Below, piece by piece: positions 1 through 64,000 of a DNA stretch of 64,000 nucleotides. Source of the DNA: Phorcus lineatus (taxonomy: Eukaryota > Mollusca > Gastropoda > Trochida > Trochidae); NCBI GenBank assembly GCA_921293015.1, contig OV121085.1, forward strand, positions 22,023,911 to 22,087,910. Direction: 5' to 3'. The position numbers and the translations under genes are program-made. A model generated the notes under the pieces. That model was not told where the DNA came from, did no database searches, and saw only the letters and a program-made list of their open reading frames with translations. Each line of letters opens with the position of its first letter. Position 1 is the stretch's first letter.

Positions 1-155
1 AGATCAGTTTTATCTTTAGTTGGCATCAACATGTGACTGCTAAACTGAAGTCCTTCCATCCGAATGATCAACCCGTCACCTAAAGCCTATCAGCTTAAAG
101 TGTCCAATCCACTTGGGCAACTTTGGTTTCAGGTAGTTTCCTTTGATCAGATCAT

Positions 156-1745
156 CTAACTCTCGTCGTTAGTCTCTGCATCCTCAGTGTCCTCTAAACT
201 CAGGGTTGACATGGCAACCGCTGGGATCTTAATGACGGCTGCCGAGTCCGGAGTGGAGGTCAGGTGGGTGTGTCTCCAGATGAGCGGGTTGCCGGACTCG
301 TCTAGTTGGATCGGCTCAGGATCCACTTCAGGGGTTGGAGCGGGTGAGCATAAGTGACGTGTCTCCTGGGGTGCGCTGATGTCACTACCGGTTTTGGCAG
401 ATCGGTCTCGTAGTCGGGTGAGCACCACTTCCTTTTTAGGACTAGGCACAACTCGACTTTTTGTAATGTGATCTATAGTTTTGCATTTAACGGACTTTGA
501 CGATTTGGCAGATTTTGGCAGAGGTATCGACTCTCCCCGAATGTCCAAACCCAGACTATGTGATTCAGATGACGCCCTTCCCTCATAGTCCTCTTCGTTT
601 GAGAACTCACTGAATGGTTTGTGCTCATTATCCGGAGCATTGCTGTCAGCTACGGACTGGAGTATCTCCGAGTCGTAGTACGTAGACGCAGCTGTGTTGT
701 TACGTGCAATCACCCCGTTCCCTTCGCTACCGGCAGATTTACTGCTGGCGCGGGACTGTAGGGTCTTCGTCATAACGTACTGTTTGTACGTGTCGGCCGA
801 GTCCTGTTCACGGCACATAAACCCAGCAGTAGGTATGGGGGACGGACACGGGGTTCTGATGCGCGTGGTAGAAAAGGGTCTGTACCGTCCCACCTCCGCC
901 TTGAGAGGTCTGTCCACCTGCCGCCCCTTGCTCTGATCGTGGTTCTTTATGAGTCGGATGCACTGACGGACCTGGGAGAAGAGGCAGCCATCTTGTCCGC
1001 GCTGACGCACTCGCTGATCAGCCGACATCCTCTTCACTTCAAAATACTCGCCATCTGCTTTGTTTGAAGAGTCAATGTACTGTTCCCGGGGACTTTTGAA
1101 TGGTGTTCCTTGGATTCTCGTCCCAGTTCTAATCTTTCCCGCACTCTTCCTTACTTCGTTATTTACCTTCACGAAACGTTTGGACGGGTTTGACTCACCG
1201 ACAGACCAGGGCCTGCTCTTGGATATTCTCGGAAGACTAGATTCCTTAAAACGGAGTGGTCGCTCATCTGGACAGTATGTGTTTATATACATAGGATCTC
1301 GAACATCTTTGGATTTAGACTTGCTGACCCAGCTGTAAGACTTGAGACTTAGCAGTGAGTCGGTGCTAGACCTCACGTTCTGTTGGGTGCGCGGGGTGTC
1401 TCGAGGACTAGGCTTGCTCTTCCTGAGAGAAAGAATCTTTGGTCCGGATCCTGGCCACGACTCTCCAGGCAGGACTCCGCGCACCGCATCCCGGGGCGTC
1501 TCTGTCCTGTAGGCGGGTCCACACTTCTGTTGGAGTTCCTCCAAGGCCGGAGCGCGCACTCCCGTGGGGAACACCGTCGCGGACAGTACAAAGTCAGAGT
1601 GGCTCGTGGTGTCCCGCCCAAATTTGTCCTTTCTCCGTTTCGGCACCATGGGGTGAAAGAGGAGCGACCTCGCTGAGTCCGGGGGGTCCTTCTCCGCACA
1701 GTCTGGGGCGAACATCACCTTCTTGTCCACCGCCACCGGCATCAT
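156..1745 (-). CDS. Unrecognised 529-aa basic, Ser-rich disordered protein, single coding exon
   Basis: I do not recognise this protein. The frame is open from an ATG pair at 1745 to a TAG at 156. A TAG codon lies directly before the first ATG, so the start is fixed unless splicing changes it. The product is rich in Ser, Lys, Arg and Pro and shows no signal peptide, membrane segment or catalytic motif. It looks mostly disordered. The N-terminal stretch around residues 28-75 (SLLFHPMVPKRRKDKFGRD, then SHSDFVLSATVFPTGVRAP) is the most ordered-looking part and the best probe for homologues. A second denser patch holds several aromatic and Cys residues near residues 255-270. GC content is clearly higher than the flanks and the codons look like real coding DNA. 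A probable 3' splice site (CCAG) lies on the minus strand at 1846-1849, so exon 1845-156 is likely preceded by one or more non-coding 5' exons. The function is unknown. Confidence 0.7.
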   Translation of the reverse strand: MMPVAVDKKVMFAPDCAEKDPPDSARSLLFHPMVPKRRKDKFGRDTTSHSDFVLSATVFPTGVRAPALEELQQKCGPAYRTETPRDAVRGVLPGESWPGSGPKILSLRKSKPSPRDTPRTQQNVRSSTDSLLSLKSYSWVSKSKSKDVRDPMYINTYCPDERPLRFKESSLPRISKSRPWSVGESNPSKRFVKVNNEVRKSAGKIRTGTRIQGTPFKSPREQYIDSSNKADGEYFEVKRMSADQRVRQRGQDGCLFSQVRQCIRLIKNHDQSKGRQVDRPLKAEVGRYRPFSTTRIRTPCPSPIPTAGFMCREQDSADTYKQYVMTKTLQSRASSKSAGSEGNGVIARNNTAASTYYDSEILQSVADSNAPDNEHKPFSEFSNEEDYEGRASSESHSLGLDIRGESIPLPKSAKSSKSVKCKTIDHITKSRVVPSPKKEVVLTRLRDRSAKTGSDISAPQETRHLCSPAPTPEVDPEPIQLDESGNPLIWRHTHLTSTPDSAAVIKIPAVAMSTLSLEDTEDAETNDES

Positions 1746-1845
1746 CTACTCCGGGACAGTCAGGCTCGTGTCACCCCGGGGACGGACAGCTCGTCGCTTA
1801 GTGCCCCCTCATCCCTCCAAACCTCTCAACTCTGTATGTCTCAGC

Positions 1846-4800
1846 CTGGAAAAGACAGGGTATATGAGAATGTGAATGATTTATGTTATTATTGATTCAT
1901 CTCAAACAAAGAAATGAACCAAAAGGTACTTATATAGACATAATCAAAGTCAACCACATGCAATAAATCGCGATTATGAATTCTCAGAGAAGATCAAATA
2001 CATTAACATTAACTTGAGCAATGAATGACTTGCATAAAGCCATACCTGAAACACATAACTTCGAGCCCATCTAACCGAGATCAATAGCTATAGGTGAAGT
2101 TTCTATAGAAAGCATTCAGCAGGGCTTGCTCCACCAAGGACCACTGTGGGCGATGAATGAACCCTTTTGAGCATGTATGCAACTCCAACAATACACAAAA
2201 CCGGAATTGTATCAACTAGGCTTGTGATTTGAAAGAAATTTTTATATATAGTAGGTTTGATTTCATTTCGGTTAATAATCCATTAATGCTTATTCACTAG
2301 GTTGAAGGCAGTGATACTACTCATGTTAATCACGGCGGCGGGAGGGTTAAAGCGGTACTCTTCAAGGTAGATTTCTACCTGGCAGGTACACAAAACGCTC
2401 TTGACAAAGTGCAAGAGAAGAAACGTGATTGGAGTTGGCCTCCCTCCTGCCTTCACCCGGCTGCCCTGCGCTCAACTTAATACAGTCACTCTGCTTGCCC
2501 ATGAAAAGCCTTTACAAAACCTGTCGCACTGATTAACTACCTCTTTCACAACATAAACTTTTAACTGCTTATGTGCACTAGTTTTATTCTGCTTCTCGTT
2601 ATTCATATGCTTTCTGAAAAATAAATTCAGATACGACTACAAGAACTTTGTAATCACTAAATGTATCAAATAACCAGAGTAAAAAAGTTTTTTATTAATT
2701 GATTTCCATATTAAGAGCCACTAGATATAAAGGTTTAACCAAACTGTTCTACACTTCAAGTGGTGTTTATTCTACCATAGTTTGATTACAAAACACTCAA
2801 TCTCAATGTACATCAGCAGTAAATGAGGAGCTGGTGAATTTACCTGAAAAAGACTTCAATCAAATGTATTACTGCAGGTGTTCTAACGATTCATTCACAA
2901 CACTTCATGATTTATTTCAATACTAATCTTTTGGCTGCTGTGGAAAGTAAAGATTATCACTGAATCTAAAAATAAAATTTCAACATATGAAATCACTTCC
3001 TGGTTTACTGTCATTTACATTTCATTTAAATAATGACACCCCACTTGACCGGCCCGTGGTAGATAAGGGTTGTTATTCATACTCGAGTTTATATGCCAGG
3101 TAAATCTTTATGTGTATGCATATCACTCTCAACACCTTATGTTAATCTAAAAGGGACGTCATTGAACACAACTTCAAATGTAACTTTCCTAACACTGTTA
3201 TCTGTCTACATTAGACCCTGTTCAAACATAGATACGCACTGTCGCGGAGCTTGTAACGCTTTTAAGAAAATTTAGAATAATGTATGGTTATATAGCGCAA
3301 GCGTATTGTTATATAGCTTCTGAAAAGGGGGAAATTGGGGTAAGAAATACAATGTGTATTGTGTTCAAGAGGTATACGAAAGTGTTTTTAGTTTCTACTT
3401 AAACCCTTACCTGCAAAGCGACAATTTGAGGTATCTATGGTGTTATCACGTAATGTTTGTAAAAGGACAGTTTTAGTTAATACTTTAAACGGAGAGTGTA
3501 GCTTTTAAGTGTCGCAAGTTGATAAGTTATTCACAGCTCTGTCTTGTTTTACATTAAATATTATCATTTGCTGGAAGTCATGTACGATTGGCAACATATT
3601 GAAAATAAACGGTTAATAACTTTAAATGGTCACCGTGCATGTGCTTCACACAGATACAGAGGTGGGGAACTTACCATTTAGCAACAAGACGCACCTTGCA
3701 TTGCAGGTGAAGTCAGCTGATAGGACCAATCGACCATATATGTTTTAACGATGTATACAGATTATGTCTTCTATCGACATTTGGAAGTGTTCTCCACTGT
3801 TCCTCCACTGACACGAGAATTTGTATGGAACGCGTGGGTATTCTGAATCCGCTCCAAAACATGTGTGTGCTTTAACGTGATGTTAACGTAACACCTTACT
3901 ATCGGAACAACCTACATAATGCAAATAACTTACTCACCGCTAACTCCTTGAAACACGTACACGTTTATAGTTCTTAGTTCGAATAGACAAACAAAGCTCT
4001 TACCTTCCTGTGCGTGTATGATAAACATTCATTCGTATGTTCAGAAAGTTAGTAGATACGGTTCAAAAGCCGTATAACAGGTTGTACTTTATCACCAGCA
4101 GATAGGCACAGCGGTCTTTGGGCAGCAATATCAGCAAACTGGACTCCCTCTCTCTCTCTCTCTTTCGGATTAGTGAACGTTCGCGCTGGATTAAGATAAT
4201 CCACCTGTCTGGACTCGGGGTCGTTCGCTTGTATCGCATCTACTTGTGTCACACAAATCTGATTACTCCCTGCTAATGAGTTTGTGACTATAGCTCTGCT
4301 ACGTGGTTTAATTTCTCCGAGAGAACTTTTCACACGGTTTATGGTATAGAATTACACCCTAATCACTTTGTAACGCTAGGCTTATTGTTGTTTATGTTGA
4401 CGTCATTATACAATTTTGTTAGCCGATCAATTTTTCCAGCTCGGCGCCGGTTATGTCTCTGAGATAGGAAGTATATGTATACCTACCTTTACCTGTTTGC
4501 TTCAATGAGGGGGCTATTGTTGGTAGCAACTCGACCTTTGTCTAGTCGTTAAAGGAGGACCGCTAGTGAAATGGTACAGAGTTAAATTCATTCCAGATTT
4601 GAATGCTATCCGGGCCCGACCCCATTGTTATGTCTGTGTTTATCTGTTGGGGGAAAACAAAACACGTTATCTCTTCAGAATGTGTCCGCAACATAGACAG
4701 GATATCGCCAGACACTCTTGAGCACAACGGCCATTAACCATTTGCCCTTTTATTGCATGTTTAAAATTAAGTAATAACAGTTCGTGTAATCGCAGTTGTG

Positions 4801-5243
4801 AAATATCATCGCAAGCAAGTCAAATAGCATCTTCAAGGTTATATAATCCATAGACTTCACACGTTGATTGAAGATTTGTGTAATGTACAGTTGCCATGCT
4901 ATATGTCAAAGGAGTTTTACGAGAACCCTGTACCGAGCAGCAAAGGCAGGGAGGATTATCGACTAAAAAGGTCTAACAAAGCCAGATCCCTTGCAAGTCA
5001 GAGAAATTGTTTTAAAAACATGACAGGCTTATACAATATAACATATAACTTAACTTGTATAATAATTGTATAATAACGCTCGGTTTAGACCTCGTAAACG
5101 TTTGTACATACAGTGAAGTCACCGAAGGTTTTGATTTTCTCACAAATGTTGTATTCATAGTTTAAATACTTCCTTGAAACACACGTTTAGGTTTGAGTCA
5201 TTGACGCGCGTCAATGTCCAGTTTTCGATCATGAATTTAAACT
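1846..5243. other. Non-coding region upstream of the 529-aa gene, with candidate 5' exons
   Basis: No convincing coding sequence is visible. On the minus strand several good 5' splice donors occur, for example GTAAGT just below 3678 and GTAAGA near 4003. Any of these could end a non-coding first exon that joins the acceptor at 1846. A short CT run (about 4148-4166) and a GC-richer stretch around 4050-4500 could mark a promoter. This assignment is inference only. Confidence 0.3.
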
Positions 5244-5722
5244 TTAAAGAGCCACTCCGTGATTTTCATAACATATTATTTACCTGTGATACGAACCTAA
5301 ATGTCATATGTGTTGATATAAAATCAAAACATCTTAACTTTTCATGTCCAAAAGACATATATATATGACAAATACTGGTTTTCCATGAAAATCTAAACAC
5401 AGCCTTATAAATGCACAGAGGTGTAGATATCACGTCTAATATACATGGGTGCTAGTTATATAACCTAACAAACGCTATCAAGTCCTATCTGCCCTCCTTG
5501 CTGTTTTAGATAAGATTCCAAAATTACGTTTGACTATTTGACGCGCGCCACTGTCCGGTTTTCCATCATAATTACGACGTTCTACCTTCGTATTGTAACT
5601 TTAAAAAAACAATAAGCTTTAGAATGTGTCTTTTTGGTAACAGTTGATACTTCGCGATCAAATGACACCATTGATTAAGTTTGGCATATATGACTCCAAC
5701 AACTCACGGAGTGGCTCTTTAA
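5244..5722. mobile_element. MITE with 19-bp terminal inverted repeats, copy 1
   Basis: The ends are TTAAAGAGCCACTCCGTGA on the left and its near-exact reverse complement on the right. Both outer ends are TTAA. No coding capacity is seen in the 479 bp. A second copy lies at 33837-34269 and is alignable along its whole length with indels. TTAA at both edges fits a piggyBac-type target duplication, though the inner TIR bases are not a known piggyBac end. The family assignment is inference. Confidence 0.75.
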
Positions 5723-5749
5723 CCTGTTATTTAGCCACAACACTGAACT

Positions 5750-5860
5750 CTTCAGCACTAATATGTTAATTTTCAGAAATAAACATTATTTCTCGATCAA
5801 ATAACACCATTTATGAAGTTTGACTTATCTGACTCCAACAACATTGACTGTGTCCATTAA
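5750..5860. repeat. Partial degenerate relative of the adjacent MITE right half
   Basis: The stretch repeats blocks of the MITE interior: a 'cgatcaaat-acaccatt' block, then 'aagtttg', then 'tgactccaacaac'. It lacks the terminal inverted repeat. It is probably a diverged fragment or an internal duplication. Confidence 0.45.
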
Positions 5861-5916
5861 CTTCGCCGTTATATCGGGAGAAGGATAGTGTCTGTAATTT
5901 TGTGAATCAGGACATA

Positions 5917-7145
5917 CGAGGGGTGTCCCAACAATTACCGGCCTGACCAAAACCAAAGAAACATTCTATGACTTATTTTTCGACGTAATCACCCTTGACC
6001 TCAATGCATTTGCTCCAGCGTTTTTGTAACATCTGCAACCACTCTGAAAACCACTTCTTATCACGAGACCCCAAAACCTCCTCTACTGCAGCAATGACGT
6101 AATCGTCAGTCTCAAACCTTTGGCCACGGAGCTGTTTTCAGTCGAGGAGAGAGGAAGAAGTCTGAGGGGGCTAGGTCTGGAGAATAGGCAGGGTGGGGGA
6201 GAATCCTGAACCAACTATCCTGTGCTACACTGACTGCAGTTTGGGCGGTGTGAATGGAAGCATTGTCCTGCAACAGCGACACACCTTTGCGCAGTTTACC
6301 CCTCCGTTACTCTTTGATTTTTTCTCGTAATTGTCGTAGTTCATTTGTAGATTGTAGAACCTTCTTTAAATAATCAATCATTGTTACACCCTGAGAGTCC
6401 CAGAAAACGGATGTCATGACCTTCCGACTGGAGGAACAAGATATGATTTTTTGGGGGTGGGTAATGTGCTGTGTTTCCATTGCATGCTTTGGCTTTTTGT
6501 CTCAGGATCAAAATGATGAACCCAGATTTCATCTTGAATAACGGCATAACGAAAAATGATTCTGGGTCTGCGCGTTACTTTTGGTCTTCAGATAACATTC
6601 TGGGAACCCAGCTTGCTGATACCTTTTTCATGTGTAAATGTTCATGTAAAATTCGTTCAACTGATGTTTTACTGATGTGGTGAGGATTAGCTACGTATAT
6701 GATAGTCACTCGCCTGTCTTGCCTTTTTGTGTCAAGAACAGCCTCAATGTTTTCACTTGTGGGGACATCAGATGGACGACCAGGACGGGGCTCGTCTTTA
6801 GTGATTACTCTACCTCGTTTAAATTCAGCACACCAATGTTTAATGGTGCTATATATGAAGGAACAGAGTCACCTTATGTTTGTAACATATCTCAATGAAT
6901 TTCCTTTGGAGTGTATTTCTTTAAACTCAGATATTTGATAACAGCCCTACATTCACTTTTCTTCATTTCGGTACAAGATGTGAGGGTACTTTTGAATGAC
7001 AGGCTATTATATGCAATTGAAGAGTATGCATCTCGTGATTTTCATGCCTTTTACAAGTCAATGAATGTTCTCCATGCACGCACAGTATGGTTGCGTTTCA
7101 GGCATGTTTTCATATTCAGGCCGGATACTTTTGGGACAACCCTCG
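5917..7145 (-). mobile_element. Full-length but dead mariner element
   Basis: The inverted ends match over about 30 bp (tacgaggggtgtcccaacaa on the left; tacgagggttgtcccaaaag read inward from the right). Both are bordered by TA, the mariner target, at 5915-5916 and 7146-7147. The 1229-bp length is normal for mariner. Minus-strand translation gives the C-terminal half of a mariner transposase: VFWDSQGV, then LLQDNASIHTA, then HPAYSPDLAPSD. This preserves the D,D34D spacing, and the tail reads KRWSKCIEVKGDYVEK. In-frame stops and frame shifts show that it is inactive. Plus-strand open frames within it are shadows. Confidence 0.88.
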
Positions 7146-7147
7146 TA

Positions 7148-9270
7148 GACTGCATTAAAGGCTTCTAATTATACACAGTCATGAAGCAGGACTAAATCTG
7201 AATGAATGATTCCTAACAGATATCAAGTGAAACGCCATCCACCTCTACCATTTCTAGACAACAAACTCCCTTGTTTTGAAAAAACAAGGAGATTAGTTTT
7301 AATAATATACATAGGTAACAGTTTGGACAGTTAAGGTTGACGAATTAAATTCATACTTACTTGCTGGTGTCTTATTTCTACAAAAAATTGCTGAATCTCT
7401 TTATTTCATATCCTATCATGCACTATTACAGGATTTAGATCGTTCAGAAACAGCAAGTATAGATACAATCAAGGTCAAGGGTTATATTATTTCATTAATT
7501 CTATATGCTGTAATGGTCAGGTCACAAAATTTACGAACAGACATGTTACACATTGTATATATATATATATTTTTTTTTTTTAATTTGATGAAAAATAAAT
7601 TGCACTGTTGACATAAACGATCCTTAATAAGCATTATTTGATTAAATTATTTTCATTATGTTCATTTATACAGATTTTGTGAACATATGTACTATGACCG
7701 TCAACTCCGGACAGAGTAAATCTTTCAGTTTGTTATTTTATCAAAACTTTCCAAATGACAAGAATAATTGTTTACCGCTTAAACTGACCATTATTATCTT
7801 ACCTAGAATAATCCTTTTAAAACAAGTAATTTAAAAAAAAATCTTCATGGGGCAGAAAATGCTACCACTTTTGAAAACAACCCATATAGGTGTTAACAGA
7901 GACAACATGTGAATTGAATAAAATGGTGATTCATGTTATAAAGTTTATTTACATGTTATTATAATCCATCGAGTAAAAAATATACAACTATTGTATCTTA
8001 ATGGCGTCTTTTGGGAATTCTGTCTTTATTTATCTCGGCCGTTCCAAATGTTTCAAAGGGTAGAGCCCATGTTACACATAATTTGTCAACCATGAAAAGT
8101 GTTGTTTTAAGCTTTCTGTCTTTTGGGAGTTCTGTATTTGGGACGATGCCTTTTGTGAGTATCCCTTTTCCCGCGAGCAAGCATTTTTTGACGCCGCATG
8201 GAAAATCGCTCTTAGTATGAAACACGATTAGTCATGCAAGGTCTTACTTTTCAAATGTAGGACCTGGACCTAATAGTGAATTGGGAGACTCACTGTCTAA
8301 ACTTCTTGATATCATATTTTACCAGGAGATCGCGCACCAATAATTTCAATTATTTTATTCACAAAAATCATACTTGGTCCACTATTATAAGTTTTACCAA
8401 ACGGATTTCGCTGTCCGCATTGTTTATCATGCATTTACGCTGACACAATGTTAAGGAGGTCAGGTGTATTGGCGGTCTTTAGGCAATAATACAATAAAAC
8501 AAAACTAACTTGCAGAGGAGGATACAATTCAAAGATCGTTCAGAAATCGAACCAAATACAGTTTGTCTCTCTTCTTTTGATAATCATCATTTATCCCAGA
8601 AATATCAGTTAAGCCTAATTATAGTGAACTTTACAAAGATAGCATGAGCATCATGAAATAACGAATGAAGATTTGTGAGTTTTAGTATACGTTTTTAAAC
8701 AAATATATTTCTAAGAAGACAGTATTGGAGAATCAACCATTTAATCTGAGTAATTAAGAAAGTTTCATCTACATCAATGAATGTGCAGGATGCCAAAAAT
8801 GACCGCTTCCTGAACGCACAGAGATAGACTTACTTCATCACTAACAAATTACAAAGTATGGGGAAAACGCACAGGGGTATGGCTCTTTGATTTAACCTAG
8901 TGGAAGAAATAAGAATCTATAGATTTACACTCATTTTGTGTTTTCCAGAATAAACTATAACAACAGCCTCGCCACAGGTTATCTCACAAATATCATTAAC
9001 AGATAACAATCTATTTAAAGTTTCAATCAGATTGGTTTCCCCCTCCCAAACATCTGAGCATGTCATGTCCATCCTCAACCAACTTCCGTTGTTCCCAGTA
9101 CCACTACGTATAAACTGCTGCTTGCGTACCAGCGTATTCCCACCAACCTCCATCCGTCCGTGATGTTCTCCAGCCCTGTTGTCCATGCGCCAGGCTCCGT
9201 CCGCTCACAGCAGTTATAATTCACGGCGGTGGGATGATAATATAATCATTACTGTAACCCAGTAATGTTG
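7148..9270. other. Non-coding, AT-rich; two weak open frames of unknown meaning
   Basis: I see no supported gene. Two short frames stand out only mildly. Minus 8225-7998 encodes 75 residues. Minus 9186-8917 encodes 89 residues, starts MDNRAGEHHGRMEV, and has ordinary-looking codons. Neither shows a domain, and a splice context was not found. Confidence 0.3.
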
Positions 9271-9279
9271 GGATAATAG

Positions 9280-10425
9280 ACAGACAGACAAGTATTTTAT
9301 TTGAGTCTCACCTTTATTATGGTACAAAAATTACATTACATTTAAAAGTACATACATGGTATACATAAAATACCTTGAGGCACTCCATTAGGAGTTATAA
9401 GAGACTTTAAATCATAAATACAATATCATATAATATGTACAGTTTAGGAACGATCTGTGAATTCAAGAGATTTACGTGTATCGAAAATAAGTTTTTGGCA
9501 CTAAAAATAGTATTTGCAAGAATAAAAGCTTATCTATCACAGTCATTTGCATTGTTAAAATCTTGCCATAAAATGTTACATTTTTCAAAAAGATCACAGC
9601 GAATACTCTCATATAGTGGACAATATGAAATAACATGGCACTCATCCTCAACACATGTTCTACAGTTAAAACACACCCTTTCGTTTACCGGTTTATTACT
9701 GTACCGCCCTGTCTCTATAACTATAGGAGCAACTCCACACCTGAATGATGGTAGAGAACGTCTGTGTGATCTCGACATGGGGATACGTGTGAAATGTTCA
9801 GTCTCATAGATGTCCTTAAAAATACTTTAGACTCTCAGTTTATTCCCGCCATTTCCTCTGTGACTGCTGGGGCGCTGTAGTGCAGATGACCATTCTTCTT
9901 TGAATTTGGTAAAAACTGCCTCACGCACTTGTGATCTTAAATAGCTGACATGGAACGAGTTTTCAAGATGAATAAAACATTTCTCTTCTTATTCGCAGCA
10001 CATCTGTCGGCCCAACTGAATATACGTTTCGTCAGACGGTTATCTGAAATGGCACTCATTTTCTTGTAGAACTTGGCAATACTTTCCCATTGTCAGACTT
10101 TAGGTGATAACCATCCCATATCTCCACTCACGGCCGTATTTTGGGCATATTTCCGTAATCCGATGAAGAAAAACATGGCTCTATTCTGTACTGTTTTTAT
10201 AGAAGTCAGGTTGTAGGTTCCCCAGATCGCAGAGCCATATTGAATAGTAGGCCAGACCATGGAATCGTAAAGTTTTGTGTACGTACTGTACTGCATACCA
10301 CCGAGAAGCTTGTATTTAGATATCAGTAGTCCTAGGGCACGATTACCTGAGCTAGCAGCAGCTTGTCCCATACGCTGAAAGTCCATGTATACGGTGATAC
10401 GCAGACCCAGATAACTGTAGCTTGA
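9280..10425 (-). mobile_element. 5'-truncated non-LTR retrotransposon (Jockey/CR1-like), 3' part
   Basis: Minus-strand translation gives the region just after the RT palm and the C-terminus of a LINE ORF2 protein. One block is GYSYLGLRI-like followed by KYKLLGGMQYSTYTKLYDS and IQYGSAIWGT, which is typical of the thumb region. Further on is a Cys/His block, CFNCRTCVEDECHVISYCPL. Stops and shifts break the frame. The lower end (9280-9470) is an AT-rich 3' tail. No EN or RT active site is present. The CR1/Jockey placement is by resemblance only. Confidence 0.75.
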
Positions 10426-13400
10426 TACAACTAATATGAAAGTGGTCTATTGATAGGAATAACTTAGCAATCTACCTTGGGGAGAACAATACAGCAACTC
10501 TACTGTCTGTCATTTGGCCAACCAGTTACATTGTGTCTCAAAACTTAGTTTTCTTTAGGGTTTAATAGCTTTTAAACAACAATATTAATAATCTTTTGTA
10601 ACCTTTTTTCCAAAATAAGAATTTTTTCCAAATTATTCAAACATGAATTGTGGCATGTCTTGAAACGTTGACGCCCTCTTTTACATTTACACCTTTGTGT
10701 CCTGCATTTTGAGCATGCATTCCATATCCATCAAACATAAATTATTTCTCGATGCTTTTCTTGATGGAAAATCTTTCATCATCGAAGGTTATCTTTACTT
10801 AAGACGCTGCTTTGAAACACCAACTCATTTTACTTAGAACAATAAATAAAGCAGTCCTTGATTCGTAGTTTCCTGACAATTATACAGCAAGAATTTTCTT
10901 TAAAGCGATTACAATTCCAAGTATGTTGTTATAATTGCTTAGTATAGCAATTAGTTGAATGCACATGAATTTCATATTCAATTGTACTAAGAACGTCTCC
11001 TTTGTACATCAATCATTGACCTTCACTTCAATTACAAGTCCAAGTATGTTACATGCATCTTCTTTGCATATCATAAAATCAATTACATTTTCAACTATAA
11101 CGGCTTTGTAAAGCGTTCATTTTAATTACCTTGAATTAAATTTTATAAGTACATCATTTATATATCTTTGTAAGTCATCACTTTGATTAGCATCAAGTAC
11201 AGTACGATCTCAAAATCGATCTCAAGCAGTCTTAATATAGGTTATCTAGAAATTCCTCGATAGCAAATGTAGACGTTTTACCTATTTCTCCAAATCTCTT
11301 GAAACATTTGTTGACCTTATAGATCTCATATTCTATAATTGATATATTTGTTTTATTGAACGAACGATTATAAATGATTCATAATACCGATATAACTATA
11401 GAAAATTAACATATTCATACAGAATATCCAATAGATGACATGAAAGAAAATAAAGTGTGCAATATCTTGAGGAATAAGGTGTTTTCAAGAAACTTTATAG
11501 GACGACCGACCTTTAACTTATATTTTACCTTAGACACCGTATTGCCATACATACAGGTACATCGATTGAGTGCGAGGCAGTCTTTTAGAATGTGAGATTA
11601 CTTGTGAAAACGATATATAAACTGTTTGAATATCTCATTTAGTGTTCAGTGATAAATTGAATTACGTACTCACATATATCATGATGGTTAGGGTTAATAA
11701 TTAAAAACATGTTTTCAAATTTTAACAAAATTGATAATTTAATGTCGTTTGAAATAACAATGTGCTAACAATATGGTGTTTTGTTTTCATTTTTGGAACA
11801 TTCCACTTAGCTTATAGGGTGAATGTTGTTAAACTTAGAGCCACTGGTGCATGAAGATGTTTTGATAAGGCTGTAGGCATTCTTCCATGTAGGCATTAGT
11901 GAACGCCACCATCATGATAACTATAATAGAAATACAATTTTCCTTCCGAGACATGTCCATAAGTAGTGACGGGGAAACCAAATAATTATTGAATTGCCGT
12001 GTTTACCTCTTACCACACACTATGAAAATGACAAGTTTGTTAGTTTTAAGTGTATTTCATTTTGATAATAATCTAAAATATATATATAAAATAATCCAAA
12101 AGTATGAAACAACATTCTTGAATAAGTCTTGGCACATTGTCAATCAATAATTTAGAAACCGAGTCTTCGTCTCTCTTTTTTTCCTTTAGTGGTGCTCGTC
12201 AGAGTAGGAACCGACGAGTTCTCTCCCTTGAAAGGCTCTCATTCATCATGAGTGTGAAAACTCTTGCATGGAAATGCACAACAAGTCTAAGACATGTTTT
12301 CTTTTGATCGACATTGAGATTGAAGTATGTTTACCTTTAGATATATCATAAAATTATTTTGTTTATTTTGCTAAGTTGCTAAGAGCACGTTTATCTTTTG
12401 AATGATCTCACAACGTTACAGTAATCAGATTATATTACGATAACTGTTTCTCTCGTCTCGTTTCATTGAGTTGTTGATGCTTTGAGCTTGGTTACATGTT
12501 TGTTTTTAATTCGTATATTGAATAAACTGTACTCTACCTTAACATCCAGAAATCATTCATTAAAAATATGGGGTCGTTTGACATGAATATTTGTAATTTT
12601 CCCACTTATATCAAGTTATTTTTCAATATTCTAGACTCTTCCCCCTAGATTTGCTCTCTGATATACAAACGATTTGTGACCCCATGTGCAGATCGCTGTG
12701 TAAAGTTACCATTGTGTGTTTTGGATAGAATTGACAGATGTTAACTTAACAATATGTCTGCATCAAAGAAACTCAGAAGAATGAGAGTTTTTCACAAAAT
12801 AGGAGTAAATACAATCCATTCTAATGATTCATTGAGTGAACGAACAAAGAGTGCAGGTACATTTTGGTTTTAAACGTGGAAGTGAAACTGAAAGTTACAA
12901 CAAAGTTTTGCATAAGACTTAAAAGCGCAAATTTATTGACAAATTTGCTTGAGTATGATGAGAAAACAGAAATTGTGACCAGCAAACTTTGTCTTAATTG
13001 TAATTTTAGCAAAGCAGTGACAGCCTCTTGTAAGTGTACTAAATATTGTAATCTTTTAAAAGATATAAACAATTGATATAAAAAAAATTAAATTTTCACA
13101 TGCATTTAGCTTTTATTCTGACCAAATTTGTGACCCACTAGCAAATCTGGAAATCCTAGTTGCAACACTTTCATGAAATCCTTGATGCAACACTGTCAAC
13201 AGCTTATTCATAATATGCAACAAAAGTGATGAGAATTGTTTTTAATTTTAGTAAAAGGCAACTTTTGAGGGTAATTTTTCATAAGTGAAGGTGCTGTTAG
13301 GATTAATGATAAAAAGTTACCATGGTTAACCCATATAGCATTTACATTATCACATAACATTTTGAAATTATAATGGTGGGTTATAATGAAAGGGTTTCTA

Positions 13401-13476
13401 TGAAGAAATTTTATGAAAAAATATTCAACAAGATAGTGAAAAAAATCTTATTTTACATAAACATAATGTTTTTCAG
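10426..13476. other. Non-coding region upstream of PRDM4
   Basis: AT-rich with no supported coding exon. It should hold the PRDM4 promoter or a non-coding first exon, because a 3' splice site (TTTTTCAG) ends at 13476 just before the coding start. I could not place the first exon. Confidence 0.4.
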
Positions 13477-13531
13477 ATGTTTGTGAAAATTGTATCGAAA
13501 GTGTAACTGACGTTGATGACTAGTTGTGAGA

Positions 13532-16500
13532 ATGTCTGGATCGTTATCCTCCAGTCATGACACAACACACACTGACATGCTGCTGCCGGGAGTGCATGGG
13601 GAGGCTGCCGAAGAAGAAGCCAGCATGCTGCAGCCGTCCATCTCTCACCAGACAGAAACCTCCATCCTGCAGACCTCACTCAACCAGGACCCCCACCTCC
13701 TGCAGCAGAACATCTCTCAGACAGATTCTGGACTAATACAGCAGTCAATCTCAAACAGCCAGACTGGAGAGGAAACACTTATCCAGTCCGAGGACCTTGC
13801 CGGGATACACCTAATGTCAGGGGACTGCAATACAGTATTGCAATGTGACCTCACAAACACTCAACCAGCTCTGTCCATGGAGTCACTAGGTCACAGTGCA
13901 ACCTCTTTGCCATACAATGATGGCAGCCCCAGCTCAGGTCCAGCTCTCACTTATGCATCACTTCATTGTGATTTGTCTGGGACTTCGTTAGCTGTGAATC
14001 CAAATACAACGCTCTTACCAAGCGTCTTGAGTTCAGGATCAGTGATAAGGAACTCTCAAATTGCTCAACCTACATATATGACTACCACAGCTCCAATCAG
14101 TTCCCTCCTTCAAGCTCCAGTTCAGCAACAGGCCAGTGAAAACATAAACTCTGTGCAAGCTCAGACCACAGTAAAACCAACAATCCTACCAAACATTCTT
14201 CAACAAGCAATTGCACTCAACACCAACCTTGTCACGGCATTAGCAAATCTGCCATTTGTTCAGTCAAACCTGCAACAATCATCATCAGTCAACCAGACCC
14301 AAAACTTGATTCCTATTTCTCAAGGTCCTGCTGCTGGGATCATACAGACAATACCTACAAACATCATACGCAATGTTCATGCAGCAACTTCCTTAAACCA
14401 GTCCAGCAACCCTGTGCCAGCATCTGTGAATTTACAGAGAATCCTACCAGATACTCAAAAACCGTCTGCTGACAGTGTAGTGACATCTTGTGGGACTAAC
14501 ATTCAGATACCTACTCTACTATCAGGACAAACAGTGTACTGTGCTCCTGGCCAGACTGTGGCTCCCCTTGACACTTCTGTCTTACCCCAGGTCCTCAATT
14601 CCCTGCCACCCTCTCTCAGCTCCCCTGCGACCCAAGCACTTCAGGGTAATCCCTCCCAGCCCAGCAGCAACCTCACCAGCAACCTCGCCACCTCACCGTC
14701 ACTAGTGGGTGTATCTCATACTTCCTCACCACCTACCACAGGTTAGTAGTTTGTAGTGTTTCATTCTCATCATCGTTCTCAGATAACTTGGTATCAGTCA
14801 TTCCATTTATTGTATAGAAGGATCCATATCAGCTAAGCTTTGTTTCATTCCTCAGCATCAAGTGTGGCCAGTCAGCCAGGGGTTGTATGTGCCAACGGAA
14901 CACAGCAGCTATCAGCAGATCAAGCCCAAGCAGCAACATACCTTTGTGAGTCTACATCAGTATTTAAAACTAATGGAATAAGCTTAGTCTTTTATGGTTG
15001 CAAATTAATCTGTAACTAATTACCATTATCAATGTGAATGCATTTGCAGCTCAATTTCCAATGCCGTTGTCCGTGATGTCGACCCAAGAGACGTCCACAC
15101 TGGCTGCACCGAGTGAGCTGCAGTCTCTGCATGCCTGTCTCTCCCACCCCCTGCTCCAATCCCTGACCCAGCAAAACCTGGTCACCTCCCTAGCTAATCA
15201 GATCGTCCTCAACCCAGCTCGCTCAAATGCCACCACCTCCACCTCCAGCTCCATCCCCCTCCCACAGCTAGACATCCAACAGACTGCCGCGCTGCTGCGA
15301 CAGGCAGGCTATAGCATCTCTGACTCTGACACCTCATCCTTCCTGGCCAGTGTCACAGGAGCCAACACTCAGAACAGCACCGCAGCAACTTCGACGGAGA
15401 CCTTCTCTGCACCACCTCCCAGCAGTCTGTCCCCCATGCTGTCCCTTCCTGCCCATTTCCAGAGCTCTAGCATGTTGCCAAGTGTCTCCCTGTCACCCTC
15501 GGAGTCCATGGGACAGAACCTAACCACCCGCCTTTACCTGACAAGTCCTGTCACGGTTGTTCCTCAGAGCCAGGAGAAATCTGACACTCCAGACCCAGGG
15601 GAGGCAGCTGCTCAAGCCTTCACACTTGCTAACATGTCTGGTGAGTTTGGTAATCTCAACATAATCTAAGCAAATAACTTCAGCCTCACATTGACATAAG
15701 AATGAAAGTATATTGATAAAAGCTTTCTTTTGTCTTTGTTTTGACATCTTGTGATGCATTCCAGGTGCAGTGATTGACATGCTCCTCAAGCATCCAACTG
15801 ACCTGCCAGATGTGGACCGGGCTGCGCTCCCAGAGAAGGAGAGAGAGAACGTCGCCCCTGCTTCAGAAAATCTACCCACTCCCAAACTCACCGGGCAGTG
15901 TTAGTATCTATTTAACATCCTTACTCTGTACTCTTTTGTTGACTATATACACTATAACCCTATAAAGGTGTGGTTTCTTGATCATGTAAAAGATTTGATG
16001 CAGCTTGTTTGATACAGACTATAGTACCATACTGACAAATCACTATTGTGTACTGCACTGTTGTGCATAAAAGACATCCTACAGTTTGTCAAGAAACTGA
16101 ATCTCATCTGTCTTCTCTCCTGGCGTTTTTACTCAGATTAGCTCGAGAGGACATCGGCTATTGCCTGTCCATTAAGTATTGCCATTCTTCGGTCAGGTTT
16201 CACGCAATGCATAGCCACAATGGTGTTGCAGGCTTTCTTCCTGCAATAATACTAGCAGCTGCAATATAAGTTAAATACTCTTGAAAGCGGTGTTAAACCC
16301 TTATCACCTCACCCATTCTTCAGTGTTGAAGTGAGGGATGTTATTTTGGCGGTTTTACAAAGCCTTGTGAGGTACAGGATAATGGTTTAGTTTTCAGCTC
16401 ATTAGCTAATTTCTAAAATAATTTTCAAAAGATTCTTCTTTGAAATTCGTTAGCCTAGGTAACTCAAGTTTTTAAAATGTGATCTTTCTTATATAAAGGC

Positions 16501-19500
16501 CTAAAGTTTCTAAATTAAGTCTTAGCCTCCTTTAAATATGAGCAGGGCAGGTTGTATTCCCCTCAAAATTCCTTCACCTCTCTCCAGGAAACCAGTAATA
16601 CTAGGTTGCTCAAATTTTTTAAATGTCATCTGGTCTGGGTGGTAAATAAGGAGTGGTAGCAATTCATTTTAACTTATGCAGCCCTTTATAGAGAAATCAG
16701 CTTTCATATCAGCCAAATGTCTGTAACATCAATGATAAGAGCAGTTTGTAAAAGATCTAATTTGTCTGTTTTCAGTCATAGCCAGCCTTTGCTTAGTCTC
16801 CTATATCTGTATTTGGACTGTTTTTACCACTCCATGACTGTCTGGGTCAGCAAGTGAAAATATTTTGAGTGAAATTGCTTACCAAGTTTAGGGCTTCTAG
16901 CATCAATAATAACATAGTTGCTGCAGTTTTCACCTCCCCCTTTTATTCACTTCACAGAGTGACTGTAATAATTATAAACTGTTGGCATGTATTTAGATCA
17001 GCTGAATAATTACATCAGGCTGCTGGTAGGTCTGGTTTTAGCTGGGTGACAGTCCTGCGGATTGTAGGGAGGGAGCTATCTAAGTATTCTGATCAATTTA
17101 ATCCACAAAAACACGACTCGCTCAGGTGTAATAACCCAAGGAATAGTTATTGTCCTTCGCTGCACTGTGGAAAAGGGACATTGTATTCCGCGGCGTCCCA
17201 ATTCTTGTTAACGCAATATCTCATGACCCGTTGCACCCTAAGTCTTCGAATTAAGTCACAGCCTACATTTCCGGCTCATAACTTCTAAGTAATCATCTTA
17301 TTTTAATCAAAGTCAATATAATTAACTATTTTTACAATATATGTGTAAAATTTTGTAAAAGGTGAGTCTTGATTTAATATTTTGAAAATATCTATGTTAA
17401 AGTTTAGTTTTTGGGGAAAATGTCTTTGAACAAAACAGTGAAGACAATACTCATGTAAATGCAGCATTGTTTTGGCATTGATACTAAATGTACCTGCCAT
17501 CATATGCCATATTTCAGACTGCATAGAGTGCAACCACAGTTACAAGAGTGGATGCACATATCACAAAGTGGACTACACATTTGTGGAGGACAAGCCCATC
17601 CCGCCCCGCGCACAGCTTACACTCCCATCATGCCTTCTTCTCCAGACATCCGGGATCAAGATAACAGCAGAGGATATCAGCAATCTTGGTATATAATTAT
17701 TTTCCACTTCATGATATTTGATAAAAATTCTTCTTTAATCATGGATTGGCTGTGGGTTATATTCTGCAATAAAAATACTTGTATTTCATGTTAGACTAAA
17801 GGTTGAAACTGTAATTAATAAGTAAAAGTTACTCTGTGGCCCCTAATAAGCCCTAAATTCCTATTTTCATCTTCCTCTCCAAAAGCAAAAGGCCTAGAAA
17901 GCTGAAATGTTGTGTACAGACTCCTATACTAGTAAGGAATATAATTTATAGATTTGTTGACCCTGTGACCCCACCCTTAAAACCTATTTTCTCCAGAAGC
18001 AAAAGGTGTGGAAAGCTGAAATCTAATCTAATGAAATCTAAAGAGGTTTTTGATTTATATATACAGTGCTTGTGACCCCTTATAAGGAGGTTATGCTTTA
18101 AAATCCCATTTTCATCTTCCTCTTTGGATTCAAAAGGCCTAGAAAGTGTAAACCTAGTATACAGACTCCTTAGCCGATGGGGATATAATTTATAGATTGT
18201 CTCTGTGACCATTTATTTAATAAATTATTGATAACCCAATGAGCTACAGAGCCAATGGCTTTTTTGTAATTGTTTTGTGTACTGTGGTGTACAGGAGTGT
18301 TTGCCGGTGAAGTGATAGAGAAGAGGACAGAGTTCGGTCCCCTGAAAGGAAAGGTGGTGTCAGAGGACAACTACACATACACCAATAGCTTCACCTGGAA
18401 AGTGAGTAACTCTACGTACACGTCAAGTGCATGCAGTGCTTGAATAAATCATTGAATGTTTTAGATCTTCAGCAGTGCACAGTACCATGGTAGACTGATG
18501 GCTGAATGCTATTTGAATTCTTACTCTTACATCTTTATGTCAGTTGATGATAGACTGGTCCAGATAATCTAATTTGTGCACTGCCAATGGATTGAATGTT
18601 TCTGAATTTTACTTTTTTTTTAACATTGAGTGGTCGTAAGATGGTTGAATGTTTTCCTTCAGGTAACACTGGTTGATTGGCTAATGGTTGACTGTTTCAA
18701 TCTTCTACATGGAGTAGCAACAGGGGTTGAAAGATGGTTGACTCTGGGTGGTGGAAAGATGGTTGACTGTTTTGATAGCATACTGTGGGTAGCACTAGGT
18801 GAATGAATGACTGATGGTTGAGTGTTTCAGATCTTTTACTGGGGTCATCACCAGGTGAATGACTGACTGACTGATGGTTGAGTGTTTCAGATCTTCTACT
18901 GGGGTCAACACCAGGTGAATGACTGATGGTTGAGTGTTTCAGATCTTCTACTGGGGTCAGCACCAGGTGAATGACTGATGGTTGAGTGTTTCAGATCTTC
19001 TACTGGGGTCAACACCAGGTGAATGACTGATGGTTGAGTGTTTCAGATCTTCTACTGGGGTCAACACCAGGTGAATGACTGATGGTTGAGTGTTTCAGAT
19101 CTTCTACTGGGGTCAGCACCAGGTGAATGACTGATGGTTGAGTGTTTCAGATCTTCTACTGGGGTCAACACCAGGTGAATGACTGATGGTTGAGTGTTTC
19201 AGATCTTCTACTGGGGTCAGCACCAGGTGAATGACTGACTGATGGTTGAGTGTTTCAGATCTTCTACTGGGGTCAGCACCAGGTGAATGACTGATGGTTG
19301 AGTGTTTCAGATCTTCTACTGGGGTCAACACCAGGTGAATGACTGATGGTTGAGTGTTTCAGATCTTCTACTGGGGTCAGCACCAGGTCAATGACTGACT
19401 GATGGTTGAGTGTTTCAGATCTTCTACTGGGGTCAGCACCAGGTGAATGACTGATGGTTGAGTGTTTCAGATCTTCTACTGGGGTCAGCACCAGGTGAAT

Positions 19501-20882
19501 GACTGACTGATGGTTGAGTGTTTCAGATCTTCTACTGGGGTCAGCACCAGGTGGTGGATGTGGGTGATGAGGAGGAGTGCAACTGGCTGATCTATGTGAA
19601 GCCGGCGCCAAGTCTTCAGGAGCAGAATGTGGTGGTGTACCAGCGTGGGGAGCAGCTTTACTTTGTCACCAACAAGAGGGTGGAGCCTGGGACTGAGCTG
19701 CTCTTCTGGTTCTCCAAGGAATATGCCAAGCTCCTAGGTTTGTTACATCTTCTTTATTTGTCCATTCTGTCTTAAGATATTGAATCTGTAGCATCTCAAC
19801 TTTCAATACTGTAAGTTAACAGGCTTATATGAACAAAAAAAACTCTTCTCTCATAGATAGTACTAAAAAATATTCTAATGTTATCAAAGGGACATAAGAA
19901 AAAAATCTTGCCTCATCATCCCTGCAGGTTTGCCAGCTAGACCAAGCGCACTATGGCCATCTAACTGCCCATTCTGCCATGTGTGTAACCTGGTGTTCAG
20001 CGACTGGAAGTCTCTCAATAAGCACATGAAGTCAGAGCACCCTAACTCCAGCTCCCGCAAGTGGCCTTGTCATGTATGTAATCGAAGGTTCACCACATCC
20101 ACCAAGCTGAAGACTCACATGGTAGCACTGCACATGAGACTCAAACCCTTCACCTGCACACAGTGTGGCAAGAAGTTCTCGGATCAGAGCAACCTCCGTC
20201 AGCACATGAACATACACACAGGTACAATTAACAACAATTGTAAAATCTGAGCCCGACATATGTAAAATGCTGAATACATTAATGATCTATATATGTAATT
20301 TTGTACATTGATCCATTACAAATTTAACTTCATCAGTATGATAAAGTTTCAAGGATGATCATTTTTAACTTTGTTGCAGGTGAACGTAAGTTTAAATGCA
20401 CAATGTGCAGCAAGTCGTTCCGGCAGAAAGCACACCTCCAGTCGCACATGATAGTGCACACAGGGTCCGCTGGGCTGCAGTGTCGCTTCTGTGACGCCAA
20501 GATAGCACGGCCCTCAGACCTCAAGTCACATGAGCTGAAGCACACAAAGGAGAAGTGCTATCCTTGTGCCCTGTGCATCAAGGTCTTTTACAAGCTAGCC
20601 AACTACAAGAAACACATGCTCGTCCACAACAAGGAACGCAACTTTATGTGTCCAGACTGTGGTAAGCTGTTCTACTCAAAGTACCATGTGACACGGCACA
20701 TCAAGACATGCAAAGGGACAAAGGCTGGGGGTCGTGGGCTGGGACCAAGCGAGGACACTCTGTACAGCACCCTCGAGGGGGGTCCGGACGTCAACCTGGA
20801 TCTCACCTCCGAGGACACCATGATCCTCAGCACTACTACCAGCATCTGTGCACCCCTCAGAGCTCAGCGGCAGGACCGGTGA
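13532..20882 (+). CDS. PRDM4: PRDM4-like PR/SET domain and zinc-finger transcription factor, 9 coding exons, 1103 aa
   Basis: Exons: 13532-14741, 14856-14945, 15050-15640, 15765-15899, 17518-17688, 18295-18401, 19527-19737, 19928-20221, 20380-20882. All have GT-AG borders, phases agree, and the total is 3312 nt including TGA. An in-frame stop at 13517 precedes the ATG. Residues 1-675 are a long Ser/Thr/Gln-rich region, probably regulatory. A zinc knuckle (CIEC then CTYH) sits near residue 678 and is followed by the PR/SET domain (about 700-838: FGPLKGKV, IFYWGQ, ECNWLIYV, ELLFWFSKEYA). Seven zinc fingers follow (about 849-1070). The last is a C2HC finger ending KYHVTRHIKTCKG, which matches the end of vertebrate PRDM4. 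Vertebrate PRDM4 is about 800 aa; the extra length is N-terminal. PRDM4 is a nuclear DNA-binding regulator linked to cell-cycle control and recruits PRMT5 in mammals; here that role is inferred. The intron before exon 7 holds the splice-site minisatellite. Confidence 0.93.
16140..16312. mobile_element. SINE-like repeat, copy 1 (PRDM4 intron)
   Basis: A block with 'caatgcatagccacaatggt', 'ctgcaataatactagcagc' and 'gttaaac' followed by a 'cacctcacc' tail recurs at 36740-36878 with few differences. Non-coding. The shape (a unique body, then a short simple tail) and copy number suggest a SINE of molluscan type. Confidence 0.6.
17833..18205. repeat. Degenerate tandem triplication of about 120 bp in a PRDM4 intron
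   Basis: Three diverged units each contain 'tgtgacccc' (or 'ctgtggcccc'), a 'cctattttc' block, 'aaaaggcctagaaag' (or a variant), and 'gactcct' or similar. Each ends near 'atataatttatagatt'. Non-coding and intronic. Confidence 0.55.
18480..18830 (+). repeat. Eroded older units of the PRDM4 splice-site minisatellite
   Basis: Degenerate copies lead into the clean array: 'gatggttgactgttttgata', 'atggttgactgtttcaatct' followed by 'tctacatggagtagcaaca', and 'gtagcactaggtgaatga'. They keep the unit order (tggttga-gtttc, atcttctac-tggggt, caggtgaat) but have lost the exact AG and codon phase. This indicates an older phase of amplification. Confidence 0.55.
18791..19550 (+). repeat. 52-bp minisatellite duplicating the PRDM4 exon 7 splice acceptor and exon start
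   Basis: Each unit contains an intronic part (gaatgactgatggttgagtg then tttcag) and the first 24 bases of exon 7 (encoding IFYWGQHQ). A donor-like CAG|GTGAAT follows. Exon-like segments start at 18831, 18891, 18943, 18995, 19047, 19099, 19151, 19203, 19259, 19311, 19363, 19419, 19471, and finally 19527, which is the real exon. Spacing is 52 bp, or 56 or 60 where an extra 'gact' is inserted. Exon-part differences in units 2-13 are only CAA/CAG (both Gln). Unit 1 has TTT for TTC (silent) and CAT for CAG (His). Unit 11 has a damaged donor (GTCAAT). The real exon continues CAGGTGGTGG instead of CAGGTGAATG. Confidence 0.95.
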
Positions 20883-22060
20883 CAGGAGACCTGTGTCTGA
20901 CCAGTGACAGTCAGTGAGGTGATGTGCTGCCTAACAGAGCTAGATAATATCTCTGCTTTTAGGCAGAAGAGAGATAGACACTCTGGGTCAGGTCTCTTCT
21001 CTTAGGAGAGTTATTTGTTGTGGTTGCAATTCTGTACTTTGGACAGAGATAGTGACATAACAGGAGCGGCAAGGAAAATGGCAGCAGGTCATTTTAATTG
21101 CATAATAATATGTGTTTGGTTTCAAGCAAAGGAGTTTTTGTCAGTTTGATCTCTACAGTGCTACAGTGACCAGCGCTGCTCACATCTCTGATGTGCCATT
21201 TTGAAAACAGTTTTGCATGGGTTCCAGACAATTGAGTAACTTGAGTGAGAGTAATACTTTAAAAAAACTTGATAGTAGAGTAAGAACCTGTGTCCTACCC
21301 AATCAGGCCAGTAATGACACATACATGTCATGATCGCAGGCAAGATGTGGCTGTCTAGTATAATGACATTCAGAAGAGGTAGTCGGGTATTGTCCATTGT
21401 TTATGACTGGTGGTCACAAAACAAACTCATGGGCATTGAACAGTTATCAGATGATGATTTCTGTATGAATATAGCTTGTAAATATGATCATATTTATGTT
21501 TCCACTGATAAAAACTGTTTTGTTTGTTATGTCTACCTCAATTTGTTTATTTCACAGAAGGAAGTGCTAATGATTTTCTAGGTAATTTTGCGTCCTGTCT
21601 TTGGTCTTGGATCTACTGTTCACTTTTTACTTAGTGATTTTTCAGGATAAATTGCCTTTTTATTAGAACATTGTCAGATGCCAGAATGACACTTTTTAGG
21701 AAATGATGTAGCCTTTCTAACATTTGTTAAATGGTCACATTTCCATGGCATACTTCTCAAACACATTACTAATTGTACTGAGATATTTGGTGACTTCACA
21801 TTTTCACGCAGTCTTAGCGCCATGATGCTTGTAAGCTAGCGTAAATATTATGTAAACTGTAGCATCATTTGGACCTGACATCTAATCACTTGAAGATCAC
21901 AACATTTTGTTGCTAATGTGAAATTCTTATTTAGAAGTTTCAAAAATCTGTTTGTAATCTTACTGCGCAATGTTTTGTCTGTTGTGTACTACCAGTTCTG
22001 AGCTTGGAATCTGTTGTATTAATGGTCGGACAGTGATGTCAATAAACATATCTCATTACT
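20883..22060 (+). other. PRDM4 3' UTR with poly(A) signal
   Basis: No coding exon follows the stop. A canonical AATAAA lies at 22041-22046, about 1.16 kb after the stop. A second AATAAA-containing stretch lies around 22850-22880. Which one is used cannot be seen from sequence. Confidence 0.6.
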
Positions 22061-23560
22061 CTTAGTGTGTCCATTTCCTTATTGGCACCATGAGACAGTC
22101 ACTTTGTGGTATAGCTATACTGACTGTCTAAATGTAAACATTTTCGGACAGTTAGTGAGGTGATTTATTGCAAAATGAATGTTGATGACATTGTGTTTAT
22201 ACTTCTATTGATTATTATTCTTATTTATTCATGTTTTTTAGCCTATGGCAGACTTGTCTGCAGTGAAAGTCAAACCATAGCAGTCCTCGCATCTTGTATA
22301 GCGCTGTACAACACCCTGAGCTCATCAGGCCTTTCAGGTGAAGGCCATTGTCCATAAGCTTTGACTTCTCCTCTGGGACTGCTGCACCTTCAAGCTTAGG
22401 TTTTCTTTAGAAGGTTGAACCTTGAAAATCAAAGTTTGTACTTTTGGTCCTGGGCATGGGAGTCATTAACCTTTAAACCTTGGATGAGTTCTCATAAAAA
22501 CCAGGTAGCAAATAAGCTCAAACTAACAGAATAATTTCTTTGTTACATTGTGATGACTTGGGATGCCTTAGACCCATCTGTACTAATGAGATAAAAACAC
22601 TTAAAGAGAACACAGGAAGCTCCAGTGGAGTGTTCCATACCATTTACCAGTATGTCATTGCATAATGAGCGAGGTGACCAAGATACTTTGCAGACAAATA
22701 ACTAGACGGGCTTTATTCTAAAACTTTAAGAAAAACTTAAGCGTCTTTCTTTCACTGAGAGATTTTTTTGTAATTGTAAAAGGTATTTTGATTTATTACT
22801 TCATGGCACTTTGATCCCATTTTGTGTTGTTTGTTTTATAAAGTTGTTTCATAAATAAATCTTGTTTTTAAATAAATTTTTAGAAAAATCCCACATTTCT
22901 TGTTTAAGACGTGCATAAATTGGAACACCTAGACATGTGGGAACGCAAAGCGTTGAAGGATTCCCTTACACGTGCCTAGATGTTCCAAGTAATGCCCTTA
23001 GACAACAAAGTTGGTAAATCACCTACCCTTTAACAATTAAAAATAATTTAAAACAGCAACAACAACAAAATTTAAAATATTGAGCACTTGTTGAAATAAC
23101 AGAGGCCCTTTTTTGGACATTATTTGTTTAATGTCAATAGCAACTGGCATAATGTTTAATAGGTATTATATATTTTCAATTTAAGATTTTTCTATGACTG
23201 TATTAAAATTAATGAATCCTTTATATTATTTTGTTGAATTGAAATACACATTTAATATACATTACACATTTAAATCCCAATTGACATCTTTTTATGTGGT
23301 TAATATTTTGGGCTCCAAAAGTTAATAAACTGAAGTACAAAACAAAGTTCACATCCAAAGATTTTTGTATTCTGATATGATTTTTGACAAAATAGAATTT
23401 GTTATGTGTTATCCTAAGGTAACAGAAGGAAAAAATGAAAACACAACTGAAGCATAACAGTTAACAGAAAAGTGATTTTTTTTCATTTGCACATGAATTG
23501 GACACGCTTAGAATATAAATTTTATCATTCACTACTCGTGTTATGGAAAAAGCAGAAGAA
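22061..23560. other. Non-coding region between PRDM4 and a Tc1 remnant
   Basis: AT-rich. No supported gene. The only structure seen is the hairpin at 22921-22987. Confidence 0.4.
22921..22987. repeat. 67-nt imperfect hairpin
   Basis: The left arm (tggaacacctagacatgtgg and three more bases) pairs with the right arm (ttcccttacacgtgcctaga then tgttcca). Mismatches are few, and the loop of about 17 nt contains 'cgcaaagcg'. It may be a pre-miRNA-like foldback or a tiny MITE remnant. Confidence 0.4.
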
Positions 23561-23569
23561 AATGCCATG

Positions 23570-24020
23570 TTTAACAGCAGCAGAGTTAGAAAGAGTCATT
23601 GAAATGTAACAAGTGGGGGTTTTGAACAGCCAGATTGCCCGGACCTTTTGTTGCACCAGATAAATGGTCATTCGACTCCTTCATAACCTTAACGAGACTG
23701 GCCATCCAGACATCTGACCATCCTGGAAGCAAAAGACTAAAGATGACAACTCCCGCAGAAGACTGATATCTGGGCACACTACATCTGCGCAACAGATTTG
23801 TCACCATGATGTCAACGGCATCTTTGGTGTTAGGGCACCATATCAGCAGGAACCCTGTCAAGAGACATCTTCGAGACCGTTCCACGGAATGACCTTGACC
23901 TTCGAACATCGCTTCAACAATCTACGTTGAGCAAGGAGAGGGAGTTGCTGGCAAAGTCGTGATTGGCCAAGAGTGATCTTCAGCGACGCAAGTCGAGTCA
24001 ACCTGTTTTCTTTAATAACC
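23570..24020 (+). mobile_element. Tc1-like transposase fragment, N-terminal half, degenerate
   Basis: Plus-strand translation in shifting frames gives a Tc1 helix-turn-helix region (IARTFGCTR, then ISGHTT or RYLGTLHLRNRFVTMMSTAS). It is followed by SRNPVKRHLRDRST and later by the first catalytic block VIFSDASRVNL (Tc1 consensus is FSDESRF). Frame shifts and stops make it a pseudogene. The minus-strand frame across this stretch is a shadow. No C-terminal half is seen. Confidence 0.65.
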
Positions 24021-26016
24021 AAATTCCTGGGGTGTGTACTTTCTTTTGTATTTCAGGTTATGTTAAATCATTTGTTTTCAAATCAATCTTTATGAATTTC
24101 TGGATCTCTGTGATGAATTTGATCTTTAACCAGCCAGAAAAGAAAACTATCTATAATCCATGACTCACAACAACTTTTTCAGAATACAATGCTTTTTTTA
24201 AAAAATTTCCCAAAATTTTCCCCCAAATATTTTACTAATTGCTAACAATGACACATCGTCATCAGTTGATCAAAATGAAAAATTTCAAAACAGTAAATGA
24301 CACATTTCCATGTAGTTACATAACTAACAAATTTTGATCAAAATTAGATGATTAGCTTATAAGTTGTGCATCAGACAGGACAAGAAACAGTTTTCGAATA
24401 CAGTCCTCATTGTTTTCTCAAGTAACACCAAATATTAAAAGATAAATTCCAAATTGTTAATCATGACACATCATTACCAAATTTTATCAAAATTGAATGA
24501 TTAGAAACTAAGACGGAGAGGACTTGTTAACAGACATGCGCAGCAAGCTGAAAAAATAACCTGGGTAAACATCAATAGGGTAAACACAAAATGAAACTCA
24601 AATTTTAATTAAATGTTAACTAACAGAGATTTACCACTGTAGATGTTTAAGATACAGAACTTAACAGGTATGATTCCTGGTTAAGAGAAGTTATTTTAAG
24701 ATTCATCTCCTCTATGAAAGTTCAAACTTAAAAGATTTTTACATGTTTACAGAGGAGTAAGTTAGTTGAACACCTGTGTTAATATAACTAACCACCTGAG
24801 TATGTGCACAAAAGCAACTTGGTTTCCGACCTTAAAAAAGAATAGAGTTGAATAATAAACAAATATCTTGTCAGTGGAGAACAATAAAAAAAGAACCTCT
24901 TGATATAAAAATTGATTTATTCAAATCATGTATAAAACTTAAAACAGAATTTACATATCTTAAAAAATGTCAAAATATAATGAACGTTATATTACAAAAT
25001 TGTACATACAACCTATGATCACCAATATGTTTATTGTTTAAGAATCATACGGTCAATAATGGAAGATTACCTTTCTACAAAAATTCCTTTCACATCTTAC
25101 ATTGCATACTTATTCCATGGTATTTATCATTCATTCTTGTATATAAAAGGATATGTAATAGTTTTTAAAAAATAATTTAGTAAGGGGTTTAGGGTGTCAC
25201 AACTGTCAAAAACCATTTAATTTTTCAGTAGGACCACCTTACCACACATTGAATGATTCACTTGAAATAATACTACATTTGTTCTTAAGGAGAATATCCA
25301 ATGAGTTACAAAAGTATTTGAGGACATATCACTGCTCCTCTACAGACATGCAATCAGTCACTGATCAGATAGGCACAGAGTTAGCGTATGTATGCGATGA
25401 AGAGTTCTGCTATATACAAGATCGAGGACACCCGCAGGGGTTGATATGTTCCATTCAGTGGTCCATGAGGCAGATCGCTCATGACATGCGCAAGAATGAG
25501 CATCATTAACATCACATTTATATTTACAAAATGTTCATGTTTGGTAATGTCATATACAAAATTAACAATATGTACATCTAGTAGCATCAAGCTGCATAGT
25601 TCTATTCTACCTTCATGAAATGTAGAATTCAAAGTGAAAATTAAAAGACTTTTACAGTTAAAAATTATTTTAAGTAATATTTCATCCCACTTCTCCATTG
25701 TGGGTAATTTTTCATGTGGCGAACACTTTACCAGACAAAAAATCATTTAGGGATTTTAAATTTATTATGATTGATATTTCATCAGGTGGACAGTCAAAAT
25801 ATATATCATTAATCATAATTTCAAAATTTTCATCTATCCCTAAAAGATTTGGTCCAGTATAAAATGTTAGAAGCCTTTAACTATTCTCAAGTAATTTTGT
25901 TCAATATTTCCATTTGACTGACAACACTGCCCATTCAGGGTGAAATTCCACAAATCAATTCTATTTAAACACTCAAATTATAGTCCATGCTTGGTTATAT
26001 TAACAAATGTGATTGT
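24021..26016. other. Non-coding; diverged repeat pair and distal 3' region of the minus-strand gene
   Basis: Two related blocks around 24225-24380 and 24440-24530 share 'atgacacatc', 'tttgatcaaaatt' or 'tttatcaaaatt', and 'gattag'. A minus-strand AATAAA is at 24921-24916 and could be a distal poly(A) site of the Cache/EGF gene. Short frames near 25249-25746 on both strands show no domain and are not called. Confidence 0.35.
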
Positions 26017-26022
26017 TTTATT
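26017..26022 (-). terminator. Candidate poly(A) signal of the Cache/EGF gene
   Basis: Minus-strand AATAAA about 175 nt after the predicted stop at 26197. A further one is at 24921-24916. Choice between them is inference. Confidence 0.45.
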
Positions 26023-26196
26023 TTGTGGAATGGCTTTATGGCTGATGACATGCCAAGTCCTGCCTGCCTGCATTGCTTCAACCTGAAGTGAGAGCAGTGG
26101 ACCATGGTCCCTCTTCCTGAGGGCTTCTGTGCAGCAGGTTATGGTGAGTGATTATCTTGTGTAGGTTGGTGATTTGTTGCTATTTCAGCTGACCGG

Positions 26197-29100
26197 TCAG
26201 AGTTTGACCCACATGGACACTGTTGTGACAAGGGCAAGGATGAGAGCTACACTTGACGTCACTGATGATGCTCCTGCAATACGGCACTTCAGTGTGTGGT
26301 ATCTGCAATAGACAAGTTCCAACATGGAATCAAATTCTGAAAAACCCGGTGATTACTTGTAATCCCAATCATTGGATCAAGGCCTATCTATACCCTACTA
26401 ATTTGAAGTAAACAGCAGTGTGTGTAGCTACCGCTTTCTTCCTGCCTGTCACATTTGTGCTGCTCAAAACTTTACACAAGTAGTTTGAATGTTACAAAAC
26501 TTGACACAAGTAGTTTGAATGTTACAAAACTTGATAAAAGTAGTCACTATGATTTGTAAAATCAAAAATTTAATGTATCCTGTAAATTTATCAAAAATGT
26601 TTTAGTCTTTCAACTGTCATGTAAATGAAGCGCTAAAAAATAATTCACTCTTGTTCGTTAAGTAATTTTTAGAGATGACATCTCTCCAACTACTCATTTA
26701 ACCAAGTTTGACAAATAACTAGAACCTATATTAGCCTGTTGACAGTTACAGACATAACTATGAATTTATTTTTTCAGTCTTCATGGGAGCATGATTTGAA
26801 CAGTCACTACAACTTGACAATACATCTCTAAAACTAAACAAACTAGCTCCGTGAAGCTAGATAAAAATGTTAACTATAATCTGTGATGTGTTCATCTAGG
26901 AATGAATCTACGTCACATTTATATGTTTTGATGAATTTTGACAAAGTGCAATAGCTGTTTCTACAGTGTAGGAAACTCGGGTAAATGACTTCTCTTACGG
27001 TTCCTTTTGGCTGAACTACTATTTCATTTCATTTCTACTATAACAAAATTACAAATATTATTCTTAAATGCTTTTATTGAAACATTAGGAATGAACTGTC
27101 TGATTAAGTTAGTTACCCCTACAAGACATAACCTTAACCGTGATGGTCAAATGAACATTTGAGATTTTAATTTTAACCACAATGTATTTCTTGTAAACTT
27201 AATTTCTACAAAACAGTAGCTGGTATCCATGGCAACCCACCTGTTTGCTTCACTGTTCTGGAGTTTCCTCCACTCTTCTTCCATTGTCTGTCCGTCAAAG
27301 AACCACGCTAAGTCGTTGAAGGGGTACTCGTAACCTTGTCGACACTCGCACTTGTACCCTCCACGCACAAAGCGCTTGCCCTCCAGCGGAACACACTGCA
27401 ATACACACAATCAATCATTATGAATCTTCGTTGGGGGGTCTTGGTGCGCTCTGCCTTCTCTAGTTATTATTGTATTTATTAGCAAGATTTCACTGACACA
27501 AGTGGCAGTACTGTACAGTACTCTATTAAGGTGCTTAGAAGCAGAATCCTTAAGGCAGTTTGGATATTGAAGCAAGAGTCAGACGATGTATGTCTATGAA
27601 ATCATTAGCCTATTGCTGGTCCTGGCCTGATGAAGCTCATGACTGCAATTGTTGACACCAGAAAATAATCACTGTTGATTCACGTGATTATTCCGCCAGT
27701 GCCAAGAGCTGCAACCAGAGGTCTCTTCCTGTTGATCCAACAATTCACCTACAAACTGTCTCAAACAAGACTTGTGTTCCAGTAGGATTGCGCTAAGCAG
27801 TGCGAGTTATTGTAGCTGTACTCACATATTGGCTCTCGTAGTGGCACCGGGCGGTGTTCTTGAAGGAGTTGGCGCTGTGAAACTCTGCAGGACACTGGTT
27901 GATATCAAGGTAGTCCAGTTTCACATCAACTGACACCACGCCCCTGGGGATATAACATTTGTTAAAATATAAAACTATTAAACTTTAAGATTATTTTGTT
28001 TTCCTTTAATCATTTTTCACATGTTCATACTTTGAATTTTACAAAATGATCACATGGTTACAGTTTACATAGAGTTCATATCAAACAGATTATTTCAATT
28101 AGAAAGGAATAAAAATATTTCAAATCATCCAAAAGGAAGATGATTGAGAAGGCATGAAGATTCACTGACTTGAATTCGATCTCGGTCTTGAGACTGTTCT
28201 TGCCGAAGAAAGGTACGACGTAAGTGACAACCCAGTCCATGATCCGATCATCACATCTGAATTGAGGTCGCAGCCACTCCCCATCCTCATATCTAGGCGC
28301 TCGGTATGTCAGTGGATAGTACTCAAACCGGATCAAACTGGTTCCAGCTGGATTTGACCTAATCATAGGTTTAGCTGTAAATTTCTTCAGACCATACTGG
28401 TTAGTAGCCCATCTAGACTTGAGATCACGGAACCAGGCCTCATCAACATAGTATGAATCAAACCCGGCAAAGTCCATGGCTCTGAAGTTGTCCATACCAT
28501 CTCCTGTCACCTGCTCTCTGTAGGCATAAGGTCCAAAAAACTCTCTGGTGATTCCATCCACAAATCTGGGGTCAGTGTTGTTGATGGGTGGGGACATTCG
28601 GAATTTGTAACGATCGAAGAACACTCCACTACCGAGTATCCTGAAGTCACTCATCACATTTGAGATGACTTCACCAAAAATTTGGGTCTCATTGAGTCGA
28701 CGATCGCCCCTGAGATTACCAAACTCTTCATACTCATCTACATTTTGTAAGAAGTTGCTGAGGAAGTGAGCTAGCCTGAGTGCGGTTCGGCCCTGGGGTT
28801 CAAACATCTTCTCCATACCATACCCTGCATCTCCTGGAAGGTACAGCTCATGGGCCTGCTTCCCGTGACAGTTGCCAGGGTTTGTCTGATACTTCCTGTT
28901 CAAGATGTCCATCATTCGGTCAACTGCAATCTGGTCTACAGCGTCACGTTTATTCCTGTGCAGCTTCCTTGATGTGTCTCTCTTGTGACGGGCAATTAGC
29001 TTAGTCTTATCCTTTTTGAAGGTTTTCAGTCGTGCAATGAGATGGCGCTTCTGACGAGGTGATGGGCGAACACTCATTGCCTTTGGCAAAACCATCTCAA

Positions 29101-32100
29101 GGAAGTGAGTTTTCCTGGAGAGAACGGATCTCTTGTTCCTCTCCACAAATTCAGGCATCACGTTGGGGATTACCTGTCGCTCTGGAACAACAAAATAGTC
29201 AACAGTGAAGATTAAGGGCTTTCATTTGTTGAAAAAATTACAAGCATCCATCAAAATGACTTTCTCTGAATTGCTTGAATGATTGATCTGAAGCCCAACT
29301 CTGAATTGAACAAATGGATTTCTTTTAAAATTCCAATGGTAAGAGGAGAAAGGTGAAATAAAATTATCATATCAATTTCATAAACTATTCCTGAAATATT
29401 GTAATGGTTGACACAGTTTTGACAAGTGTACTGACCATCCACAGAGAGGCAATCAAAGCCAACATCATACTCCTCTCGAGCGGCCTCCTCCATCTCCCAA
29501 CCGAGGAAGGGTCCGTCGTGGAACCAAGGATAGTAGTAGCCAGGCTGGCACACACACTGGTACCCTCCCCGACGGAACCCATACCCTCCGATAGGCTCAC
29601 ACTGTAACCATAGCAACAAAGACCATCAGTAAAATTCAATTGATGATTTAAATTTTTCTAGAAATTACTTCTTTTTTAAGTGTATAAATAAAAAAGTTGT
29701 GGTGGATCATTTCCTTTTTATGCATCAAATAAAAATATCTAACAATAGCCTCTTTTTTTACAACCTTTCATTTTACAAACTGACAAAAAAACTTAACTCT
29801 CTTTCTGCTGAAACTTTAGGGTTACACCATTCAAACATTTTATCGGAAGAGGATGCTAGCTTTTATCCAACATTTATTGAAATACAGTTATTGAAAGTTT
29901 GAAATAGATTATTCTCAGATGCTGCGCAAGTCACATGTATCCAATACAGCTTGTTTTAATCAACTGATGGTGCTATTGTCTCAAACTAACCCTTGCAGGT
30001 AAACCTAACATAAAGCGCCATCATTTCAATCCAGTCACAAACATGAGTGCAATTACTAAGGAGTCTAAATGGCTTGCACAATATCATCGCTGGTCACATG
30101 ATCGACATACGAAGTTCCATGTAAATATTCAGTATTGAAGATTCTTTCACTGCTGGTATGGAACAAAGCTAACACTTTTGTCCAGTCTACGTAAACCTTA
30201 CTTTCATGGTCATGAACAAAATAAAATCTTAAGAAAATCATCAAAAGCAAAAGGCATATCTGCACTGCTGACTTGAATCTACAAAGTTTAATGATAACAT
30301 ATTCAGTGTTATTGTACTCTTTGAATAAAAGCCTACCAAAACCTATTAAGTTAGACATCAAACTTCTTTTGACCCTTTGTATTGAATAAATCTTAAATTC
30401 ATTAACAAAAGGCACATCTATACAGCTTTCTTGATGTATGAACAATGTTTCATAAATATAGATTTAACAGTTTTTGAGTTATAACAACTATCCATTGCTG
30501 AGCACAATAAAGTGTCCCACTTACCATAGTGGTGTTCTTGCACCGATCGGTGCCAGCGAAGTAGTTGGGAGCCGGATTTCCTTCTGCGATGGGACACTGA
30601 TTCATGTCAATTCGCTCGAACTCAATATCCATTGTGGACACAGCAACAAACCTGGAAAAGCAATCTTTTAACTTGACAGACATAACTTTGAGTCACAACA
30701 AATATCTATTCTGTAATAAAGAATCTAAACATAGATAAAGAGACAAAACTAAAGCAAACCAAAGCTGTTCCCTGAAATGTCATTGGTGTATGAAATAGCT
30801 ATGAACTAAGTTGCAAACATAAAGAGTAGTAGAGTTTGGCTAATGTTACAATACCGTATAGTTGGACTGTAGTAGAGTTTTTATTCTAGCAAAACTTGAT
30901 TCATATCTGAGATGATTGTTAATAAGCTATCTCTGCAGATCTATGCAGGTCACACACAGAAATCTCTCTGATGACTGATGAACTGTACTTTGCTAAGGAG
31001 AATTCGAGGAAATGCACCCATATGCTGAAGGATAGATTGTAGTTCTCTGTGTCTTCTATGTCTTCATCACACAAAGAACAACACTTCCTGGACATTTGAA
31101 CCAACCAGCAACATTCTGACATGGAGTGGTTTGAATTTAACGGGCCTCCATCCAGGAAGGTTTGGAGCGGAGCACATCAAACCTCCCTCCTGCTCCTGTA
31201 GGCCTCTTCACTCTAACAACTTTATAGCGTCTATGATTCATATATTCTTGTTAGCATTTCCTGTGGCTAATCATGTGCGCTAGTTGTCAGACATTGTTAC
31301 AGGGGAGACGACCTGTCTTCCTCAACCAGGCCAATTATACACAAGACTGACCCTAGCTTTACCCATGTACAACCCTTCACATACCAGGCCTTCAATGAAT
31401 ACTAACTTTATCACAAAAAGAAATGATGATTTTGGGCATATCAATCTGATGAAATATTTTATGTAGGCTCTCTACTTGATGTAAAAATGAAAATAGCCTT
31501 TGGATCTAGTTTTTTTTATATCATGTCAAAAAACATGGTTCAACAATAGAAGTTGGGAAGTAGATCTATCATGAAAATTAGCAAAAACAATTTTATTAAA
31601 GCAATGTTTGAAATTATCTGAGTTATTGCTTAGTGTTGCTTTAAGTTCTATTTCATCCATTAGCAGCTTTGCACTTGAAGAAATGATGACGTGTACAGTT
31701 ATTCACGTGACAGCTAATGATACATTCTCCCAACCTGAGAACACCAGTCACAAGATTGCAGTTTGCTAACAAGGGAGGTAATCAGCAGTTCTTGTAGTTG
31801 ATGGGGCGGAATATGATTGCAAGAATGATAAATCTATCCTTGTTAAAATTTTACAATCACATGAATTTTCCAAGTGGAATAACAGTTTCCTAGTCAGTAA
31901 TAGGTGCTACACTGAATCATACATATATGTTACTTATAAAAGTTGATTCCAGCATATAAATAAAACCATGATATATAGCCCGAGCTTGTCTGCATTAAAA
32001 AAATTGAGCATCCTTATGTCGCACATAGTTAATAGAAAGTTATACACTTTTAAGTATGCCTTTATCCAAATAGTTACAATATGAAACTTTGAGAAACTAA

Positions 32101-35100
32101 TAAAATCACACTTTCATACAATTTTTTCATTATCAAAACTGCCATTTGTACACAATTTAACTTTTTTTAAATCTGACATTTGAGTTCTAAAGAGAGTTTT
32201 AAACAAAACGTCATAAACATATTCATTTCTTCAAGGTAATGTATACATCAGGATATGACTTCAACTTTCTTTCAGATTACTTTAAACGCACTAGTGCACA
32301 CCAATATTTGGTAAACACAACGAATCCACACATACTGCATATCTGTTGATATTACTCTTGACCCTCACTCAAGTAATCTACCTCGTAAGTTATTTAACAA
32401 ATATTTACGTATTTAGGTAGTAAAGTTTATTTTTAAAGGCCGGAAGTATTTAATGCAACATAACTTTAAATCCGCATGAACTACAATATCGGAAATATTA
32501 AAATTTTGCTTATGAACAGAAAAGCGGAAACGGCAGCCGCTTTGGTCAATCTAAAAACGATGCTAATGCTGTGTTATTCAATCGTTTTCTTTACAACATT
32601 GCTTTCATAAAACATATTTCATTATTTGTTCTCAGTTCAGAGTTTAGGTAAATTCAATAGCTGCACATAATACTACTTCAGCCGCGTTCAACTATCCATA
32701 ATTTATCTGTTTTGTGCACAGCTAACCATAGATTTTTTCTATGTCCAAGCCAACAGCGGCTGTCTAAACTTTTTCATTGTTGATTGCAGGTCAATTGTAA
32801 AGAATTTTAAGCATTTCATTGCATTGATAGAAAGCTTAAATGAATGCATAAGTCCTCTTAAACCTTAAAATAGCCAATTTAAACCTTAAAAGCGTTCACT
32901 AGTGCCTTTAAAGTTTAGTGTGAACTTGCAAAATAATATTTATTGTTACATATCATCACTTATGAAACATTGTTTTTAGTCCTTATCTAAATTTTTTCCA
33001 ACAATAAGCTTGTTATTCTCGTTAGTAGTTAGTGATAAACACTTGGCGCTGTAGCTCAGTTCGAAGACTGGGTTCATTAACTCATCTCATCACTGAAGAT
33101 CCAGACATTTCATGATATGATAGCTATCACAGTGTCATGGTGTATAAACATACTGTATTATTAGTGGTTTCTTTACATGTTTTTAAAAGATTGATTTACA
33201 TTCCAAGTAAAAATATACAAGACTAAGTAAGCGATACATATCAATGAAAAGATAATGTATTGCAATAAATATATCGTCCAAACAAAACACCATAATACAT
33301 ATATCATCAGAAAAAGTATCACAATACACATAGCGTCAAAAAAGAATATCATAATATATATATATATTGTCAGATAAATTATCATATATATATATATATT
33401 GTCATATGAAATATCACAAAAGATATATCTTCAGATTAAATATCACAATACATATATCTTTAGATTATACTATGATATAACATTATAACTCTAATCATAC
33501 TAAAAGATGTCCAACAACGGCAGTTAATGTTTTCCTGCTTTACACTGCCTTATAAGTTTTTAATTGGCACTTCACTTTGGCTGCTGGGTGCAAAATAAAC
33601 AAAACATTTGCAGTGAAAACTATATCATCAAGCCAATGTGTTCCTTCTGATCAACAGTAACTTTCTCCATTAATCACATACAAATGGTTTTAATTCATAA
33701 CAAAATTGCAGTATTTCTGCAAATGAACCTCTGTAAAAGTTATGGAATTTCTAGGTCAGTGAGGGAGGTTAATTCCTTTTAAACTTTGGAAACTAACATT
33801 TCTGATATAGTTGTTACCTGTACAAGAACTGGACACTTAAAGAGCCACTCCGTGATATTATTTACCTTTGATACGAACCTAAATGTCATATGTCATAAAA
33901 ACAAAACATCTTAACGTTTTATGTCCAAAAGACATATATATGACAAATACTGGTTTTCCATGAAAATCTAAAAACAGCCTTATTAATGCACATAGGTGTA
34001 GATCTCACTTCCAATATACATGGATACTAGTAATATAACCTAATAAAAACTATCAACTCCTAACTGCCCTCCTTGCTGTTTAGATAAGTCTCCAAAATTA
34101 CGTTTGACTTATTGACGAGCCACTGTCCGGTTTTCATATTGTCATATTAAAAAACCAATAAGCCTTAAATGTGTCTTTTTGGTAACAGTCGATACTTCGT
34201 GATCAAATCACAACATTGATTAAGTTTGGCATATATATGACTCCAACAACTCACAGAGTGGCTCTTTAAAGCATAAACTGTTGTAACAATTTATTTAGTT
34301 AAATCATAAATGAAACACAGGCTCTGACAAAGATTTAGGAGGGGTTGTGATGTACGTACCTTCAACTTTCATATGACAGAAAGTTCTTAGATAGATAAAT
34401 TAATTAATAGACTGAAAACTTATATCTATTTCAAGAAAATTTGAGGAAAGCACAATTTGGGACTATCAAGATACTGTTTATGTGTTTTTATGTTTTTGGC
34501 AGTATATCAACCAGCATACATTCAATGGAAATATTTGATACAATGAATTAAAGGAGTACATAACATTGGTAAAGCATACTAAACTAAGACCTATTTTTGG
34601 TGTAGAAGCTTTATATAGATCACTATACAGATCTGATAACTCTTATTATTCCCCTTCTGCATCATTTTGAATGTCCAAATTAACCCAATTGCTGCCTAGA
34701 TGCCCAATTAGGATTGGTATTGGTTTGGGGTTAATCCGCTTTCTTCTCTAACTGTATCTTATGTCATTATTAGCTTTAGGAAAATTGTGAAACAAAAAGC
34801 AAATAGTTACCTGGGTCTCCTGAGATGAATGAAGGGTGAATAGCGAGGAAAGTACTCCACAACTGGTGAGGTGGCGCTGACAATCCACTTGTTGGAGCGG
34901 CCACAGTCAAAGTACGGTGCAGTGAACTGAACTGGCAGATAGTCATCCAGGGCTTCCTGTCCTGGCTGTGGGGGACCGAAGAAGGACGTGTCCTCAAATT
35001 CTTCTTTTGTGAACACACCTGTTGTGTTGGAATACTTGATGCCAACAGAGTATGTAAACTTCCTTAACGAATCTTTATCTCCGGTTATATCTGGCATCCA

Positions 35101-35760
35101 GGGTTTATACCATGGATTTGTCTTGTAGGCAGAATTGGTGTAATTAGAACCACGGCCAGCACCATAATCGTGGATATCCATGGTGTTGTTAGTGGGTTCT
35201 CTCAGGAAGTTAGTGGGTTCGTTGTAGTCATCTGCTCTCCATGCTCTTGGACCATAGAGGGGAAGTGTTTTGTTGAACTCATAAGTGACAAACCAATTGG
35301 GGTAGCTGCAGTTGGTGTCAAAATAGAGCGCAGAACCGTTGATGAAGCCAGGGTTTGCAGACACATCAGCTGCTGCGGACATGTAATAGTACATGAGACC
35401 TGGCTGATTGAGGAAGTCATAGGTGTGGTTAAGCTTTTGATATATGAAGCTGTAAAAGAAGGCCCTGTTGAGCGCCATGTTGTGCATATGCAACATGGAT
35501 GATCTGTTGTAGTAGATGACCGTACTTAGAAGCATATTGTACCTGGGGATCTGGGCCAGCACTTCCTTTGGCAAGGTAAGCTGCTCCGCCGGCTTGGACC
35601 GGCAGTTCTCTGCCGTGACTTCTGAGAATCGGTCATTGATAAAGTCAAATCTGTCTGGTCTCATCCAAGAAAAGGGGGAATCGGTCTCCGCTGGATTAAC
35701 CCATGTCACCGTACACAGGGCCAGGACGCCAACCAACAACACCTGTAGTAACGTCGGCAT
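26197..35760 (-). CDS. Secreted/GPI-anchored protein with two GPR158-type Cache-EGF units, 7 exons, 877 aa
   Basis: Exons on the minus strand: 35760-34811, 30651-30525, 29601-29436, 29181-28170, 27943-27826, 27395-27241, 26302-26197. Borders are GT-AG, phases agree, and the total is 2634 nt with stop. Residues 1-25 form a signal peptide (MPTLLQVLLVGVLALCTVTW). Unit 1 has a Cache-like domain (about 40-355, with YFDCGRSNKWIVSATSP) and an EGF-like exon (360-414, GFRRGGYQCVCQPGYYYP). A basic linker (415-494) holds four R-x-K-R sites. Unit 2 repeats the plan: Cache (about 500-790) and EGF (792-842, RFVRGGYKCECRQGYEYP). These resemble the extracellular part of GPR158/GPR179 (metabotropic glycine receptor family). 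No seven-helix region follows. The last exon encodes a small-residue patch (AGASS) and a hydrophobic end (VALILALVTTVSMWVKL), like a GPI signal. Many N-x-S/T sites occur, mostly in unit 1. Ligand binding is unproven. Confidence 0.85.
26465..26544. repeat. 30-bp tandem repeat, about 2.7 copies (intron)
   Basis: The unit is 'caaaacttgacacaagtagt' plus 'ttgaatgtta'. The three copies differ at a few bases and the last is partial. Confidence 0.75.
28946..29140 (-). other. Furin-type cleavage linker between the two Cache-EGF units
   Basis: The coding stretch reads RNKR|S, RQKR|H, RHKR|D and RNKR|D, with cuts predicted after residues 432, 460, 482 and 493. R-x-K/R-R is the proprotein-convertase consensus. 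The linker is otherwise basic and without Cys, so it looks exposed. Cleavage is predicted, not shown. Confidence 0.7.
33284..33475. repeat. Degenerate AT-rich minisatellite, unit about 30-36 bp
   Basis: About six units of the form 'atatca-c/taataca-tatat-c-tcaga--aa'. Two contain pure (TA)n runs (about 33353-33367 and 33383-33399). The unit is best seen as repeats of 'tatcacaatacatatat' with a 'tcag' block. Confidence 0.6.
33837..34269. mobile_element. MITE with 19-bp terminal inverted repeats, copy 2
   Basis: Same ends as the element at 5244-5722 (TTAAAGAGCCACTCCGTGA and its inverse with one mismatch) and the same internal order. 433 bp, intronic, non-coding. Confidence 0.75.
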
Positions 35761-35913
35761 CTTCACCTGTGTTCTCACACCTGTTTCAGGTCCACATTCG
35801 GTAAATTATATTCATAAACAAAGTCTTTCCGCGTCGTCTTCACCTTACCTGGATTCAAAATGGCGGACGACACTCACCTTATTCAAATGAGTGACGCTTC
35901 GTCGCAGGGTCAG
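35761..35913. promoter_or_regulatory. Divergent promoter/5' region with YY1-like ATGGCGG and opposing splice donors
   Basis: Starts on the two strands would be 100 bp apart. On the minus strand a donor (CCAG|GTAAGG) just below 35850 and acceptors (ACAG) near 35780 and 35767 allow a short 5' UTR intron of about 70-80 nt. On the plus strand a donor (CAG|GTAAGC) follows 35913. The sequence AAAATGGCGGAC fits both a start codon and a YY1-type promoter site. Confidence 0.45.
35860..35913 (+). CDS. Possible first coding exon of a divergent gene (18 codons), uncertain
   Basis: ATG in a good context (CAAAATGG) opens 18 codons (MADDTHLIQMSDASSQGQ) that end exactly at a strong donor CAGGTAAGC. Acid- and Ser-rich first exons of this style are common in nuclear proteins. 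I could not find the next exon within the window, so the gene cannot be named. The alternative is that the ATGGCGG is only a YY1 promoter site of the minus-strand gene. Confidence 0.35.
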
Positions 35914-36739
35914 GTAAGCGAAATCACAGGTGTGACTTAAAAGTAGGTCACATCGAGGTTCAGTTGGCAAACTCAATGCCGATTAAATGGATTCGTCTGA
36001 ATTTGAGACTATATGATAATTCTTTCAAAATATTTGCAATTTTGTTTACTTTCTTACTTGACAATGAATGCGTACCTGAGGTTTTCAATCGGCAATTTCT
36101 CACATACTTGCCGCTAGAGCGCGCTCTCAACGCGGAACTTTCATACCTGCACTGTTTGTCAGGGCTCTAATTATAGATCTAGTGAGCTGGATAGGTAGAT
36201 GAGTAACTCCGCATCTGATTGCTGGCGTCATATATACACATTATGAACAGATCCCACAGACACACCCGTGTTTTCAAGAAGAATACCCAACAGCTGATTT
36301 CAGCAAGAAAAGATGTTCACGGAAGATCGAATTCTGGTTGTTTAATGACCATATGTACACAATTTTCAAACAAAGAAAAGAACACTATCGTAGCATTTGT
36401 ATTCCAATTGCAAACTTATGACTCGATCCTGATGCCTTTAATATGGCATAATACGAACTCTCATATCATTAGATATCATTAAACATCTTGACAATAAATT
36501 TAAAAAGATGTTAAATGCGGCAAAAGAATACAAAATAAAAGGAAATTATGAAATATTTTCAAAGAAAATTAATTTGTTTGGTAACGAATAAAGAAGTATG
36601 AAGTCGCAACGACCTTAAGTTTATTTTCAAAATTCTGAACCCGCCAGGGGCTCGGCAACTTTGTCTGCAGTAGAGAACTGTTTTCAATGAATTTCAGCGC
36701 AGTACCACCCATGGTTCGCTAGTCCCAGCCGATGCTCGC
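35914..36739. other. Non-coding; no feature seen
   Basis: No supported exon or repeat. If the + strand first exon is real, this is the start of its intron. Confidence 0.35.
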
Positions 36740-36878
36740 AAGTTTCACCACAATGCATAGCCACAATGGTGTTGCGGGCTTTCTCCCTGCAATAATACTA
36801 GCAGCCGCGATATAAGTGAAATAATCATTAAAGCGGCGTTAAACACCAATTCACCTCACCTTACCTCACCTCAAAATT
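36740..36878. mobile_element. SINE-like repeat, copy 2
   Basis: Closely matches 16140-16312 ('caatgcatagccacaatggt', 'ctgcaataatactagcagc', 'gcggcgttaaacacc'). It ends in a 'cacctcaccttacctcacct' tail. Confidence 0.65.
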
Positions 36879-36879
36879 C

Positions 36880-37880
36880 TAAAGATGGACATTACTCTCG
36901 ACTCAAAGAAATTTCTGGGAGTGAAGGCAAACACTCCGAACTATATGGTAGCCTATATGCGGAGGATATCTAATGCACAATTTATGCTAAAGCTAGAATG
37001 ATTTTGTGGAGGCGTCTCTTTAAATGTGACCTATCATAGTTGACCACGGCGATGCTGAGATATGATGATGTAATAAGAGAGGAATTGGGTATCCAATATT
37101 GATGAGTTATTCAAAACCATTGTTTGTTTGGGGATACATGGAAGTCAAAAAGTGGAATTTTCATAATTAATATGTCAACAGGGTTACTCCAAGACCGAGA
37201 CATATATTTGCACAAGAATGGAGTAGGTCGCTATCACTTTAAAAAAAATGTTTTTACTACAGAATGTTTCATATTCATAGAAAAAGTACTGAGTGAGTTC
37301 TGCTGATCCCGCGATCTAGCTAGTGACAGGAAGACATTATGATATTGCAACAGAAAGTAGATCCTTAAGGTTGTGTAATCTTAATTGTTTGGAAGACGAA
37401 TATAATTTCTAATGATTTAGCCGTTGTATGCCATCTTCAGGACTAGTTAAGCTTTGCGTAGGAAGATGTTGTATGCTGATCTGAGAACAAACTATAATCC
37501 TCAATACTTTTTAAAATATCCAAATAGGTTAAGATTCTCTCTGATGCTAAATATTGACAATACATGTGCTATTCTTACGAGTTATCAAATTTTATTTATG
37601 AAGTCATGTTATTTAAACGAATCATGTGTGAAATGTGATTTGGTTTTATAATCTATTGTCCTAGTATATGTTTTTCTATATAATGTCTTATGATAAGAAT
37701 TAATGATGAAATGTGATAAATATTTCATGATGTAGATATATGAAATTGTTTACTGTATGAGATGTTGAAACGACGATGTATGAGGGTGTGATCCCTGTGA
37801 ATGTCTTTGACAAGATTCACATTTGATGTTTTTGTACTATATGCCTGTGTCTTTTAGTACTGAATAAAGAATATATAATT
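36880..37880 (+). mobile_element. Non-LTR retrotransposon 3' end, degenerate
   Basis: Translation at 37350-37640 gives the classic LINE ORF2 tail: SLRLCNLNCLEDEYNF, then NIQI, then CAILTSYQILF, in shifting frames. A 3' UTR with 'tgcctgtgtcttttagtact' and GAATAAAG follows and ends near 37878. It is inactive. Confidence 0.55.
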
Positions 37881-37884
37881 ACTC

Positions 37885-38040
37885 TCGACAAGCTTTTTGC
37901 TTCCTTCGGCCCCGAAGATGATGGAGAGTTAGAAGCTGTGGACGATATCATTGAAGAAATCAACATTCCCATCACACAAGAAGAACTACTAAAAGGCATT
38001 GTTAGAAACACAGGACCACGTTCTTTAGCTGTGTCAGTAT
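37885..38040 (+). mobile_element. Short LINE ORF2-like fragment (before the RT domain)
   Basis: An acidic stretch (FASFGPEDDGELEAVDDIIE) leads to INIPITQEELLKGIVRNTG. This resembles the 'ITxEEvlkaik' segment that precedes RT motif 1 in LINEs. The motif that should follow (KAPGPD) is lost. Weak evidence. Confidence 0.35.
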
Positions 38041-38164
38041 TGATAATAACGCCTTTTCCATGTAGTAATACACGTTCAAAGCGCTACCTACATCATTACC
38101 CGGAGTGTAATTTCAAAGTAGCTACTTAGTGATAAGCCGTATACACCCGTTTTCAGGTACCCAT

Positions 38165-38310
38165 TTAACAGCTGGGTGGACTGAGGGCAATGTGGATTAG
38201 CGTCGCCAAGGATACAACACAGTTTGGGACCCAGGTCTCAAATGTTTGGTGTCTTCATCAGGATTCGAACACGGGCCTTTCAGCACGCTCACCACTTCAC
38301 AACTGTGTTC
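38165..38310 (-). mobile_element. tRNA-derived SINE-like fragment
   Basis: On the minus strand a B-box-like GTTCGAATCC lies downstream of an A-box-like 'gtgaagtggtgagcg', at tRNA-like spacing. No complete cloverleaf is seen, so it is a SINE head rather than a tRNA gene. Confidence 0.4.
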
Positions 38311-40159
38311 CACATTTTAAAGATATTTACATTGAAGCTTACAGCATCAATACCGGATTAACCACTTTTGTCGCAGGTACTGTTTATCAACCAAGCTCGT
38401 TTTAGGAAAGGATTCCCCACCATTCATCATATATCAACACTCTATACCCCATCTAATACACTACAAAACGTAAGAGCAAATTATTCTGCGCATTTATAAG
38501 TTTCAGTTAAGCTTTCGACAATGTAGGCAGATCAATTCTTTGGAGAAAACATACTTTAATTACATTATTAACGGTAATGTATTCTATGTAGTGAAATAGA
38601 TGTCTCAAGGTATCAAACTCTGTGTGGAACAAATGAAATGGTCGACACAAGCAGAATTCACTGTTAACATATTTGTCAATTTGAAAATTAAAAGTTTAAA
38701 TCCGACGATACCTGAAATGAATATGCAAGTTGGCAATTTATTAGCAACTGATTTATGTAGTCATTTTTGTCCTATAGTTGTCATTATATTGTCAAATTGT
38801 TGTCAATGCATTATCATATTTAAACCCGAAGATGTGAAATCAGCAAGCTAGTAGTATACACGTAGTCCACGTGCAGGATGGATGTGTTACCTGACTAGAC
38901 TAGATAGGATGCATACAGAGTCCTTTAGTTTAAATCAAGAACAAAGACGAATGAAAGAGAGACAAGTATTATTCAAAACCAGATGAACATGTGAATCTAA
39001 TCACTATTCAATGGTACAAAACGGGACATCAGATCATTATTTCAGTCATTTTAGAGCTGTAGTGCATTTCATACAGTACAATTCGCATCTGATGCATCGA
39101 AAAGTTCACCCGAGCTGATATACGTTTGTCTCAATAGTTTATAGTTTAATATGGCTATAGTTTTATTGTAAATATGATCTATGACAGAGAAAACCCCTGT
39201 TTACACTAAATGATTAAGATTTCTTGCTTCTTACAAATAATGTAGAATGACTCACGGTAACACTTGATGCCGGGTGATGATGATGATGATTATGATGATG
39301 ATGATAGTGATTATGATATGTACATATAATTCGTCTTGTAATTCTATATGCTGGCGGTATCGTCATATGATCAGATGGCCAAAAAGAGTGTCAGCTAGTT
39401 AAAATTGTTTAAACAACTATATTGTTTAAAATCGAATAACCAATGTACTTTCAGAAGACATGATAGGCCATTGAGCTTGTAAACCATTATAAATGTCACG
39501 GTGTTGTTTTCAGTAAATATCACCCAAATTAAGTTTCAAGAAAGCATTATAATTCATTACCAAGAAAATACAGCCACGTATTGATAATTTAAGCTTGTTC
39601 ACATTATTGTACCATCTGTCTTGTTTTGCTCTGTGGAAGAGAGATAGGTTTTGAAAATGTGCTGGAAAGGATACATACTGATATAATGGCATCCATTTTA
39701 AAACTAAGACGCAGTTCTACGACATTCATGTATCATGAAATTGGTAGATCATCCCTTCCTTGATATCATCAAACTGACTTGTTTTGTTTCTGGTCTGGAA
39801 TAGTATTGATAAAATAATATTGATATGTCCAGTTAATATGGCTATTTAAAGATATATTAACTTTCGTTTCCCTGGTTCAAAAATAAACTTAGAATTTCAG
39901 ATCTATGTATTAACAACTTTTCTATAGGACGTACAAATGTGTGTTTGAAATATCAAACTTTAGCTCTTCCTAGGCAACATGCAGCACTTGTTTAAAATAT
40001 TGATGTCATCAGTACAGTTCCTGACAGGGATCCTCAACTTAGAATAAGTGGTCAACTCTGTCTGAAAAATCTGTTAATGGAAATAAGAGTAAAGTCGATT
40101 TCATATTCTTCATATTTATATTTTTTTTAAAAATCCAAAAAAAGAACATGATTTGATTG
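38311..40159. other. Non-coding; (GAT)n microsatellite at 39275-39317
   Basis: No gene supported. The only clear structure is the short GAT/TAT repeat run. Confidence 0.4.
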
Positions 40160-42060
40160 ACATCAATCTCAACCTCCCATGATTTACTGGAAAAAAGAAC
40201 TGGAAAGTTTTTAAAAAAAGAAAATGGACGGAATTTTTGTTAGATCGAGTGCCAAATGGATCGATGAGGGAGAGAAAGTTTCAAATTATTTTTGTAATTT
40301 ACAATTAAGGAATTTTGTCAGCAAAACTATGAATAAATTTGAAAATACTGATGGATCTTGTTATTCATAAGAGCGTATTCCTAAGAGTGATAAACCCAAG
40401 CGGTTTCTCATCAACTGGAAACCTATTTCGTTGCTTTATGTAGATTATAAAATGGCTTTTTCTTGTATTGCAGAAAGGCTTAAAAAGTCCCGCTTCCAAG
40501 TCTTATAAATAATGAACAGTTCTAAGTCAATATATATAATGGAGATAATTAAGAATTGTACATGATACTCTGCAGAATCACAGAACATTACAGGTATGCT
40601 GTTTTTGCTAAGGCATTTGATTCTGTTAACCCACTTTGTTTTTTGTTAACCCATTTTGGTTTTTGACCGGTCAAAAGAAGTATTTTACAAGGATATTAAA
40701 TCTTGTATTGTCATAAATGACAAAATATCCTCCTCCTATGAAGTTCTAAGAGGCTGTAAACAGGGAGATCACTTCTGGCCTATATTTTCTTGCTGTGTGT
40801 GGAGATACCGGCAGGCATGGTGCGTGAAAATAAGAATATCAGGGGCATTTTTGTAAATAATAAAGAATATTTAACTTCATAGTATGCAGAGGATACTGAT
40901 TTTCTTAAGCAAACAGTCTTAAGCAAACCTTAGCAAGTACATGCATGTCTGGTTTGAAACTCCAGTAAAATCCCTTAACGGTTACTGTGCTACTTTTAGC
41001 ACTAATATTTCAGATAATGTTCACTTTAGTTTTAGCTCTAATCTCCTTGAACTAAAACAAGTGATGAATAAATGGGTTAACAGAATTTAAGCGTCAATGA
41101 GAAAAATGCATTTATAGAATAATTATTTATTTCCGAACTGACTTCGAACTTTTCTCAAAGAACTTAACCAACTGTTGTTCAATTTGGTATGGAATCAAAA
41201 TCCTGTTAGAATAAAGCGAGAAACTCTATGTAGAGCAGTTCAGGAAGGTGGATTGGGCATGGTTAATATATTTGAATATCTCACAGCCTTGAAAGTGACC
41301 TGGGAGTGACCAAAGTAATTATTAAAGATCCCAAATTGAAATGCATCTTATATATTAGTTATAAAAGATATAGTGAGTTTGACAAGCATATCAATAAATA
41401 TTTGAAGAAAATGTTTCTTAATCTTAAAAATCCCTTCTGGGATTCTAGTAAAGTCAATCCTATTATTTTTCAAGATTGTTTTGTCCGATCATATATTTTA
41501 TAATAGTAATATTGTTATTAATAAGAAAACATTGTTTTATAAAAAGTGACAAGGGAATTACTCTAATAGGCGATCTTGTTATTAAATGACTATAGTGATT
41601 ATCTATCACTGGGTGATTTTAAGAAAATGTATCCCTTCAATGTGTTATTAGTATTTATCAAAGAAAACACTGGAAAATGTGCCGAAGTTACACCAATTAC
41701 TTGTTGGTTACTGTAAAAGCTTATTACGACATCTTGTGTTCTTCACATAAGAAATCAAGAGCGCCGTCAAAATGGCAAGAAGAATTTCAGTGTGATTTGA
41801 TTGGAACTGTATCTTTTCAAAACCTTTTAACGTAACAAAATACACTGATTCAAGGTGTTTTCAGTACCGGATACTCCAAAGAATTTTAACTACAAATATA
41901 GTTCTTCAAAACTCTGACTTATGAACTCTCTGTTACGAAGAGAATGAAACCATTTGTCACTTGTTATGGGATTGTGGATCTGTAAAGACTTTCTGAAAAC
42001 TGCAATCACATCCATAACCTTAAACTCTCTTTGGAATTGATGATCTTTTGGTGTAAAAAG
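40160..42060 (+). mobile_element. Dead L1/Tx1-like LINE ORF2 (RT to C-terminus)
   Basis: Diagnostic blocks appear in the correct order in broken frames: AKWIDEGEKVSNYFCNLQLR (about 40250), LINWKPISLLYVDYKMAF (40410), FYKDIKSCIVINDKIS and RGCKQGD (40685-40770). These are followed by the degraded active site YAEDTDF for YADDT (40885), NQLLFNLVWNQNPVRIKRET and GGLGMV (41170-41265), and EETICHLLWDCGSVK (41940). Many stops are present. The endonuclease part is missing or unrecognisable. Confidence 0.82.
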
Positions 42061-43480
42061 AATTCTCTGATGATGTTTTTGATTTATTCATATTATTAGG
42101 TCAATATTACTTATACGAATGTTAGCTGAACTATTCATTGCCAAGCTTTATTCATGTTAAGAATGATAAGAATGAGTTGAGACTGAGATATAATATTGAA
42201 AGAAACATACAGCTGTATATCGAAAGAGTGTTCACCTTCCACTGAATTTAAGCGCAAATATCATTTGGGTTTAGTTTGGGCGTCAATCAAATAACTTCTT
42301 CAAAACTGACCACGGATCACCCATGGTCAATAAACCTTGTCTCTCGTGCAAAATTCTAATTTTGGCATAATGAAAAATATGTAAGGGATACATATTGTTG
42401 AAATTCCGATTTCCTTAAATCTGAATTAAAATATTCTATGTTATCCGTCTGAGAACAAAATCAGCACAAGCAAATTGACTTAATGCAAAGGAACAAAAAT
42501 GACTCGTGTTTACAGCTGCCGATGACTTAAAAAGGATTTTATAGATGGGATTGGATTGGAGAAAAATAAAAATTAATGTTTTCGAAAGTTTTACCCTGGT
42601 CACCACAATCAAACTACGGAAACTGATATTTAACTGTGTGATATGGTATACGAATGCGTTCAGGTACTATATGGATCTTCACTTGTGTATTGAAAATTCA
42701 ACATTATCCGTTTCTTTTTCGCAATCCTAGGATACCTCAAAGACATCCCAAATTATATATTTGCACTAGCATACGCTATTTAATAAAAGACTGAATTATT
42801 ACTGTCTTACTTTGCGTGATAATTTATCTTGTATTGGCGTGAAAGGTGTGTGAATGTTTTGTCATTTATTATATTTGTAAAAGAAATCCTTAAAACCCTG
42901 ATTGAATATTACATTTCACATAAATGTCTTTAGATTTGGTAGTTCCCTGGCTGTTAAGTTGTTGAATTTAACTGTGTTTGAGGAATAACAACATTTAAAT
43001 CTAAACTTAATTTAGCTCTTCTTTAAAACGTAAATAAGGAACCAAAATATGAAACAAATTACTCAAAACGCATTCATAGATCAACAACTAAAACAGGTTG
43101 CCTGGAGAACATTAACTCATTTTTCCGTGATGTCTTCCCATGTTGGAGACTAACTCCAATACTTAACCAATTATACCAAATGTTACACCTCCAAAAGCAT
43201 TTGAATACAGAATTAATTTGCAAACCACTAATCAATTTTTAAGTGTCATTGTTATGTTAAACTCACAAAATATTACAATTACAAAAGTTATTTGGATTCC
43301 CCATGTTAGTATGTCTGGAAATGTCAGATGACACATAATGGCTGAGTAGTTTCAAATCACAGTCTCGCGTAAAATATTTGCTGAGAGGCACTAGAAACGA
43401 AATTCAGGTTTGTAAATCATTTTATTAAAGGACAAAAAATTTACATTTGAGATACATACAAGGAAAAAGAAATCATTATA
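42061..43480. other. Non-coding; no feature seen
   Basis: AT-rich. It may include the 3' tail of the LINE up to about 42.4 kb, but no boundary is visible. Confidence 0.3.
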
Positions 43481-43569
43481 CACATGTTAAATTTAATTTA
43501 TTTTGGATTTGCATATATGGTGGAGATCACCGACAGTCAGAAAAAAGATGGGGGTCAGACTAATATCGC

Positions 43570-44590
43570 TATCAATATCGCGTATGTCAACCTTGTGCTG
43601 GGATGCATGTTCGAAGGCCAGCGGGCATTGAGAAACGTCTCAGGAAAACTTATGGACTGGCCTGCCAATGTTTTTTTAGCCATGCAATCGTCTTAGTTTA
43701 AGGAGGTCGAAATGTGACTTTTCTTCAAAGTTCGTCGCAAAGATGTAAAATTGGATTCATATCCGGAGACAATGCAGGCCAATTTATCACACAGGTATTG
43801 TTGCTGTCAAGAAGGTCCCTTCCCAACTTTGCTTTGTGGGGACAAGCAATTGTTTTGTTGAAACCAAGTTGACCTTGAGCTGCATGTATGGCAAGTTGCG
43901 GAATTAACATTGGATTAAACACACTGTCACTGTCCCTGAACAACAGCAAAACTTTGATCTGAATCAAGCATCACACCACCGCCTCAAAAGTGATCTCATA
44001 GCACGACAAAGTTGGTGCAAACCTTTTTTTCCCTCGATAGACACGCTGACGTCCATCATGATCGCTGAGTTTAAACCTTGACTCGTTTGAGTAAATGACA
44101 TTCTGCCATTGAGTTTTCTGTATAAAGCCTTATTCTGTGCCCAATGCTGTCTCGTTAGTCTATACAATTGTAAAAATGTCTGTCCACCAACATATGGGCC
44201 ACAATACCGTATTCCGTATCCTGCACGACGTCGCCTAACTGCCCTTGAGCCGACGTGTCGTTCACGAGTCAACCATTTTATTGGCTGTATCCACCATGTT
44301 ATGCATCTTGCTTTTCCAAGTGATGTAACCTGATGTTTCCATCCTGTCTTACTGTCTTTTACAGATGTTACACTTCCTGTCGTCTGGAATCGACCCCAAG
44401 GTCGAGTCATGGTTGAAGGAAGGGAACTTTGGAGCACCTTGATGCAACATCCCGAATGCACGGTTGTGGTCTTCTTGTGCGAGTCGTGGCATTGTCGGTA
44501 AATCAGCTGTGCTCAGGTTTCTGTGTGATTTTATTGGTACGGGATGCAGCCATTTCATGAGCTGCACTTGCATGACATTGTCACTGCTTG
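43570..44590 (-). mobile_element. Degenerate Tc1-like transposon
   Basis: Minus-strand blocks in several frames: RFQTTGSVTS (HTH hinge), AGYGIRYCGPYVGGQTFLQL, WAQNKALYRKLNGR then a shifted SNESRFKLS (first D/E block), SNNTCVINWPALSPDMNPI then HLCDEL (third catalytic block; Tc1 consensus WPALSPDLNPIEHLWDEL), and a C-terminal HTRY. Multiple shifts show it is dead. The terminal inverted repeats were not identified. Confidence 0.78.
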
Positions 44591-44712
44591 CTTATGGGTG
44601 AAAGGGTTAAAAAAAGACATTGTTAAGAGCAATTGTTAAGTAAAATATTACCATGCGGGACTTTTTTTAGTTCAATTGTTGCTACCCGTCTTTAAATGAG
44701 TGATAGCTAGGG

Positions 44713-44870
44713 GTATGCATGGTGTCTCCCAAATATTTCTGGCCTAACCATGAAAACTGAAGAATCTTATGAAGAGTATGTTTACGACTTATTTTTCGAG
44801 TGAATCAACCCTTCCTCAAACGCATTTGGTCCAGCGGTTCTCTAACATCTTCAACCCTCATGTAAATCAC
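44713..44870. mobile_element. Truncated mariner end, same family as 5917-7145
   Basis: Reads 'tggtgtctcccaaatatttc', 'tggcctaaccatgaaaactg', 'acgacttatttttcga', 'cgcatttggtccagcg', parallel to the left end of the full-length mariner. Only about 160 bp remain. Confidence 0.6.
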
Positions 44871-44934
44871 TAACTGTAACATTGAACATCTTTGAATGGC
44901 ATTTTAGAAGTTGTACAGTTAAAGGAAATCAGGT

Positions 44935-45760
44935 TTTATGGATAGTCAACTTCTTTATTGCAATGAGTGCGACATTTCGATGTTAATACAAAGACAATTA
45001 TCAAGCAAATGATACATCGGTAGAGTGTAGGGGAATATATACATTGCTGTAGGTTTATGAATATGTACACTGATGTTGATGTACACTTGGTCCCAATGAG
45101 GTATTAGAGGAGAATATGTTGATGGACAAGAGATTTGTTCTGAAAACACAGATTATTGGAAAGATGATAGGTTGATGTCCTGTAAGCTGACTGTGTATAT
45201 CTGATGATTTACATGAAAGCCAATTTGAAAAATGTAATGGTTACAATTTAGTGTCTTTAATAAGGTGATTATTGTAAGTATCCTTGGTCACGATTCATGA
45301 ATGGTTAGAAACGACGGATTTTTATGGCTTCAATAAATTTTCTAATCTTGAAGTCTGACGGGTTTGTTTCCAAGATGTTGACATCGTTCTAACGTGTGAC
45401 ATGGCTATGGTTTGCTTGAACATGGTAGAATATGGCTGATTTAAAGTCCCGTTTGATTCCTATAGGGAGGGGACGTGAGGTTTGGCCTATGTAAGTGTCT
45501 CCACACTCACATCTAACCTGGTATGCGACACCTGAAGGGTCGTCCTTCTTGGACGATGGTGGCTTACCCATGGCTTTGAGGATCGAGGTGTTTGATGTAG
45601 TTGCTCTTCTGGAAAATCAGATCTATTCAGGCTTGTTTGTGCAGGTGTCGCATAATGTGGTGGCTGACTGAAGGGACATAGGGAATAGTCACGACGAATG
45701 ATGCTGCATGGGGGATGTTGGGAATTCAGGTGAAGTAGGAGCTGTATTATCATCATTGTT
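44935..45760 (-). mobile_element. Penelope-like element 3' fragment with GIY-YIG remnant
   Basis: Minus-strand translation at 45571-45389 gives SGVAYQVRCECGDTYIGQTS then RPLPIGIKRDF. This is a GIY-YIG nuclease core as in Penelope-like elements (YkI-C--CG--YIG-T-R-L). The expected R--EH is changed to KRDF. The 3' tail with 'cgacatttcgatgtt' and 'caacttctttattg' (44938-44982) is also typical. RT is absent. Confidence 0.65.
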
Positions 45761-46108
45761 TAGGTTTAGGACTACGAAGGTACAAGGTTACTACAAACAA
45801 AAAATCACTATCCTTCATTAGCATTAAACAAATATTGAAATTTGTAATTTTGACTCGACGCCGTTAGTGAAAAAGAGACATAAAATTATATATATAATTT
45901 TGCATAGCAACAGATGTCAGAACAAGGTGCTCACAAAGGTAACCAACCTCCTGATTTCTACAATGGTAGAATCAAATCGTTGATTGACACTACATGATTC
46001 AGTTTGTAAAACCTCATCAAAATATTTTATTTATGTGAACAGCTAAAATTAAACAGTCGTCTTTGGCGATTTTATTCATACCAGTATGGAAAATGAACCA
46101 ACGAATGG

Positions 46109-46293
46109 AAGTGTTATTTTATATCTTAAAATATATTTTGAGTTAAACAAGAGTTACCTCCCCTAGACCAACATTTTACTTCAGTGGTTTACTAACTCCT
46201 ATTAGAGTTACGTCCCTTTGATTATAGCTCGACCTACGCTTAGGCGAGAACGACGTGCACGCTTGCACAGACGGCACAGTTTTTACAAAATTT
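46109..46293 (+). repeat. Repeat A1 (left terminal, 185 bp)
   Basis: Direct repeat of 49326-49510; starts 'aagtgttattttatatctta' and ends 'gtttttacaaaattt'. The 5' end of the transcript and its promoter probably lie here, because ORF1 starts 45 bp later. Confidence 0.93.
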
Positions 46294-46337
46294 TCTTAAT
46301 ATTCCTGGCTTGGTACGTTAATAGTTAATACAAGAAG

Positions 46338-47414
46338 ATGTCTGAAGGGGACGTAAAACCGAAGCGTAAAGGTGCTGGGGCGAAGATGCCTGAGATTATG
46401 GAGGCTTTGAGAGGTTCTCCCATGGAAAAATTGAGCGCCATTAGTCTGTCCCCGGCGTTTGGCAAGGCAGACGGGGCTGTGAGAGAAGAGACAGTTTCTG
46501 AAATTGAAGCGGAATGTGCGACTTTGGAACTGACTCTTCAACGCCTAAAACTACAGGACAGACGGCGCGACTTACAGTTGCAGATAGATGGACTTAAAGC
46601 TTCTACACAAAACACGACAATGGACAGGGTCAACGAAAATCAACATGGCGGCGATATCCAACATGGCGGATATCGACAAGGTCAACAGACATTTCGTCGA
46701 GGAATTGATACACAACGAGGTAGCGAACGCAATATCCCTCCAAAACGTAAGATCTCTGATTATTTGTGGATAGACTCTCTCGATGTAGACACGGGCACGG
46801 TCGAGATTGCCGAGGGGATTACTTTGGGAATGAACACAAGGTCACGTGAAAAATTGAGCAAAATCACCATCGACATGTGGAATTATGCAAGCATGGGGAT
46901 TCTTCAGGATATGATTGACAAGGGAGAGTTGAATACGACAGGGATTAGTGATTATCTGAGATACGTGAGAAATGTGTGTAGGTTATCTTCAAAATATGTG
47001 TGGGGTAGTGTTCTCTTGTATGATCAAGAATACAGAGATTTGCAGCACCGTGATCAATTCCGATGGGGAACCCCATTACAGGATATTCGCGAATTTCAAC
47101 TAGTCCCAAAACCAAACTCCAATACAGCGAGGGCATTGAAGGAGATGGATAGGTCTAACATTAGTGACAGTGTACAGAAAGGCGCAAACAGTCACCATGG
47201 CAACAGATGGAGGGGCCCCTTTACCGCGGATGGAATGGAAATTTGTCGACGCTACAATTTCGGCAGTTGTTTCCGAGGGGATCAGTGTAAACTTGTACAT
47301 GCATGTTCCGTGTGTACGAGAAGGGGTCATACGATGCAGGAGCATAATGGGACTGACACACAGCCCAGCAGAGCGAACGACTACAATGGTTTGCACCAGT
47401 CAAAAAACTTTTAA
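46338..47414 (+). CDS. Gag-like ORF1 with C-terminal CCCH and CCHH zinc-binding motifs, 358 aa
   Basis: ATG at 46338 follows repeat A1. Residues about 55-85 form a coiled-coil-like helix (EIEAECATLELTLQRLKLQD). The middle part (about 140-270) has no motif I recognise. Near residue 299 is a CCCH finger (CRRYNFGSCFRGDQCKLVH: C-x7-C-x5-C-x3-H), followed at once by CSVCTRRGHTMQEH (C-x2-C-x4-H-x4-H). Nucleic-acid-binding Cys/His motifs at the C-terminus are usual for Gag. A similar single CCCH-type end is seen in many Gag-like proteins of DIRS/Ngaro-type elements, from general family knowledge. The stop TAA lies 8 bp before ORF2, which is in another frame, so ORF2 may need reinitiation or a frameshift. 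Expected role: RNA packaging and particle assembly. Confidence 0.8.
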   Translation: MSEGDVKPKRKGAGAKMPEIMEALRGSPMEKLSAISLSPAFGKADGAVREETVSEIEAECATLELTLQRLKLQDRRRDLQLQIDGLKASTQNTTMDRVNENQHGGDIQHGGYRQGQQTFRRGIDTQRGSERNIPPKRKISDYLWIDSLDVDTGTVEIAEGITLGMNTRSREKLSKITIDMWNYASMGILQDMIDKGELNTTGISDYLRYVRNVCRLSSKYVWGSVLLYDQEYRDLQHRDQFRWGTPLQDIREFQLVPKPNSNTARALKEMDRSNISDSVQKGANSHHGNRWRGPFTADGMEICRRYNFGSCFRGDQCKLVHACSVCTRRGHTMQEHNGTDTQPSRANDYNGLHQSKNF

Positions 47415-47422
47415 CGGAGACG

Positions 47423-49012
47423 ATGTGTTATGATTCGTGGCAGGCCCTCTTACCACGCAATGACGTTGATCGGGACTATATTTTGACAGGTGTAAAAGAA
47501 GGGTTTAAATTAGCTGACGTGTCTACTGTTGTGATCGAAGATGTTTTTGTTTCAAATCACAGATCAGTAGAAAATCATAAAGTAGCGACCGAAAAACAGA
47601 TAAAAGAAGAGTTAGAAGCTGGAAATTATGAAATTTCAAAGACAAAACCAAAGATAGTAAGTGCGATGGGGGCAATTCCAAAGTCTGATCAGAAAATCAG
47701 ACTTATTCATGATGGTAGTATTCCCAGCAGCAATGGAATGAACAGTTTCATGAACAATTGTGACTGTGAATACATGGATATAAGAGAAGCAATGAAGCAC
47801 ATAAAACCAGGAAGTGTTCTAGCAAAAGTAGACTTAAAACATGCATACAGATCCGTCCCCATACACCCAAGTAATTATAACTTAACAGGGCTAGCCTGGC
47901 AATTTGAGAATGGTGATTTTGTGTATATGTATGATAGGAAGCTTCCATTTGGTGCATCCAAGAGCCCCCAGATTTTTCAGACTCTAAGTTCAGCTGTTTG
48001 TAGAATTATGAAAGTGAGCTTTGGTTTTACAGTTATTGCATATTTAGATGACTTTTTGGTGATTTCAGATAGTGTCGAAATGTGTAACCATGCTCTTGGA
48101 AAACTTATAGAGGTACTGCGGGCCCTGGGTTTTATGATTAATTGGAACAAAGTTGAAGGTCCAAGTCAGAGTCTTCTTTTTCTCGGAGTTGTTATCAACA
48201 CTTGTGACTGTACTCTAGCCTTACCTATGGAAAAGGTTAAAGACTTGCGACAATTATTGGACCTCTTTGCAAATCGAAAGAGAGCCAGTAAACGCCAGAT
48301 TGAAAGCCTGATTGGGAAGCTCAACTGGGCCTGTCAGGTGATTCAAGGGGGGAGATCGTTCCTGAGAAGACTAATTGACTTGAAAACTACCCTACGTGCA
48401 GGACAAGATAAAGTGCGGTTAACAGATGATTTTAGGAAGGACATCACTTGGTGGAGATCTTGTCTTGAAGTGTTTAATGGTTCAAAGCAATTCCTGGATA
48501 AACGTCCAATACGTACTGTTGAGACAGACGCTTCTTCTAAAGGTGCTGGTGCTTATTACATGGGAGATTTCTTTTATGTGAATTGGCAATGTGACCTGCC
48601 AGAGGTGAGTGAAATGCACATAAACACTAAAGAGTGTTTGGCCATAGTGTTATCTGCTATCAGATGGTCAGGTGCATGGCAAAATAAGCAAATTATTGTT
48701 AAAACTGATAACATGTTTGCTAAAGCCATAATTAACAAGGGTTCCTGCAAACTACCCTTTGTTATGCAATATTTACGTTACTTGTGTTGGCTACAGGCTG
48801 TTTTTAATTTCTCAATAAAAGCAGAGTACATTCCAGGTCTACAGAACAAGATAGCAGATGCTGCGTCCAGAATGCATGAAAATGACAGTTTACAAAGACT
48901 ATATGAACTCATTCCAAGTTTATCTCTGATTGAATTCTCACGCCGCAATCTAGAGAACTTCATGTCGCGTTCTTTCATTAACTGCAGATGGGGGAATGAT
49001 GTGCAAGTTTAA
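47423..49012 (+). CDS. Reverse transcriptase-RNase H of DIRS/Ngaro type, 529 aa
   Basis: Uninterrupted frame. RT motifs in order: IRLIHDGS (about residue 93), VLAKVDLKHAYRSVPIHP (motif A, about 132), KLPFGASKSPQIFQ (motif B, about 173), AYLDDFLVISD (active site YLDD, about 208), LGFMINWNK and FLGVVI (about 236-257). RNase H follows: VETDASSKGAGAY (about 368), KECLAIVLSAI (catalytic Glu), VKTDNMFAKAIINKG, and EYIPGLQNKIADAASR (last Asp). All catalytic acids appear present. There is no protease, integrase, methyltransferase or tyrosine recombinase in this frame or after it. Likely role: copying element RNA to DNA in the cytoplasm or particle. The style (YLDD, DNxxAxxxIN, IPGxxNxxAD) fits DIRS-like rather than Ty3 or BEL types. 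Confidence 0.93.
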   Translation: MCYDSWQALLPRNDVDRDYILTGVKEGFKLADVSTVVIEDVFVSNHRSVENHKVATEKQIKEELEAGNYEISKTKPKIVSAMGAIPKSDQKIRLIHDGSIPSSNGMNSFMNNCDCEYMDIREAMKHIKPGSVLAKVDLKHAYRSVPIHPSNYNLTGLAWQFENGDFVYMYDRKLPFGASKSPQIFQTLSSAVCRIMKVSFGFTVIAYLDDFLVISDSVEMCNHALGKLIEVLRALGFMINWNKVEGPSQSLLFLGVVINTCDCTLALPMEKVKDLRQLLDLFANRKRASKRQIESLIGKLNWACQVIQGGRSFLRRLIDLKTTLRAGQDKVRLTDDFRKDITWWRSCLEVFNGSKQFLDKRPIRTVETDASSKGAGAYYMGDFFYVNWQCDLPEVSEMHINTKECLAIVLSAIRWSGAWQNKQIIVKTDNMFAKAIINKGSCKLPFVMQYLRYLCWLQAVFNFSIKAEYIPGLQNKIADAASRMHENDSLQRLYELIPSLSLIEFSRRNLENFMSRSFINCRWGNDVQV

Positions 49013-49183
49013 AAAATTAGTGGCTACTTTTTCTTGGATAGTCATGCTTTAACCTAGTGATCAGAATATATATTTATTCATCAAATACGTGTCATTCCAT
49101 TGTTATGCAGATAAGGCTCACCAAGTAGTTTTTATAATTTTATCTCTCCATTAGACCAATATTTCTTCTCTCTCTCTCTGGGC

Positions 49184-49328
49184 TGGGGGAATTTCATATC
49201 TCTCGTTTTTGTGAGCCACCGCATGTTGGCATACTGCATTCTTGTTGCATGTTCTCTCAGCCTGAAGGAATAAATGCCAGTTTTTATTCAACGCTTTCTC
49301 TTTGTAATTATTGTTGGAAAAGTTAAAG
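49184..49328 (+). repeat. Repeat B1 (145 bp, internal copy of the right end)
   Basis: Direct repeat of 49659-49803. Starts 'tgggggaatttcatatctct' and ends 'gttggaaaagttaaag'. Contains AATAAA at 49269-49274. Confidence 0.93.
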
Positions 49329-49510
49329 TGTTATTTTATATCTTAAAATATATTTTGAGTTAAACAAGAGTTACCTCCCCTAGACCAACATTTTACTTCA
49401 GTGGTTTACTAACTCCTATTAGAGTTACGTCCCTTTGATTATAGCTCGACCTACGCTTAGGCGAGAACGACGTGCACGCTTGCACAGACGGCACAGTTTT
49501 TACAAAATTT
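49326..49510 (+). repeat. Repeat A2 (185 bp, internal copy of the left end)
   Basis: Direct repeat of 46109-46293, joined head-to-tail to B1 with a shared AAG. Would allow template switching that restores full ends or a circle junction. Confidence 0.93.
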
Positions 49511-49658
49511 CCCTCCCACCCTCCCAGTAGTATTATTGGCCTGGCGTGTTTTTTCAATATTATGCACTTTCCATCTACAATGTGTCGGAAATAATTATAA
49601 TTGGTGTAAAGTTTTAACATCATTATCTTAGAAATTACTGCTCAACATTGTCCATGTG

Positions 49659-49803
49659 TGGGGGAATTTCATATCTCTCGTTTTTGTGAGCCACCGCATG
49701 TTGGCATACTGCATTCTTGTTGCATGTTCTCTCAGCCTGAAGGAATAAATGCCAGTTTTTATTCAACGCTTTCTCTTTGTAATTATTGTTGGAAAAGTTA
49801 AAG
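49659..49803 (+). repeat. Repeat B2 (145 bp, right terminal)
   Basis: Same as B1, with AATAAA at 49744-49749, which may set the 3' end of the element RNA. Ends in AAG, matching the AAG at the left end. Confidence 0.93.
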
Positions 49804-50490
49804 CAAATAAATGTTTACAGTGAAGACAATCCATTGCGTGTACCAAACGCAGTTATCTCCCTTTCATTGTTTGCATTTAGGGACGATAGAAAAGTAGAAA
49901 TTGAGAGCGAAGAAAGATTGAAATATATTTTACGTTTGGTCCGTAAATCGACATAGTATAAGTTTATTTAATATTATATGTAATATTATAATGGCATAAA
50001 ATAAATTATATCGGATAAAGTCACACTTTAGTAATGTATTTATCATAATCTCAAAACCGGTATTCCGTTTTCGTTAAAATTTATGTAACTTGAGCATCGT
50101 CGCGGGATGATATGAAAATTGTGTTTTGAAATGGTTATCTTGACAGGTAAGCTAACAAATTTAGATTAAACAACTAAATATGCTGAAAGAAACATGACTC
50201 ATCGTGTTTTTCTATGCATAACACCTGTTTTAATCCAATATTAAAGCTATATTATTCCCACAATGCTTGCACAACCCCGCACAACCCTGTCGGCAAATTT
50301 AGCCAAAGACAGCTGAGATGTTGATCTGGAGGATGAATCGTTGCAACACTAAGATTAACATTTCTATTACACATGTCTGTTTTATGGAAGAAGATGGTAA
50401 TGTTGTTAAAAGTAGATGACATGGTGCTGTAACAATTAGTTTGTGTTGCTAGTGGTGCGGCGCAGACTACGAAGATACAGACTGTATGAA
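49804..50490. other. Non-coding; no gene seen
   Basis: A 92-residue minus-strand frame (50530-50252) overlaps the end of the next repeat and shows no domain. Not called. Confidence 0.35.
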
Positions 50491-51475
50491 GGAGGTCCCT
50501 ATTATCGTGGGTCTTATCATTATTATACACATGTATATTTTCATCAAAATTAGTAGAATTTACACAATGTTGATTTTTTTAAAATATCTGCACAATTGTC
50601 CTAAAAAAATATGGGAAAATCAAATTGTAAAGGGGGAGAATATTTATTTAGACATAAAATGAAAATTAATGTCTTTGCAATGTATTTTAACAGAGGCGTC
50701 CCTATTATCAGGGTAATCAGAATTTAATTGTTAAATTAATATGTGTGAAAGAAATCAACACAGTAATATTATCATCAAGAAATTCAATGTTATTTTGGTT
50801 GATATTAAGATTTTATAAAAGCATTTACAAAAATAACACACAAAAATTATGGTACAAAAGTGTCATTTTTACTTTTACGTAGGACCATTTTTAGCTGGTA
50901 AGCTTTGACACTATGTCAACAAATTGGTATTTTTTTTTCAATAAATCTTTTGACAAGATTCAAGTAATGTTATTTCGGAATAATGTGAACATTGTATTCA
51001 ACTATGTTCTATCTTAATCGTGAAACAAGATTTTAAAAAAATATTCTGAACATTTTAATATCTCTTTATATTTGGCGAAAAGGTTATTTTTTATATTTGG
51101 TTCTTATTTTTGTAGGAAATGGAATGTTTCTTTCAACACATGTGAAATCTTCAATGCATTTTCCATTTGCACATGTCTCATCACTGACTATTCAACTATT
51201 CATAAACAAAAGTAGAAGCCAAATGGGCAATATTTCATGAAGAGAGAATAATTTTTCAATTCAGGCACATACAGAAATAATTTTAAAATGAAAATAACAC
51301 TGAAGACTTCAAATCAATGACATGGAAGAATATAGAACTTGATATTACATTTGTTTTTACTTTTTTAGATACTTGTGCATTTGTTTTAGTTATTCATTAC
51401 TCCTTTTGCAATTATGAATAATTTTTGTCAGCACTGGAGACTGAAATAATTTTGCCACGATAATAGGGATACCTC
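50491..51475. mobile_element. Non-coding DNA element with inverted ends (about 1 kb)
   Basis: The left end 'ggaggtccctattatcgtgg' is mirrored by 'ccacgataatagggatacct' at the right end (51455-51474), with one inserted base. A similar motif 'cgtccctattatcaggg' occurs inside at about 50697. The interior is AT-rich with no transposase. Probably a non-autonomous DNA transposon; family unknown. Confidence 0.55.
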
Positions 51476-52999
51476 GATTATAGGGTCACTGGCAATACAT
51501 CACATTATTTAGCTCGTATGTCCAAATTGCTCACTGCTAAGAAATTAAGCATTATTCTACAAAAATGGATACAGTTAAAAAACAAATTTATATGGAAATA
51601 AATTAAGAGTTATCTGAAATTGACAACTTGGCTATTCAACAATCTGTTTACCTTTTTATCACCCATTCCTATAGATTTGATAGCAAATGAGTTGAACTTT
51701 TTATCTCTAAATTAGTGTGAAGAAATTGCCTTTGTAATATCTGAACCGAATTGTGTTTCAACTGTACATCATATTGGTTTGTCATAACTTTTAGTTGTAT
51801 GTTTGATGGTTTCAAAATATAATTTGTATTGGAACGGCATTAAAGTCATAGTCTCATTTTTGCAAGGCAAATTGTAATGCACGCCGGAAAAATAGTTAAT
51901 CACTCACAGAAATCTTTCCCCGGACGTTTGCAACAATGTTCAGAAATCTGCGTGCATTCTAGCCCTTCTAGTTCAATACATCTTACCTTATGTCTTTGGC
52001 GAGCGTTAGTCCTTACCATGTCATTTCGCTAAGGCCGTGACGAAGAACACATAAAATTTCCCAGCTGAATATCCAATGAAAATAGCCAATAGCTTACCTT
52101 TTTTCAAATACAGAAAAAACAAAAAGGTGGTCATAAGTATCGGTGATGCAATTACTAAATTTCTGGTATTTCGTACTCGTGATGGGATTGCACTTGATTC
52201 GGTACCTCATCGGTCTGAAACGACATGCGCCAATAAGCAGCGTCATCCTAAACTTTAAAACGGGTATAAAAATGAAAATCTTTGCAGACGCGACAGGAAA
52301 TATTGGTGTAGGTGAGTAGAGTTTTGCTCGTGAAGAATAATTAGCCCAGTTTAGTTGCCTTACAAAATTGATTCTATAACTTTAATATAAGCTTCCATTT
52401 TCCACTTATATTATTTTCATGTGTCTATAACCCATCCAATAATTTTCAGGTAAGAAATGATCTTAGCAGATGAACCCAGTTAGTACACATCCATGGTTCC
52501 AGGGGGAGAGGGGTTGGTTCTTGCGAAAAAAATTATACTGGTACAGCCAACAGGGGAGGCTGAGGCATGAAATATAATACAAAAGATTAGGTGTGTCATT
52601 TTTAAATAGACAGTTTTGAAACAATCTTTTTTTAGGACTTTAAAGAGGGGCTGAAACATTATCATAAAGCCTTTGGTAAAAGACCAAATTAAGGTCTAAT
52701 CAATTCCCGTGACAATGTTGATTTAACAGCTCTTCTGCTGAAATTAATCTAGATGACAGCGGGAGTTAGACTCAAACATTCCAGCAAGCTAAAGGTTAAA
52801 GGTCCAAAATATGTTTTTGGTTGAGAATTTGAGCAAGACTTGTTTATATTAAAATTAAGCACCCCCTTTTTTCAAAACATAAATGTGATTGATATGACTG
52901 GGACTGATATGAATATTTGAATATCACTTTTGACTTGAAAAATATAGATTTTGTGACAAATTTCTTCAAAGAAAGGTTAATTTAAAAAAAAGTCAAAAG
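51476..52999. other. Non-coding; contains a repeat related to 60850-61020
   Basis: The stretch 52496-52680 is similar to 60850-61020 in the opposite direction (shared 'ggctttatgataatgtttca', 'actgtctattt', 'ctcccctg-tggctgta'). No gene is supported. Confidence 0.4.
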
Positions 53000-54711
53000 A
53001 TGTTTATTGTAAGAAAGGCCTCCGGCCCATATACATAAGAGTTACAGCATAGAAAAATGGTAGTGTACAATATAATATCATTAAATATAGCAACATATGT
53101 CCTGTTTACAACGGTATTTATGGGCTAATATTATGTAATAATTTTTTTAAGAGAAGGTCTCTTTTAGCTAATGCATGCTTTATATATAAAGACAATTGTA
53201 CAATAATGTCTTCATTATTAGTTTGTAACAAAGATATATGTGCATCTATTGGTTGTTTTTGTAGAAAGTGGTTATGATATATTTCTCTCATAAATACACA
53301 TAAGAAAAACATAAAAATGTAAAATGAATTTCATTCTCAATACCTTGGTTACATTAAGGACAACACCTTTCTTTTCAATAAAAGCTTTTCTTCCCTCATG
53401 TATCATTAAACTTAACAAACCCAAACGATATTTTACAAACATTCTTCTTAAATGATATGTTGTAATTTTTGATAGTTATTTTTCCAGTTGGACTAACGTT
53501 TGTAACGACCTATAAAATTCATATTGTGAGCTTGAATCTAAAGTTGAATTCCAATCTTGACGAAACATATCTATTGATTTAAGACGAAACTCATTTTTGA
53601 GAAATCTATTTACATCCCCAATTGTCTCGCACATCCATACGAACCCAAAACCGTGAGAAAATAATGAATTTCTAATGTCGGTTGCCCAAGTATGCTTTCC
53701 AAAATTATCTTAACTTATAAGCATATTATAGGCTAATTTTGGTAGGTGTTGTTCATGCATCTTTATGATCTTAAACCAAAATCTTAAACATCTTATTTGA
53801 GAGTTCATGTGCAGAGGAAATCTACCACATTCTCCATATACCATGCAATTGGGTGTGTTTCGGCTCACACTGAGGTATTTCTTACATGCTAAAAGATGAA
53901 CTCTTCTATTCACTCGAATCATTGAAAACCCCATATTTCAGAGCAATATAACAGAATCAGTTGAATCTGGGTATCAAATATCTTAAAGAATACTTTTGGG
54001 GACATTGTTCCAACTTTGCATAAGATTGATAAAACTTGTATTGAAGCTTTATTGAAGCTTATTGAAGCTAGGTTCTGGGCGCATTTATTGATATTCATCC
54101 TATATGAAAACAAAAATCCTAAATAAGAAAACTGGTCTGATATAGTTATCAACTGACCATCGTAAAACCAGAGTTCTTTTGCAGCTACAGGACCACCCCT
54201 TCTAAATATTACAATTTCTGTTTTACTTAAATTTACTGTTAACTTCCATTCTTTAGTGTATCTCTCAAGGATATCTAACTGATTTTGTAAACCTACTATT
54301 GTGTCCGAAACCAAAATGACATCGTCAGCAAAAAGAAGGGTTAGGATTTCTATAACATTTGGGTACAGTTGGATTCCATGTTTTCCTACTGAAGTGATAT
54401 CGTGATACAATTCACTTATGAAAAAAGAAAAGAAAATTGGACTTAAACAACAGTCTTTCCTTAATCCTAAGGGGCGACCAAAGAGATCTGTTACTCCATC
54501 TGTACAACGTACACAAGCTCGAATATTACAATACATTGATTTCAGAATATTGATCGTTTTCCTTTGTAATCTTGCATTATATAAACATTTTCATAATTTA
54601 CAGTGATTGACCGAATCAAAAGCTTTTTTAAAGTCTACAAATGCTATGTACAATTTATGCTTTCGTTTAGACAATATTTTCTGTATCATTGCATATGCAA
54701 TGATACAGAAA
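53000..54711 (-). mobile_element. 5'-truncated LINE (CR1/Jockey-like) with RT remnant
   Basis: Minus-strand blocks: YIAFVDFKKAFDSVNH (RT motif 3, about 54660-54610), GRPLGLRKDCCLSPIFFSFF (usual RQGCxLSP changed to RKDCCLSP), TLLFADDVILVSDT (active site FADD), LTVNLSKTEIVIFRRGG, FSYLGFLFS, and ILLYCSEIWGF. After a stop the frame shifts to NCMVYGECGRFPLHMNSQIR. 54536-53919 stays open for 205 codons, so decay is moderate. The 3' end with 'aaaggcctccggcccat' is near 53000-53040. Confidence 0.82.
54678..54711. repeat. Perfect 34-bp palindrome at the LINE 5' edge
   Basis: The half 'tttctgtatcattgcat' is followed directly by its exact reverse complement. One half belongs to the LINE coding sequence (AMIQKI in the minus frame); the other half is outside it. 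Confidence 0.9.
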
Positions 54712-56111
54712 GGTTAAAGTTTTAATGGTACTTAATTTTTACCGAAAACAAATATTGCCCTTGTGCCAAAAATACATGATAAACTTCAGGTATCTGGAAT
54801 AAAAAAAACAGATTTGTTCTACCAAGTGCTACTCTCACACATCAATGCAACCTTCACCTTGCAAAATAAGGAAGCAACTGGTTGTTGTGAAAAAACTTGG
54901 GGTTCTTTACCTTTTCCATGAGTATTTTACATTCCTTCACTAATAGTTATGAAATTTGAAAAACCAATCACTATGGTGTGATGTGTAGCGCTGATGAAAT
55001 GTTCGCTTTTCAATGTCAAATTGTAAAACCTTAAAGTGACTTAGACTATATTTCATATTTTTCAAGTGGCTAAGATTAGATAGGAGCCAAAATACCATAT
55101 GTCCTTAATTAAGTTCATATCAGCTTCCAAAACTTACATCTTTATCTCTAAAATGCAAAAAATAACAACATCTTGTTTTCAGTGATAATCCAACAGCCCA
55201 ATAAATAGCGCGAAATCAAAATTTGCAGCTCATTTTGATGTATTGTAGTTAAATGACCTACTTTACAGTACTAACCAATATTTGTCTTTGTGTCTAAAGT
55301 ATATATACAAGTTTTCAAAATTACGTTTTAGTCATTGGCGACAGCCATTGTCCAGATTTAGATAAAAAAATCATGACTTTAGCTGAGCTGAAAAGCATTT
55401 AGATGGTAATCTTCAGAAATAACCGCAACGATGTCACCATTTATAGAGTTTTGACATATTTGACTCGAACAGCATACTATGTAACCCAAAATTTATAAGC
55501 TAGGAGTGAATTGTGAAATAATGATATAGTGATGACAATGCCATGGTGTGTATTGATAGAACATCACCATTAATTTCGCTTCCACAAGTTTACTCTGACA
55601 TTATTATCCAATTAAAATAGTAAAAAGAAAGTTCTGTTACGTGAAATGATAAAAAAGACGCCATATTTTAAGTTATTTGACAATTAAGTAACAATAATCT
55701 ATCATGATATACTGATGGATTTACAAATGATTAATCAATTTCAACAAATCAACAATTCCTATGGTATGACTTTCCACACTCTAGCATGGATGACAGTCTA
55801 CACTTCAATTCTGTGTGCTTTTTTTGTCAAATTGTAAAATCCTAAGTGTCAAAAACAACATCCCAAGTATCATTTATCCTTCTCAAAAACAAATGGAATT
55901 ATAGAAATGCCGCTTTTACCCCAAGGTTTATCCTGGAAATGATGCAATCTCATTGAAATCAGATTGAAACTTGTAGCTTGTACCTTGACCGATAATTTTA
56001 TCTGATTTCAGTGAGATTTGGAAATGAAGTTTTGTTTTGTTCACTACGATCCCCAACTAGCATAGCCCTGGAGCCACAGCTTTACATTCAATCCATAGCA
56101 TCAATTGCAGA
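54712..56111. other. Region upstream of CUEDC2; diverged MITE relative at about 55310-55490
   Basis: 'aattacgttttagtcattgg' then 'gccattgtccagat' and 'atgtcaccatttatagagtt' parallel the interior of the MITE at 5244-5722, without clear ends. The last 100 bp may be the CUEDC2 5' UTR; an acceptor-like TTGCAG ends at 56110, just before the start codon. Confidence 0.35.
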
Positions 56112-59100
56112 ATGGAGCGTGAAGCAGGCGTGAGACAGGCACTCTCAGATTTCCTGCACACCCACAATCTTCATGATTCTGTCAGGTAACCATTGCAACA
56201 CACTTAAACTTACACTCTTGTTTAACTTTTGCAAACAATTTTAACACATTTTGGTATGTAAACAACTATTTGAAAAATAATATTAATATTCAATGACTAG
56301 CCAACCAAAATTGAGCATCAAAACAATTGTAGTTCATTGAATTGGTGTTAAGTCTTCCCCCCGAAGAATTGCTGAAGTGATGTTATTTGCTGGCAGCTGT
56401 GTTGACGAGGTGGTGCTGACCTACTTGCTGAGTATCCTAGATGATCTGGGGGAGGCCAGCACTGCTGAGGAGGGCCTGTACTCTGACCACTTCTGTGAGA
56501 TGATGGCTGCCTACGTACCTGGCTTTGACAGTATTGGCAGGTGGGGGTCGTCTGTACCAGATGAACTAGTATCCTAGCTCTTGAGAGTCTTTCAAGACAT
56601 TCTGTTGAAAGGACTCTTTGTGGGCCTTTCCCAAAAAAATGAAAAGCTGATGATACAATTTTAACCAGCATCTTTTTAAGCAATGTACATATGAATAAAG
56701 TACTTAAGACTTAATCTAAAATAATGCTTTTGAAATATTACATAACATAGAGTTTAATAGAAATTTTTTAATCCAAGCTAGTGATGACTCATTTATGGCC
56801 AGGTACTGTAGCACATTAAAACTTGGTGTTTAGAATAATCATTGTTTAGTTGTGCCTTTTGGGTTTTTGAATTCTTCAGAATTTTTTTTCCTATTCTATA
56901 AAAACAAGTCACAATGCTGTTTCCAAGGTTGAACCTTAAAATCTTAACGCATAGTATTACAATGAAACTAAGGATCTTAAACAATCATCTTCTGAAGGAT
57001 AAATGTATTACTAGTTACCTGCTTAGGAAAGTTTTCAACTAAGAATATGAGTTACTGAGGGCTTATGGAAGAAGACCCTTCATAGTGATTGTTCAGTATA
57101 TTTCACACTTTTGCCACTTGCCGGGGGATACAGCTGACTCTGTCTGCTTGTTGTTCAATGAAAACAAGCCTAATCAGGACGGAGCTAGAACTTTGTACTG
57201 TAAGATGTATATGTGAGTGTTTCTGACTGTTGCAGTGTTGAGGTGTGGGAGTGGATGTTCTCCCTGTCAGGAAAACTCCAGCAGAAGAACAAGGGTCAGT
57301 CTCACTTCTGCTTCTTGGTACAAGTATAGGTAGACATAAGGCAGCTTCTGAGGAAACAAACTCTAACTTGAACATTAGACCTATGATACCTATAAAAAGC
57401 AATTCCTTTCAAGTCCAAAAACAGGAATTTGTAAGTAAATTTTAGCTCCTCAGGCTTATAAAACAAGTAGAGTTTTTTTTTTTTTTAGGGTTCATCTTTA
57501 GGTCTGTTCAATGTACCTCTTATCAAAAAGAAAAATGATTTACACAAATAGAGAAAGATGTTGATGATGTACATTTTACACAGGCCCTACTGGGGGAGTG
57601 CTGGGAATAGACAGCCCTCACTGCTCCTCCCTGGCTGGAGGTGGAGACAGGTCGTGTGAGGGCAGAGATAGCTCCTCCTGTGGGGTGGGGAAGGAGGGGG
57701 CGGGGGTGGAGAAGGGGAGGAGTCGCAGGAGGAGTCGCACCAGTGTGTCTGAGGAGGAGGAAGTCAAGGTGGGTGTCTCTGGGCAGGTGCTAGCTGCCAT
57801 CTCTTGGATTGAAATCAGACTAGGATATTCACGTTTCAAATCTCAAAGTGTTTTGAGTTGTAAACTTTAAGTGAGCAAGATCAACTGTCATAAATGTGAT
57901 GAATAACTGCATTAACGGAAATAATTTCACATGAATTATATTTGCTCACTTGCTTAATGTAACATACATTAATATATTTACATCATAGAATGATATGGTG
58001 GTTAGCTCTTGATTGTGTGGTTGGTGATTATTTCATAGGCATGCAGTGAAGTAAAAAATGTTTAATCAATAAACTATGAGTCCCATTCTTAGTTATGAAA
58101 AACCTTACAAAGGGACATGGTAACATCCCCATTGACCCCTTTCTCCATATAGGTGATGGCACAGGACGTGGGTGTAAGCGAGTTTGACGGACAGGTGGCG
58201 CTGCTGTGTGAGATGTTCCCAGACACGTGTGGGATGGAGGTGCGCCACTGTCTGTCAGCGTCCCATGGTCGCACTGAGGACGCCGTTCAGCTCATCCTGC
58301 ATCGCCAAGAGACTGGCAATTCCATTGTTGACCTGGCTGAATCCTCTCACACAGTAAGTACAAAGCAAAGTCCCTGATTTCAGGAGGCTTCGTCCGCTTC
58401 CCTGATGGCGCAATAAAATTAAGTTTTTATTTAATTGCCAAAATAACTCTTCATATAAAGTTTTGTGCCTTTATCAATTTGACATAGAAAACTATATATT
58501 CTTTTATCATCCTTACTCAAATGAATCTTTGTCAAAGATCAGGAAATCACTTTTTATTTTTTTATTTCATGCCACCTAAATAGCTGAATCTTTATACTGA
58601 AATTATTTTAGCCATAAATCATGATAATTCAAATTGAATGACTGTTGTAGATCAGTATGAAATCAGTTATAACATCCCGAAAAACAGATCAGTGGAAAAA
58701 TATTGATAATTACCAATGAAATCAACAATATTATCTTAAAGAAGCTATGAAAAGTAAACATATTTTGAAGCTCAAACATATATTCTCAACAACAAATTAT
58801 GATGAAAATTATCTCATGCTTATTATAATCTTTTAATATGTTTTCGATTGAATTCCATAAACATTACTATTAAAATTTATCATGGATTTCTCATGTTATG
58901 AAAAACTTATGAATTTACAACAAGGGTGTGTTTTGAAGACATATAGGTATTAACGCAAATGTCACATAAAATTTTGTTTTCATAAAAATACCCAAATTGC
59001 AACCTCTCAGTACATGGTTAGAGTTTATAATGTTTGTTGGAGTTGTTATGTGAGTGAGTAATATGCTGAATGATGTAATGATCTTGTTCTTTGAATAACT

Positions 59101-62100
59101 CAATACATGTAGTATCAGAAATGATGTGTCTGCTGCTAGGTGAAGAACAAGGGATGCATGTTGGCAGATAAACAGCTGAAGGAACTGACACTGGCAAGGC
59201 AAGTGTCTACATACATTTGGATAGTGATTATTTACATCTGTACTGGGTAAGGTCATATCTCACTAGATACAGCTTGGTGGAGATCCGCAAGCAATATCGA
59301 AACAATCATGTTGTCATTTTGCTATTGTATATTAGTTTTTGAGCTTTTCTTCAGAGACCTCACAAAGAACAATTGTCAGTGCTATACAGTTTCATACCCC
59401 TGCTCTTGATGTGTCATGACAAAGTAGATGTAAAGAATATTAGTAATCGGGGCTGCTATGATCAGTTGTCTAGCTTCCACCGCGCATGCCACCACTTGTT
59501 TTATTTAGCTATCACTTTTTCCCACCAAGGTTTTAAGAACTCATATACATAACTTCATACTTATACCCGTTTGGAATTGTTTTAACACGCTTGCAATGAA
59601 AGTCAAGGTCGGGGTTGCAAGTATGAAATCTATAAAAAAAAAATCCTTGTAAAAGCGTTGACTTGAAAAGTTTTGGTGCTAGAAGCTCTTACTTTAGGGA
59701 CCGGTCATTTATTACAGGAGGGGTGGGCCTGGGGTTTTTCTCTTTGGATTGTCTATAAAAATGTGGCCCTCCCCAACTCGTCGCAATTTTTTTCATGGCC
59801 CTTCCAATTTAAGCGTATTATTTTTCATGACCCTCCCCCAAATCATATCTTCAAAAGTTCTTGAAATTGGTCTTTTGAAGATTTATGGTTGGTTCTACAT
59901 TCAAATTTTTTTTTTTAAGTAACGCTTAAAATAATGTTGAAAAAAACAACAGATTTACCCTTCCATTGATGGGTTTAACATGATATCTGATAATTGTCTA
60001 TAGTGTTTTAAAATCAGTTTTATTAGAACTTTTTTTTTTCATCAACTGTATATCAAAATAGGTTTTGATTACTATTGCTTATAATACACACATATGTTTA
60101 ACATAGTGTAAATTCTATCTTTAATTTTATCTTACTTTTAAGGCTCATTTTTTATTTATTTTTAAAATTCAAATCACAATGTCTTTTATCTTTAAATAAC
60201 AAAATAGGTTAGCACTGAGGAAGAGAAGGAATGTTTTTATGGATGATCAACTTCTTTATTGAATTTACTTTCAACAGAGATAAAAAGAGCTAAGATATTG
60301 CACTAGTTAAAAATTCCATCAAAATACATATTTTGCCCACATTTAAATATTCCACTGAAAACTTGAAACAATGAATTCATAAATTGATAAAACCATGGAA
60401 GGACCAGGCAAATGTTCCCAATTTTTGGAATATCAACATTGGAATTTATTTTTCTAAATATGCATTTAGATATTTTTCATAAGTATGGCTATATTAACAA
60501 ATTTGCACCAATCAAGCCATCTGCTAAAGTGTTACAGTTTCATAACTTTGTATCATTGAGAATGATTAATATAGTCATTCAGATATTAATAATTTGACTA
60601 GCTGTTTTAACTTTATGAGTCTATTAGTTATCAAATATGCATCTTTGTTGTATAAAAATATAGCAAACACCTGTTAACTGATTGTATAAACTCTCAGTCC
60701 AACAGAACTACTTTTCTACTTTTTGTTCTACAAGAATAAAGAACAATGAATTGAGCAGTGAATTCATGGTGATTTTATTTAAATAAGCATGTGTTTTTAA
60801 GAATATAAACCAGTCTTGCTCATATTCTGGAATTATTTTTTCATTTGATAAGGCTTTATGATAATGTTTCAGCCCCACTTTCAATTGCTAAAGAAGGATG
60901 GTTTTATAACTGTCTATTTCAAAATGACATGACCCCAAAACCTTTCGTTTTTGTTTTCATGACCCTCCCCTGGTGGCTGTATATTTTTTTCTGACACTCC
61001 CCTGAAAACCTCCACCCCCCCCACCCCCTTATCTTTTTTTTTATAAACTATGGACTACCAAAGTTTGAAAAGGTTTTCACTACAATTGGTCAAAGTTCAT
61101 GTTATTTATTTCCAATAAAAATTGATAATTGATTGTGTGACCTTGGTCAAGGTCACAAAATATTGGTTCTCTCTTAAAACTAATTTTGAAACAAGAAATA
61201 GGTATTGAGAAAATCTTTTGATCAGCTCATATTTAAGGTCAAAAGTCAAGATCTCGAGTTATTATATCTGTAAAAAAAATACTTGTAATCATGATGAATT
61301 GAAAAGTTTTGTTGCTCCGAGTTTCTTCTTTTGTGGATATCAGTTATGGAGTAATACTAAGACAAAGGTTCGCTACAATGAGTCAGTGGTCACGGTCACA
61401 AAGAGATCATGATTAAGAATGGTTTGTACCCTCCTGGAAATTCTTTTGACATGTTCACATTCAAGGTCAATGTTCAAAGTAATAAGTTCTGAAATCACTT
61501 AAAGATGATAAGCAAACTTGTGCAACCCTAATGAAGTCTTAACATTCAAATGCTACTAGTTGTAAGTGCTATTTCTTGACTTACATGCTCAATTGCTTTT
61601 TGTGTTATGTTTAGAAAAAAATGCCTATTTTAAAGGGCTGTGGAGAAGGCGGAACAGGGGAAGGCTAAACTCAAGTTTCGGAGCTACTCTGCCTTTGTGG
61701 TGTCGCTGCAAACAATCATCTAGTTTTAGCTGATAATTGACTTGAGATTCTGTTTGGATGGACCTTCATGTCTATTCTGTTATCACATTTTATCAATAAT
61801 CAAAAGAGTATTTTCAATCAATTCGTGCTGAAGATAATGAAGAAAATGTTAATGGTTGCTGAGTACATCAATAATCATTTGCTGGTTGAACAGATACAGT
61901 TTTGTGGATACTGATGATGACAAGAAGACCCACAAGCCGTGTCCCATCAAGCAGGTCAGTACTAACTGCACGTCAACTTCTGGATGTATTCTTGATTAAA
62001 CTCACATTTTGACCGTGCCATGTTCTTTTATTAGAGATTTGTAAATGAGAAATTAGAGAGTAAAATCTTGTGCATGCAATATTATGATTTTTTTTAATCA

Positions 62101-62474
62101 ACACATGTTTTTCTGAATTTTTCTGGATATGAATTGGAGCATATTTTTGTCAGGCATATTGACCTTTTCTCAAGGTATTATTTAATTAGAAATCCAGGAT
62201 TTTTCTGTGGCAGACATTTTTCTGAAATTGTTACCAATTATTGCGTAAATATTTACCACTAGACTGAGTTTAGACAGTAATCTCGACGTTAGGAATGAAT
62301 AAGATCTATGATGCATTGCTGTTTTAGGAGTCTAAAAAACTTATTCGGTACAGAGAAGGCCAAGTCGTCAGCACAAAAGGAGAGAAGTTCTCAGAAATCA
62401 AGAAGAACGACTCTGAGGAAATGAAGAAAACTTACGTGTCCCTTAAACCTGCAAGAAAGTACCGCTTCCATTGA
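56112..62474 (+). CDS. CUEDC2: CUE domain-containing protein 2 (CUEDC2), 8 exons, 309 aa
   Basis: Exons: 56112-56185, 56397-56540, 57236-57294, 57584-57768, 58153-58353, 59140-59198, 61894-61954, 62328-62474. The sum is 930 nt with stop and phases agree. The intron after 59198 must use a GC donor (AAG|GCAAGT); the rest are GT-AG. The N-terminus ([27 protein letters not shown]) and the C-terminus ([30 protein letters not shown]) match vertebrate CUEDC2 closely. The CUE domain (about 167-204: [15 protein letters not shown]) is a ubiquitin-binding fold with its MFP motif intact. Exon 4 encodes a Gly/Ser/Arg linker unlike the vertebrate one and is G-rich. In mammals CUEDC2 acts in NF-kB, hormone-receptor and mitotic-checkpoint control; that role here is inference. 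Human length is 287 aa. Confidence 0.93.
59690..61030. mobile_element. Non-coding repeat insertion in a CUEDC2 intron
   Basis: The left edge has 'aggaggggtgggcctggggt' followed by 'ggccctcccc' and 'gaccctccccc' blocks. The right edge has 'gaccctcccctggtggctgt' and 'cctccacccc'. The two edges look like loose inverted repeats around an AT-rich interior. The right 170 bp recurs inverted at 52496-52680. Probably a non-autonomous element; boundaries are approximate. A 35-bp piece near 60240 resembles the Penelope-like tail at 44940. Confidence 0.4.
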
Positions 62475-62875
62475 TTGCAATCAAATTTATCTCAAGCATA
62501 TATATCCATCTTTTTATTCCATGTTCAGTTTTACAGAAGATACCGAGCTTTAATGTTTTCAGAGAATACCAAATGCTGGTCATGGGGCTTGAGAGGTTAC
62601 ACTTTTAGCAAATGTTGTCTTTTTATGACAGTAACTTGTTAGAATTCTGTTTTTGTCTCTCATTGTTATCAAGACATTTTTGCAACAAAACCAATTTTAG
62701 TCATTTATGAATAATTTTCTAATAAGTTTTGCAGTATTTTTTAATTGAAACTTTTATCTCTTTAGAATTTATTGTTATTTAAGACGTTGTGTTCATTCCA
62801 TTTCTTGCCATACCAGTATAAGCTATTGTTTATAGTGCAATGTTATGTACCAAATAAATCTCGTAAATTGTGCGC
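62475..62875 (+). other. CUEDC2 3' UTR, AATAAA at 62853-62858
   Basis: Canonical poly(A) signal about 380 nt after the stop. Confidence 0.65.
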
Positions 62876-64000
62876 TGATCATTATCCAGAGATAAATATA
62901 TCAGAATGGCTTTATTTTATTCATTATGTCTAAAATCAGTGTCTTCATGAAACAAAAAATAGCAACTGAACCCCCTATAAGACATTTTCAGTCAGAATTA
63001 TACAATGTCTGAAAATGTTACTGATTTGAATATCAAGGAATCGCCCGATAAATGTTAGGAAAAGATTTATCTTACTTGAGTGATCTCATAACTCAATACT
63101 TACAATGACAAATGTTTTTTTATACACAATTCCTGTTTTTGTGATGTTTGTAAGTTAAGAATACAGATACTTTTACATGTGGAAAAACTTTTTTATCAAA
63201 TGAATCCAAGTTCATAAAGATGTTTTTAAAGTAATCATAATCAATCAAGTTAGAGCTGGTCATTCAGCCAATGAAAAAATCAGACTTGTCTTCTCATCTT
63301 TGAGAGATATTTGATGTTGGCTTCTTGTGAACATGATGAAATATAACTAATGTAACCTCTTTGTGAAACATGATCTGAGATATAGCATCCATTTTGTTTG
63401 ATATTGATTACAGAGCTGTATTCCATCAGACTGGTTGTTGCTTCAATGTAGTCTATGTTATCATTTGAGTACAAGTTATGACTGTGTCTGTTATTGAGCT
63501 TCGATTTCATCAGGGTCTTGTTTCATTTAAACAGTAAGACATATTGGCATGAAACACACAAATATGAATTCATGGTGCCTCACAGACTAATAACCTTACA
63601 TATATGGAGTGTTTTATACAAGCTTTAGAGCAGTTCGTGATGTATTATTTGTCTCGCTCACCAAGATCTGATATTTGAGTAGTAGACTACAGGAATAGAA
63701 GGACTTGAAGGTACAACTCTTTAGCAATTGCACCAAATCACTTCAAATTTGTTGCTTTAGTCCATTTTGAGGTTCCATGGTCATATTTGTACAACACTTT
63801 GACAACTTTCAAACTCTTGTTAACATGATAGCACTCATTCCTTATTCCTTGTAGTGGCAGAAAGCATTGCCATTTGGAAATACCAGTAAGAATTTCTGTC
63901 AGAAATTTTGTAGGTGGGCCCTTGCACCTAGTAAAGGTTTATACAGTTAGTCCTATACCCCAAAAAGGTCACCCCCTAAAAGCTATTTGAATGCTGGATT
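62876..64000. other. Non-coding; no feature seen
   Basis: No supported gene. A 76-residue minus frame (63510-63280) has no domain or splice context that I can defend. Confidence 0.35.

Follow-up and report, generated by a model that had tools for sequence, protein, structure and literature searches.

What has become of an intron that carries, next to one of its exons, thirteen copies of its own 3' splice site? The question is raised by the PRDM4 gene of the gastropod Phorcus lineatus, analyzed here in a window of 64,000 nucleotides (the whole stretch of DNA studied). The initial annotation named three options for the copies, namely extra micro-exons, splice decoys or neutral sequence; these are fair, as is the anatomy that it described, and the positions and lengths that were checked agree with it, apart from the donor of unit 11.

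Its assignment of the gene to PRDM4 also stands. The PR domain, which is found by Pfam PF21549, has PRDM4 as its top match among PDB structures (3db5, 90.9 bits, vs. 75.9 for PRDM1) when the query includes the region before the domain, whereas PRDM1 and PRDM4 tie when the query is the PR domain alone. C2H2 fingers are matched as well, and the order of a pre-PR region and PR domain, then C2H2 fingers, is that of PRDM4. The PR domain is split between exons 6 and 7 (Table 1).

Table 1. Features of PRDM4 intron 6 and its flanking exons, in window positions.
Feature	Position	Strand	Remarks
PRDM4 exon 6	18295..18401	+	First half of PR domain; ends ...SFTWK, phase 0; read by eye
Donor-proximal 34 intron bases	18402..18435	+	No detectable unit copy
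Decayed older acceptor + exon-start units	18436..18800	+	
Fresh minisatellite	18801..19526	+	13 decoys, each with an intron end, 24 exon-like bases and a donor-like site; true intron end at 3' end
Unit 1	18831..18854	+	Most diverged fresh micro-exon candidate, IFYWGHHQ
Unit 11	19363..19386	+	Sole CAG/GTCAAT unit; donor score 0.75 vs. 4.66 elsewhere
Unit 13	19471..19494	+	Last decoy micro-exon candidate, IFYWGQHQ
PRDM4 exon 7	19527..19737	+	Second half of PR domain, IFYWGQHQVVDVGDEEECNW...; 211 bases

A sequence search bears out the described row of 13 tandem units before exon 7, each carrying TTTCAG and the first 24 exon bases: TTTCAGATCTT occurs 14 times, in the 13 decoys and at the true boundary of the exon at 19527, so that the first 24 bases of exon 7 are themselves the terminal unit of the array. 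The exon-like parts of the decoys start at 18831, 18891, 18943, 18995, 19047, 19099, 19151, 19203, 19259, 19311, 19363, 19419, and 19471, and the unit spacings, which range from 52 to 60 bp, are in order 60, 52 (six times), 56, 52, 52, 56, 52, and 56. Within the 24-base part, units 2-13 differ solely by CAA or CAG, as had been reported, and unit 1 additionally carries TTT and CAT. Tandem Repeats Finder (TRF) describes the array with a period of 52, 13.0 copies, 95% matches and a score of 1223, against 139 for the runner-up array elsewhere in the window; these are the head-to-tail, near-identical units of 10-100 bp that characterize a minisatellite.

The array appears to be confined to this locus. 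When a 75-base array query was searched against the genome (957.8 Mb in 74 contigs, with very common words passed over), 15 matches were obtained among the best candidates scored, all inside G000:C9:22042668-22043463. Since the array is known from a single assembly, its real counterpart might be shorter, longer or absent. An assembly artefact is nevertheless very improbable: the unit variants (CAA or CAG, +4 CTGA, GTC) are arranged non-trivially along the array, this order and the diverged upstream copies described below go beyond simple errors, and the contig is of chromosome size (59.8 Mb).

Two comparisons place the array within the gene and the genome. Among 17 PRDM4 splice junctions tested for local copies, only the intron 6/exon 7 boundary rose above controls; short introns (104-190 bases) make up 5 of the 8 that lie between the junctions compared. 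For background, TRF was run on the window together with ten further stretches of this genome, 10 kb each. In this small sample (164 kb), 7 of 27 rows had a period of 20-200 and at least 3 copies, which by our own grouping of overlapping rows are four distinct arrays, and only the PRDM4 array passed an ad hoc filter, which asked for sites resembling an acceptor and a donor at a multiple of three.

The decoys resemble working splice sites in several respects. An acceptor is present in all 13 and matches the true acceptor base for base in the 23 intron positions before the junction, and a branch-point-like CTGAT (A at -17) is the same as at the true site in three units examined. The donor-like motif CAG/GTGAAT, said to be in every unit, was recovered in 12 of the 13 and is replaced by CAG/GTCAAT in unit 11. 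Scored with human frequencies against eight gene donors read by eye, these 12 sites reach 4.66, which is above six of the eight (exon 7 and five of the other seven); by the same frequencies, the exon 6 donor (AAA/GTGAGT) scores 5.0 and that of exon 7 (TAG/GTTTGT) is weak at 0.11. Recursive splicing was considered and rejected, as the acceptors are followed by ATC rather than GT and the CAG/GT of a unit has no preceding pyrimidine tract.

All 13 of the 24-base pieces are in phase 0 and stop-free, as the initial annotation held, and by sequence their site-like flanks and length (microexons being 27 nt or less) would suit them as micro-exon candidates. By recount, adjacent pieces lie 28-36 nt apart, and introns of 80-88 nt result if one unit is skipped, again as first described; up to 6 units would fit at an 80-base minimum. 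Transcripts could in this way include 0 to 6 additional 24-base units, inserting in-frame copies of the eight residues IFYWGQHQ into the PR domain, and the donor scores of 12 of the 13 units are in favor of such use. This reading is nonetheless quite improbable. The frame and the splice sites were inherited from the exon and hence are no sign of selection, and repeats of eight residues within the core of the PR/SET domain would presumably distort it. Further evidence on selection comes from older copies of the unit in the intron upstream.

The interval originally assigned to the array (18791..19550) proved too short, because decayed unit copies continue upstream to about 18436. Aligned with the tandem consensus, the intron from 18402 to 18800 scores 195, compared with a maximum of 84 in 300 dinucleotide shuffles and of 75 in 620 control pieces taken from elsewhere in the window (399 bases each, overlapping, both strands); chance is thereby rejected as the origin of the similarity for the stretch as a whole. 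Both components of the unit are present when sought separately, the 24 exon-derived bases (top-3 sum 70; highest of 310 controls, 51) and the 28 intron-derived ones (top-3 sum 88; highest of 310 controls, 70). Singly significant pieces lie at 18436-18488, 18673-18723, and 18751-18800, and those at 18489-18538 and 18583-18625 are suggestive. The remaining three pieces of 18436-18800 are not significant on their own, and four of the nine upstream pieces (18402-18800) fail singly; for the donor-proximal 34 bases, the observed score was reached by 293 of 500 shuffles. As wrap-around alignment also imposes a register and flatters identity, an unbroken old array is inferred from all of these pieces taken together. 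These data indicate that much of the intron sequence 5' of the array is derived from the array's own unit, a relationship that the initial annotation missed.

Divergence from the consensus (p, gaps left out) drops toward the exon, from 0.26-0.33 (18402-18625) through 0.14-0.21 (18626-18800) to 0-0.04 (18801-19550), and is 0.31, 0.14, and 0.19 in the three significant old units. Exon- and intron-derived parts have decayed alike: across the nine upstream pieces, 131 of 182 exon-derived and 155 of 199 intron-derived aligned bases are identical (Fisher p = 0.19), and in the three significant units alone the counts are 55 of 70 and 62 of 79 (p = 1.0). This argues against long use of the units as coding micro-exons; the suggested coding role thus leaves no sign in the older copies, and long-standing coding selection on the units is rejected. 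Selection that keeps the coding piece, as sought in microexons, is not seen in the decayed upstream pieces, a result that bears on past rather than recent use. In the fresh units, the reading frame was just carried over from the exon.

The reading that best accommodates these observations, with a probability of about 0.7, is an intronic minisatellite that arose by duplication of the boundary, was re-amplified and is mostly a tolerated passenger. A tandem duplication across the intron 6/exon 7 boundary, probably at a single founding junction, would have started the array. Later rounds would have re-amplified it, and the intron would have grown by successive tandem duplication over its own 3' boundary; as the series ends in the true exon start, every further copy would add about 52 bases to the intron. 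What had been the acceptor would each time be left behind, together with 24 bases of exon and a hybrid donor, as an intronic decoy, which would then decay. Since the donor-proximal 34 bases hold no unit copy, the intron may have been short before the expansion. Descent of much of the rest of the intron from the unit shifts the weight toward long-lived, tolerated growth.

Most likely, splicing generally passes over the decoys and, through exon definition, takes the last acceptor, which would make the array mostly a tolerated passenger. Exon definition would favor the acceptor nearest the true exon, the upstream intron being long and the downstream one short; 24-base exons would be poorly defined, and introns of 28-36 bases are too short to splice. 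In the available account of human 3' splice-site choice, exons flanked by a long intron upstream and a short one downstream behave in this manner (PMC9225289). Against the passenger reading, most decoy donors outscore that of exon 7 (by human frequencies), and the decoys, locally almost identical to the true acceptor, are transcribed before it. In the same human account, moreover, the pool of alternative acceptors is skewed toward the upstream site, a skew that is reduced in long-long exons (PMC9225289).

The same order of transcription and the same acceptor and CTGAT identity would suit a brake, in which some transcripts are spliced from 18401 to a decoy acceptor, run into the array and are degraded at a stop, so that PRDM4 output falls with unit number. 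Without a further splice, all 13 decoys do run into a stop at codon 12 (IFYWGQHQVND, then stop). The decayed copies, however, suggest that the array has long been tolerated, and the exon-definition data, as far as the available text goes, favor the site nearest the exon (PMC9225289); a brake is therefore unlikely. A functioning splice rheostat would go further: 14 near-identical acceptors would compete, decoy use would divert a share of transcripts to decay or give the PR domain extra eight-residue cassettes, and the number of units would therefore set PRDM4 output or isoform. Introns in general might then grow in this way, by repeatedly copying a 3' boundary that decays behind the newest copy. 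Such a rheostat is likewise unlikely.

Among known systems, the closest case, judging from the accessible part of the report, is a potato RdRp gene, in which a new intron, confirmed as spliced by 106 RNA reads, arose when a segment spanning an intron-exon boundary was duplicated once in tandem (PMC4974935). There too, the duplicated segment runs from the end of the intron, with its acceptor and putative branch site, into the start of the exon, and what had been exon sequence supplies the donor. In contrast to that single duplication and its spliced product, PRDM4 has 13 fresh and several decayed copies, known from sequence alone, and spaces between neighbors that are too short for introns. CeRep25B (PMC4039745) and the TERT intron 6 VNTR (PMC11830802) are also intronic tandem arrays that may affect splicing, but their units are not described, in the portions of these sources at hand, as splice-boundary copies with coding sequence. 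Microexons, as outlined in the accessible text (PMC8378409), share the repeated short, in-frame exon-like pieces, 24 nt being inside their range; the PRDM4 pieces differ in being candidates and in copying no more than 24 bases, from the start of a 211-base exon. The exon-duplication model of intron gain, in the account available, likewise has a CAG/GT inside the duplicated exon piece as a potential donor, but there the exon only is duplicated, whereas in PRDM4 the boundary is duplicated and an existing intron grows. Repeated short, in-frame exon-like pieces also result from tandem exon duplication, although PRDM4 copies just the first 24 bases of its exon 7.

No comparable array of a copied splice boundary was found in the titles and abstract starts of the top literature matches, among which subscription journals are thinly covered. 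Spliceosome choice among equal 3' splice sites has been studied with engineered duplicates. The 14 natural acceptors of PRDM4, locally almost alike and differing chiefly in position, are a natural test of splice-site choice, and one RNA data set would thus put first-come choice and exon definition to the test. The decayed copies look like the record of an intron growing through copies of its own 3' boundary.

At the boundary between intron 6 and exon 7 of the predicted PRDM4 gene, the acceptor context TTTCAG/ATCTT (slash, splice boundary) is present in 14 copies, whose exon-like starts run from 18831 to 19527. The last of these is the true start of exon 7 (19527), and the other 13 are decoys, here numbered 1 to 13 towards the exon; the tandem copying of acceptor and exon start proposed in the initial annotation is thus borne out by a reading of the window and a pattern count. 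Successive units lie 60, 52 (six times), 56, 52, 52, 56, 52, and 56 bases apart, and TRF reports the array as 13.0 copies of a 52-base period with 95% matches. The final 23 intron bases are identical in all 13 decoys and the true acceptor (14/14). In decoys 2-13 the first 24 exon bases read ATCTTCTACTGGGGTCARCACCAG, while decoy 1 carries TTT instead of TTC and CAT instead of CAG/CAA. A donor-like GTGAAT, claimed for every unit, follows the 24-base piece in 12 of 13; unit 11 has GTCAAT. Neighboring pieces are separated by 28-36 bases, or by 80-88 when one unit is skipped, in agreement with the earlier description. A 75-base array query returned 15 genome matches (957.8 Mb, 74 contigs; only the best candidates scored), all in one cluster at this locus.

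The encoded PR domain matches Pfam PF21549 and SET. As a query by itself it scores PRDM1 and PRDM4 structures equally; with its upstream region included, PRDM4 (3db5) is the top PR-domain entry, at 90.9 bits vs. 75.9 for PRDM1. According to exon borders predicted by eye from the sequence, the domain is divided in phase 0 between exon 6 (ending ...SFTWK) and exon 7 (starting IFYWGQHQVVDVGDEEECNW...).

Relatedness to the unit extends further 5' than the initial annotation noticed, into the 399-base stretch that separates the fresh array from the exon 6 donor. Local alignment of this stretch to the tandem consensus scores 195; 300 dinucleotide shuffles average 50 and reach at most 84, and 620 control pieces of the same length from elsewhere in the window (overlapping, both strands) peak at 75. 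Each part of the unit is detected separately, the exon-derived 24 bases at 70 (control maximum 51) and the intron-derived 28 bases at 88 (control maximum 70; 310 controls each). Wrap-around alignment divides the stretch into nine pieces, of which four, including the 34 bases adjoining the exon 6 donor, lack individual significance in a test against 500 shuffles each; the other five are listed below.

Decayed unit copies in PRDM4 intron 6, with shuffles from the per-piece test
Position	Class	Shuffles
18436-18488	individually significant	0/500
18489-18538	suggestive	12/500
18583-18625	suggestive	5/500
18673-18723	individually significant	0/500
18751-18800	individually significant	0/500

Divergence from the unit consensus drops toward the exon, from p 0.26-0.33 up to 18625, through 0.14-0.21 between 18626 and 18800, to 0-0.04 from 18801 on; the three significant units stand at 0.31, 0.14, and 0.19. 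The true divergence is probably higher, because these figures exclude gaps and the alignment forces the unit register. By eye, the same alignment retains the acceptor AG in about two of the eight pieces from 18436 to 18800.

Intron 6 has therefore apparently lengthened through successive duplications spanning its own 3' end, possibly from a single founding junction, perhaps one joining an intronic GGTG to CAGGTG at exon codons 8-9. The coding exon start would always be the terminal unit, kept by selection on the protein and supplying fresh copies, and units left behind it would decay. Units 7-9 and 10-12 each form a three-unit block (CAA, CAG, and CAG plus 4 bases), which, together with a period of 160 also reported by TRF, suggests that whole blocks were duplicated through slippage or unequal exchange. 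The array-building process looks old, as its oldest pieces have accumulated about 0.3-0.44 substitutions per site (Jukes-Cantor).

Intron gain via tandem genomic duplication is a recognized route (PMC3443670), and a 2025 study of short direct repeats near intron borders describes repeats of 4-30 bp at the borders (PMC11782384). The closest precedent comes from potato, where a single tandem duplication spanning an intron-exon boundary of the RdRp gene created a new intron, with exonic sequence supplying its donor (PMC4974935). In C. elegans, minisatellites within introns have been associated with complex splicing (PMC4039745). An array of copied 3' boundaries was not found among the literature matches listed, a coverage that leaves out most subscription journals. 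Within PRDM4, 17 junctions were tested, and local copies exceed their own controls at intron 6/exon 7 only. Among four distinct arrays in 164 kb of genome (a small sample, with an ad hoc filter and grouping by hand), only the PRDM4 array has both splice-like sites.

Other features of the window include a diverged direct duplication of ~160 bp (17814-17970 and 18053-18210) in the intron preceding exon 6 (17689-18294); this duplication lies away from the exon edges and has no apparent relation to the 52-bp unit. At 33264-33467, units of 29-32 bp form AT-rich arrays whose registers overlap. Two retroelement open frames occupy 46329-49012, the second matching reverse transcriptase PF00078. The minus strand has long open frames (28076-35805) that are presumably similar to the extracellular portion of a GPR158-like receptor; two pieces scanned gave no Pfam match.

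Several features are grounds not to dismiss use of the decoys, as judged from sequence. A branch-point-like CTGAT (A at -17) precedes the unit in all three units examined. With human base frequencies, the decoy donor scores 4.66, higher than six of the eight PRDM4 donors read (which span -1.67 to 6.47) and well above the weak donor of exon 7 itself (TAG/GTTTGT at 19738, as read here; 0.11); scores of at least 4.6 occur at about 0.9% of the 3,695 plus-strand GT sites of the window, decoys counted in. None of the 13 pieces breaks the frame or contains a stop, and at most six could be included if the minimum intron is 80 bases. A decoy acceptor used without further splicing would lead to a stop after IFYWGQHQVND (12 units) or IFYWGHHQVND (unit 1).

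Nevertheless, the favored interpretation is that the array is probably a passenger, a tolerated repeat whose decoys are mostly skipped. Frame and splice signals come from the exon, so they are no evidence on selection. Moreover, the exon part of the upstream pieces has decayed as much as the intron part (all nine pieces: 131/182 vs. 155/199 identical, p=0.19; three significant units: 55/70 vs. 62/79, p=1.0). Exon 7 also has a long upstream (1,125 bases) and a short downstream intron (190 bases), matching a human arrangement in which near-equal acceptors show exon-definition behavior and, according to the authors, preference goes to the closest site across the exon (PMC9225289). Contrary to this, alternative acceptors pooled in the same source lean to the upstream site (PMC9225289). 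A passenger array is further favored by the decayed copies, which suggest that PRDM4 has tolerated it for a long time.
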